Source: Firmicutes bacterium HGW-Firmicutes-12 (GTDB lineage Bacteria > Bacillota > Peptococcia > DRI-13 > PHAD01). From it: a stretch of 43,016 nucleotides of DNA. The position numbers were made by a program, and so were the translations under genes. Position 1 is the first letter of the stretch. Each line of letters starts with the position of its first letter. The notes below the pieces were generated by a model. It had not been told where the DNA came from. It searched no databases and worked only from the letters and a program-made list of their open reading frames with translations. The stretch spans positions 1 through 43,016 of the forward strand of contig PHAD01000006.1 in assembly GCA_002841595.1 (NCBI GenBank). The letters run 5' to 3'. Of this stretch, positions 1 through 43,016 are shown in pieces.

Positions 1-1
1 A

Positions 2-181
2 GGCCTCAGTCATGCCTTAAGTGGTCGGAAGCTATCGGTAGATAATTCTCTGGAAGTACTGGAGAAAAAAGGTATTCTTACCCCGAACATAGAAGAGAGT
101 ATGACGGATATACAGAGAGCACCAACATTTGGTGAGCTCTACATGCTATTAGCGAAAATGTATGAAGTGCTGTTGCGCTGA
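2..181 (+). CDS. C-terminal end of an FAD-dependent oxidoreductase paralogue (5' end outside window)
   Basis: An open frame enters from the left edge and stops with TGA at 179-181, giving 59 visible residues. They align without gaps over about 50 residues to the C-terminus of the FAD oxidoreductase at 2910-4739: both share a K-L-S start, a V-L-x-x-K-x-I-L-T core, P-x-F-x-E and a final M-Y-E-x-L-L. This is therefore very probably the tail of a second copy of that protein. The catalytic part cannot be seen, so the functional call rests only on this similarity. It ends 32 bases before the SEC-C gene. Confidence 0.6.
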   Translation, partial: GLSHALSGRKLSVDNSLEVLEKKGILTPNIEESMTDIQRAPTFGELYMLLAKMYEVLLR

Positions 182-213
182 TAACATAAATGCGGTATTA
201 ATGGGGTGAGTTG

Positions 214-1770
214 ATGGCCTATTTCGAGCTTTCCCGCAATGAACCCTGTATCTGCGGGAGTGGTAAGAATTATAAAAAGTGCTGTATGTCAACCCTAGAG
301 ATTCTCATCCGTCGGTTTTACAATAGCGCCCGCTGGTTATGGTTGGAGCCGCGGCTCGGGTTTTTTCTAGCCTTAACTTGTGGATTGCCGTGCCGTGAAG
401 GAGAGAGGTTACCTTCTGTGGATGAGATGGAAGAAGCCCTGGATTATATTTCTGAGAAGATTTATTTTGGTGAGGAAAAAGATAAGCAGATGCAGGGTAT
501 TTCTGAGTTGCTGCAAACATTCAGCAATTTGCTTTTTTATGATGAACGTCTACGGTTATTATTATTACCTGAAGAACTTTTGGCTGATTATTTTTACGAG
601 ATTGACAAAAAGCTGGCTAAGGAAACAAAAGAGCCAGACGAAAACCGCGTATATGAGGTATTGGATGAGGTAGCGGAAGAACAGTTAAAAGAGTATGTAG
701 ATACTAAACGAACGTCTGAATTATGCACTAAAATTATGCAGGTCCTGCGTTTAGGTGAATACAATAAGGAAGAACGGGCTGCCCTGATATTTGCTATTAT
801 CACGTGCCTGCTTGAGCCAGGCGTGAACTCGGTTTGGGATCAGATTTCACGGGTTTCGATAGCTCTTGTATTAGAGATTAGCGAAGAAGAGAAAAATGAA
901 GTACTTCCCGACCTATCCTGGCTAATTGTTAAAGCCTTTGTTCCAGATCGTGAAGTCATGTATATCTGTGGTTTTGGTTGCACAGGCTTCTTGCGGGAGC
1001 AGCCCGACGGGTTGTTAAGTCTTACGATCTTTAGGATAAATGCCTTGGAGGGAGGCTTAAACAGCGTTTATATCAAAAATGATCTTGATTTAGAAGCATT
1101 GGATAACTTATTAGAGAAGCTTAAACATGATTTACCTCCCTGGCAAGAAGGAACACCTGAGCAGGCTTCACTATGCATCTGGGGCTTAGATTCTTTATTT
1201 AACAAGGATAAAAAAGATAAAGAATGGCAGATTCCACTAGAATCATACTTGGCTTCAGTGCCGAAACCGAAAGGTGAGCCGAGAGAATGGCAGGCTGCCT
1301 TAATAGCCCCAGGAGGATTTATTTCATCCGATCTTTTACAATTTTTAAAAGGTCGGGACATTTCCGAGGTTATTCCGGAGGGTAAGGAGATAGTTACCCT
1401 CACGACTGTAACTTACTCTATTTGGGACCCGGACAAGATTGTAGAAATATTGGTAGGTCGGGAACCGGAATTTAGTGTTGAATTCAATCGAGAGGCTAAA
1501 GAGTGGCAGTTTTCTTGTATGTGCGTATATACAGAGGGTGATGACAGTTCCTTGGCCAAGTTGGGTGCAAGGAAGGTTCTGGCAGTCGGAACTATCGGTA
1601 AGGATACATTGGTTGTAGAAGGAATGACGCTTTCTATGACGGGTAGAGCATGTTACTACCTGCGTGAGCTGGTTGGTGAGTTTCTGACCTTCAAAGGGGT
1701 CAAATGGGTGGACCCGCTGGAACATTTTCGCAAGGAAGAAAAGAAGCGCACTGAAAAGGGAAAGCGCTGA
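214..1770 (+). CDS. SEC-C motif (zinc-binding) protein of unknown function
   Basis: The N-terminus carries a SEC-C zinc motif (residues 9-25: N-E-P-C-x-C-G-S-G-K-x-Y-K-K-C-C), the module found at the SecA C-terminus and in many stand-alone proteins, where it binds zinc and often a protein or nucleic-acid partner. The remaining roughly 490 residues are acidic, lack signal peptide or membrane segments, and I do not recognise them. The ATG at 214 is preferred over the TTG at 211 because GGGGTG (203-208) is then 5 bases upstream. The C-terminus is strongly basic (E-K-K-R-T-E-K-G-K-R). It sits between the paralogue fragment and the toxin-antitoxin pair, which have their own promoter, so it is probably a separate unit. 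It is likely cytoplasmic. Confidence 0.75.
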   Translation: MAYFELSRNEPCICGSGKNYKKCCMSTLEILIRRFYNSARWLWLEPRLGFFLALTCGLPCREGERLPSVDEMEEALDYISEKIYFGEEKDKQMQGISELLQTFSNLLFYDERLRLLLLPEELLADYFYEIDKKLAKETKEPDENRVYEVLDEVAEEQLKEYVDTKRTSELCTKIMQVLRLGEYNKEERAALIFAIITCLLEPGVNSVWDQISRVSIALVLEISEEEKNEVLPDLSWLIVKAFVPDREVMYICGFGCTGFLREQPDGLLSLTIFRINALEGGLNSVYIKNDLDLEALDNLLEKLKHDLPPWQEGTPEQASLCIWGLDSLFNKDKKDKEWQIPLESYLASVPKPKGEPREWQAALIAPGGFISSDLLQFLKGRDISEVIPEGKEIVTLTTVTYSIWDPDKIVEILVGREPEFSVEFNREAKEWQFSCMCVYTEGDDSSLAKLGARKVLAVGTIGKDTLVVEGMTLSMTGRACYYLRELVGEFLTFKGVKWVDPLEHFRKEEKKRTEKGKR

Positions 1771-1810
1771 TGTGCCAAATTGTCTAAATGATGTTGCGTA
1801 ACAATGATAT

Positions 1811-1839
1811 TTGTACAAGTATCCATAATATGGTATTAT
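1811..1839 (+). promoter_or_regulatory. Promoter of mntA-hepT with a dyad in the spacer
   Basis: TTGTAC (1811-1816), a 17-base spacer and TATTAT (1834-1839) make a good vegetative promoter about 45 bases before the mntA start. A perfect 11-base dyad, CCATA-A-TATGG (1823-1833), fills the spacer and would suit an autorepressor operator. The promoter also argues against the upstream start at 1804, which would lie before the transcript. Confidence 0.6.
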
Positions 1840-1884
1840 AGGCTTGGGATTTGCCAGAGCTTTGATAATAAGGGGAATTATCCG

Positions 1885-2340
1885 ATGCTTAGAGAGAATA
1901 AGATTGACTTTCATGATTTTGATGAGAAACTGAATGCATTTAAGGCAGCATTGGAAAAGTACTCTTCCGATGTTGTAGTTGTTTATTTATTTGGATCAAG
2001 TGCGCGGCGTGAGACCAAGCCCTTAAGTGATATTGACATAGCCTTGTTACTAAACGATAATTTCGATGAGCAAAATAATGAACAAAGTATAGAAGCAAGA
2101 ATTTTAATTGATGCCATGAAAATGATGGAGACGGAAAAAATAGACATGATAAATCTTAATCATGCTCCATTGCATATTAGATACGGGGTTTTGAAAGATA
2201 GGAAAATATTATATTGCTCGGACCATACAAAGAGAGTGGACTTCGAAACAAGCGTTGTCATGGAATATCTTGACTTTGCTCATATCCGCAGTATGTTTTA
2301 CCAAGATTTCATGAGTAGCCTAGGAGTTGGGAGAGATTAA
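1885..2340 (+). CDS. mntA: MntA-type nucleotidyltransferase antitoxin
   Basis: A minimal nucleotidyltransferase (MNT) of 151 residues. It contains the exact GSX10DXD signature, from G-S-S-A-R-R-E-T to D-I-D, and a later K-I-D-M-I-N-L-N strand that can supply the third acidic residue. In characterised type VII systems MntA transfers AMP to a tyrosine of the HepT toxin and neutralises it. The start is ATG 1885, with AGGGGAA (1871-1877) 7 bases upstream; the longer frame from 1804 would start before the promoter. The HEPN gene begins 2 bases after its stop, so the two are surely co-transcribed and probably translationally coupled. It is cytoplasmic, with no membrane segments. Confidence 0.88.
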   Translation: MLRENKIDFHDFDEKLNAFKAALEKYSSDVVVVYLFGSSARRETKPLSDIDIALLLNDNFDEQNNEQSIEARILIDAMKMMETEKIDMINLNHAPLHIRYGVLKDRKILYCSDHTKRVDFETSVVMEYLDFAHIRSMFYQDFMSSLGVGRD

Positions 2341-2342
2341 TT

Positions 2343-2771
2343 ATGGATGAGAGATTGGCGGAACATCTTAAATTGCTTTGCAAATACCTGGGGTATTTGG
2401 ATACCTTAGCCCAAAATCCGCAAGAAAGAATTATAAATGACATTACTTTACGGGGGGCGGTTGAACGTTATCTTCAACTTGCTATAGAAAGCTGTCTAAA
2501 TGTGGGTGGTAGGATACTTGCTATACAGGCGAATGATCCGGAAATAGGTGCGCCTGAAAACTATGCGGATATTTTTGTTAAGCTCGGGAAACTGAATGTA
2601 TATTCGGATGAAGATGTCTTAAGCTTAGTTAATATGGCAAGGTTCCGCAATAAGTTAGTACATGGATATTGGGAAATTGACCCCAAAATGATATTTGAAA
2701 TATTGCATAATAGTCTCAAAGATATTAATAGGTATATGGATAATGTTACAACTTATTTAAACAAGCAGTGA
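2343..2771 (+). CDS. hepT: HepT-type HEPN toxin (DUF86)
   Basis: An all-helical HEPN protein of 142 residues with the toxin signature RX4HXY (R-N-K-L-V-H-G-Y, about residues 102-109). Arg and His form the RNase site of HEPN dimers, and the Tyr is the residue AMPylated by MntA in the described HepT/MntA systems. Length and partner order fit the family. The ATG at 2343 has GGAG/GGGAGAGA sequence over the mntA end as ribosome site. A strong terminator follows at 2790-2826, so mntA-hepT is a self-contained two-gene unit. All motif residues are present, so the toxin looks intact. Confidence 0.88.
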   Translation: MDERLAEHLKLLCKYLGYLDTLAQNPQERIINDITLRGAVERYLQLAIESCLNVGGRILAIQANDPEIGAPENYADIFVKLGKLNVYSDEDVLSLVNMARFRNKLVHGYWEIDPKMIFEILHNSLKDINRYMDNVTTYLNKQ

Positions 2772-2789
2772 TAGACAAATAATTGTTTA

Positions 2790-2826
2790 GGGTACCGGGA
2801 AGCTACGAGCTACCGGTATCCTTTTT
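2790..2826 (+). terminator. Rho-independent terminator after hepT
   Basis: GGGTACCGG (2790-2798) pairs with CCGGTATCC (2813-2821) over 9 pairs with one G-U; a second short AGCT/AGCT pairing lies inside, and TTTTT follows at 2822-2826. Confidence 0.85.
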
Positions 2827-2909
2827 AGGTATATGGACTTGTTTATTTACGTAGAATTTGCGAAAATGGATATGGTTGTATTGATAATAGATAATGAGGA
2901 GTGGAACGC

Positions 2910-4739
2910 TTGAAGCTAGCGAAGAATATGAGGTATATCTTAGGAATACTGGTGATATTAATCTTTTGTACAGGAGCCTACTACATCTGGGGTCCGGATC
3001 AGGCGGCCCCGGCGCCAATAATTGATGGGAAACCGGGTTATGACGTCATTGTTGTGGGAGGAGAGCCAGAAGGAGTAGCGGCGGCACTTGCGGCGGCTAG
3101 AAATGGCCTTAAGACCTTGCTGATCGAAGACGATGAGGCCTTGGGTGGTTTGATGACCCTAGGCGAGTTAAACTTCCTGGATATGAATTACGGTCCGAAT
3201 AATGAACTGTTGACTCGGGGTATCTTCGAGGAGTTCAATAAGGACTTGGGAAATGCCTTTGATATTGAAGAAGCTAAGAGCTGGTTTCTGATGAAAACAG
3301 AAAACGAGAAGAATATTACGCTGAAACTAAATGTCGCAAGCGTGGAGCCCATCCTTCGCGAGAAGGAGATTGTGGGGGTGCGACTTGAAGAAAACGGAAG
3401 CTCCCAAGAATATCTGGGCTTGCGGATTATTGATGCGACGATCGATGCAGACATAGCTGCAGCCGCGGGTGTTCCCTACACCATTGGCGGGGAGGATTAT
3501 GGGGAAAAGGGCCTCTTGATGGGAGTTACCTTGGTCTTTGAGGTGGCCGGTGTAGATTGGGACGGTGTTGTACAGTATCTCAAGCATGAGGATACAGATC
3601 CCCATTCTAGCGCCGGAAAAGTAGCCGCCTGGGGTTATGGGAAGGAAGCCATGGAGTATCAGTCTGAGGATGGGAATATGCGCTTCCGTGGCCCAAATAT
3701 GGCCAGGCAGAAGAACGGCAATATCTTGATTAACGCTCTCCTAATTTTTGGTGTGGATAGCTTGGACCCCCAATCCAAAGCCGAGGGGATTAGACGAGGT
3801 AAGGAAGAAATCCCGCATATCATTGAATTCATGAGAGATAAGTTCTCGGGTTTTGAAAAGGCCGAATATGCAAGCGCCGCCGAACAGCTCTATGTGAGGG
3901 AAACCAGACATATCCAAGGGGAATATCGATTGACAATTACGGATGTCTTAGAGAACAAGGATCATTGGGATAGGATTGCCCATGGCAGCTATCCGGTAGA
4001 TGTACAGCCCACCAGTCCAGATAATTACGGTAATATCATTGGCGTGCCAGACATTTACAGCATACCTTTTCGTTGTCTCGTACCGTTGGAGATAGAAAAC
4101 CTCCTTGTGGTAGGGAGGAGTGCCTCCTATGACTCTCTTCCGCATGGCAGTGCCCGAGTTATACCGATCGGGATGGCGACAGGGGAAGCAGCCGGTGTGG
4201 CAAGTGCCTATTCTCTCAAGAACGAGATATCCTTTCGTGAGATGACAGCATCAGAAGAAGCGGTGGTTTGGGTACAGCAACAGCTGACCAAGCAAGGGGC
4301 TTATCTTGTAGAGTATTCTCCGCCGCACGTTGCGATCATGGACCATTGGGCTTATCCAGGAGTCAAAATAATGCGAGAGCTCGGGCTAATTGAAGGCGGG
4401 TATAACAATGACTACCGTCTGGAGCGGGAAGCCAATAAATGGAGTATCCAGAATAAGTTTAACAAGGTGATCCGTGTCGCCCATGAGAAAAACCCTGTCG
4501 TAGAGCTTCGCATTGTCGAACTGCCGGAGGTATTAACCGAACAGGATCTCATAATTGCCGCGGTCGAAGGAATAAGCGGGGAGAAATTGTCCTTCGAAAA
4601 GGCTCTGAAGGTTTTGCAGGAGAAACAGATACTCACAGCGGAGCTAGAGGAGCATATTACGAGTTGGGAGCAAGTCCCTCAATTCGCCGAAATGCTCATG
4701 CTCTCAGCTAATATGTATGAGTATCTTCTGAAGCGATAA
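2910..4739 (+). CDS. Membrane-anchored FAD-dependent oxidoreductase with SLH-like C-terminus
   Basis: About 609 residues. A hydrophobic segment near residues 8-24 forms an uncleaved anchor or signal peptide, so the protein is probably extracytoplasmic. A Rossmann dinucleotide-binding fold follows (about 43-73: D-V-I-V-V-G-G-E-P-E-G, ending in L-L-I-E-D), typical of the FAD_oxidored family (PF12831). Near the end of the catalytic part is the G-x-A-x-G-x-A-S-A motif of this family. From about residue 477 (D-H-W-A-Y-P-G-V-K-I-M-R-E-L-G-L-I-E-G-G-Y) the sequence resembles an SLH module. The substrate is unknown. The TTG at 2910 is chosen because AGGAG lies 8 bases upstream; the GTG at 2901 overlaps that site. 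A paralogue tail lies at the left window edge. It precedes the DUF5693-csaB genes by 75 bases. Confidence 0.75.
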   Translation: MKLAKNMRYILGILVILIFCTGAYYIWGPDQAAPAPIIDGKPGYDVIVVGGEPEGVAAALAAARNGLKTLLIEDDEALGGLMTLGELNFLDMNYGPNNELLTRGIFEEFNKDLGNAFDIEEAKSWFLMKTENEKNITLKLNVASVEPILREKEIVGVRLEENGSSQEYLGLRIIDATIDADIAAAAGVPYTIGGEDYGEKGLLMGVTLVFEVAGVDWDGVVQYLKHEDTDPHSSAGKVAAWGYGKEAMEYQSEDGNMRFRGPNMARQKNGNILINALLIFGVDSLDPQSKAEGIRRGKEEIPHIIEFMRDKFSGFEKAEYASAAEQLYVRETRHIQGEYRLTITDVLENKDHWDRIAHGSYPVDVQPTSPDNYGNIIGVPDIYSIPFRCLVPLEIENLLVVGRSASYDSLPHGSARVIPIGMATGEAAGVASAYSLKNEISFREMTASEEAVVWVQQQLTKQGAYLVEYSPPHVAIMDHWAYPGVKIMRELGLIEGGYNNDYRLEREANKWSIQNKFNKVIRVAHEKNPVVELRIVELPEVLTEQDLIIAAVEGISGEKLSFEKALKVLQEKQILTAELEEHITSWEQVPQFAEMLMLSANMYEYLLKR

Positions 4740-4814
4740 AGTGAGACTAATTCAGAGGGAGTCTTGTGGAAACCGAAGATAATATGGTAATGCCTGTTGG
4801 TACAATAAGGGAAA

Positions 4815-6764
4815 ATGGTGGTACTTAGGTTCCGAGACAGGAAGGAGAAGAAGGAGTTGCATAAGAAAATTAAATTTTTAGCAGTGGCCCTCATTGCGAT
4901 ATCCCTGCTAGGCGCGTTATATTTGAATTATTTTCGCATACAAGCTGAACAGAGCTATAAAGGAGTTGAGCTCCTCGTTGATTATGATGAGCTAGTATCA
5001 TTAGCTTCGTCAAATGGACTTGCCCTAGAAGAAGTGGCTAGAAGCTTTAAGGAAGCCGGTGCAACAGGCGTAATGGTAAGGGAGAGATCGCTACATGAGT
5101 TGCAGGAAGGTGGCCACATTGCTCTTTTCAAAGGAGCTGAAGCGAAACTCCTGCAGCTGACTAATAAGGAATTTGACGGTCTAGAATATAAAAAAGATGA
5201 TACCTATATCATCACAGAGAATAAGGCTGTCTATGAGCAGATTAATAAGGAATTAGCGGCTATTAACAAGGAGTACTCTAGTTCAAACAACGATAGTATA
5301 TATATAATCTCCGTACATATTACAGAAAAGGAGATTGAGAAGGTAGGCTTCGGATTTATCTATGAGGATCTCGAAGCAATGAACAAGGGAGGACTAGATA
5401 TTGTACCCCGACTTAGAGAATACGCTAAGTCTACCGAAGAAGCGATTGATCTAATGGAAGAGAAATTAGCGAGTATTCCAGGCCTACAAATGGTTGCCTT
5501 TAACGATCCCGCTATTTTAGGAGCTTATAATATTCCTTATACGGCCGAGAAGTTAGAGAAGCTTAATGTGCCGGTAGGTATGTTTGAATTCTATAATCAG
5601 GCGGGCTTAAAGCAATTAGCCCTGCAGACCGGTAAAAACATAGTGCGTATTCATTCCATTAGTGAAAATGACATGGCCAATTATAATGAGAGACAAGCCA
5701 TAGATAGATATCGACTTGCCGTCTCTGAAAGGAATATCCGTTCTATATATGTGCGCTTATTTGGCTTGGAGCATCCGTCTACAGCAATCGATAGGGGCTT
5801 AAACTATGTGAATATTTTAAGGGATGGGATGATAGAAGAAGGCTTTATTGTAGGGGATACAAAACCTTTATTGGGCATTCCCTATTCTCGTGTAATTGTC
5901 TTCGTGATAGGCTTAGGCGTGATAGGAGGAGGACTTCTGCTTCTAGGATTTTTCACTACATGGCTTTGGTCAGCAGTGTTGGGCATCCTGGCCATTTTGG
6001 GTTGGGCCGCGCTACTCTTTGTTGATCCCTTGCTGGCCCGAAAAACCTTTGCCTTATTAAGTGTTATAGTATATCCTGTAATGAGCGTTATCGTCATGCT
6101 AAGAGGGGAACGGCGTAGTTTGGTAGAGTCCGTTATCGCCTTGCTGAAGATGTCAGCACTTAGTTTAATCGGTGCTGTTATTATGACGGGACTTCTTGTA
6201 GATAAATCCTTTATGCTTACCTTGGATATATTCAGCGGAGTTAAGCTGGCCCATGTCTTACCACTTCTTATAATTCCGGCCTATTTTATCCTTAAAGGTA
6301 CTAACCCGGTCAAAGAGATCAGAGAAATTCTTAATTATCCCGTGCAGAATAAGCATGTAATCCTAGGGCTATTTCTCATCGCGGCTTTAGGGATATATAT
6401 TGTCAGAACAGGTAACCAAGCTCCGCAGCTAGTCAGCTCCTGGGAAACAGCCTTGCGCGACTTGCTCGACCAGGTTCTGGGTGTGCGTCCACGGACGAAG
6501 GAGTTTCTCGTAGGACATCCGGCCATGCTCTTATTGCTTTATTATGGCTATGATATGCGCAAGGTAGCTGTTTTAGTGATTGCCGTTATCGGTCAGGTTT
6601 CTTTGGTGAACACTTATGCTCACCTCCATACTCCTCTTATTATTTCTCTTATCCGCACCATCCATGGTCTTTGGATAGGAATAATCATAGGTATTGTTGT
6701 AATAATATGCCTTAATTATCTGCTAAAATGGTTAACTGCGAAGGGAGCGCTTGAAGTTGAGTAA
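4815..6764 (+). CDS. DUF5693 family polytopic membrane protein
   Basis: 649 residues: one N-terminal membrane segment (about 21-41), a large extracytoplasmic region of about 310 residues, then roughly eight to nine membrane segments from residue 356 to the end. This matches DUF5693 proteins, which in Firmicutes typically sit directly before csaB. The role is not established; the linkage suggests wall-polymer or S-layer anchoring work, possibly export or polymer modification (inference). The soluble part has repeated hints of a TIM-barrel-like region (V-A-F-N-D-P, V-G-M-F-E-F-Y-N-Q-A-G) but no motif I can name. The start is ATG 4815 or GTG 4818, both close behind AAGGG. Its end overlaps the csaB start, so translation is probably coupled. 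Confidence 0.75.
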   Translation: MVVLRFRDRKEKKELHKKIKFLAVALIAISLLGALYLNYFRIQAEQSYKGVELLVDYDELVSLASSNGLALEEVARSFKEAGATGVMVRERSLHELQEGGHIALFKGAEAKLLQLTNKEFDGLEYKKDDTYIITENKAVYEQINKELAAINKEYSSSNNDSIYIISVHITEKEIEKVGFGFIYEDLEAMNKGGLDIVPRLREYAKSTEEAIDLMEEKLASIPGLQMVAFNDPAILGAYNIPYTAEKLEKLNVPVGMFEFYNQAGLKQLALQTGKNIVRIHSISENDMANYNERQAIDRYRLAVSERNIRSIYVRLFGLEHPSTAIDRGLNYVNILRDGMIEEGFIVGDTKPLLGIPYSRVIVFVIGLGVIGGGLLLLGFFTTWLWSAVLGILAILGWAALLFVDPLLARKTFALLSVIVYPVMSVIVMLRGERRSLVESVIALLKMSALSLIGAVIMTGLLVDKSFMLTLDIFSGVKLAHVLPLLIIPAYFILKGTNPVKEIREILNYPVQNKHVILGLFLIAALGIYIVRTGNQAPQLVSSWETALRDLLDQVLGVRPRTKEFLVGHPAMLLLLYYGYDMRKVAVLVIAVIGQVSLVNTYAHLHTPLIISLIRTIHGLWIGIIIGIVVIICLNYLLKWLTAKGALEVE

Positions 6765-7851
6765 AGTTGTCCTTTCAGGATATTATGGGTTCAATAATGC
6801 TGGTGACGAACTAGTACTATACTCTATAATTAGGACATTGCGCGAGATCGAACCAGGTATTAGCATTACAGTATTATCCCAGCAACCGGAAAAAACTGCT
6901 AAGCAGTACGAAGTACAAGCGGTTAATCGTTGGAGACTGTTTAGCTTGATAAGGTCCATTGCATCCTCTGAACTCTTAATAAGTGGGGGAGGATCATTAT
7001 TCCAGGATGTTACTAGCGTTAATAGCCCTTTGTATTATTGGATGATAATTTTCCTGGCTAAGCTCATGGGCAAAAAGACTATGATATATAGCCAAGGGGT
7101 AGGGCCACTTCAGAGGCCGAGAAATCGAAAAATGCTGGCCTGGCTTTTCAATAGACTGAGTAAAATAACGGTAAGAGACGAAGGTGCTAAGTCGGACCTG
7201 CTTGCAATGGGTGTGAACAAAGAGATTATCGTTACGGCAGATCCCGTACTAGGTATACCTCCTCAGTCCATAGAGGCACAACTTGGAAGAGAGATCCTCG
7301 AACGAAGTGGACTAGAATTAATAGTAGAACAGCGTTTGCTCGGGGTATTTATACGCTCCTGGGAGGATAACAGCTATCTGCCGGAATTAGTGAAAGCCTG
7401 CGATAGATTAGCCCTTGAAGGCTGGCAGGTAGTTTTTGTACCCATGCAATTTCCGCAAGATATAGCTGTAGCCAAGCAAGCAGCGAAATTAATGGCGCAT
7501 GAAACTGTATACCTCAAGGAAATGTATGATCCCGCCGAGATGCTGGCGATTACGAAGAACTTTGATTTGATTATTGGAATGCGTTTGCATTCATTGATAA
7601 ATGGTGCGGTAGTAGGAGTTCCTCTGGTAGGTATTTCCTACGATCCTAAAATTGACCGATTTCTACAGCAGATTGGTCAGCAGTCCTTAAATTCGGTACA
7701 TGATCTAAACTCAGAAACACTGGTTCAACTAGTAAATTGGGTCCATAATAATCGCGAGGAGATACAAGCTGATATGGAAAAAAGGGTCAAGCTACTATAC
7801 CAAAAGGCCTGGAAGTCAGCGCGGATAGCTATGGAACTATGGAGGAATTAA
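6757..7851 (+). CDS. csaB: Polysaccharide pyruvyl transferase CsaB
   Basis: About 364 residues of the polysaccharide pyruvyl transferase family. The N-terminal V-V-L-S-G-Y-Y-G-F-x-N-A-G-D-E signature is that of CsaB, and a GT-B-like second half carries G-M-R-L-H-S-L-I, where the conserved histidine lies. CsaB adds ketal-linked pyruvate from phosphoenolpyruvate to secondary cell-wall polymer, the ligand for SLH domains; it is cytoplasmic. The TTG at 6757 has AAGGGAG 9 bases upstream; the TTG at 6751 is in frame but too close. It overlaps the end of the DUF5693 gene and is followed 3 bases later by murJ. Confidence 0.92.
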   Translation: MSKVVLSGYYGFNNAGDELVLYSIIRTLREIEPGISITVLSQQPEKTAKQYEVQAVNRWRLFSLIRSIASSELLISGGGSLFQDVTSVNSPLYYWMIIFLAKLMGKKTMIYSQGVGPLQRPRNRKMLAWLFNRLSKITVRDEGAKSDLLAMGVNKEIIVTADPVLGIPPQSIEAQLGREILERSGLELIVEQRLLGVFIRSWEDNSYLPELVKACDRLALEGWQVVFVPMQFPQDIAVAKQAAKLMAHETVYLKEMYDPAEMLAITKNFDLIIGMRLHSLINGAVVGVPLVGISYDPKIDRFLQQIGQQSLNSVHDLNSETLVQLVNWVHNNREEIQADMEKRVKLLYQKAWKSARIAMELWRN

Positions 7852-7854
7852 TAG

Positions 7855-9402
7855 GTGAGCAGAAATACGCTAGCAAGAGCAACTATGGTAATCATTGCGA
7901 TGAACCTTATCAGCAAGGTACTGGGCTTCGTTCGTGAAACAGTTATAGCTGGGAAATACGGAGCTACGTATTCAACGGATGCATATAATGCCGCTTATAC
8001 AATACCCTATTTCTTACAGATGGTCTTGGGAATGGCCTTGGTTACATCTATTGTACCGGTCGTAACTAAGTACTTGATGAAGGGTGAAAAGGACGAGGGC
8101 TGGAGAATTGCCAGTATTACCTTGAATTGGACAGTTCTATTTATGACAGGTCTTGCTGTTATCGGGATGCTGGGTTCAGGCGTTATCGTTAACTTGATTA
8201 CACCCGGCTTTTCCCAGACAACTGCGGACTTGACGACATATTTGACCATAATTATGTTCCCGTCGGTCATCTTTATGGGAGCCGGCATGTTGATCACAGG
8301 AATTCTCAATGCCCGCAAGTATTTTGCTATGGCCGCCTTTGCTCCCGGCTTATCTAATCTTATCATCATTATATTTGTAATTTTCTTAGGACAGTATGGC
8401 ATCCAATATTTAGCGCTAGGTACTTTAGTGGGTATGGTTGTCGCGCTGCTAATCCAGCTGCCAGCGTTGCGCCAAGCTGGATTTATATACTCTTGGTCGT
8501 GGAACCTCAAGCATCCAGACGTTAGAGGGATTTTCGCTAATCTTCTGCCGATATTCTTAGGAACGGCAGTTAATCAGATATATTTGGCTATTAACCGTTA
8601 TTTCGCCTCAGGCTTGAGTGAGGGCAGTATCTCCGCCCTAAACTACGCCGGAAAGCTAATGAACCTACCAATGGGAATATTTGTCCTGGCAGTTGCTTCA
8701 GCCATCTTCCCTACACTTTCTGAGCACGCGGTGAAAGGGGATAAACAGGCTTTGGGCGTAACCTTGAATAGGGGCCTGAAAATGGTACTTTTGATTACGC
8801 TTCCAGCTGCAGCAGGTCTTATGGTATTAAATACCCCTATTGTCAAACTGCTTTTTGAACGAGGAGCCTTCGATGCTAATGCCACCCAAATGACGGCCAG
8901 TGCTTTGTTCTATTTCTCCCTGGGGATGTTTGCTATGTCTCTTAACATGGTGCTTACCCGAGCCTACTATGCAGTGCAGGATGTTCGTACCCCGCTGTAT
9001 ATTGGTTTCTCATCTATAATAGTAAATATATTAGCCAGTAGACTTCTGGTCGGTTCTATGGGGCATAGTGGTCTGGCCTTAGCAAACTCCCTAGCAGCGA
9101 TCTATAGTGCGGTGGCAATGTATCTGCTCTTGAAACGCCACCTACCGCAGTTGAATTTTGTTGATCTAGCCACATCAGTTACAAAAGCGGCAGTTGCCTC
9201 AGTGCTTACTGCTGTGACAGCTTTACTTGGTTATAATTATATGACCAGATTGTTTGTCGGACAGGATTCCAAACATTTATTAATACAAGTGATGGTATCG
9301 ATTGCTTTGGCGGCCTGTGTCTACGCAATTAGTATTTTGCTTTTGCGCGAAAAGGAAGTACTGCTAATGCTCAATCGAATAAAAGCGAGACTAGGGTTCT
9401 GA
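7855..9402 (+). CDS. murJ: Lipid II flippase MurJ (MviN family)
   Basis: 515 residues with about 14 membrane segments and the MurJ/MviN N-terminus (M-N-L-I-S-K-V-L-G-F-V-R-E-T). It also has the A-Y-Y-A-x-x-D-x-x-T-P-L-Y motif of this MOP-superfamily exporter in its second half. MurJ moves undecaprenyl-linked peptidoglycan precursor across the membrane. The GTG start at 7855 has GGAGGAA (7841-7847) 7 bases upstream. Because it is locked into a csaB operon rather than a division or murein cluster, a role in flipping a secondary wall-polymer precursor is also possible (inference). It is full length and unbroken. Confidence 0.9.
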   Translation: MSRNTLARATMVIIAMNLISKVLGFVRETVIAGKYGATYSTDAYNAAYTIPYFLQMVLGMALVTSIVPVVTKYLMKGEKDEGWRIASITLNWTVLFMTGLAVIGMLGSGVIVNLITPGFSQTTADLTTYLTIIMFPSVIFMGAGMLITGILNARKYFAMAAFAPGLSNLIIIIFVIFLGQYGIQYLALGTLVGMVVALLIQLPALRQAGFIYSWSWNLKHPDVRGIFANLLPIFLGTAVNQIYLAINRYFASGLSEGSISALNYAGKLMNLPMGIFVLAVASAIFPTLSEHAVKGDKQALGVTLNRGLKMVLLITLPAAAGLMVLNTPIVKLLFERGAFDANATQMTASALFYFSLGMFAMSLNMVLTRAYYAVQDVRTPLYIGFSSIIVNILASRLLVGSMGHSGLALANSLAAIYSAVAMYLLLKRHLPQLNFVDLATSVTKAAVASVLTAVTALLGYNYMTRLFVGQDSKHLLIQVMVSIALAACVYAISILLLREKEVLLMLNRIKARLGF

Positions 9403-9475
9403 TACTCCTGGATGTAAGAAAATGTAAAGAGGTTATTGTCGGATTACGTCGAAATTAGTTTTGAGGAGGAATAGT

Positions 9476-9901
9476 ATGTTTGATGTTACACGCATAGCAG
9501 AAATTCTGCCGCACCGTTATCCCTTTCTCTTAGTGGACAGAATTATTGAATTTGAAGAAGCAAACAGGGTAGTAGGCTTAAAAAATGTTACTGCTAATGA
9601 GTATTATTTCCAAGGGCATTTCCCCGAAAAGCCTGTAATGCCCGGGGTTCTGATAGTTGAAGCCTTGGCTCAGGTTGGTGCGGTATTGGTTTTGAGCAAG
9701 CCGGAGAACCAAGGTAAGATTGCCTTCTTTGCAGGTATTGATAATTGCCGCTTTAAGCGTCAGGTTATTCCCGGGGATCAGCTCAGGCTAGAGATAGAGG
9801 CTATTAAGATAAAGAGTATTGTCGGAAAATGCAAGGCACGAGCAACCGTCGATGGGCAACTAGCCTGCGAGGGAGAGCTAATGTTCATGTTAGAAAAATG
9901 A
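9476..9901 (+). CDS. fabZ: 3-hydroxyacyl-[ACP] dehydratase FabZ
   Basis: A hot-dog-fold protein of 141 residues, normal FabZ length. The active-site block is [12 protein letters not shown] followed by L-I-V-E-A-L-A-Q: the His and the downstream Glu are the catalytic pair. It dehydrates 3-hydroxyacyl-ACP in fatty-acid elongation in the cytoplasm. The ATG at 9476 is chosen because GAGGAGGA (9463-9470) lies 5 bases upstream; a longer frame begins inside that site. No other fatty-acid synthesis gene is near; it stands alone between murJ and the TagO-like gene, an arrangement better known from LPS loci of diderms. Confidence 0.93.
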
Positions 9902-9937
9902 GGCCCTTATTTTAAAACACAATTTGCAAGCTTTAGA

Positions 9938-9966
9938 TAGACAAAATATGTAAACAGTGTTATAAT
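9938..9966 (+). promoter_or_regulatory. Vegetative promoter of the TagO/WecA-like gene
   Basis: TAGACA (9938-9943), exactly 17 bases, then TATAAT (9961-9966). It lies 54 bases ahead of the GTG start, so the transferase gene has its own start point even though it follows fabZ closely. Confidence 0.7.
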
Positions 9967-10020
9967 TCTTATTTGAAACGCTTTATAATTTCGCAAACTA
10001 TAATTAAGGAGGCATATCAG

Positions 10021-11070
10021 GTGAATGTTATAGCCGGATCATTAGTTGCGGCCTTTTTGCTTACTCTGCTTGGTACGCCAATAATAAGAAAAATTGCCAT
10101 AAAGATTAAGGCTATAGATAAGCCTGAGGAAAGAAAAGTGCACAAGTTCGAGATGCCACGACTGGGCGGACTGGCTATTTGCATTTCTTTTTGGCTGGTG
10201 GTAATCAGCACCCAAGAGTTAACCCGGGAAATATATGGTCTGCTTGGGGGTGGATTAATCATTTCCTTGGTAGGTATTTGGGATGATTTATATGGTATAT
10301 CCGCTAAGAAGAAGCTCTTGGTCCAGGTGCTAGCAGCTACCTTTGCTACATATATGGGGATCAGGGTTGAGTTTCTGACACACCCTTTTCAGGATGTATT
10401 CAGTCTTTATTACCTGAGTTATCCAGTGACCATACTTTGGATTATAGGGATAACTAATGCTGTTAATCTAATCGATGGTCTAGATGGCTTAGCGGCTGGG
10501 GTTTCCGCAATTGCTGCTATTACATTGGGTATAGTATCAATGTTGGAAGGATTCAGCAGTATTGCCATCCTGGCGTTTATTTTAGCGGCGAGTATTTTTG
10601 GTTTCTTAAAGTACAATTTTCATCCGGCTAAGATATTTATGGGGGATACTGGTTCATTGTTCCTCGGATATAATCTGGCTACGATTGCTATACTTGGACT
10701 TACGAAGAGTGCGACAATTGTATCCTTATTTCTGCCTGTAATTATCCTAGGTATTCCGATAATTGATACCATGCTGGCCATATTCCGGCGTTATAATAAT
10801 GGCAGACCTATCTTTAGCCCGGACAAAGAGCACTTACATCACAGACTATTGGATCTAGGCTTGACTCACCGCCGGACAGTGCTTACCATTTATGCCCTAA
10901 GCGTAGTATTAGGCATTACTGCAGTATTAATGTCAAAGCTTACTCCGCCACAAGGTATGCTGGTTTTGCTGGCTCTGACACTGGGCGTCTTTATAGCGGC
11001 CGATAGAATAGATGTTCTTCTCCGGAAGAAAGCGGAACAGGATAGAGCATATCAACAAATTGCGAAGTAA
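10021..11070 (+). CDS. tagO: Undecaprenyl-phosphate GlcNAc-1-phosphate transferase (TagO/WecA family)
   Basis: An integral membrane protein of 349 residues with about 10-11 segments. Family marks are V-H-K-F-E-M-P-R-L-G-G near the N-terminus, the W-D-D-L cytoplasmic loop, N-A-V-N-L-I-D-G-L-D-G-L-A, F-M-G-D-T-G-S-L-F-L-G, and P-D-K-E-H-L-H-H-R-L-L, the HHRL sugar-recognition motif of WecA/TagO rather than MraY. It transfers sugar-1-phosphate from a UDP-sugar to undecaprenyl phosphate, the first step of secondary wall-polymer or teichoic acid synthesis. AAGGAGG (10006-10012), 8 bases before the GTG at 10021, sets the start; a longer frame from 9973 overlaps the promoter region. With csaB upstream, it would build the polymer CsaB pyruvylates. 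Confidence 0.88.
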   Translation: MNVIAGSLVAAFLLTLLGTPIIRKIAIKIKAIDKPEERKVHKFEMPRLGGLAICISFWLVVISTQELTREIYGLLGGGLIISLVGIWDDLYGISAKKKLLVQVLAATFATYMGIRVEFLTHPFQDVFSLYYLSYPVTILWIIGITNAVNLIDGLDGLAAGVSAIAAITLGIVSMLEGFSSIAILAFILAASIFGFLKYNFHPAKIFMGDTGSLFLGYNLATIAILGLTKSATIVSLFLPVIILGIPIIDTMLAIFRRYNNGRPIFSPDKEHLHHRLLDLGLTHRRTVLTIYALSVVLGITAVLMSKLTPPQGMLVLLALTLGVFIAADRIDVLLRKKAEQDRAYQQIAK

Positions 11071-11125
11071 ATCTTATAATAGATAAATTTTTTATTTAGC
11101 TTTAAAATAGGAGGAGATTACGCAG

Positions 11126-11674
11126 ATGAGGCTTCGGGGTTTTATTATTGGAGGAGCTATACTATCAATTATTGTTGGTTTTGTTGTTGGCAAGACTGTA
11201 GATGCGGGTGCCCCTGAGCCAGGCTCGAGTGCTGACCCGGTAGTTTCCAAGAGCTATGTGGATAAAGCGCTAGAGGAGCGGGTAGGCGAACTGGAACTTG
11301 AGGTTGCCGAGATTACCGTTCAAGCTCAAGCCTTGCAGACTACGATAAATGAATTGCAGGACAAGCTTAACAAATCAGGGATTAAGACTACCCCGACTAC
11401 TAGTACTCCCTCGACTAGTACACCTTCTACTACTACGCCCTCTACTACAACTGGCACTACAACCGGTGCTACTATTGGGAAAACGGCCTATATCAAGTCT
11501 TCAAACAATTATGTAAATTTACGTAGTGGACCTTCAACTGACACGAACACCATCAAGCAAGTCCAAAAGGGTGAGGCAATGAAGATATTTGAAGTTAAGG
11601 ATCAATGGTATCACGTCGAACTCGCCGATAAGACGGTGGGCTGGGTTGCCAGCTGGATTGTCGATGTTAAATAA
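11126..11674 (+). CDS. Membrane-anchored SH3b-domain protein with Thr/Ser/Pro linker
   Basis: 182 residues in four parts: an N-terminal membrane anchor (about 5-23, with a G-x-x-x-G pattern), an acidic coiled coil (about 45-80), a low-complexity Thr/Ser/Pro/Gly linker (about 86-118) and a bacterial SH3 domain (about 122-182: Y-V-N-L-R-S-G-P-S-T-D and W-Y-H-V-E-L, G-W-V-A-S-W). SH3b domains bind peptidoglycan peptides, so this is probably a wall-tethered surface or scaffold protein. AGGAGGAG precedes the ATG by 6-7 bases. The linker DNA (11390-11475) consists of short imperfect ACT-rich repeats and may vary in length between strains. A terminator follows. Confidence 0.8.
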   Translation: MRLRGFIIGGAILSIIVGFVVGKTVDAGAPEPGSSADPVVSKSYVDKALEERVGELELEVAEITVQAQALQTTINELQDKLNKSGIKTTPTTSTPSTSTPSTTTPSTTTGTTTGATIGKTAYIKSSNNYVNLRSGPSTDTNTIKQVQKGEAMKIFEVKDQWYHVELADKTVGWVASWIVDVK

Positions 11675-11731
11675 TTATAAAATGGATGAGTTATATGATA
11701 ATAATATGTATAAATGAAATTATATAAAAAT

Positions 11732-11775
11732 TAAAATGGCTGTTCTCTTATCAGAGGAACAGCCATTTTAATTTA
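11732..11775. terminator. Bidirectional terminator between convergent genes
   Basis: TAAAATGGCTGTTC (11732-11745) pairs perfectly with GAACAGCCATTTTA (11757-11770), flanked by A and T runs on either side. It can end both the SH3b gene on the plus strand and the ATPase gene on the minus strand. Confidence 0.85.
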
Positions 11776-11788
11776 TTTTGACTCTTAA

Positions 11789-13246
11789 CTAAAAGCCACC
11801 TTCGAAATGGTAACTATTTTTCTCCGCGTGGCCAAGAAGATAAAGGAAGGCAAAAGCGGGTATTCGGTAGATCCGTTCTGGTTGTGCTTGCAATGGTCCA
11901 TAGTCATCCTCACGCTTGGTGATAAGTAAACAGCTTTGGGCCTCTTCACTGAGCATTACTATCGCTTCGCCAGCACCCATATTGTAGCTTTCACGATATT
12001 TAACCTCAACAAAAATCTTACTTCGCGGGAAGTTGACTACAACGTCGATTTCCTTAGCTTTGCTACCGGAGATGCGGTGGTAACCAACGGTTGTTAGAGA
12101 GTTTTGATAGTAAAATGCGCGGATATGTTTATAAACAGCGGTTTCGACCATGATTCCCATTTCTTCGGGATCGGTTAATACATCATCTTGCATAATTACG
12201 GCGTTGCGTATGGCTGCGTCAGCAATATAAATTTTGGGCTGTACTTTAAGAACTTTCTTTCCCTTGAGCTCTACAGGTTCACTGACATAGATGAGATTGG
12301 CGCTTTCGAGATACCTAATATACTTTTCAACCGTTGGACGTGTAACGCCGTTAAGCTCCTTGGCAATGGCATCAATGCTGATGATATTTGATGAATGGTA
12401 ACAGAGATATAGAAATATCTTTTCGAGGTCACTAATACTACGAATGTTATAGATCGCAGGAATATCTCTTTTTAGTACTTTGTCTACTACATCCTCACGA
12501 AGCATACGCTGTGCGTAGAATTCATCGCTAGACAGGGCAAGTTCCGGAAAACCACCTACTTGCAAATAACGCAGGAAGTGCTTTTGTAAAACGGAAAGCT
12601 TGAGAAAGAGGTCTGTTTGTTCCTGCTTGCTTAAGCGGATAAGCTCGCTGGGCTTAATTTTTATGTCAAGCTGCGGGAGATCATTAACTCCGATAAGTTG
12701 ACAGTATTCGTAAAATGACAAGGTAGGGATTGAAAGCACCGTCCACCTGCCGACTCCGCTTTCACCAGCTTTGTCTAATAGAACTGGACTTGCTGAGCCT
12801 GTAGCTACGACTTTGGTTTGGGGCTGGGTATCATATATGGTTTTTAACCAATTATCCCATTGATCAGCATACTGTATTTCATCAAAAAAGTAATAAGCAT
12901 CCTTATCACCGTAAACGTTGGAGTGAAAGATATCCAAAATCTCATCAATGGAGCATAGCTTGAGGACTGGATGGTCAAAGGAAATATATATGATTTTCTT
13001 AGGATTTACGTGATGTTGCAGAAAGTTATCTATCATTTGATAAAGAACAGTTGTCTTGCCGATTCTTCGTGCACCAGAAATAATCACCATACGACGTATA
13101 TCTGTATGGGTTAGGATTTTCAGAGCTTCATAATAGGCAAACCGCCTAACAGGTTTGGCGAAGTCTTTTGTCACACTACCAATCTTCCACCAGGGGTTGA
13201 AGGCCGATAGAACCTTTATGATGTTTTCGACGCTTTTAATCTGCAT
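11789..13246 (-). CDS. AAA ATPase with DUF4143 / restriction-like C-terminal domain
   Basis: 485 residues of the AAA_14/DUF4143 group. Walker A is G-A-R-R-I-G-K-T-T (about residues 58-66) and Walker B is Y-Y-F-F-D-E-I-Q-Y. A sensor region with V-A-T-G-S-A-S follows, then a winged-helix-like middle part (about 270-340). The C-terminus has a PD-(D/E)XK-like core: K-E-I-D-V-V-V followed by F-V-E-V-K-Y. The biological role of this large family is unsettled; some members are linked to mobile or defence functions. AAAGGATG lies 7 bases before the ATG at 13246. It is a single gene with its own promoter, convergent with the envelope cluster. A fully intact Walker A and nuclease-like triad suggest an active protein. 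Confidence 0.82.
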   Translation of the reverse strand: MQIKSVENIIKVLSAFNPWWKIGSVTKDFAKPVRRFAYYEALKILTHTDIRRMVIISGARRIGKTTVLYQMIDNFLQHHVNPKKIIYISFDHPVLKLCSIDEILDIFHSNVYGDKDAYYFFDEIQYADQWDNWLKTIYDTQPQTKVVATGSASPVLLDKAGESGVGRWTVLSIPTLSFYEYCQLIGVNDLPQLDIKIKPSELIRLSKQEQTDLFLKLSVLQKHFLRYLQVGGFPELALSSDEFYAQRMLREDVVDKVLKRDIPAIYNIRSISDLEKIFLYLCYHSSNIISIDAIAKELNGVTRPTVEKYIRYLESANLIYVSEPVELKGKKVLKVQPKIYIADAAIRNAVIMQDDVLTDPEEMGIMVETAVYKHIRAFYYQNSLTTVGYHRISGSKAKEIDVVVNFPRSKIFVEVKYRESYNMGAGEAIVMLSEEAQSCLLITKREDDYGPLQAQPERIYRIPAFAFLYLLGHAEKNSYHFEGGF

Positions 13247-13267
13247 AGAATCACATCCTTTGTAAAT

Positions 13268-13296
13268 ATTATAACCATATTATAATTATATGTAAA
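13268..13296 (-). promoter_or_regulatory. Promoter of the DUF4143 ATPase gene
   Basis: On the minus strand TTTACA (13296-13291), 17 bases and TATAAT (13273-13268), placed about 22 bases before the start codon. The surrounding 13260-13345 is very AT-rich. Confidence 0.7.
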
Positions 13297-13350
13297 CAAA
13301 ACCTTAAAGTATATTTATATTATACGGTACATATTATGATATTTAACCAA

Positions 13351-13384
13351 ACAAAAAGCCCTGCACATTTATGCTGCAAGGCTT
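13351..13384 (-). terminator. Terminator of the surface-protein gene (minus strand)
   Basis: On the minus strand AAGCCTTGCA pairs with TGCAGGGCTT over 10 pairs (one G-U), with a 9-base loop, followed by a T-rich tract. It lies 28 bases after the stop at 13412. Confidence 0.82.
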
Positions 13385-13411
13385 AATTCGTGGCGAGATT
13401 AGGTACACATT

Positions 13412-14290
13412 CTATTTTGTAATATCTACACGAATTGATTGCTTATCCTCATCTGGTTCATCGTAGCTAACCGCAGTAGCCATATAGTGGAGGAGATCAA
13501 GGGGAACAAGGATCTTCTCGTTTATTGATAGAAACGCTCGTGTATCGAATTTAACTTTTACACCGGATACACTTATGTAATCTTTCCACGGTGATACTTC
13601 AATTCTGCGGGGGCCCTTTGCAAGTATGACGTGACCAATGCCTCTATCATCAGCTATGTATTGTGATGTATAGCCCAGTCTCTGAGCAACCAACTTAATC
13701 GGAATTCTAATGCTATTATCTATTATATAGGGAACATCAGCTCCGAACTTTATCTTAGTATTGTCAAGATATAGCGCAATAGTTGGACCATTTGGCACTT
13801 GCAAACCTTCCACCAGATAAGGCTTGGGAATTATAGCATAGTCTGTCTGGATATCATAGCTGACAAGTCCCTTCGGCGAGAGCTCCCAGTATTCACCTTG
13901 AGGATTGTAATGAGCGGCACTCCATTCATTTTGAACCTCCTCACTCACTATTGAATAAGGTAACAGCTGTAACCTTTCTGGGTTATTGGCTTGTAACCAG
14001 CTTTTTGCGGCATAAAGATTGTTGTAGGACTGAGGAAGTTCGATATCATACTGGAGTCCTTTTGTTATTCGTCCATAGCTCATGCTGCCTTTGTAATCGA
14101 CCTGACCTAGAATTCCACTATATTCATCATAGAGGCGATGGATTTTCATACCATCACCGCTTAGTATCTCAACCTTAAGAACCCTGTAGACCTTGCCGGG
14201 AATGACCTGGTAATCATTTGTGACATCGGCAAAGGCGAATTGTGTTGTGACGAGCATCAGTAATAAAAGTAGTAATAATAGTCTTTTCAT
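13412..14290 (-). CDS. Secreted protein with copper-amine-oxidase-like N-terminal domain
   Basis: 292 residues with a clear signal peptide (M-K-R, a run of leucines, and a likely cut after F-A-F-A-D). The first half (about 25-160) is unrecognised. The second half holds the PF07833 module (about 170-290): a first strand with L-D-N-T-K-I-K-F, then I-R-I-P-I-K-L-V-A-Q-R-L-G-Y, repeated as I-L-V-P-L-D-L-L-H. These modules are common on surface proteins of Clostridia and are structural, not amine oxidases. It is therefore probably a surface or stalk protein of unknown partner. It lies 113 bases after the cardiolipin synthase gene, with no clear terminator between, so co-transcription is possible. 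Confidence 0.75.
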   Translation of the reverse strand: MKRLLLLLLLLMLVTTQFAFADVTNDYQVIPGKVYRVLKVEILSGDGMKIHRLYDEYSGILGQVDYKGSMSYGRITKGLQYDIELPQSYNNLYAAKSWLQANNPERLQLLPYSIVSEEVQNEWSAAHYNPQGEYWELSPKGLVSYDIQTDYAIIPKPYLVEGLQVPNGPTIALYLDNTKIKFGADVPYIIDNSIRIPIKLVAQRLGYTSQYIADDRGIGHVILAKGPRRIEVSPWKDYISVSGVKVKFDTRAFLSINEKILVPLDLLHYMATAVSYDEPDEDKQSIRVDITK

Positions 14291-14403
14291 ATGTATCCCT
14301 CACTTATCTAATTGAATGTATTGGTTATAATTATAATTCATTTCAGACGAAAATGAAAAGCATGAAAACTATATCGAGGGTTAGATAAGTATTTTTATCG
14401 TAC

Positions 14404-15960
14404 TTATAATAGTGGGGATAAAAGACGTGTAGCGGATTCTAGAACTCGTCGGGTTAGTGGACGTTCCTTAAAGTTTTCCAAGATAATTTGTTCACAGTAT
14501 TGCAGATCATTCCAGAAATCCGTTTCTAAACGTTTTGTTGTTTCTTCATCGTAGAGTAGGGCATTAACCTCAAAGTTTAGCTTGAAGCTGCGTTGGTCCA
14601 TATTAGCTGAACCAACGGAAGAAAATATCCCATCAATGGTAAGTACCTTAGCGTGAATAAAGCCTTTTTGATACAAGTAAATCTCTACCCCAGCCTCTAA
14701 TAGCTCTTCAAGATAAGACATGGCAGCCCAGAAAAGGATCTTATGATCGGGGTTAGCAGGAAGAAGAAGTTTAACATCTACACCGCTTAGAGCTGCTGTC
14801 TTGAAGGCCGTAAGGATACTTTCGTTAGGTATAAAATAAGGGGATGTAAGAAATATGGACTTTTCTGCGGTGGCAATAGCGTAATAGTAGATCTGCATAA
14901 TAGATTCCCAGTGGGTGTCAGGACCACTTGCGGCAATTTGTACCAGTTTATTTCCAGGTCTATTTTCTAACGGACAAGGGAATTCATCTTGGGAAGGCTC
15001 TCGCATGACAAAGAACCAATCCTGCAGGAAGATATGATCAAGATAACAGACGGCATTACCGTTAATACGCAGATGAGTATCACGCCAGTTGCCAATTTGT
15101 GGATCAAGCCCCAGGTACTCATCCCCGATATTAACACCACCCAAAAAGCCGATTTCGTTATCAACAACGAGGATTTTGCGATGATTACGATAGTTGATGC
15201 GGTTGTGTAGAAAAGAAAATCTGACTGGGAAAAAGGGTCTAATATTTACTCCAGCATCGCGAAGACTTTGCAGGTATCCTTCTCCTAGGTTTCTAGAACC
15301 AAGACCGTCATAGATGACACGTACATCCACACCCTCTGCGGCTTTGCGTAAGAGTATTTCAATGATTCTAGTACCAATATTGTCACTGCGCAGAATATAG
15401 GTCTCCAAATGAATAAGCTTTTTGGCTGATTCCATGGCTTCTACCATAGCGGAGAATATTTGTTCACCATCTGAGAGAACTTTAAGATCATTGTAGAGTG
15501 TGACCGGGAAACTGCTATTATTCATAATTAGTTGCATAAGTCTTTCTTTTGATTTGTGTATTATTTCGTGTTTGGAGATAACCTCGCTGAAGGAGCCCTC
15601 CTGAGGATAGAAGTACCCATTCATTTTTCGTTTTTTCGCAGTAAGTCTGCGTTTGCGAAAATGTCTACCAACTGTAAGATAGAGAATGAAGCCTAAAACC
15701 GGGATGAAAATTAGGATTAGCAGCCAAGCCAGTGTACGGGCAGGATCACGTCTTTCAAGTATAATAACTACGGAAGTAAATACTACTAACGAGGCTAGCA
15801 ATACTGAGAGTATATCAGTCGTTATCTGAAAATATGGCGTAGGAGCAATTTCTCGGAAAAAAGTAAAGATGGCTTTGTAAGCAGTATTAATAATCAAGGC
15901 GTTGATTATTAATAGTAAAAGAATGAACAGAAGGACAATAGACGCTCCCGATTTTTTCAT
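14404..15960 (-). CDS. cls: Cardiolipin synthase (phospholipase D family)
   Basis: 518 residues. Two N-terminal membrane segments (about 8-28 and 43-65) with the PLDc_N motif (R-R-D-P-A-R-T-L-A-W) are followed by two phospholipase D domains, each with an intact HKD motif: H-R-K-I-L-V-V-D and H-A-K-V-L-T-I-D, the latter followed by S-S-V-G-S-A-N-M-D. It condenses two phosphatidylglycerol molecules to cardiolipin and glycerol at the membrane. AAGAGG sits 7 bases ahead of the ATG at 15960. It diverges from the RND efflux operon across a 170-base AT-rich region. Length and motifs are normal for the ClsA/YwnE type. Confidence 0.95.
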   Translation of the reverse strand: MKKSGASIVLLFILLLLIINALIINTAYKAIFTFFREIAPTPYFQITTDILSVLLASLVVFTSVVIILERRDPARTLAWLLILIFIPVLGFILYLTVGRHFRKRRLTAKKRKMNGYFYPQEGSFSEVISKHEIIHKSKERLMQLIMNNSSFPVTLYNDLKVLSDGEQIFSAMVEAMESAKKLIHLETYILRSDNIGTRIIEILLRKAAEGVDVRVIYDGLGSRNLGEGYLQSLRDAGVNIRPFFPVRFSFLHNRINYRNHRKILVVDNEIGFLGGVNIGDEYLGLDPQIGNWRDTHLRINGNAVCYLDHIFLQDWFFVMREPSQDEFPCPLENRPGNKLVQIAASGPDTHWESIMQIYYYAIATAEKSIFLTSPYFIPNESILTAFKTAALSGVDVKLLLPANPDHKILFWAAMSYLEELLEAGVEIYLYQKGFIHAKVLTIDGIFSSVGSANMDQRSFKLNFEVNALLYDEETTKRLETDFWNDLQYCEQIILENFKERPLTRRVLESATRLLSPLL

Positions 15961-15984
15961 TTAGTGCCTCTTTCCAAGCTTACA

Positions 15985-16019
15985 TATTATTTATATACAT
16001 ATTTTACTATTATTTATAT
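15985..16019. repeat. 12-base direct repeat in the cls/RND divergent region
   Basis: TATTATTTATAT occurs at 15985-15996 and again at 16008-16019, 23 bases apart (about two helical turns). The region is AT-rich, so chance is possible. Confidence 0.4.
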
Positions 16020-16050
16020 TATAAATAAATAGTTTGAGTCCTATTTAGTA

Positions 16051-16079
16051 TTGACAATGTTATCTATGAGCAATAGAAT
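16051..16079 (+). promoter_or_regulatory. Promoter of the RND efflux operon
   Basis: Consensus TTGACA (16051-16056), 17 bases, TAGAAT (16074-16079). The expected start point is near 16086, directly before the putative TetR operator. Confidence 0.8.
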
Positions 16080-16088
16080 AGTTCTGTA

Positions 16089-16112
16089 GACCGACTGACT
16101 GTTCGGTCGGCA
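16089..16112. promoter_or_regulatory. Putative TetR-family operator
   Basis: An imperfect GC-rich dyad, GACCGACTGACTGTTCGGTC plus GG, in an otherwise AT-rich stretch. Outer arms CCGAC and GTCGG match exactly. The form (GACYGAC...GGTCGG) resembles sites known for TetR-family pump repressors. It lies at the predicted transcription start, and a TetR gene closes the same operon. Confidence 0.6.
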
Positions 16113-16133
16113 TGGAAATTGGGAGGGAAATTA

Positions 16134-17144
16134 ATGCGAAACAGTAAACTATTAATTGGATCAGTTGTCCTACTATTACTAACAATGTTAGTCTCCGGAT
16201 GCTCTAGTGATCAAGAGAGTGAAACGGTAGAAGCGAAGAAAATACCTGTCGTTATAGAAGCAGTAAAAAAGGATGCGTTAGCTAAGATTATTAACCTGGG
16301 AGGCTTGATAGAGCCTCAAGAAGAAGTGCTCTTGAGTGCCAAAAGCCCAGCCTTTCGTGTTATACATAATACGGTGAATGTTGGTGATGAAGTTTCTGCC
16401 GGTACACCTCTGGTTGTGTTTGATTCGCGCGAACTTGATCTTCAGTTGGAGCAGATGCGCTTAGATTATGAACGAAACTCTCAACTGTTCGAAGCAGGTG
16501 CGGTATCCAAGACTCAATTGGAGCAACTGAAATATACACTGGAAAACTTGGAATTACAAAAGGAAAGCTTGGTCATAACCAGTCCCATAAATGGGATAGT
16601 GGCGAAGACTGAAGCAGTAGAAGGGCAGTTGGCAGGCTCAATGCCCTTGGTATCTGTAGTAAATATGGATAAATTGAAGCTACGGGTACAGGTGGGAGAA
16701 GCGAATATTAGTAAATTGAAGATAGGCGAAGAGATGGAGATTGAAGTGTCGGCTGTTAATAGAATATATACAGGGGTAATATTTGCAATAGCTCCTAAGA
16801 TAGACAATACGACTAAAGCTTATCCAGTTTCTATTGAAATAATAAATGAAGAAAGATTGATAAAAGGCGGAATGTACGGAGAAATAAAGCTAATTGTAGA
16901 AAAGAAAGAAGATATTATAACTGTACCGCAGAGCGCTATTTTAGATCATGCTCAACAGAAGGTCGTCTATATAATTGAAAATGAGACCGCTAAGATGCGA
17001 GAAGTGAAGCTTGGTCTAACCCTAGGGGATAAAGCTGAAATCATCGAGGGTCTAAAGGTCGGAGAAATGATCGTAGTAGAAGGACAATATGCCGTCAATG
17101 ACGGGAGTGAGGTCTCTGCCGTGTTGAGGGGTGATAAGCAATGA
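16134..17144 (+). CDS. RND efflux membrane fusion lipoprotein (AcrA/HlyD family)
   Basis: 336 residues. The signal peptide ends in a lipobox (L-V-S-G-C, then S-S-D), so the mature protein is lipid-anchored on the outer membrane face. A biotinyl-lipoyl-like half motif (about 55-95), a short helical hairpin (about 100-135, much shorter than in E. coli AcrA), a beta-barrel and a membrane-proximal domain follow, ending in V-E-G-Q-Y-A-V-N-D-G-S-x-V. The adaptor links to the RND pump encoded next, with a 4-base ATGA overlap (17141-17144). GGGAGGG (16121-16127) 6 bases before ATG 16134 fixes the start over a TTG at 16119. No TolC-like gene is near, consistent with a monoderm cell. Confidence 0.9.
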   Translation: MRNSKLLIGSVVLLLLTMLVSGCSSDQESETVEAKKIPVVIEAVKKDALAKIINLGGLIEPQEEVLLSAKSPAFRVIHNTVNVGDEVSAGTPLVVFDSRELDLQLEQMRLDYERNSQLFEAGAVSKTQLEQLKYTLENLELQKESLVITSPINGIVAKTEAVEGQLAGSMPLVSVVNMDKLKLRVQVGEANISKLKIGEEMEIEVSAVNRIYTGVIFAIAPKIDNTTKAYPVSIEIINEERLIKGGMYGEIKLIVEKKEDIITVPQSAILDHAQQKVVYIIENETAKMREVKLGLTLGDKAEIIEGLKVGEMIVVEGQYAVNDGSEVSAVLRGDKQ

Positions 17145-20100
17145 AGCTTTCGGACATCTCTGTCAAAAGACCTGTAGCGGTAATGATGCTATTTCTAATC
17201 GTCATACTCTTAGGTTCGGTATCCGTTTACAGGCTAAACATGGATCTAATACCTGAACTTAACTTGCCGATGGCAGTAGCTTTTACCACTTATAACGGGG
17301 TAGGACCGGAAGAGATTGAGAACCTAGTAACTCGACCGATTGAGAGTGTTTTAGGTACAGTAAATGGGATCAAGAACATTAACTCGACTTCAAGTCTAGG
17401 AAGCTCTATGGTTATGGTAGAGTTAGACTGGGGCTCTGATATGAATTTTGCGATAAACCAAATGCGCGAAAAGATTGATCTCATTTCAGCTGCATTACCT
17501 GCGGATTGCGGAAAAACAACGCTTATCAAACTAGATATAAATTTAATGCCTGTCATGGTATTGGGTTTCGGCGGTGATTTAGAACTACATGATCTGGATA
17601 GATTGGCCACTGACGTCATTAGGCCTCGTTTAGAAAGGGTTAATGGTGTAGCTTCTGTAACTGTAGAGGGTGGAGTTGAAAGAGAAATTCGTATTTCCGC
17701 AGTTCCTCAACGGTTGCAAGCCTATGGACTGAGTCTAGATAGAATAATCTCCTATTTGCGCTCAGAGAACCGCAATACTTCCGCAGGGACTGTGGAGGAG
17801 GGATTGCGCGAACATATCGTGCGCATCACCGGTGAATTTGAAGATGTCCAGGAGATAGAAAACATTCAGATCCCACTTACAACTGGAGGCTATGTTCGTC
17901 TGGGGGAAGTGGCTCTTGTCGAAGATACCTTAAAGGAAAAAAATGTATTTGTATATATGAACGGAAAGCCTAGTGTGCAGATTTCAATCCAGAAACAGAC
18001 GGATGCTAACACTGTAAAAGTTTCTGATGCGGTCACCGAAGAACTAGAACAAATTCAAAAGTTACTGCCGGAAGGGACAGAGATCAATTCAGGCTTTGAT
18101 CAGGCAGAATTTATTAGGCTTTCTATCAGTAATGTAGCAAAAAATGCTTTGATAGGTGCCGTCTTAGCTGTCCTTGTACTGCTTTTGTTTCTAAGGAATT
18201 TCCGTAGTACATTAATTATCGGCGTAGCCATCCCGATATCTGTTATCGCTACTTTTATTCTCATGTACTTTGGCGGCTTGACCCTTAACCTCATTTCAAT
18301 GGGGGGGCTTGCTCTCGGCATAGGGATGATGGTTGATAATGCCATAGTAATATTGGAAAATATTTATCGCCATCAACAAGAGGGTTACTCTCGAATGGAA
18401 GCCGCTCGTAAAGGAGCAAGTGAGGTGGGTGTAGCTATTTTCGCTTCTACCCTTACTTCGATAGTAGTATTCCTGCCGATAGTTTTTGTAGAAGGAATGG
18501 CCTCGCAGATATTTAGGCCCATGGCCTTGACAGTTTCGTTTTCACTCATTTCTTCTCTAGTGGTAGCTCTTACTTTGGTGCCTATGCTATCGTCGAAAAT
18601 ACTAAAAATTGATCAGAATGGGTTCGCAAACGGGAATGGCACTATTAAGAAGGCTAAAGGACCGATAGGTAGAATAGCTGATAACTGGTACGGAATAATA
18701 GATGGTCTAGAAGATAAATATAGAACGCTTTTACACTGGGCAATCAACAATAAGAAAAAGGTAATTATTTTTACTGTTATATTATTAATTGGTAGCTTAG
18801 CACTGCTTCCCATGGTAGGGATGGAGTTTATCCCTAAGCAGGATAGCGGCGAATACGTCATAAATATCTCCATGCCAACCGGCAGCGCTATTGAAGAAAC
18901 AAAACGTGTGACGGAAATGGTGGAAGGATATGTCCAAGAGCTTCCTGAAAGTGAGTGGAACTTTTATGCAGTGGGAAGCGCTGGAGGCATGATGGGCAAC
19001 TCTGCTAGCTCAGATAAAGCAGTGATACAAGGCAAGCTGATAAACAAGAATGAGCGTACTCGTGATATTGATCAAGTATTAGATGAATTACGCGTAAAAT
19101 GCTCTGCTATACCAGGAGCTAAAATAGAGATTAGTGCTCAGTCAGGCACTATGAGCGGTGGTTCTCTAATAGATGTAAGAATTACGGGAGATAATCTTGA
19201 TGTATTGCGTTCTTTTTCGGAAGCAATGGCAGAAAGGATTAGAACTATAGATGGAGCCCGTGAGGTGAAAAGTAGCTTCGAGGCCGGTGGACCAGAGCTG
19301 CAAATTAAACTAAATCGACAGAAAGCGGACTTGTACGGAATTACCTCGGCGCAGCTTTCAGGCATAGTTGCAACAGCCGTTAATGGCTCAACTGCGACCC
19401 AGCTTCGTTCCGGAGGAGACGAAATCGAAGTAAACGTGATTCTAGATGATGACTACAGGCAAAATATTAATGACCTCAAAATATTAACGATCGTTTCACC
19501 GACGGGGGCGCTTATTCCCTTGGGGGATGTAGCAGAATTTGAGATGACAACTGGTCCAACCAAGATAAATAGGATTAACCAAACAAGACAAGTATCTGTG
19601 ACTGGTGATATATCCGGGCGAGATTTGCGGAGCGTAAGTGCCGAAATCCAGCAAGCCGTTAATGAAATGAATATTCCACAAGGCTTACAAGTGGAATATG
19701 GCGGTGCTAACCAGGAAATGGTGGATGCATTTACCGATTTGGCTTTGGCCCTTTTGCTGGCTATCATCCTGGTCTATATGATCCTGGCCTCGCAATACGA
19801 ATCGTTACTATATCCGTTTGTAATTATGTTTGCGATGCCACCTACGATTATAGGGGTTATATTGTCGCTGTTAATTACTGGAAGAACCTTCAATGTTCCA
19901 GCCTTCATAGGAGTAATAATGCTGGCAGGAATTGTAGTTAATAACGCTATAGTTCTTGTGGACTATATCAATACACTGCGGAATCGTGATGGCATGTCGC
20001 GTAAGGAAGCCATTCTAAAGGCAGGGCCTACAAGATTAAGACCTATTCTCATGACTGTTCTTACCACAATTTTGGCGATGTTGCCTCTAGTTCTTGGATT

Positions 20101-20308
20101 AGGTGAAGGGTCAGAAATGTCCGCGCCTATGGCCACTGCGGTATTCGGAGGCTTGACCTTCTCCACGTTGATCACCCTTGTCCTGGTTCCTTGTATGTAT
20201 ATTTTATTAGAAGACATCAAGCAAAAAACACTGAAAATATTAAGACTAGCACCGCAAACGGAGGAAACTACCAATACTCCTAATGGTGGGAGTGAATACG
20301 ATGTCTGA
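17141..20308 (+). CDS. RND-family multidrug/lipid efflux transporter
   Basis: 1055 residues, full length for the AcrB/HAE1 group, with 12 membrane segments in the classic 1+5+1+5 arrangement and two large periplasm-facing loops. The N-terminus K-L-S-D-I-S-V-K-R-P-V-A is typical. In segment 4 the proton-relay pair is D-N (M-M-V-D-N-A-I-V-I-L-E-N) rather than D-D, a variant common in this branch; segment 10 has I-V-V-N-N-A-I-V-L-V-D. It extrudes hydrophobic compounds using proton or sodium flux; substrates cannot be predicted. The start overlaps the adaptor stop, and its end overlaps the TetR start by 8 bases, so all three are translationally linked. Confidence 0.93.
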   Translation: MKLSDISVKRPVAVMMLFLIVILLGSVSVYRLNMDLIPELNLPMAVAFTTYNGVGPEEIENLVTRPIESVLGTVNGIKNINSTSSLGSSMVMVELDWGSDMNFAINQMREKIDLISAALPADCGKTTLIKLDINLMPVMVLGFGGDLELHDLDRLATDVIRPRLERVNGVASVTVEGGVEREIRISAVPQRLQAYGLSLDRIISYLRSENRNTSAGTVEEGLREHIVRITGEFEDVQEIENIQIPLTTGGYVRLGEVALVEDTLKEKNVFVYMNGKPSVQISIQKQTDANTVKVSDAVTEELEQIQKLLPEGTEINSGFDQAEFIRLSISNVAKNALIGAVLAVLVLLLFLRNFRSTLIIGVAIPISVIATFILMYFGGLTLNLISMGGLALGIGMMVDNAIVILENIYRHQQEGYSRMEAARKGASEVGVAIFASTLTSIVVFLPIVFVEGMASQIFRPMALTVSFSLISSLVVALTLVPMLSSKILKIDQNGFANGNGTIKKAKGPIGRIADNWYGIIDGLEDKYRTLLHWAINNKKKVIIFTVILLIGSLALLPMVGMEFIPKQDSGEYVINISMPTGSAIEETKRVTEMVEGYVQELPESEWNFYAVGSAGGMMGNSASSDKAVIQGKLINKNERTRDIDQVLDELRVKCSAIPGAKIEISAQSGTMSGGSLIDVRITGDNLDVLRSFSEAMAERIRTIDGAREVKSSFEAGGPELQIKLNRQKADLYGITSAQLSGIVATAVNGSTATQLRSGGDEIEVNVILDDDYRQNINDLKILTIVSPTGALIPLGDVAEFEMTTGPTKINRINQTRQVSVTGDISGRDLRSVSAEIQQAVNEMNIPQGLQVEYGGANQEMVDAFTDLALALLLAIILVYMILASQYESLLYPFVIMFAMPPTIIGVILSLLITGRTFNVPAFIGVIMLAGIVVNNAIVLVDYINTLRNRDGMSRKEAILKAGPTRLRPILMTVLTTILAMLPLVLGLGEGSEMSAPMATAVFGGLTFSTLITLVLVPCMYILLEDIKQKTLKILRLAPQTEETTNTPNGGSEYDV

Positions 20309-20903
20309 AGGAAATGTAATTACTAAACGAGATATTATATTAAAAGCCGCGGCCGAGGTTTTCTCGGCCAAAGGCTTTTATGGAGCCAAGATAGAAGATA
20401 TCGCCCATGCAGCTGAAATCGGCAAAGGCACTGTCTATGAGTACTTTCGTAGTAAGGAACAACTATATATCGAGATGATTAAAGAAGCAGTCGGATTCTT
20501 TGAGGAGATATTAAAAAAGGAATTACAAAAAACTGAAAGTACCCGTGATAAATTGGTTTGCATAATACGTACTAAGATTCTATTCAGCCAACGCTACTGT
20601 CTCATGGCCAAGGTAGTAACTTTTGAGAGTATTCCTTTGGAACCTTCCTTCTTCGAATGGATGCGTAAACTGCATACTCACCACTTGGGATTGATTGAGA
20701 ATATTATCCAAAAGGGTATTGAAAAAAAAGAGATACGTGCTATCGATGCTTCTGTTTTTGCTCTTTTATTCTACGGTGGTATAGGGGTGGTAGCCAACCC
20801 TTTTACGGGTTCGAATTTATCAGTAGTAGAACTTGAAAATTTAATTACAAAGGTTATGAACTATTATTTTGATGGAATAAAGATAAATGGAGGGGAGCAA
20901 TGA
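20301..20903 (+). CDS. TetR-family repressor, probably of the RND operon
   Basis: 200 residues. The N-terminal TetR helix-turn-helix spans about 10-55 (I-L-K-A-A-A-E-V-F-S-A-K-G-F-Y then I-A-H-A-A-E-I-G-K-G-T-V-Y-E-Y-F), followed by an all-helical ligand and dimer domain. It lies inside the operon it probably controls, and a GC-rich dyad at the operon promoter (16089-16112) is the likely operator. A ligand exported by the pump would release repression. The ATG at 20301 is preferred over the one at 20283 because GGTGGGAG lies 8 bases upstream. Its stop overlaps the start of the SGNH hydrolase (ATGA). Confidence 0.9.
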   Translation: MSEGNVITKRDIILKAAAEVFSAKGFYGAKIEDIAHAAEIGKGTVYEYFRSKEQLYIEMIKEAVGFFEEILKKELQKTESTRDKLVCIIRTKILFSQRYCLMAKVVTFESIPLEPSFFEWMRKLHTHHLGLIENIIQKGIEKKEIRAIDASVFALLFYGGIGVVANPFTGSNLSVVELENLITKVMNYYFDGIKINGGEQ

Positions 20904-21454
20904 GCGAAGTAACGTTTGTAGCCCTGGGAGCTTCGATTACGTACGGATACCCCTACAAACAAAAAGACTCTTGGGTTGAACATATCAGGGAAAAAACAGA
21001 TTGGCAGGTTATTAATTCGGGTATTCCTGGAAATACCTTTGAGGATATGTACAACAGGCTTAAGCTAGACGTTTTGGATCATAACCCGGATATTGTCTGT
21101 GTAATGGCGGGTACGAATGATGTTAACCAATGTATGTCTCAGCCCCAGATACAGCAAAGTTTCCTCAAATTGCTTACGGAGCTCTTGAAGCGAAACATTC
21201 AAGTATTAGTAGGCTTGCCACTACCTGTGGATACTCCTAATGAAGGAGCACTACGGCTTTTACGAGCCTGGTTGATTGAGTGTTGTGAGGAGAAAGATCT
21301 GGTATTGATCAATTTCTATCAGGATTTTATAGACGCTCAAGGAGAAATTCGAGAAGATTTGCTGCTAGATGGCTGTCATCCGCGCAAAAAGGGATATGCA
21401 ATAATGGGAGAGCGAGCCGTAAAGACGCTGCAAGAAAATGATATAATAGACTAG
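20900..21454 (+). CDS. SGNH/GDSL-type hydrolase
   Basis: 184 residues with all SGNH blocks: block I A-L-G-A-S-I-T-Y-G with the nucleophile Ser (the usual GDS Asp is Ala), block II N-S-G-I-P-G-N-T, block III G-T-N-D and block V D-G-C-H-P-x-x-x-G-Y with the catalytic Asp and His. It is an esterase or lipase of unknown substrate (acyl esters, lysophospholipids or acetylated sugars are typical). There is no signal peptide, so it is probably cytoplasmic. It overlaps the tetR stop by 4 bases, so it belongs to the RND operon; a link between exported lipid-like substrate and an esterase is conceivable but inferred. Confidence 0.88.
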   Translation: MSEVTFVALGASITYGYPYKQKDSWVEHIREKTDWQVINSGIPGNTFEDMYNRLKLDVLDHNPDIVCVMAGTNDVNQCMSQPQIQQSFLKLLTELLKRNIQVLVGLPLPVDTPNEGALRLLRAWLIECCEEKDLVLINFYQDFIDAQGEIREDLLLDGCHPRKKGYAIMGERAVKTLQENDIID

Positions 21455-21466
21455 AGGTGTATTGTA

Positions 21467-21946
21467 ATGAATACAGAAAAACCGCAAAGGGAAATAGAAG
21501 ACGGAAAGAGAAAATATCAGAATGATGACTTAGTTGTTTATTGGGATGCGAAGCAATGCTCCCATTCAGGCAAGTGTTGGCAGAGGCTTCCCAAAGTATT
21601 TATACCGACTGAAACGCCCTGGATTAAAATAGATGATGCCACCCCGGAAGAGATTATTGAGATTATAGACCTATGTCCCACGGATGCTCTCAAATACGAA
21701 CTGCCGCAAGGATCAAGAGTAAACCCAGATATTGCCCAAGGACCTGGTTCCGTTAATTTCATCAGAAAATCATCGACGGAAGAGGTTCAAATAAATATGG
21801 TGCAGGACGGACCGTTAGTTGTTAAAGGACAAGCACGGATTATAAGTCCAAAGGGGGAAATTCTAAAGGAGTCAAACCGGATGGTACTATGCGCCTGCGG
21901 CAAGAGTTCTACCCGCCCCTTTTGTGATGGCAGTCATATGCGATAG
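21467..21946 (+). CDS. Dual iron-sulfur protein: Fer4_19 (YjdI-like) plus CDGSH domain
   Basis: 159 residues with two Fe-S modules. The N-terminal half (about 22-85) has C-S-H-S-G-K-C and a later D-L-C-P-T-D-A-L, the pattern of the YjdI/Fer4_19 divergent ferredoxin family. The C-terminal end (about 143-158) has a perfect CDGSH signature, C-A-C-G-K-S-S-T-R-P-F-C-D-G-S-H, which binds a 2Fe-2S cluster by three Cys and one His, as in mitoNEET. The protein is cytoplasmic. It probably transfers electrons or clusters or senses redox; the partner is unknown. It follows the SGNH hydrolase by 12 bases and likely shares its transcript. Confidence 0.9.
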   Translation: MNTEKPQREIEDGKRKYQNDDLVVYWDAKQCSHSGKCWQRLPKVFIPTETPWIKIDDATPEEIIEIIDLCPTDALKYELPQGSRVNPDIAQGPGSVNFIRKSSTEEVQINMVQDGPLVVKGQARIISPKGEILKESNRMVLCACGKSSTRPFCDGSHMR

Positions 21947-21956
21947 AAAAATATAC

Positions 21957-21985
21957 TTGCAAAATAACTGAGTACTTGGGATAAT
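21957..21985 (+). promoter_or_regulatory. Promoter of the helical protein gene
   Basis: TTGCAA (21957-21962), 17 bases, GATAAT (21980-21985), about 34 bases ahead of the ATG at 22019. No terminator separates it from the preceding gene. Confidence 0.55.
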
Positions 21986-22018
21986 ATGTGTACAATACTT
22001 TAGGAGGGAGTGGAGATT

Positions 22019-22417
22019 ATGACCTCTAATGCTAAAGACAGAATTAAAGATAAATTTCAGGAGCTAATGGATATAATCAAGGAAGAAGCAAAGACAGAGA
22101 GTAAAGAAAGAAAGCAAGATATTATACAGGCTGTTAGTGATATCAAGCAGAGTCTTGAGAGCAATTGGGACAAGGTTGAGGGTCAATCCAAGGAAAAATT
22201 TATGGATATAAAAGAGAAAACCCAAGATAAGGTTCAAGAGAGCCTTAATGAAATGATAAAGGATATGGAAGCTAAAGCCTTGAAGGTTCAATACACTATC
22301 CAGGATAAATATTCTCAAGGAATGGAAAAGAAAGACGAATACATAGTAAAAACAGCAGAAACTTTAGTTGAAGCAATAACTAAGGCCAAAAAAGCGATGG
22401 TTAATGATAAGGAATAA
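22019..22417 (+). CDS. Small highly charged amphipathic-helix protein, unknown function
   Basis: 132 residues, nearly all Lys, Glu, Asp, Gln, Met and Ile, with no Pro, Gly-poor, and no signal or membrane segment. Recurrent K-x-x-x-Q-D/E-x-x-x-x spacing (K-D-R-I-K-D-K-F-Q, K-E-K-F-M-D-I-K-E-K, Q-D-K-V-Q-E) suggests continuous amphipathic helices of the apolipoprotein, LEA or phasin kind. Such proteins coat lipid, protein or DNA surfaces or protect in desiccation; which applies here cannot be said. GGAGGGAG (22003-22010) lies 8 bases before ATG 22019. It is monocistronic between its own promoter and a hairpin at 22442. Confidence 0.7.
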   Translation: MTSNAKDRIKDKFQELMDIIKEEAKTESKERKQDIIQAVSDIKQSLESNWDKVEGQSKEKFMDIKEKTQDKVQESLNEMIKDMEAKALKVQYTIQDKYSQGMEKKDEYIVKTAETLVEAITKAKKAMVNDKE

Positions 22418-22441
22418 AGAAAACATATAATATGGATAAGT

Positions 22442-22492
22442 GACGAGTTCAAGTTGGGGGACATCCTTTCATGCAATTCGTCTCTTGTTTTT
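22442..22492 (+). terminator. Possible terminator after the helical protein gene
   Basis: GACGAGTT (22442-22449) pairs with AATTCGTC (22475-22482) over 8 pairs (one G-U), followed by TCTTGTTTTT. The long loop of 25 bases makes it weaker than the others in the window. Confidence 0.45.
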
Positions 22493-22504
22493 AGGCCGAC
22501 CTAG

Positions 22505-22529
22505 GATACGGTATCCCGTATACCGGGAT
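22505..22529. promoter_or_regulatory. Nested palindromes upstream of the GntR regulator
   Basis: Three perfect dyads overlap in 25 bases: GATAC-G-GTATC (22505-22515), CGGTAT-CCCGT-ATACCG (22509-22525) and ATCCCG-TATAC-CGGGAT (22513-22529). Their position about 45 bases before the GntR gene suits an autoregulatory operator; as RNA they could also form alternative hairpins. Confidence 0.6.
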
Positions 22530-22575
22530 TATATTTAGTTAGGGGTAAAATATTGTTTTTGGGAAGGAACTGGTC

Positions 22576-23250
22576 ATGATGGAACGAAGCATAGCAGCAA
22601 TTACCAGCTTAAGGCCCATCAGGGATATAGTTTATGAGAACATACGTAAAGCAATTCTTCAGGGAGTTATGAAGCCAGGAGAAAGAATTGTGGAAAAAGA
22701 ATGCGCTGAGAGGTACCGGATAAGTCGAACTCCAGTCCGTGAAGCCCTAAGGAAGCTGGAAATAGAAGGACTTGTTCAATATATTCCACGAAAGGGAGTA
22801 GTAGTTAAAGCAATTAATCTAGAAGAAATAGAAGAAATTTATGCAATCCGTATAGCCCTTGAAAGTATAGCTATTGAAGCGGCAATTGAGCGTATAAGCG
22901 AGGCAGATATAGAAAGGCTTCAAGATATCACCATGAAGATGGAAAAGTATGAAGATGCCGGAAAGATGGAGGAACTACTTGCAACTTGTAATGAATTTAA
23001 TGATGTATTGTTGAGAGCTGCTGCCATGCCACGCTTATTAGCTATTATAAATTCACAAAAGGATTCCTTGCAAAGATTTCGGGGGATTACTCTCTCTAGG
23101 GATATCAGGCGGAGCAAAGCAATATCTGAACACAAAGAGATTTTAAAGACGGTAATGGATAAGGACAAAGAAAAAGCGGTTAAATATGTAAGAATACATC
23201 TCGAGGGGGCAAGACAAACTCTAACCAAAAATATGGAGAAGAGAAAATGA
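22576..23250 (+). CDS. GntR-family regulator with FCD domain (FadR subfamily)
   Basis: 224 residues. A winged helix (about 12-78) contains the GntR signature R-I-S-R-T-P-V-R-E-A-L-R-K-L and a wing P-R-K-G-V-V-V. The C-terminal FCD domain (about 85-215) normally binds a metal and a carboxylic acid; here His is present in S-E-H-K-E-I-L and R-I-H-L-E-G-A, but the usual early F-H is F-N, so the metal site may be altered. It lies 18 bases upstream of aconitase and almost certainly controls the aconitase-isocitrate dehydrogenase operon, probably sensing an organic acid. The nested palindromes at 22505-22529 are its candidate site. AAGGA precedes the ATG at 22576. Confidence 0.88.
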   Translation: MMERSIAAITSLRPIRDIVYENIRKAILQGVMKPGERIVEKECAERYRISRTPVREALRKLEIEGLVQYIPRKGVVVKAINLEEIEEIYAIRIALESIAIEAAIERISEADIERLQDITMKMEKYEDAGKMEELLATCNEFNDVLLRAAAMPRLLAIINSQKDSLQRFRGITLSRDIRRSKAISEHKEILKTVMDKDKEKAVKYVRIHLEGARQTLTKNMEKRK

Positions 23251-23268
23251 AATGGAGGAGTTGTAGTT

Positions 23269-25191
23269 ATGGCACATAATATTACCCAAAAGGTAATTAA
23301 AGCACATCTTGTTGAAGGAAGTATGGACGCGGGCCCTGAGATAGCCATTAAAATTGATCAAACACTCACACAAGACGCAACAGGCACAATGGCCTATCTA
23401 GAGTTTGAGGCTGTGGGAATCCCACGGGTTAAGACGGAGGTATCCGTTAGTTACGTAGATCATAATACTCTACAGACTGGCTACGAAAATGCGGATGACC
23501 ACAGATTCCTACAATCGGCCGCAGCTAAGTATGGTGCGTATTTTTCCAGGCCAGGTAATGGTATTTGCCATCAGGTACATCTAGAGAGATTTGGCAAACC
23601 CGGAAAAACACTGCTTGGTTCAGATAGTCATACGCCGACCGGAGGCGGTCTCGGTATGCTGGCTATCGGAGCGGGTGGTCTTGATGTAGCCCTAGCTATG
23701 GCGGGGCAGCCTTTTTATCTAACTATGCCAAAGGTGGTTAATGTCTATTTGGAGGGAGAATTGCAGCCTTGGGTCTCCGCGAAGGAAATAATTTTAGAAC
23801 TTTTGTGTAGACTTACGGTTAAAGGCGGAGTAGGGAAAGTCTTTGAGTATTCGGGTCCCGGTATCGCCAATTTGAGTGTCCCGCAAAGGGCTACTATCAC
23901 CAATATGGGTGCTGAACTAGGCGCGACTTCCTCCATCTTTCCGAGTGACGAACAGACGAGAGATTTTCTCAAAGCACAAGATAGAGAAGAGGATTATATA
24001 GAACTTAGTGCGGATGATAATGCCACATATGATGAGACCGTTAAAATAAACCTTTCGGAGTTAGTTCCACTGATTGCTAAGCCGCACAGCCCTGATAATG
24101 TAGTTCCGATTAGCGAAGTAGCAGGAACCAAAGTTGATCAAGTCTTCATAGGTAGCTGTACGAATTCTTCTTTTGCTGATCTGATGAAGGTCGCCGCAAT
24201 ACTTCACGGGAAGGTCATTCATCCTGATGTGAGTTTGTGTATAGCACCGGGGTCAAAGCAGGTCTTACAGATGCTGTCCGCAAATGGAGCACTTTCTGAT
24301 TTGGTAGCCTCTGGGGCAAGAATTCTAGAATCTGCTTGTGGACCTTGTGTAGGAGTAGGTCAAGCACCTGCCTCGGGGGGCATTTCCTTAAGAACTTCTA
24401 ATCGGAATTTTGAAGGTCGTAGTGGTACTGCTGATGCGGAAATTTATCTTGCTAGTGCTGAAACCTGTGCCCTATCAGCAATAACCGGGCATATAGCAGA
24501 TGTAAGAACGATTAAAGATATATTTGAAATAAATATTCCGGAGAGATTTGAAGTAGATGACCGGATGATAATTGCTCCACCTGAGGATGGAAGTGCTGTG
24601 GAGATCAAGCGCGGGCCGAATATAAAGCCGCTTCCACAGTTTAAAGAACTGCCAAACGAACTAACAGGTGAAGTAGTAATTAAGGTCGGCGATAATATTA
24701 CTACGGATCATATTATGCCGGCGGGTGCAAAAGTATTGCCTCTGCGTTCAAACATACCCGAAATTGCTAAGCATGTTTTTGCCTCTGTTGATAAGGAATT
24801 CTATACTAGGGTGATGGAGAAGCAAGGTGGATTTATAGTTGGCGGGCACAACTATGGTCAAGGTTCAAGTCGTGAGCATGCGGCCTTAGCGCCAAAGCAT
24901 CTTGGGATAAAGGCAGTTCTTGTTAAGTCTTTTGCGAGGATACATTTACAGAATCTCATAAACTTTGGAATCTTGCCGCTTACTTTTAATGAAGAGAGTG
25001 ACTTTGAGCTTATTCTATCCGGAGATAAGCTGGAAATACAGGATTTGTTGAAAGATATTGCTAGTAATAATATAAGAGTTATCAACAAGACCCGCAATCA
25101 GGAATACAAGGTAAAGCACTCCCTTAGTGACCGGCAGTTGGAGATTATTAGGGTTGGAGGGCTATTGAATTATGTTGGAAATAGCAAATAA
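23269..25191 (+). CDS. acn: Aconitate hydratase (about 640-residue type)
   Basis: 640 residues, shorter than AcnA or AcnB and like the Aquifex-type aconitases of anaerobes. The 4Fe-4S ligands are Cys in F-I-G-S-C-T-N-S (about 295) and the pair in S-A-C-G-P-C-V-G (about 355-358). Substrate motifs include [11 protein letters not shown], and the C-terminal swivel domain has [14 protein letters not shown] with the catalytic Ser. It isomerises citrate to isocitrate in the cytoplasm. GGAG lies ahead of the ATG at 23269, 18 bases after the GntR gene; isocitrate dehydrogenase follows 13 bases after its stop. A homoaconitase or isopropylmalate isomerase role is less likely given the neighbour. Confidence 0.92.
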
Positions 25192-25204
25192 GGAGCTGAA
25201 GGTC

Positions 25205-26416
25205 ATGCCAGAAAAAATAACTATTCAAGCAGGGAAACTGCAAGTACCGGATAATCCCATTATCCCTTATATCGAGGGAGATGGTACCGGACCGGATATA
25301 TGGAATGCCTCAAGACAGGTAATTGATGCTGCTGTTGAAAAGACCTATGGTGGTAAAAGAAGGATAGAATGGATGGAAATATTTGCGGGTGAAAAGGCTT
25401 TCAATCTCAAGGGGACTTGGTTACCCGATGAGACAGTGGAGGCCATCCGGGAATATATAGTTGCCATTAAGGGACCACTAACCACGCCCGTAGGTGGAGG
25501 GGTCCGCAGTATTAATGTTACATTACGCCAGGTTTTGGATTTGTTTGCTTGTGTACGTCCTGTTAAATGGATCAAAGGAGTACCAAGTCCGATGGTTAAT
25601 CCTCACTGGGTTGACGTGGTAATATTTCGGGAGAATAATGAGGATATTTATGCGGGCATTGAATGGGAAAGAGGAAGTGAAAAGCTTCAAAAGGTTGCCA
25701 CGTTTTTACGCGAGGAGATGTCTTGTGAAATACCGGAGGATGCTGGGATTGGCATAAAATATATGGGACAAAGGGCCTCTGAACGGATAATGCGTAAAGC
25801 TATGAATTATGCGGTGGAGAATAACAGAAAAGTTGTTACGATTGTCCACAAAGGAAATATTATGAAATATACAGAAGGGGCCTTCAAAAAATGGTGCTAT
25901 GATTTGGCAAAAACTGAATATGCCAATCTTATTGTGACAGAAGAAGAGCTTTCGAAATATGGTGGCAAAGTACCGGAAGGAAAGATTCTGGTAAATGACC
26001 GGATTGCTGATAATATGTTTCAGCAGTTGATTCTTAGAAGTAATGAGTATGAGCTACTCGTCTGTCCTAATCTAAACGGCGACTATATCTCGGATGCGGC
26101 TGCAGCTCTTGTGGGCGGTCTGGGAATGGCTCCGGGCGGTAATATTTCGGATCACCTGGCCCTTTTTGAAGCAACCCATGGGACAGCACCTAAATATGCA
26201 GGACTTGATAAAGTAAATCCCGGATCGCTTCTCCTTTCCGCAGTAATGATGCTCGAATATATGGGCTGGAAGGAAGCGGCCGAGGTTATCGAAAAAGCCT
26301 TGGGTCAAGCTATACTGGATAAAAAAGTGACCTATGATTTAGCCCGATATATCGAAGGAGCCGAGGAGCTCAAAAGCTCTGAATTTGCTAGAGCAATAAT
26401 CGAGAGAATGGCCTAA
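25205..26416 (+). CDS. icd: NADP-dependent isocitrate dehydrogenase
   Basis: 403 residues, of the E. coli Icd type. Motifs: [11 protein letters not shown] near the N-terminus, S-I-N-V-T-L-R-Q substrate loop with its Ser, [11 protein letters not shown], and N-L-N-G-D-Y-I-S-D. The cofactor region H-G-T-A-P-K-Y-A-G-x-D-K-V-N-P-G-S carries the Lys-Tyr and Val typical of NADP use. It converts isocitrate to 2-oxoglutarate and CO2. The ATG at 25205 has AAGGAG (25190-25195) 9 bases upstream; an in-frame ATG at 25172 overlaps the aconitase end and is less likely. Together with aconitase it forms the oxidative arm to glutamate. Confidence 0.95.
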
Positions 26417-26478
26417 AGCTATGCAGAAAATGCATTATATAATATACAGTATTCTTGCTTGTTATATTAGTATACTTC

Positions 26479-26508
26479 TTGAACACACAAGCATTAATAG
26501 AGTATAAT
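26479..26508 (+). promoter_or_regulatory. Promoter of the carboxyltransferase gene
   Basis: TTGAAC (26479-26484), 18 bases, TATAAT (26503-26508). The 8-base palindrome AGTATACT (26469-26476) touches the -35 box and shares a GTATAC core with the dyads at 22505-22529. Confidence 0.65.
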
Positions 26509-26589
26509 TTTTTTTAAGTCCTATATTAGCAGCTTAAAACATATAAAACAGGTCAATTCGTAATAAATAGATAATTGGAGGTAACGTCT

Positions 26590-28008
26590 ATGGCTGAACA
26601 AAAAAGGAAAATTGGCATCACTGATACTAGCTTTCGGGATGCACATCAGTCCCTTTTAGCAACCAGAATGAAAACAGAAGACATGATCCCTATAGCTGAA
26701 AAAATGGATACCATTGGTTTCCATTCTATGGAAGTATGGGGAGGGGCTACTTTTGATACATGTATGCGCTTTCTAAATGAGGACCCCTGGGAACGTTTGG
26801 ATAAAATGAGAAAGGCCCTGAAGAAGACAAAGATACAGATGCTCCTTCGTGGTCAGAATCTAGTGGGTTACAAACATTATGCTGATGATGTTGTGGAGGA
26901 TTTTGTAAAGAAGACTGTTGCTCACGGTATGGATATATTCCGCATATTTGACGCGATGAATGATGTGCGTAATTTGCAAAAGGCTATGGAAGTAGCCAAA
27001 AAAGAAGGCGCACATGTTCAAGCTACAATGTCGTATACGATTAGTCCTGTGCATGACCTGAATTATTTTTTGAAAATGGCACAGCAAATGGTAGACATGG
27101 GTGCAGACTCCTTTTGTATAAAAGATATGGCAGGTATACTTAAGCCTTATGTTGCCTATGAATTGGTCTCGGAATTAAAGAAGAAATTCAAGGATACTCC
27201 AGTACAGTTGCATACACACTACACCAGCGGAATGGCCTCTATGATGTATCTTAAGGCTATTGAAGCCGGCGCAGATGTCGTTGATACGGCCATATCGTCC
27301 ATGGCCATGGGAACATCTCAGCCGCCTACGGAATCAATGGTAGCAAGCTTGGCAGACTCCTCGTATGATACTGGACTTAATCTTGTAGTGCTTTCGGAAG
27401 TTGCGGAATACTTTAAAGAAGTAAGGAAAAAGTATCAAGCTTTTGATGTTTATAAGGCTGGCGTAGACACCAATGTTCTCTTATATCAGGTTCCAGGTGG
27501 CATGCTATCTAATTTTATAAACCAATTGCAGGAGCAAAATGCGGGTCATAAGTTGCCTGAGGTCCTGGCAGAAGTGCCGCGAGTAAGAGAGGATCTGGGA
27601 TATCCTCCGTTGGTTACTCCAACCAGCCAGATTGTCGGAACACAAGCAGTAATGAATGTAATGCTGGGTGAACGTTACAAAATGGTTACAAATGAGGTAC
27701 GTAACTATATGAAGGGGCTATACGGTACAACCCCAGGACCTGTTAACGAAGAAATCAGAAAACAGATTATAAAGGACGAAAAACCTATCACAGGGCGTCC
27801 TGCGGATTATATTGAACCTCAGATGGAGCAGGCCCGTCGCGAAATTGGAATTTATCTGCAGAAGGAAGAAGATGTTCTTTCTTATGTAATGTTTCCTCAG
27901 GTAGCCCAACAGTTTTTAGAAGAGCGTTATGCAGCAAAGACTAATGTTGATTATAGTATTGCTCAGGAAAATGAAGCGAGTATGGGGACTAAGGTCTACC
28001 CACTCTAG
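26590..28008 (+). CDS. oadA: Carboxyltransferase subunit (oxaloacetate decarboxylase alpha / pyruvate carboxylase B) without biotin domain
   Basis: 472 residues: a TIM-barrel carboxyltransferase domain with the family start I-T-D-T-S-F-R-D-A-H-Q-S-L-L-A-T-R, E-V-W-G-G-A-T-F-D, the metal-site H-T-H-Y-T-S-G and the Lys of F-C-I-K-D-M-A-G, followed by the PYC_OADA helical domain. The usual C-terminal biotin carrier (A-M-K-M) is absent; the protein ends soon after Y-V-M-F-P-Q-V-A. It would exchange carboxyl groups between pyruvate/oxaloacetate and a separate biotin protein. GGAGG (26577-26581) 8 bases before ATG 26590 sets the start. It has its own promoter and terminator. It could feed oxaloacetate to the aconitase-IDH branch; direction (carboxylation or decarboxylation) is undecided. 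Confidence 0.9.
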   Translation: MAEQKRKIGITDTSFRDAHQSLLATRMKTEDMIPIAEKMDTIGFHSMEVWGGATFDTCMRFLNEDPWERLDKMRKALKKTKIQMLLRGQNLVGYKHYADDVVEDFVKKTVAHGMDIFRIFDAMNDVRNLQKAMEVAKKEGAHVQATMSYTISPVHDLNYFLKMAQQMVDMGADSFCIKDMAGILKPYVAYELVSELKKKFKDTPVQLHTHYTSGMASMMYLKAIEAGADVVDTAISSMAMGTSQPPTESMVASLADSSYDTGLNLVVLSEVAEYFKEVRKKYQAFDVYKAGVDTNVLLYQVPGGMLSNFINQLQEQNAGHKLPEVLAEVPRVREDLGYPPLVTPTSQIVGTQAVMNVMLGERYKMVTNEVRNYMKGLYGTTPGPVNEEIRKQIIKDEKPITGRPADYIEPQMEQARREIGIYLQKEEDVLSYVMFPQVAQQFLEERYAAKTNVDYSIAQENEASMGTKVYPL

Positions 28009-28018
28009 GATGTTATAG

Positions 28019-28075
28019 AAAAATGGCTGTTGCACAGTGGACTCGATAGTCCATTTGTGTAATAGCCATTTTTTT
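28019..28075 (+). terminator. Strong terminator after the carboxyltransferase gene
   Basis: A long hairpin: outer AAAATGGCTGTT with AATAGCCATTTT, inner GCACA/TGTG and a tip GGACT-CGAT-AGTCC, followed by a T run to 28075. The outer arm matches that of the terminator at 11732-11775. Confidence 0.9.
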
Positions 28076-28132
28076 AATTACCCCCATAAATCAACAGGAG
28101 TGTACGAAAATTATATTGTTATCTATATTTCA

Positions 28133-28279
28133 CTAGTTTTGTTGCTCCAGCATATCCAGATAACAAGCGGGACAGAATTCACCGCCGTTTTGCCAGATTA
28201 CACTCTTGTCTTCAGCCCACGCTTCTTCAATAAGCGCTAACGGTTGTCCACAACGAGCACAACAGCAAGCATCTTGCAT
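28133..28279 (-). CDS. 48-residue zinc-ribbon protein
   Basis: A short reading frame on the minus strand, ATG at 28279 and TAG at 28133. The protein begins M-Q-D-A-C-C-C-A-R-C-G-Q-P-L and has a second knuckle F-C-P-A-C-Y-L-D, giving paired CxxC motifs about 26 residues apart, a zinc ribbon. A ribosome site (GAGAGGTG) lies 7-8 bases before the ATG. Everything between the knuckles is acidic with two Trp. The function is unknown; such mini-ribbons often act as adaptors or redox/zinc sensors. It is isolated, between the terminator at 28019-28075 and the divergent degS. An overlapping plus-strand frame of 67 codons has no ribosome site and no protein-like composition. Confidence 0.75.
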   Translation of the reverse strand: MQDACCCARCGQPLALIEEAWAEDKSVIWQNGGEFCPACYLDMLEQQN

Positions 28280-28476
28280 TATAAGTCACCTCTCAAATTT
28301 AGCATTAATAGGCATTTAATTCTTAACAACATTTATTCTTACCTTATTTGCAGGAGATATGCAAACCAAAAAAGAATAAATAACATGCAAATATAAAAAG
28401 ATTAAAATATAAGAAGATTAATAATTAGCTAAAGAGAGAATGTAAACAACGAGTAATACTATAAAATTAATAAAGT

Positions 28477-29622
28477 ATGGTGATTAAGAAAATGCGAATG
28501 CCGAGCTTAGAGAAAATTATCTCGGATACGCTTCAGGGAATCGAGAATAGTAAAGGGCAAATGTACGAAATAGCAGAAAATGCACGCAGTGAAAGTGAAC
28601 GTGTAAAAAACGAACTACAGGAAATCCAGCGGCAAATCATCTATACTATTGATAAGGTTGATAACCTCGAACGTTTGGAGAAAGCAGCCCGTGTCCGCTT
28701 GATGGAAGTTAGTCGTAATTTTGAAAAGTACACCGAAGTTGACGTGCGCACTGCCTATGAGAAAGCCCGGGGTCTACAGGTAGAACTAGGATCTTTAAAT
28801 GAAAGAGAGCGCCAGATGAAATTAAGGCGCAATGAGTTAGAAAGGAGCCTACGTAAACTCATTGGTACTGTGGAAAAGGCCGAGGGGTTAATGACCCAGG
28901 TAGGGGTTGTTTTAGATTATTTGGGTGGACATCTTACAATGATTAATAACGAGCTTGAGATTGTTAATCAAAGAAGGCTAATAGCCCCACGTATTATACA
29001 CGCACAAGAAGAAGAACGAAGACGTGTAGCTAGAGAAATCCACGATGGCCCTGCTCAGTCGATGGCGAACGTAGTTCTAAGAACTGAAGTCTGTGAAAAA
29101 CTTATGGAATGTGATCATATCGCGGCTAAAAAAGAACTGCAAGAACTTCGGGCAACAGTTAAGACTAGTTTGCAAGACGTTCGTCGAATTATATTTGATC
29201 TACGTCCGATGGCACTTGATGACCTTGGATTACTACCCGCATTAACACGCTATTGTGAAACTCTAAAGGACAGATACAATATTGCAATAGAAATAAAATG
29301 CGGGGAAAAGGAAAAAAGGTTGAAGTCCATTATAGAGGTGGCAATCTACAGGGTTATTCAAGAAGCAGTAATGAATACAATAAAACACGCCAACGCCAGC
29401 AATATCTGGGTTAAGCTAGATTTCCAATCTAATAGTATTATTGCCTTAGTCGGGGATGATGGCGAAGGCTTTGATGCTGAAGCTTACCTTGCATCACCTA
29501 GGTCTGATAGCTATGGTTTGATAGGCATGAAAGAGAGGCTTGATATATTGGGGGGGCAATTATCTGTCAAATCAAATCCCAGATTGGGAACGGAAATCCT
29601 AGCGATTATCCCGTTAGATTGA
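28477..29622 (+). CDS. degS: DegS-type cytoplasmic sensor histidine kinase
   Basis: 381 residues. A coiled-coil DegS sensor domain (about 6-165, including E-V-S-R-N-F and A-Y-E-K-A) is followed by a HisKA_3 dimerisation box with the phospho-His in R-V-A-R-E-I-H-D-G-P-A-Q-S, then HATPase_c (about 285-380: N-box E-A-V-M-N-T-I-K-H-A, G1 D-D-G-E-G-F-D, and Y-G-L-I-G-M-K-E-R). There is no membrane segment, as in Bacillus DegS. It phosphorylates DegU, encoded 18 bases downstream. The start may be ATG 28492, which has GGTGA 8 bases upstream, better than 28477. Adjacent to the Tad pilus locus, it may control pilus genes. Confidence 0.92.
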   Translation: MVIKKMRMPSLEKIISDTLQGIENSKGQMYEIAENARSESERVKNELQEIQRQIIYTIDKVDNLERLEKAARVRLMEVSRNFEKYTEVDVRTAYEKARGLQVELGSLNERERQMKLRRNELERSLRKLIGTVEKAEGLMTQVGVVLDYLGGHLTMINNELEIVNQRRLIAPRIIHAQEEERRRVAREIHDGPAQSMANVVLRTEVCEKLMECDHIAAKKELQELRATVKTSLQDVRRIIFDLRPMALDDLGLLPALTRYCETLKDRYNIAIEIKCGEKEKRLKSIIEVAIYRVIQEAVMNTIKHANASNIWVKLDFQSNSIIALVGDDGEGFDAEAYLASPRSDSYGLIGMKERLDILGGQLSVKSNPRLGTEILAIIPLD

Positions 29623-29640
29623 TAGAGGAGAGTAGAGATT

Positions 29641-30303
29641 ATGGTGGAGGAAAGAATAAAGATAATACTAGTGGATGACCATCCTCTTGTTAGAGAGGGA
29701 ATACGAAAAATATTGGAACTCGAAAAGGAACTCGAAATAATAGATGAAGCAGGAGATGGGCAAGGAGCAATCAATGTCACAAGACTTAACAAGCCGGATG
29801 TAATCCTAATGGATATAAACATGCCGGGTACAAATGGTATTGAAGCTACGAGGGTAATCAAAAGGGAATTTCCCAATATTGGAGTGATTGCACTTACTAT
29901 TCATGAAGAAGAAGAATACGTTCTAGAACTAGTTAGAGCAGGAGTATCGGGGTACGTATTAAAGGACATAGCACCGGCTAAACTCATTGAGACAATTAAG
30001 ATGGTGGCACAGGGGCATTCCGTTATTGATCCGATTATTACAAATAAGATTTTTGGGGAAATAAACCGATTGAGTCGTTCGAACCGGGTCAAAGAAACCT
30101 GGGAAACTTTAACCGCTAGGGAAATGGATGTTCTTAATCTCATTGCCAAGGGGTGTAGTAACAAGGAAATAGCCAAGAATCTTACTATCAGCGAGAAAAC
30201 GGTAAAAAATCACATAACAAACATCTTCAGAAAGCTTGAGGTTGACGACCGCACTCAGGCAGTTCTTTTTGCAATAAAACATCGTCTTGTTGTGTTGCAA
30301 TAG
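29641..30303 (+). CDS. degU: DegU-type response regulator (NarL/FixJ family)
   Basis: 220 residues. The receiver domain (about 6-122) has D12-D13, the phospho-acceptor D58 (I-L-M-D-I-N-M-P-G) and the conserved Lys in Y-V-L-K-D. A LuxR-type helix-turn-helix follows (about 150-212: L-T-A-R-E-M-D-V-L then S-N-K-E-I-A and S-E-K-T-V-K-N-H-I-T). It is the cognate partner of the DegS next door. GGAGAG lies 8-9 bases before the ATG at 29641. In Bacillus, DegU governs motility, biofilm and exoenzymes; here the nearest downstream targets are the small membrane protein and the Flp pilus operon. Confidence 0.93.
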   Translation: MVEERIKIILVDDHPLVREGIRKILELEKELEIIDEAGDGQGAINVTRLNKPDVILMDINMPGTNGIEATRVIKREFPNIGVIALTIHEEEEYVLELVRAGVSGYVLKDIAPAKLIETIKMVAQGHSVIDPIITNKIFGEINRLSRSNRVKETWETLTAREMDVLNLIAKGCSNKEIAKNLTISEKTVKNHITNIFRKLEVDDRTQAVLFAIKHRLVVLQ

Positions 30304-30399
30304 TAAATTCTAGTTCTTCTCCCGCATATACTATATTACTAAGGTATCATCCTGGTGGATATAGACATCCGCATAAAGGATGAGTGTGACGGGGGAGAC

Positions 30400-30828
30400 A
30401 TGTTAGGGTTGATAATACTGGCGCTCGCCAATCTTGTAATAATTCTATATGGAATAAATCGTGTTATAAAAGAGTTGAGGGCTAATCAATTCCACGTACT
30501 TTTTATCTTGATTAACGAAAACGATAATCAATTAGAAGATCTGCTTAGATTTGTTATTAGGCAAATAAGAAAAAAAGCTATCAGCAGACGTTTAGTGCTC
30601 CTTTACGAAATTTCCGGTTATCAGACTGAGGCCATTGCAGAGAGACTTGCTCGAGATCTGTCATTTATTGTCCGGGAAATAAACAAGTACCAAAGGGATC
30701 GATCAATAGACGGTTATTTGGACTATAATGTACTTGATTTGCGGGGCAAGGATAACAGGAAAGAAAAAAGGCAATTAATTGAAAGCTTTATTAAAGGGCA
30801 TAGAATAGTAGAATACCAAGAATACTGA
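30400..30828 (+). CDS. Small membrane-anchored protein of unknown function
   Basis: About 142 residues: one N-terminal membrane segment (about 2-20, L-I-I-L-A-L-A-N-L-V-I-I-L-Y-G) and a charged cytoplasmic domain rich in Arg, Glu and Ile. No family recognised. The central V-L-F-I-L-I-N-E-N-D-N strand and following helix resemble the alpha/beta layout of small nucleotide or glycosyltransferase folds, but no motif supports this. The ATG at 30400 follows GGGGGAG closely (2 bases); GTG 30355 and TTG 30409 are alternatives. It lies between degU and the pilin gene and ends in a strong terminator, suggesting it belongs to the degSU transcript. Confidence 0.6.
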   Translation: MLGLIILALANLVIILYGINRVIKELRANQFHVLFILINENDNQLEDLLRFVIRQIRKKAISRRLVLLYEISGYQTEAIAERLARDLSFIVREINKYQRDRSIDGYLDYNVLDLRGKDNRKEKRQLIESFIKGHRIVEYQEY

Positions 30829-30834
30829 AATAAA

Positions 30835-30870
30835 ATAAGACTCAAGTCATGGACTTGGGTCTTATTTTTT
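30835..30870 (+). terminator. Strong terminator before the pilus locus
   Basis: ATAAGACTCAAGTC (30835-30848) pairs with GACTTGGGTCTTAT (30852-30865), a 14-pair stem with a 3-base loop, then a T run to 30870. It separates degSU from the pilin gene. Confidence 0.92.
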
Positions 30871-31026
30871 GGGTTAATGCACATGGGCAATATAGGACTA
30901 ATTACTAGAATAAAACAGGGTTATAGACTGATGTCGAATATTATAACTTAATATAGAATATGAAATACGATGGAAAACATGCTATTGGAACCATATATCA
31001 AATTAAAAAGGAGAGGGTGTTTTAAA

Positions 31027-31215
31027 ATGTTATCTATCATTAAAAGACTGCTCACCGAAGAAAATGGTCAAGGTCTTGCCGAGTATGGACTTATTCTTGC
31101 GTTAGTTGCTCTTGCAACAGTAGGTGCACTCACTGCGCTTGGTGGAGGTCTAAACTCTATCTTTGGTCGTATCAACACACAGCTCAATGGGGCTGTACCT
31201 CCAACCGGTACTTAA
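31027..31215 (+). CDS. flp: Flp-type type IVb pilin
   Basis: 62 residues. A short basic leader is followed by the Flp processing motif G/QGLAEY (cleavage after Gly14, with Glu at +5 and Tyr at +6) and a hydrophobic stalk (L-I-L-A-L-V-A-L-A-T-V-G-A-L-T-A-L). This is the major subunit of Tad pili, cleaved by the prepilin peptidase encoded next and assembled by the CpaE/F-TadB/C machine downstream. The ATG at 31027 is chosen because AAGGAGAGGG (31008-31017) precedes it; an in-frame start at 30970 would put 19 non-leader residues in front. The C-terminal tail (V-P-P-T-G-T) is short. It is the only pilin gene in the window. Confidence 0.92.
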   Translation: MLSIIKRLLTEENGQGLAEYGLILALVALATVGALTALGGGLNSIFGRINTQLNGAVPPTGT

Positions 31216-31237
31216 GAATTGAATTAAATGGATAATG

Positions 31238-31267
31238 GGCCCTGCTTAAGTTTCCTTAGGTGGGGTC
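31238..31267 (+). other. Hairpin between pilin and prepilin peptidase genes
   Basis: A 13-pair stem including four G-U or wobble pairs (31238-31250 with 31255-31267) and a TTTC loop. No T run follows, so it is not a standard terminator. It could stabilise the pilin mRNA 3' end or limit read-through. Confidence 0.45.
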
Positions 31268-31301
31268 GCTTTGTCACAAACCAAGAAAAGGAGTGTTTTT
31301 C

Positions 31302-31790
31302 TTGTTGAGCATAGATTACGTTTTGATCGTGGTATTATTGATTTCAATCTATACGGATTTGCGTTTTCAAAAGATATATAACGTAGTTATTTTCCCGGCT
31401 GTCCTCTTTGCTTTGGGCTACCATTTGGCGATAGGTGGAGCCTACGGTATTTTATTCTCCCTAAAAGGCGCAGGCATAGGCCTGCTACTATTTCTTATAC
31501 CTTATTTATTAGGAGGACTTGGAGCAGGAGACGTAAAGCTTTTAGCCGTAGTGGGTGCATATAAAGGGATAGGATTTGTCTTATATAGTGCTTTAATAAC
31601 AGCTATCATAGGAGGAATAATCGCTTTAGCCATACTTCTCTACAGACGTGAATTGTTAAAGACTATATCCAGTCTACTTACAGGAATGAGGATTTGTCAT
31701 TTACCAACTTTAGCTGATGAAGGAAAGGTGAGTTTTCCGTACGGTGTAGCAATAGCGCTAGGCTCAATGACAAGTTACGTGGTGATGTAA
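31302..31790 (+). CDS. cpaA: Prepilin peptidase (CpaA/TadV, peptidase A24)
   Basis: 162 residues and about five to six membrane segments. The two catalytic Asp are visible: Y-T-D-L-R-F-x-K-I near the N-terminus and the G-x-G-D type motif G-A-G-D-V-K-L-L. It cleaves the Flp leader at the inner membrane face and probably also the TadE/TadG pseudopilins. The TTG at 31302 has AAAAGGAG 8 bases upstream; a longer frame from GTG 31260 would add a charged non-membrane stretch and lies in the hairpin. It is the small CpaA form, lacking the N-methylating zinc domain of PilD. The stop is one base before tadE. Confidence 0.9.
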   Translation: MLSIDYVLIVVLLISIYTDLRFQKIYNVVIFPAVLFALGYHLAIGGAYGILFSLKGAGIGLLLFLIPYLLGGLGAGDVKLLAVVGAYKGIGFVLYSALITAIIGGIIALAILLYRRELLKTISSLLTGMRICHLPTLADEGKVSFPYGVAIALGSMTSYVVM

Positions 31791-31791
31791 A

Positions 31792-32187
31792 ATGATAAAA
31801 AAGGTTATCCGCGAGAAAAAAGGACAAGCCTTGATAGAGTTTGCCTTCGTAATACCAATATTACTACTATTACTCTTTGGTATTGTAGAGTTTAGTAGGA
31901 TTTTCGGAGCTGAGCTTGTTGTGACCTACAGTGCTAGGGAAGGTGCTAGAACCGGGGCTGTAGGAGGAACAGATGAGGTCATCCGTTCACAAGTTCAAAA
32001 CGCTGCAGTTAACTTAGATCCTGCTGGGCTGGTAATAGTTATCAATCCAATAGAAACAGAAAGGACCAGGGGCCAGCAGTTAAGTGTAGAGGTTAGTTAT
32101 CCGGTGACGATTGTGGTTCCCTTAATTTCGATTATTACCGGAGATACAGTAATGGTAGGTTCTACATGTGTGATGAGAATTGAGTGA
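31792..32187 (+). CDS. tadE: TadE-family minor pilin/assembly protein
   Basis: 131 residues. A basic leader is followed by the TadE motif G-Q-A-L-I-E-F-A-F-V-I-P-I-L-L-L-L-L-F, in which the Glu at +5 marks a prepilin-like cleavage site, then E-F-S-R-I. The extracellular domain is small. TadE-like pseudopilins prime or tip the Tad pilus. The ATG at 31792 follows the peptidase stop by one base and overlaps its ribosome site with the upstream gene, indicating coupling. The end overlaps the upstream part of the next frame. Family and neighbours agree. Confidence 0.9.
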   Translation: MIKKVIREKKGQALIEFAFVIPILLLLLFGIVEFSRIFGAELVVTYSAREGARTGAVGGTDEVIRSQVQNAAVNLDPAGLVIVINPIETERTRGQQLSVEVSYPVTIVVPLISIITGDTVMVGSTCVMRIE

Positions 32188-32206
32188 CGATGAGGAGAGA
32201 GCTGTT

Positions 32207-33139
32207 ATGTATTTAATACGACTGAGGCTAAAAAGTCTTCTCAAGGATGAAAGAGGGATTGCGCTCATCATTATTACTTTAAGCTTATCACTTATAATGG
32301 TTTCCGTTGCTCTAGTTACAGATGTGGGACTGATGTTTAATAATAAAATACAGGTAGCTAATGCTGCTGACGCAGCAGTTCTAGCCGGAGTACAGGAGTT
32401 GCCTGCTAATGAGGCTTCCGCAGAAACCATAGCCTTGGATTACGCAACACGCAACAAGATAGATGACATTACGGTTAGCATAAGCCCGGATAAGCGCGAA
32501 ATTACCGTAACCGCTAAACGTACCATTGATCTTTTTTTTGCGAGAGTCTTTGGTTTTAACGATAGTACGGCCTCAGCACAGGCAAAAGCGAAACTAGAAC
32601 CACTGACAGGTGTGAAGGGGGTTGTTCCGCTCGGAGTAGAGGAACAAACGTTTATCTTTGGAGAAACATATGTACTCAAATATGCCGGAGGTGATGATCC
32701 GGAAGGGGATTATCATTCTGGTTGGTTGGGGATATTGGCCTTGCAAGGACCGGGAGCCAAGCTCTACTTGGAAGATTTAAAAGATGGGTTTGATGAGGAA
32801 ATTAAGATTGGGGATGTTCTCAACATTCAGACCGGGAATATATCCGGGAACACCTATGAGGGTATTCAATACAGGATTGACCGTTGCAACCATATTCCTT
32901 ATTGTGCAAATGATCATTACGATCCCGGCTGCCCAAGGGTACTATTAGTGCCTGTAATTGAGGAGTACGCAGATAAACAGGTGCGTGTGAAGGGTTTTTC
33001 TGCTTTTTTGGTGGATGAGGTAGAAGGGATGGGAACCGAAAATTATATCACAGGTCATTTTGTTCAGCTAACAATTGGTGGTTCGAGTGATCCTGCGGGT
33101 CCTGAAAACGGGATTTATGTACCCAGACTGGTAGAGTAG
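32207..33139 (+). CDS. tadG: TadG-like pilus assembly protein
   Basis: 310 residues. The N-terminal TadG-like segment (PF13400) reads D-E-R-G-I-A-L-I-I-I-T-L-S-L-S-L, followed by the typical D-V-G-L-M-F-x-N-K-I-Q-V-A-N-A-A-D-A-A-V-L-A-G. The surface domain has a Cys-rich patch (about 225-250: R-C-N-H-I-P-Y-C and later D-P-G-C-P-R), probably disulphide- or metal-linked, seen in many Firmicute TadG relatives. The ATG at 32207 is set by GAGGAGAG (32192-32199), against a TTG at 32180 inside tadE. It lacks the von Willebrand domain of longer TadG proteins. It is likely membrane-anchored and exposed outside. Confidence 0.85.
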   Translation: MYLIRLRLKSLLKDERGIALIIITLSLSLIMVSVALVTDVGLMFNNKIQVANAADAAVLAGVQELPANEASAETIALDYATRNKIDDITVSISPDKREITVTAKRTIDLFFARVFGFNDSTASAQAKAKLEPLTGVKGVVPLGVEEQTFIFGETYVLKYAGGDDPEGDYHSGWLGILALQGPGAKLYLEDLKDGFDEEIKIGDVLNIQTGNISGNTYEGIQYRIDRCNHIPYCANDHYDPGCPRVLLVPVIEEYADKQVRVKGFSAFLVDEVEGMGTENYITGHFVQLTIGGSSDPAGPENGIYVPRLVE

Positions 33140-33185
33140 TTGAGAAATCGGGTATTACTTATATTGGTAGGCGGGAGGGAAATCC

Positions 33186-33899
33186 TTGAAAAGCAAATAT
33201 ATCATGATCCTTTCATTAATATTTGGTTTGTTGACAGCTTATTTGATCTATAACTTCCTAGTAGAGACAAAACAGTCTATGAATGACACTCAGTATGGCG
33301 AGGTAGTAGTTGCGGCAGTGGATGTTTTAGGCAAAACGCAGGTTACAAATGAAATGCTACAAGTAATGAAGGTTCCTGTGGAATACATACATCCTTTAGC
33401 TATTCGTGAAAAGAATAATGCGGTCGGCAAAATTACTAATACTGCCATATCACAAGGCGAAGAGATATTGCAAAACAAACTTATAGATATAGGTGAAGTA
33501 AATTATGGTCTTTCTTATGCGGTACCGTTGGGCAAACGTGCTGTAACGATAGCTGTAGATGATGTGAGCGGGATTTCTGGATTAATCAAGCCCGGTGATA
33601 AGGTTGATGTGGCAGCGGTTGTAAATCTTCCTGAAGAAGGTGGACAAAAGGAAGTACCTAATGCATTGGTAGTACTTCAAGACGTTCAGGTGTTGGCAGT
33701 GGGTATAACAATGGAGGATCGAAGCGGCGGAAAAGGGACCCTGGATTATAAGAATATAACCGTAGCTGTGACAGTTGAGGATGCACGTCCGCTTATTCTA
33801 GCCAGCCAAAAAGGTGTTATTCGTCTGATGCTTCGTTCGCCAATTGACACTAGTACTGTGGTAACTGAGCCGTTTAGCCCTGAAGAATTCCTGCCTTAA
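33186..33899 (+). CDS. cpaB: Flp pilus assembly protein CpaB/RcpC (SAF domain)
   Basis: 237 residues with one N-terminal membrane segment (about 5-22) and a SAF domain (about 42-105: V-V-A-A-V-D-V-L-G, P-L-A-I-R-E, G-K-I-T-N-T-A-I-S-Q-G-E), followed by the RcpC/CpaB region with the diagnostic R-A-V-T-I-A-V-D-D-V-S-G-I-S-G-L-I-K-P-G-D-K-V-D. In diderms CpaB helps the secretin channel; in monoderms it probably contacts the wall or pilus base. The TTG at 33186 has GGGAGGG 6 bases upstream. Order tadG-cpaB-cpaE-cpaF is the standard Firmicute Tad layout. Confidence 0.92.
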   Translation: MKSKYIMILSLIFGLLTAYLIYNFLVETKQSMNDTQYGEVVVAAVDVLGKTQVTNEMLQVMKVPVEYIHPLAIREKNNAVGKITNTAISQGEEILQNKLIDIGEVNYGLSYAVPLGKRAVTIAVDDVSGISGLIKPGDKVDVAAVVNLPEEGGQKEVPNALVVLQDVQVLAVGITMEDRSGGKGTLDYKNITVAVTVEDARPLILASQKGVIRLMLRSPIDTSTVVTEPFSPEEFLP

Positions 33900-33981
33900 A
33901 CAATAGACATATTTAAAGCGGTATCATGGAGTCTTGATGGAACTCAATGGATTAAAGAACTAAAGAAGGTGGTGAAATAAT

Positions 33982-35229
33982 ATGGAGCCTATACGCATTC
34001 TGGTGGTAGATGATGTGGAAGAGACAAGAGATAATATCCGCCGAATTCTTTCCTTTGATAAGGATATCGCCATAATTGGTGAAGGAAGAGATGGTTTAGA
34101 GGCAATACAAAAGGTTAAGGCGCTTAGCCCTGATATAGTTTTAATGGATATGAACATGCCCAGGTTAAATGGGATTGCGGCAACAGAAAAGATTATACTT
34201 GAAAACCCAGGTGTTGCCGTAATCTTCCTCAGTGTTCAAGGAGAAGCTGAATACCTTCGTAAGGCGATGATGGCGGGGGCACGTGATTATTTGGTAAAAC
34301 CATTTAGTGGGGATGAACTCGTTGAAACAATAAAGCGCGTTTATCAGCTTGAAAGTAGAAGAACAAATACTGGAAATAATCAAGGAGTCAAGACCTCTAA
34401 ACCACAAGTTGTCACAATATTTGGAACAAAGGGAGGGGTCGGAAAGACAACCATTGCTGTAAATACTGCAGTTCAGTTAGCTCAGGCAAAGAAGAAGGTT
34501 GTTATGGTAGATTTGGATCTTCAGTTTGGGGATATCTCAGTATTTCTAAATCTTTCACCGAAAAGAACAATTGCAGAACTCGCTCAGGAAGGTAATGAAC
34601 CCGATATTGACCTAATTGAGTCGTATATGATTCCTCATCTTTCAGGAATAAAAATTCTGCCTGCTCCGGGTCGGCCGGAATACGCGGAGCTTATTACGGC
34701 AGGACAGATCGAAAATATCATTGCTGTTCTTAAAAACCACTATGATTACGTAGTTATAGATACACCACCGTTATTTAATGATACAAACCTATGTGCTCTT
34801 GATCTGTCTTCGCAGGTATTTCTTGTCCTTTCATTGGACTTGGCAACAATCAAGAATGTTAAGTTGAGTCTGGAATTAATGCAAACTCTTCATCATATTG
34901 GAAAAACAAAATTGGTATTAAACCGTGCTTCAGAGGATATGGGGATCAAAGTGAACAATGCCGAGGAAACATTAGAATTCTTAATTGCTGCCCAGTTACC
35001 TAGTGATGGAAAGATATGTGTATCTGCCCTGAATAAGGGTATTCCCTTTGTTATTTCAGAACCAAATGCCAAGATTAGTCAAGCAGTACGCAATGTTACG
35101 GAACTAATTCTTCAAGACAAAGGATACCAGTCCCAACTCAAAGAGAAGAGAATGGGGAGTTTCTTGGGAAGGCTTTTTAAAGGCGGTTCCGATAATAACG
35201 TAAAAAGAGCATCTAATAGTGGGGAGTGA
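33982..35229 (+). CDS. cpaE: CpaE/TadZ: receiver domain fused to MinD/ParA-like ATPase
   Basis: 415 residues. The N-terminal receiver domain (about 4-120) keeps D10-D11, the acceptor D56 (I-V-L-M-D-M-N-M-P), a Ser in F-L-S-V and Lys in Y-L-V-K-P-F. A linker follows and then a ParA/MinD ATPase (about 140-385) with a deviant Walker A, K-G-G-V-G-K-T-T, and D-L-D-L-Q-F-G-D. TadZ/CpaE localises the pilus machine, usually to a pole, and recruits CpaF. In many Tad systems the receiver is degenerate; here all key residues are present, so phosphorylation control is plausible. AAGGTGGTG precedes the ATG at 33982. cpaF begins 6 bases after the stop. Confidence 0.93.
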   Translation: MEPIRILVVDDVEETRDNIRRILSFDKDIAIIGEGRDGLEAIQKVKALSPDIVLMDMNMPRLNGIAATEKIILENPGVAVIFLSVQGEAEYLRKAMMAGARDYLVKPFSGDELVETIKRVYQLESRRTNTGNNQGVKTSKPQVVTIFGTKGGVGKTTIAVNTAVQLAQAKKKVVMVDLDLQFGDISVFLNLSPKRTIAELAQEGNEPDIDLIESYMIPHLSGIKILPAPGRPEYAELITAGQIENIIAVLKNHYDYVVIDTPPLFNDTNLCALDLSSQVFLVLSLDLATIKNVKLSLELMQTLHHIGKTKLVLNRASEDMGIKVNNAEETLEFLIAAQLPSDGKICVSALNKGIPFVISEPNAKISQAVRNVTELILQDKGYQSQLKEKRMGSFLGRLFKGGSDNNVKRASNSGE

Positions 35230-35235
35230 TAGAAA

Positions 35236-36567
35236 GTGTCCTTACTAAAGCGCTTAGAAAAGGAGAAGGGAAACAAGATCATTATCGGCGCAGGAGAGGT
35301 CAAGAGTCAGACCGATAAAAATCAGGATCCCCACGAACAATTCAAAGCAAAGGTTCATGAAGAAATAATAGGAGAGGTAGATAACATTACCTCAGGCGTA
35401 GAAATGGGTTCGAAGGTTGAAGAGCTTGTTAACACGATATTAGATAGAGATGGAGCACATTTTACTCGTCTTGAAAGACAGAAAATAACAGCGGAGATAT
35501 TGGATGAGGTAGTGGGGCTTGGTCCAATAGAACAACTCTTAAAGGATGAGCAAATCTCAGAAATAATGGTGAATGGACCCAAAAATATATACGTGGAACG
35601 AAACGGAAAAATAGAACAAGTAAATTTTACTTTTCGTGATAATGAGCACGTGCTACATATAATAGATAAGATTGTATCTCCGATAGGGAGACGCATCGAT
35701 GAGGCAATGCCAATGGTAGATGCGCGTCTACCAGACGGTTCCCGCGTTAATGCAATTATTCCACCGCTATCCTTAGTCGGGCCCGTTATTACTATACGTA
35801 AATTCTTTCGTGATCCACTTACGATACAAGATTTAATTCGTTTTGGTACCCTTACACCAAAAATGGCGACCTTCTTAGAAGCTTGTGTTAAAGGCCGTCT
35901 AAACATAGTTATTTCAGGAGGTACAGGTAGCGGGAAAACCAGTACCCTAAATGTATTATCTTCATTTATTCCTGGTAATGAACGTATTGTCACTATTGAA
36001 GACTCAGCCGAGTTGCAGCTTCGTCAAGAGCATGTGATAACCTTGGAAACTCGCCCGCCAAATATTGAAGGGAAAGGGGCCATTACCATTAGGGATTTGG
36101 TTCGCAACTCTTTGCGCATGAGGCCCGAGCGGATCGTAGTTGGAGAGGTTCGTGCGGGAGAAGCTCTAGACATGCTTCAAGCTATGAATACAGGACATGA
36201 TGGATCATTGACAACAGGTCATGCCAATTCTTCACGTGATATCCTCTCTCGTTTAGAGACAATGGTATTAATGGCAGGAATGGATTTACCAGTAAGGGCA
36301 ATACGGGAACAAATGGCCTCAGCTATTGATCTTATTGTCCAGCAAGCTCGTTTGAGGGACGGGAGTCGTAAGATTATCAATATAACAGAAGTTTTAGGCA
36401 TGGAAGGTGATGTTATAACACTACAGGATGTCTTTGAATTTGAAGGCGAAGGTCTTGATGAGCGTGGCAAACTAAAGGGACATTTTAAGGCGACAGGAGT
36501 CAGGCCAAAATGTATGGACAAACTCCTTATGGCCGGTGTAGCTATACCCGAGGATGTATTTTTTTAA
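35236..36567 (+). CDS. cpaF: CpaF/TadA secretion ATPase
   Basis: 443 residues, a PilT/VirB11-like hexameric ATPase. It has an N-terminal domain with [12 protein letters not shown], Walker [11 protein letters not shown] (about 231-240), an Asp box (V-T-I-E-D-S-A-E-L), a His box with T-T-G-H-A-N-S, and Walker B-like [10 protein letters not shown]. It powers both extension and retraction of Tad pili from the cytoplasmic face, working with TadB and TadC. The GTG start at 35236 is 6 bases after the cpaE stop, with GGAG at 35222-35226. Full length; no missing motif. Confidence 0.95.
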
Positions 36568-36607
36568 TACAGTTCTATTGATATACAAACAGGGAGAGGT
36601 TATTCCT

Positions 36608-37576
36608 ATGAATGTTTTTTTTATATGTATATGTAGCTTTTTAGCTGTAGTCTTGGGCATCAATAGTCTTTATCTAATGTCAACACGGAATAAAAGGAAT
36701 ATGCACAGGCGCCTCGAAAAGATTTCCGCATCTTCTTTTAAAACAAAAATATTTAATGAGGATCATCATGAAAAAGGTGATATCAAAAAGAGCTTTTTCC
36801 AAAAGACAGGCAAACTACTGTTTCGTAAAGGGATGACCAAACAGATTGAGGAACAGCTGACCAAAGCAGATATCCCCTTAAGAGGTGAGGAGTTTCTACT
36901 GATTTGGATGTTGGTGGGCCTGCTTCCGGTATCTTTAGTTTACATAACTGTCCATAATATAGGACTAGTCTTTTTGGTGTATCTCATCGGAATACTATTA
37001 ATTCCATTAATGGTGAGGATAGCTCAGCAGAAGAAACTAAAGAAATTCAACCAACAGATCAGCGATACACTATCTATTATGGCTAACGCTCTACGAGCAG
37101 GATTTAGTTTTATACAGTCCATGGATATGGTTGGTCGGGAGATGCCGGTCCCTATTTCTAAAGAATTTGCCAGAACCTATAGGGAAATTAGTCTCGGTGC
37201 AATAACAGAGGAAGCCCTGCAAAAAATGGTTAAGCGAGTTTCAAGTGATGATCTGGATTTATTGGTAACCGCAGTTTTAATACAGCGGCAGGTTGGTGGA
37301 AACTTGGCTGAAGTTCTTGATAATATCTCTCATACGATACGGGAACGTATTAGGATAAAGGGCGAGATTAAAACACTTACAGCACAGGGCCGTATATCAG
37401 GGCTCGTTATTGGTATAATACCGCCTTGTTTAATCGTAGTGTTATTGCTAATTAATCCAGGCTATATGCAGCCACTGCTGTATACTCCAATAGGCTGGAC
37501 GCTACTGGCAGTAGGGGCTTTTGCAGAAATAATAGGAATTTTAATTATAAAGAAAATCATTACTATAGATTATTGA
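36608..37576 (+). CDS. tadB: TadB inner-membrane platform protein (T2SSF)
   Basis: 322 residues. One segment at the N-terminus, two in the middle (about 95-140) and two at the C-terminus (about 265-315) flank a T2SS F domain (about 160-280: S-I-M-A-N-A-L-R-A-G-F-S-F-I-Q-S and Q-R-Q-V-G-G-N-L-A-E-V-L-D). TadB with TadC forms the platform under the pilus driven by CpaF. The ATG at 36608 is favoured because GGGAGAGG (36592-36599) lies 8 bases upstream; an in-frame ATG at 36554 is inside cpaF. The stop overlaps the upstream region of tadC, with only 14 bases between genes. Confidence 0.92.
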   Translation: MNVFFICICSFLAVVLGINSLYLMSTRNKRNMHRRLEKISASSFKTKIFNEDHHEKGDIKKSFFQKTGKLLFRKGMTKQIEEQLTKADIPLRGEEFLLIWMLVGLLPVSLVYITVHNIGLVFLVYLIGILLIPLMVRIAQQKKLKKFNQQISDTLSIMANALRAGFSFIQSMDMVGREMPVPISKEFARTYREISLGAITEEALQKMVKRVSSDDLDLLVTAVLIQRQVGGNLAEVLDNISHTIRERIRIKGEIKTLTAQGRISGLVIGIIPPCLIVVLLLINPGYMQPLLYTPIGWTLLAVGAFAEIIGILIIKKIITIDY

Positions 37577-37590
37577 CAAGGAGTGAGAAC

Positions 37591-38520
37591 ATGCTGCAAA
37601 TTATTATGCTAAGCTTCATGTTTGTGTTTACCCTGTCAGTTTTGTTACTGCGGTTCATGTTTAGGAATAGACTTCTGTTAAATAAACGCTTAAAAGAAGT
37701 TACAACAAGTCAGCTCCAGACAAAGAAAAATGAGGAAGATTATTTGAACAAATCTTTTTTTGAACGTATCATTCAGCCGATTGTTTCCTTTGTAGCATTA
37801 GTTTTTTCACGCTTTATGCCATCCGAGAGTCGCCAAAAGTTACAACAAACCTTGCAACAGGCCGGCAATCCGGGGAATCTTAGGCCTCATGAGTATCAGT
37901 CGTTTCATTTATTGTTCACTATTATAAGTTTTATATTGGTATGGGTACTTACCACGGTGGCCAAAAAAAGTATTTCGGAGCAGTTAACCCTAATGTTATT
38001 GGTCATAGTAGGGGCAATTTTACTAAATAAAGTCTATCTCAACAACAGGATTAGAAAAAGAAAGACAGGATTATTAAAAGAACTCCCTGATGCGATGGAT
38101 CTTTTAACAGTAAGTGTCGAAGCAGGTCTGAGCTTTGATGCAGCTTTACTGCACGTTGTTGATAAGTCGAAGGGGGCTTTGGCAGAAGAATTTAGAACTA
38201 CCTTAAAGGAATTGCAGATGGGGAAATCACGCCGGGAAGCCTTAAGAGCTTTAGGCGAGCGGACAAATGTTGATGATCTGTTGACTTTTGTTGGTTCGAT
38301 GATCCAGGCTGATCAGCTCGGAGTTCCAATCAGCAGAATATTAAGGATACAAGCTGAGCAGGTTCGCACGAAAAGACGTCAGAGAGTAGAAGAAAAAGCT
38401 ATGAAAGCTCCTGTTAAAATGTTGATACCTCTTGTTTTTTTTATCTTCCCTAGTATCTTTATCGTTTTATTAGGACCTGCCGCTATCCAGATATATCAAA
38501 CACTTCTGACCAAATTTTAA
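37591..38520 (+). CDS. tadC: TadC inner-membrane platform protein (T2SSF)
   Basis: 309 residues with the TadB-like layout: an N-terminal segment, two central segments (about 110-150), a T2SS F domain (about 165-290: L-P-D-A-M-D-L-L-T-V-S-V-E-A-G-L-S-F-D-A-A) and a C-terminal segment (P-L-V-F-F-I-F-P-S-I-F-I-V-L-L-G-P-A). The conserved E-A-G-L-S-F-D-A motif separates TadC from TadB. The ATG at 37591 has AAGGAGTGAG 5-7 bases upstream. It is the last core Tad gene; the glycosyltransferase follows after 39 bases with no terminator between. Confidence 0.93.
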   Translation: MLQIIMLSFMFVFTLSVLLLRFMFRNRLLLNKRLKEVTTSQLQTKKNEEDYLNKSFFERIIQPIVSFVALVFSRFMPSESRQKLQQTLQQAGNPGNLRPHEYQSFHLLFTIISFILVWVLTTVAKKSISEQLTLMLLVIVGAILLNKVYLNNRIRKRKTGLLKELPDAMDLLTVSVEAGLSFDAALLHVVDKSKGALAEEFRTTLKELQMGKSRREALRALGERTNVDDLLTFVGSMIQADQLGVPISRILRIQAEQVRTKRRQRVEEKAMKAPVKMLIPLVFFIFPSIFIVLLGPAAIQIYQTLLTKF

Positions 38521-38559
38521 CTGCAGTAATTAACTTGTACAGTTAGTGGGGTGAATAAA

Positions 38560-39258
38560 GTGATATCAATTATTGTCCCTGTTTATAATGAGGAGAAGCA
38601 TATTCTAAATACGTTGGAGGAATTAAAGAAGACGCTACAACAGCTTGAAGACTATGAAATAATTGTTGTTAATGATGGCAGTACGGATAACACATATAAG
38701 GTAGTTGCAGAGATAAATGGTATACGAGTAATTTCCTATTATAATAATAAAGGCAAGGGCTTCGCTCTTAGAAAAGGGATCGCCCAAGCTAGAGGACAGT
38801 TGGTAGGCTTTATTGATGGGGATGGAGAAATATCGCCGCGTTTTATTGAGCCTTTATATGCAGAAATAAAAAAAGGAAAAGCTGATATTGTAGTTGGTAA
38901 AAAGCTTAACCTGAAGAAAAATATCGTGCGTAAGCTTTTTTCACTAGCCTTTCGGGTTGTAAGTTTCACGCTATTTGGCTTATCTATTGATACACAAACT
39001 GGAATAAAAATATTTAATAAAAAGGTGAAGGCTTTACAGGTGCAGAATGATAGTTATCTTTTTGATCTTGAGCTGTTAATAGCCTGTAAGGAAAAAAGCT
39101 TGAGGATAAAGGAAATACCAGTTAGGATTTCTACTGTGCACAAGACCAGCCGTATCGGTGTTAGAGAGGCGCTGGAAATGTTTTTTAATCTTATTAATAT
39201 TAAAATCGGGAGGCAGTCGTGTACAAATCAGCAAAACTATGGGTATTATTTATACTAA
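38560..39258 (+). CDS. Family 2 glycosyltransferase (DPM1/ArnC-like)
   Basis: 232 residues. The GT-A fold begins at the very N-terminus: I-S-I-I-V-P-V-Y-N-E-E, then V-V-N-D-G-S-T-D-N-T and the metal motif D-G-D-G-E. A later D-T-Q-T-G-I-K-I-F-N-K marks the polyprenyl-phosphate glycosyltransferase group (DPM1, ArnC). There is no membrane segment, so it acts at the cytoplasmic face, probably loading a sugar onto undecaprenyl phosphate. GTG 38560 has GGGGTG 6 bases upstream; GTG 38551 is an alternative. Its 3' end overlaps the next gene by 40 bases. It heads a three-gene sugar cassette behind the Tad operon. Confidence 0.88.
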   Translation: MISIIVPVYNEEKHILNTLEELKKTLQQLEDYEIIVVNDGSTDNTYKVVAEINGIRVISYYNNKGKGFALRKGIAQARGQLVGFIDGDGEISPRFIEPLYAEIKKGKADIVVGKKLNLKKNIVRKLFSLAFRVVSFTLFGLSIDTQTGIKIFNKKVKALQVQNDSYLFDLELLIACKEKSLRIKEIPVRISTVHKTSRIGVREALEMFFNLINIKIGRQSCTNQQNYGYYLY

Positions 39259-40754
39259 TTATCCTTCTGGTGAATAGCAATATGTTCATTATTGTATCCG
39301 GATTATCCGATGGAGAATTTCTCGGTAAAGCTATTGTTGGGGATGCGGACTATTCTACGTATATCACAAAAATGAAAATTGGCTATGAAGGTGGCTGGCA
39401 ATATGTTAACAAATACACGACGGAGCCCCATGATTCCTCATATATTTTCCTCTTTTATTTATTTTTAGGGCACTTAGCGGCTATTTTTCACCTTGACTTG
39501 CATTTAACCTTTCATGCGGCTAGGTTTATCTTAGCTTTCTTTGCCTTAAAGGTGCTATATCGATTTTTTCAAAAGTATTCAGATGAGACGGAGATTTTGC
39601 CGATATTCCTTCTAGCTGTATTTATAAGCGGGTCCTATAATACGGCGATTGATATAGCTCCACAGTATCACCTTTATGCGGGCATGATGGGATTCACGCA
39701 TTACATGTTAACGCTGATATGTTTACTCGTATTCTTTGATAGTGTACTAGATTATGCTAATAGGAAGGGCAAAGGCAATCTACTTAAATCTGTCCTCGCT
39801 TTGAATGTTCTTGCTGTCGTTCATCCCTTCATGGTAGTGCTGGCGGGTCTGGTTATTACCGGTACTGTTATCGCAACTAAAAAGTTGGCTAAAACGCTAC
39901 CGATTCTATCAATTTCAGCGGTGAGCAGTATGCCAGCGATGCTATATTTTTTCTATATCTTTACCACAAATCCCGCCTTGATTGGTTGGAGAGCACAGGC
40001 TGTTGCGGATTTGCCCCATGTTTATCATTTATTTTTATATGGACTGGGCTCCTTAATGGCTTATTGCACGATAGTATTATGGATTAAGAAAAAAATCACT
40101 ATAGCAGATTCTTCCGTTCTATTTATTGTATGGCTGCTTACAGCCCTTGTCTTATCCTTTACTAACCTAATAACTAGTCCTTTACAGTGGTTTTTCTTTG
40201 CCTCAGTTCCCGTAGCATATTTAAGTTATAAATTCATTAGATATTTGGATAGTAAGGCAGCCTTTAAAATTGTATACAAAGGTAGAAGCGTTGTATCCTT
40301 ACTTATCCTTGTTATGCTAGTGATACCGACCGCGGATATGTTATTCTTGATAGATCATTCAGCGGTATATATGTTGAAGCACAAAGAAGAATTTAATCAA
40401 AGCATAATCTTTTCTGAGGATATGAAGTGCTACGAATGGCTTCGAGAAAATGCTGATACAAGTGATATCATTCTTGCTGATGAAAGAATAGGAAATATAA
40501 TTCCCTTTGTAACTAACAGTATTACGTTTATCGGCCATCAACATGAAACCCTGGACTATGAAAATAAGCTAAAAAAAGTCGAGCTGTTACTAGATGGAAG
40601 CTATACTAAACAGGAAGCTGTCGGGTTTTTAGAAGAAAGCAAAATAAAATACATTATATATAATAAAGGTGAGAAGACGGGATATGAATTTCTTACACAC
40701 ATTCTGTCAGGCCGTACCATAACCTTATACAAATATGCAGGGAGTAAAGAATAA
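39219..40754 (+). CDS. Polytopic membrane protein, GT-C glycosyltransferase-like
   Basis: 511 residues with about 11 membrane segments and a soluble C-terminal domain (about 395-505). The first outside loop has D-A-D-Y-S-T-Y, an acidic site comparable with the GT-C catalytic loop. The tail has C-Y-E-W-L-R-E-N-A and later F-I-G-H-Q-H-E-T-L-D-Y and I-K-Y-I-I-Y, the pattern found in GT-C-like proteins that use polyprenyl-linked sugars. It would transfer the sugar made by the upstream GT2 to an outside acceptor. CGGGAGG lies 5 bases before the GTG at 39219, inside the GT2 gene. The next gene starts on the last base of its stop codon. The GT-C call is pattern-based. Confidence 0.7.
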   Translation: MYKSAKLWVLFILIILLVNSNMFIIVSGLSDGEFLGKAIVGDADYSTYITKMKIGYEGGWQYVNKYTTEPHDSSYIFLFYLFLGHLAAIFHLDLHLTFHAARFILAFFALKVLYRFFQKYSDETEILPIFLLAVFISGSYNTAIDIAPQYHLYAGMMGFTHYMLTLICLLVFFDSVLDYANRKGKGNLLKSVLALNVLAVVHPFMVVLAGLVITGTVIATKKLAKTLPILSISAVSSMPAMLYFFYIFTTNPALIGWRAQAVADLPHVYHLFLYGLGSLMAYCTIVLWIKKKITIADSSVLFIVWLLTALVLSFTNLITSPLQWFFFASVPVAYLSYKFIRYLDSKAAFKIVYKGRSVVSLLILVMLVIPTADMLFLIDHSAVYMLKHKEEFNQSIIFSEDMKCYEWLRENADTSDIILADERIGNIIPFVTNSITFIGHQHETLDYENKLKKVELLLDGSYTKQEAVGFLEESKIKYIIYNKGEKTGYEFLTHILSGRTITLYKYAGSKE

Positions 40755-41104
40755 TGATTTATGCAGTTATTAGTATTGCGATTGCCTCTATCGGACAGGC
40801 CATTTTAAAAAGCTCACTCAATGGGTTAGAGCTTAAAGAAGCTAGTCTGAATATAAAATTTGTGACAACTATATTTGCGGATGGGCAAATACTAATAGGA
40901 TTAGGTTGTTACGGTGTTAGCGCTGTTTTATGGCTTTATGCTCTGAGTAAATGTAGCTTAAGCAGGCTGTATCCTTTTACAGCGTTAAGTTTTGTGCTGG
41001 TTATTTTACTTTCTCGTTATATTCTAGGAGAAAATATTAGTTCCAATCAGTCCCTTGGCATAGGCCTGGTTATTCTAGGGCTTTTTGTAGGTAGCGTTAG
41101 ATGA
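40754..41104 (+). CDS. Small EamA/EmrE-like transporter (ArnE/ArnF-like)
   Basis: 116 residues with four membrane segments, the size and layout of the small multidrug resistance/ArnE group. The C-terminal half has L-S-R-L-Y-P-F-T-A-L-S-F-V-L-V, then L-G-E-x-I-x-x-x-Q-x-L-G-I-G-L-V-I-L-G, as in EamA and ArnE/F subunits. In the Arn pathway such proteins flip undecaprenyl-phosphate aminoarabinose. Here it would flip the lipid-linked sugar between GT2 (inside) and the GT-C-like protein (outside). The ATG at 40754 overlaps the upstream TAA by one base (TAATG), a tight coupling that supports one pathway. Confidence 0.85.
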   Translation: MIYAVISIAIASIGQAILKSSLNGLELKEASLNIKFVTTIFADGQILIGLGCYGVSAVLWLYALSKCSLSRLYPFTALSFVLVILLSRYILGENISSNQSLGIGLVILGLFVGSVR

Positions 41105-41129
41105 ATAGGTAATACTAGGAGGGGTAGTT

Positions 41130-41489
41130 ATCAAAGAAGTTGTGATAATGAAAGATGGAAGTGTCATCGGATCAAATATTAAGGTAGCAGATAATTTTAT
41201 TCATCGTCTTATTGGTCTGATGGGAAAGAAGTGTTTGCTGCATGGAGAAGGCTTACTTCTTAAGGGCTGTCGGCAGATACATACTTTTTTTATGTTTATG
41301 ACGATAGACGTAGTGTTTTTAGATAGAAGTGGCGAGGTCGTTGATATACAAAAGGCGATGACCCCGTGTAAAGTAAGCCCATATGTGAAAAAGGCTTATC
41401 AGGTTTTAGAGCTACCTCAGGGAACTATTGAGCAGTACGCTATACAAAAAAAGGTGATGCTAAAGGTAGGAAGAGTCGATATACCCTAA
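41130..41489 (+). CDS. DUF192 family protein, probable ATC start
   Basis: About 119 residues if it starts at ATC 41130, or 115 from GTG 41142. Family marks are V-A-D-N-F-I-H-R-L-I-G-L-M-G-K, C-R-Q-I-H-T-F-F-M-F-M-T-I-D-V-V-F-L-D and V-L-E-L-P-Q-G-T-I. DUF192 proteins are small, of unsettled role, and often found near Tad loci or as secreted proteins. AGGAGGGG (41117-41124) lies 5 bases before ATC 41130 but 17 before the GTG. The extra residues I-K-E-V-V also match the usual N-terminal strand of the family. Both facts point to a rare ATC start, but no experimental evidence exists. It follows the transporter by 25 bases. Confidence 0.8.
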   Translation: MKEVVIMKDGSVIGSNIKVADNFIHRLIGLMGKKCLLHGEGLLLKGCRQIHTFFMFMTIDVVFLDRSGEVVDIQKAMTPCKVSPYVKKAYQVLELPQGTIEQYAIQKKVMLKVGRVDIP

Positions 41490-41493
41490 GGGG

Positions 41494-41523
41494 TTGTATT
41501 AAATGTGCCGTAAGATTTACAAT
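41494..41523 (+). promoter_or_regulatory. Candidate codY promoter
   Basis: TTGTAT (41494-41499), 18 bases, TACAAT (41518-41523). A second -10-like TATAAT at 41531-41536 has only a poor -35. The interval 41490-41597 is AT-rich and includes the palindrome TATACGTATA (41524-41533). Confidence 0.4.
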
Positions 41524-41597
41524 ATACGTATATAATACTAAATCATGGGAATACTACTAACAACAAACTTAAAAAACTCTAAGGAGGAATCTTATTA

Positions 41598-42341
41598 GTG
41601 GAAATGCAGTTGTTGTTAGAAAAAACCAGAATCCTGCATCAATTATTACAAAAATCAGCCGGGCAGTCCTTGGATTTCAAGGGAATTGCTGAAGAGTTAT
41701 CCCGTATGATTGAATCAAATGTCTATATCGCAGGTAAAAAAGGAAAATTGTTAGGCAGAGGTGAAATTGAGGACATTCACGGAGGACTCTTTCATCCAGA
41801 TGAGCTCAAAGATGGTCAGTTCTCGGACGCTACACAGCAATGGCTTCTAGGCTTTATGCACACGGAAATAAACATGGTGCCCCAAGACAGTAGTTTTTAT
41901 TGTATCATGACCCCTGTTTTTGGCAGTGGAGAAAGATTGGGTACGGTGGTATATGCTCGTGAGGATCGACCCTATACCGCAGCAGAAACTATCTTAACCG
42001 AATACGGTGCCAGTGTAGCCGGCATGCAGATCTTAAGAAACGCAAGCGATCGTTTAGAGAATGAAGCTAGAAAGAAAACAGTAGTGCAATTGGCCTTAGA
42101 AGTGCTCTCCTACTCTGAACTTGAGGCTGTTAAGTACATCTTTAGTGAGATTGAAGGTAGTGAAGGATTTCTTGTTGCTAGTAAGCTTGCCGAAGAGTAT
42201 AAACTTACCCGATCTGTTATTGTAAATGCCTTGAGAAAGTTGGAAAGTGCCGGCGTGATAGATGCACGTTCACTCGGGATGAAGGGGACATACATTAAAA
42301 TACTCAATGATTACCTTTACGAACAATTGGCGCATATCTAA
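41598..42341 (+). CDS. codY: Global transcriptional regulator CodY
   Basis: 247 residues (Bacillus CodY 259). The N-terminal GAF domain (about 1-155) binds branched-chain amino acids in characterised CodY proteins, and the C-terminal winged helix (about 180-247) carries the almost invariant T-R-S-V-I-V-N-A-L-R-K-L-E-S-A-G-V-I and L-G-M-K-G-T-Y-I-K. CodY senses GTP and Ile/Val and represses amino-acid and motility genes in rich medium. AAGGAGG (41581-41587) lies 10 bases before the GTG at 41598; the ATG at 41604 is possible but farther. It ends at a strong terminator. It sits right after the Tad/sugar/DUF192 genes, so pilus control by nutrient state is worth testing. Confidence 0.95.
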   Translation: MEMQLLLEKTRILHQLLQKSAGQSLDFKGIAEELSRMIESNVYIAGKKGKLLGRGEIEDIHGGLFHPDELKDGQFSDATQQWLLGFMHTEINMVPQDSSFYCIMTPVFGSGERLGTVVYAREDRPYTAAETILTEYGASVAGMQILRNASDRLENEARKKTVVQLALEVLSYSELEAVKYIFSEIEGSEGFLVASKLAEEYKLTRSVIVNALRKLESAGVIDARSLGMKGTYIKILNDYLYEQLAHI

Positions 42342-42346
42342 TCAAC

Positions 42347-42392
42347 AAAACAAGGCCCTCAGTTTTTGATTAAACTGGGGGCCTTGTTTTTT
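42347..42392 (+). terminator. Strong terminator after codY
   Basis: AACAAGGCCCTCAGTTT pairs with AAACTGGGGGCCTTGTT (one G-U), a 17-pair stem with a 6-base loop, then a T run to 42392. Confidence 0.93.
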
Positions 42393-42473
42393 GTTATACT
42401 ATCAGCAGAGTATAAGTTTCTATTGAAAGATTTTTTTATATAATATTTTTATAGAAAGTTTAAAGGGGTTGTT

Positions 42474-43016
42474 TTGTTTTTGTTACATGTAAGCTGGCTG
42501 GAGTCGATCCTAGACTTAATATTTCCCGAAACGCAGGTCTGTACTTTTTGCTGGACCGAAATAGAAGGAAGAGGAAGTAGGGGTATTTGCTCGAAGTGTG
42601 CTAAGGAAATATTGGGAATGAGTGAGCGATTTGTTACGTGTTCTCGTTGTGGCCATTTCATTATAGGGAAAACATGCCCCAACTGTTATGACTGGACTTT
42701 CGAGATTGATGGCGTTTTAAGTGTGGTTCCCTATGAGGGTGTATACAAAGAAAAAATTTTCGATTTAAAATATAATGGAAAGAAAGAGCTCGCTGTTGCT
42801 CTTGGATATTTAATGGCCTGTAGAGCAAAGCATAGCTTATTAGAAAAGCGCGATATATATGTAGTCCCTATACCACTTCATCCTTTAAGGGAAGAAGAAA
42901 GGGGCTATAATCAAAGTGCGTTGCTCGCCCGAGTGGTTGCACGGGAGCTAAACTGTAGATATGAAGAAAGTATGCTGAGACGCCGAAATTACGAAAAGAG
43001 TCAGACTTTCTTGGGA
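42474..43016 (+). CDS. comF: ComF-family protein, 3' end outside window
   Basis: 181 visible residues with no stop. The N-terminus has a hydrophobic W-L-E-S-I-L-D-L-I-F-P stretch, then zinc knuckles C-T-F-C, C-S-K-C, C-S-R-C and C-P-N-C, as in ComFC. The phosphoribosyltransferase fold starts after that with V-P-Y-E-G-V-Y-K, F-D-L-K-Y-N-G-K and P-I-P-L-H-P, followed by R-G-Y-N-Q-S, the ComF hallmark. The PRPP loop lies beyond the edge. ComF proteins work in natural transformation and DNA repair. AAAGGGG (42462-42468) lies 5 bases before the TTG at 42474; TTG 42480 is an alternative. It begins a new unit behind the codY terminator. Confidence 0.9.
   Translation, partial: MFLLHVSWLESILDLIFPETQVCTFCWTEIEGRGSRGICSKCAKEILGMSERFVTCSRCGHFIIGKTCPNCYDWTFEIDGVLSVVPYEGVYKEKIFDLKYNGKKELAVALGYLMACRAKHSLLEKRDIYVVPIPLHPLREEERGYNQSALLARVVARELNCRYEESMLRRRNYEKSQTFLG

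Follow-up and report, generated by a model that had tools for sequence, protein, structure and literature searches.

A putative glycosylation cassette inserted between tadC and the DUF192 gene of a Tad pilus locus in Firmicutes bacterium HGW-Firmicutes-12

The stretch of DNA analysed here (hereafter, the window) comprises 43,016 nucleotides of a contig of Firmicutes bacterium HGW-Firmicutes-12 and carries a Tad pilus locus. Downstream of the final Tad gene, tadC, there is a cassette of three genes which encode: (i) a glycosyltransferase of family GT2; (ii) a 511-aa protein with a predicted GT-C fold; and (iii) a small EamA/ArnF-like protein. The features of this region are the following:

30970..37576, + strand: upstream Tad genes (Flp pilin, prepilin peptidase, TadE, TadG, CpaB, CpaE, TadA, TadB)
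37573..38520, + strand: tadC, the final Tad gene upstream of the cassette (T2SSF, 5.6e-20)
38560..39258, + strand: GT2, a GT-A fold glycosyltransferase (PF00535, 2e-32)
39219..40754, + strand: predicted GT-C fold glycosyltransferase, 511 aa (AlphaFold model, structural matches)
40754..41104, + strand: EamA/ArnF-like four-helix protein, 116 aa, putative sugar-lipid flippase (EamA 4e-9, ArnF 5e-15)
41142..41489, + strand: DUF192 gene, at the far edge of the insertion (PF02643, 1.4e-19; adjacency survey)
42347..42390, + strand: strong terminator-like hairpin 3' of CodY, the first strong one past tadC

According to the open reading frames, the GT2 gene starts at GTG 38551 or, more likely, at GTG 38560, and the GT-C gene starts at GTG 39219, with GGGAGG 5 nt upstream. 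The genes of the cassette are tightly packed: as a preliminary description of this DNA had stated, GT2 and GT-C overlap by 40 bp, and GT-C and the flippase gene by 1 bp (TAATG), both overlaps being found again in the ORF coordinates. The same description had pointed to the lack of a terminator between tadC and the cassette, and our scan agrees: nothing resembling a terminator was found from the tadC stop (38520) to the cassette, and the strongest site of the scanned region is that at 42347-42390, 3' of CodY. It had also placed the cassette at the end of the Tad operon. The cassette does follow tadC, but DUF192 comes next, after a gap of about 26-38 bp, and the cassette thus lies inside a conserved string of genes. 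Regarding the start of DUF192, a Shine-Dalgarno sequence (AGGAGG) is present near 41118, followed by ATC AAA GAA at 41130 (window positions 41116-41150); the first canonical start, GTG 41142, lies much farther from that Shine-Dalgarno sequence, and the gene may start at a non-canonical ATC.

Corresponding Tad loci were compared in 12 genomes of the same order, whose TadC proteins are 35-68% identical (most of them, 49-61%). In 11 of these 12 loci, tadC is followed by DUF192, either directly or as the next recognised gene, and in one by CodY; none of the 12 carries the cassette. A larger survey covered 80 loci with TadA; 73 of these have a gene directly after tadC, which in 53 cases is DUF192. 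Since DUF192 normally comes directly after tadC in the relatives, the cassette is an insertion into a conserved tadC-DUF192 string. As for signs of mobile elements at the cassette, neither convincing flanking repeats nor a shift in composition was found. The adjacency of tadC and DUF192 (COG1430) is conserved across Tad loci (L066-L076, L102-L150). The window genome has a second Tad-like locus (L079, G000:C43), with CpaE, TadA, TadB and TadC, where the cassette is absent.

In three-component transmembrane glycosylation, in general terms, undecaprenyl phosphate is loaded with a sugar inside the cell, flipped across the membrane, and the sugar is then transferred outside (PMC8035078, PMC11127046). 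The GT2 protein of the window would suit the first of these steps: it has no membrane helices, its NCBIfam neighbours are AglJ and PpgS (all under cut-off), and its matches among PDB sequences include dolichol-phosphate mannose synthase (DPMS) and ArnC. Judging from these matches, it is likely a polyprenyl-phosphate sugar synthase of the GT-A type that such systems employ. The small protein, in turn, has ArnF as its best NCBIfam model (5e-15; 56 bits vs a cut-off of 99) and is of the EamA type, neither GtrA nor Wzx. It is likely a sugar-lipid flippase, and its predicted transport role would correspond to that of the small co-encoded flippase of three-component systems. When the window's own genome was searched with PF00893, the sole match was a 306-aa open frame on a different contig.

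For the 511-aa protein, neither NCBIfam nor the PDB sequences gave a match and Pfam gave no significant one; of 12 homologues, a single one has a Pfam match (DUF6541). Its AlphaFold2 model, built from six sequences (pTM 0.77, mean pLDDT 67), was compared with the PDB using Foldseek, and the best 28 matches were all GT-C enzymes or domains: STT3 in OST complexes (2e-5), DPY19, AftA, AglB, PglB, ArnT and AftD stand at the top. For the full model, the VIA-align Z values were 12.6 for AftA, 11.9 for yeast OST, 11.7 for DPY19, 10.1 for PglB and 10.0 for ArnT; in a mostly helical model such values alone are not decisive, and the deciding point is that GT-C enzymes top the list over the whole length. 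On the basis of this model, the protein is a predicted glycosyltransferase of the GT-C fold, in agreement with the suggestion of the preliminary description, which had proposed structure prediction as a check.

The C-terminal domain (residues 386-511) was modelled with a mean pLDDT of 84.8 when taken alone, and its best 33 structural matches were again all GT-C enzymes. The Z values were 13.9 for yeast STT3, 12.3 for DPY19, 11.9 for AglB-S2, 9.0 for AftA and 7.3 for ArnT, and the next, unrelated match after the GT-C enzymes scores 4.8. In the model, then, this domain is nearest to STT3 and DPY19, enzymes with protein acceptors. A profile search of PDB sequences with the GT-C protein pointed to AglB-S2 (E 0.12, which by itself is not significant). 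The protein lacks the WWDYG motif of OST, the corresponding region reading LADERIGNIIP. The GT-C enzymes of three-component systems are expected to have 8-13 membrane helices and an acidic residue in an outer loop. Together with its fold, the window protein has about 10-11 helices (a rough count) and an acidic residue, Asp44, where the first helix following TM1 begins. Asp44 is conserved without exception in 12 of 12 homologues and, from its position, would be the catalytic Asp.

The preliminary description had regarded the three proteins as the three parts of an Arn-like pathway. In the broad sense this stands, in so far as the cassette combines a sugar-lipid synthase of the GT-A type, a flippase of the EamA/SMR type and a GT-C fold, but a strict Arn system does not. 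That the cassette makes and transfers 4-amino-4-deoxy-L-arabinose is extremely improbable: even if ArnF is the best NCBIfam model of the small protein and ArnT is among the structural matches of the GT-C protein (Z 10.0), the cut-offs were missed with the models for ArnC (GT2, 48.4 bits, cut-off 529) and for ArnE (small protein, 35.5 bits, cut-off 92) as well as ArnF. In addition, the GT-C protein has no PMT_2 domain according to Pfam, the membrane portion at the C-terminus of ArnC has no counterpart in GT2, and an inspection of the nearby ORFs revealed no Arn sugar genes.

Homologues were collected with the GT-C protein as the sole query, neighbourhood not being a criterion; in a contig scan, the single GT-C sequence gave no match and an alignment query did. 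Counting the window, 8 of the 10 clear Bacillota homologues are linked to Tad genes, and the organisation of the Tad locus takes at least three forms among them. The preliminary description had proposed to look for such a co-occurrence, and the result supports the Tad link that it suggested. All three genes, in the order GTC-EamA-GT2, are found in G242 (L078), Desulfotruncus alcoholivorax DSM 16058 (L081) and Desulforudis sp. SURF_60 (L082). The remaining Tad-linked cases are: (i) G458 (L093), with GTC-EamA and no adjoining GT2; (ii) G001, of the same family, with GT2 and GTC and no EamA, in the second Tad locus of that genome (L006, L031); (iii) G433 (L096), where GT-C adjoins tadC in convergent orientation; and (iv) G485 (L095), where GT-C lies near the prepilin peptidase and TadE genes, at a contig end. 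In G242, a terminator-like hairpin lies between TadE and the GT-C gene. No Tad genes were found near the homologue of G087 (L007, L084) or on the 12-kb contig of G430 (L094), and the two Chloroflexi homologues are not Tad-linked either.

Regarding the organisation of these loci, the window has the order Flp-PPep-TadE-TadG-CpaB-CpaE-TadA-TadB-TadC-DUF192; G242, Desulfotruncus and G458 have CpaB-CpaE-TadA-TadB-TadC-(Flp)-PPep-TadE; and the loci of G001 and Desulforudis are of a third type that diverges more. The family is rare: among the genomes sampled from the phylum, 3-4 of 398 contain it, as do 7 of 113 in the class of G242, and repeated searches of the phylum, on largely the same sample, gave no further homologue. 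Most of the Tad loci surveyed lack the cassette, and none was found in L100 and L101, two loci close to the G242 kind. In G001, the GT2 frame (L006:5911-6948) continues, with no stop codon, into that of a Flp-like pilin with its own strong Shine-Dalgarno sequence, GGGGGGAGGAG; this corresponds either to a fusion or to two in-frame genes with no intervening stop.

The recurrence of this linkage bears on the idea that an envelope cassette landed by chance between tadC and DUF192 and is functionally unconnected with the pilus. The 0 of 12 corresponding loci of the order with a cassette and a gene order in the window unlike that of the other cassettes are in line with this idea, which is nonetheless very unlikely, given that 8 of 10 homologues lie near Tad genes (P about 2e-9, assuming that 5% of the genome is near Tad, with shared ancestry uncorrected and the window counted).

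In the GT-C tree, whose root serves for drawing only, the window protein and its five nearest homologues form a clade (100/99) in which all members are Tad-linked, the remaining homologues falling outside. In the trees of GT2 and EamA, the window copies are long-branched and stand apart from those of the other Tad-linked cassettes, and the order of the genes is GT2-GTC-EamA in the window vs GTC-EamA-GT2 in the other complete cassettes. These two observations give no support to a common origin of the whole cassette. Given the placement of the window GT2 and EamA in the trees, the GT-C gene is the part whose Tad linkage is conserved, and its two partners may have joined it independently.

As a control, EamA homologues elsewhere in the order and phylum were inspected: they adjoin GT2 genes, away from Tad (L024-L028), three of them being accompanied by a GT-C protein of the PMT_2 type or similar, and the GT-C proteins of these cassettes fall outside the window family. 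EamA occurs in 4 of 80 Tad loci, always alongside a GT-C of the window family. The preliminary description had named a usual linkage to other envelope loci as something that would speak against a role in the pilus. This would fit the generic GT2-EamA pairs of the order, which are not near Tad genes (L024-L028), but not the GT-C family of the window. Other genomes of the order also have a separate cassette of GT2, EamA and a multispanning PMT_2 protein, away from Tad (L025:8359-10977, L026, L027).

The best reading of the cassette is that it attaches a single sugar, carried on a lipid, to a Tad pilus protein, and we consider it somewhat probable that it constitutes a three-component transmembrane glycosylation system serving that pilus. 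Under this proposal, (i) GT2 would load undecaprenyl phosphate, at the cytoplasmic face, with a sugar taken from a nucleotide sugar; (ii) the EamA/ArnF-like protein would flip the sugar-lipid across the membrane; and (iii) the GT-C enzyme would transfer the sugar to a protein of the Tad system at the outer face, most likely Flp, TadE or TadG. The gene layout, the protein families, the GT-C fold of the predicted model and the recurrent linkage with different Tad loci are observed, while a donor linked to lipid, its flipping and an acceptor from the Tad system are what we infer; a Tad protein is suggested as acceptor because of the Tad linkage and the likeness of the C-terminal domain to protein-acceptor enzymes. 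The linkage persists across differing organisations of the Tad locus, which supports the proposal, as do the all-Tad-linked clade of the GT-C tree, the terminator-free insertion between tadC and DUF192, and the location of the generic GT2-EamA cassettes away from Tad. Against the proposal, no clear enrichment in Ser/Thr was observed in the Flp tails of the cassette-bearing loci, most Tad loci surveyed are devoid of the cassette, a hairpin parts TadE from GT-C in G242, EamA is absent in G001 and an adjoining GT2 in G458, and the window GT2 and EamA fall apart from those of other Tad-linked cassettes. The whole analysis is based on predicted structures and on homologues that are few and partly related.

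Two other acceptors have to be weighed. The cassette might modify a wall polymer, an S-layer or an exopolysaccharide that acts together with Tad pili in adhesion, being co-expressed with them and leaving the pilus proteins untouched. Such a role would fit with most characterised Gram-positive three-component systems, which modify teichoic acids or wall polysaccharides (PMC8035078), with the glycan-acceptor enzymes AftA and AftD among the structural matches, and with the Chloroflexi and G087 homologues not being near Tad. We regard it as rather unlikely: the linkage recurs with Tad genes, not with wall polymer genes, and the C-terminal domain is nearer to protein-acceptor enzymes. It is less likely still that the acceptor is, instead of a pilin, some other secreted protein whose gene lies near a Tad locus, for example one of the Ig-like-domain proteins of 705-724 aa which lie directly upstream of GT-C in L082 and L006; none of this kind was recognised in the window Tad locus. 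These secreted proteins (PF25788; 705 aa at L082:7699-9816 and 724 aa at L006:7991-10165) are possibly pilus-associated proteins or targets of glycosylation.

Returning to the glycosylation of a Tad protein, a broader proposal can be put forward tentatively, as one about which we are close to evenly divided: a previously undescribed GT-C family with an OST/DPY19-like C-terminal domain would form, together with a polyprenyl-phosphate sugar synthase and an EamA flippase, a protein glycosylation system dedicated to Tad, which different Tad loci would have acquired more than once. In the open-licence literature, no paper was found that describes a three-component cassette at a Tad locus, nor an enzyme shown to glycosylate Tad (type IVc) pili; there is only the older suggestion on RcpC. 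Some Tad pili may carry their own sugar-coating kit. The analysis brings out a GT-C family in which nearly all the members found lack a Pfam model and whose C-terminal domain is like that of protein glycosyltransferases. Moreover, a compact, self-contained cassette recurs beside Tad loci, also in Desulfotruncus alcoholivorax DSM 16058, a deposited strain, and this makes the question directly testable.

Among known systems, ArnC, ArnE/F and ArnT are responsible for the Ara4N modification of lipid A. The cassette resembles them in its three-step layout, in ArnF being the best model for the flippase and in the GT-C fold of ArnT, but differs in the missed cut-offs, in the Arn sugar genes, not seen nearby, and in belonging to another GT-C family. 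With STT3/AglB/PglB and DPY19 the window protein shares the GT-C fold and a C-terminal globular domain (Z up to 13.9), while the WWDYG motif of STT3/AglB/PglB is missing from it. The GT2-flippase layout suggests a single sugar on a lipid monophosphate, as in DPY19, vs the oligosaccharide of OST.

RcpC, the CpaB homologue of Gram-negative Tad systems, was once implicated in the glycosylation of Flp, and newer work assigns it a structural role within the pilus alignment complex (PMC12307814). What it shares with the present case is that glycosylation of the Flp pilin had been suggested before; the consulted part of that source names no dedicated enzyme set (PMC12307814). In the multi-component systems of Gram-positive bacteria, such as CsbB-GtcA-YfhO, the known acceptors are teichoic acids and wall polysaccharides (PMC8035078). 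The cassette shares with CsbB-GtcA-YfhO a GT-A enzyme, a small flippase and a multi-spanning GT-C protein, and differs from it in that the flippase is of the EamA type instead of GtrA or Wzx, GT2 has no membrane helices, and the genes are located within a Tad operon. Finally, TfpW of Pseudomonas aeruginosa is a GT-C enzyme which adds D-arabinofuranose to type IVa pilins (PMC11841053), its donor being produced via a phosphoribosyl lipid (PMC11127046). Although the pilus is there of type IVa and the organism belongs to a different group, both cases have in common a GT-C enzyme encoded together with pilus genes and a lipid-linked sugar donor, which for the cassette is a presumed one.
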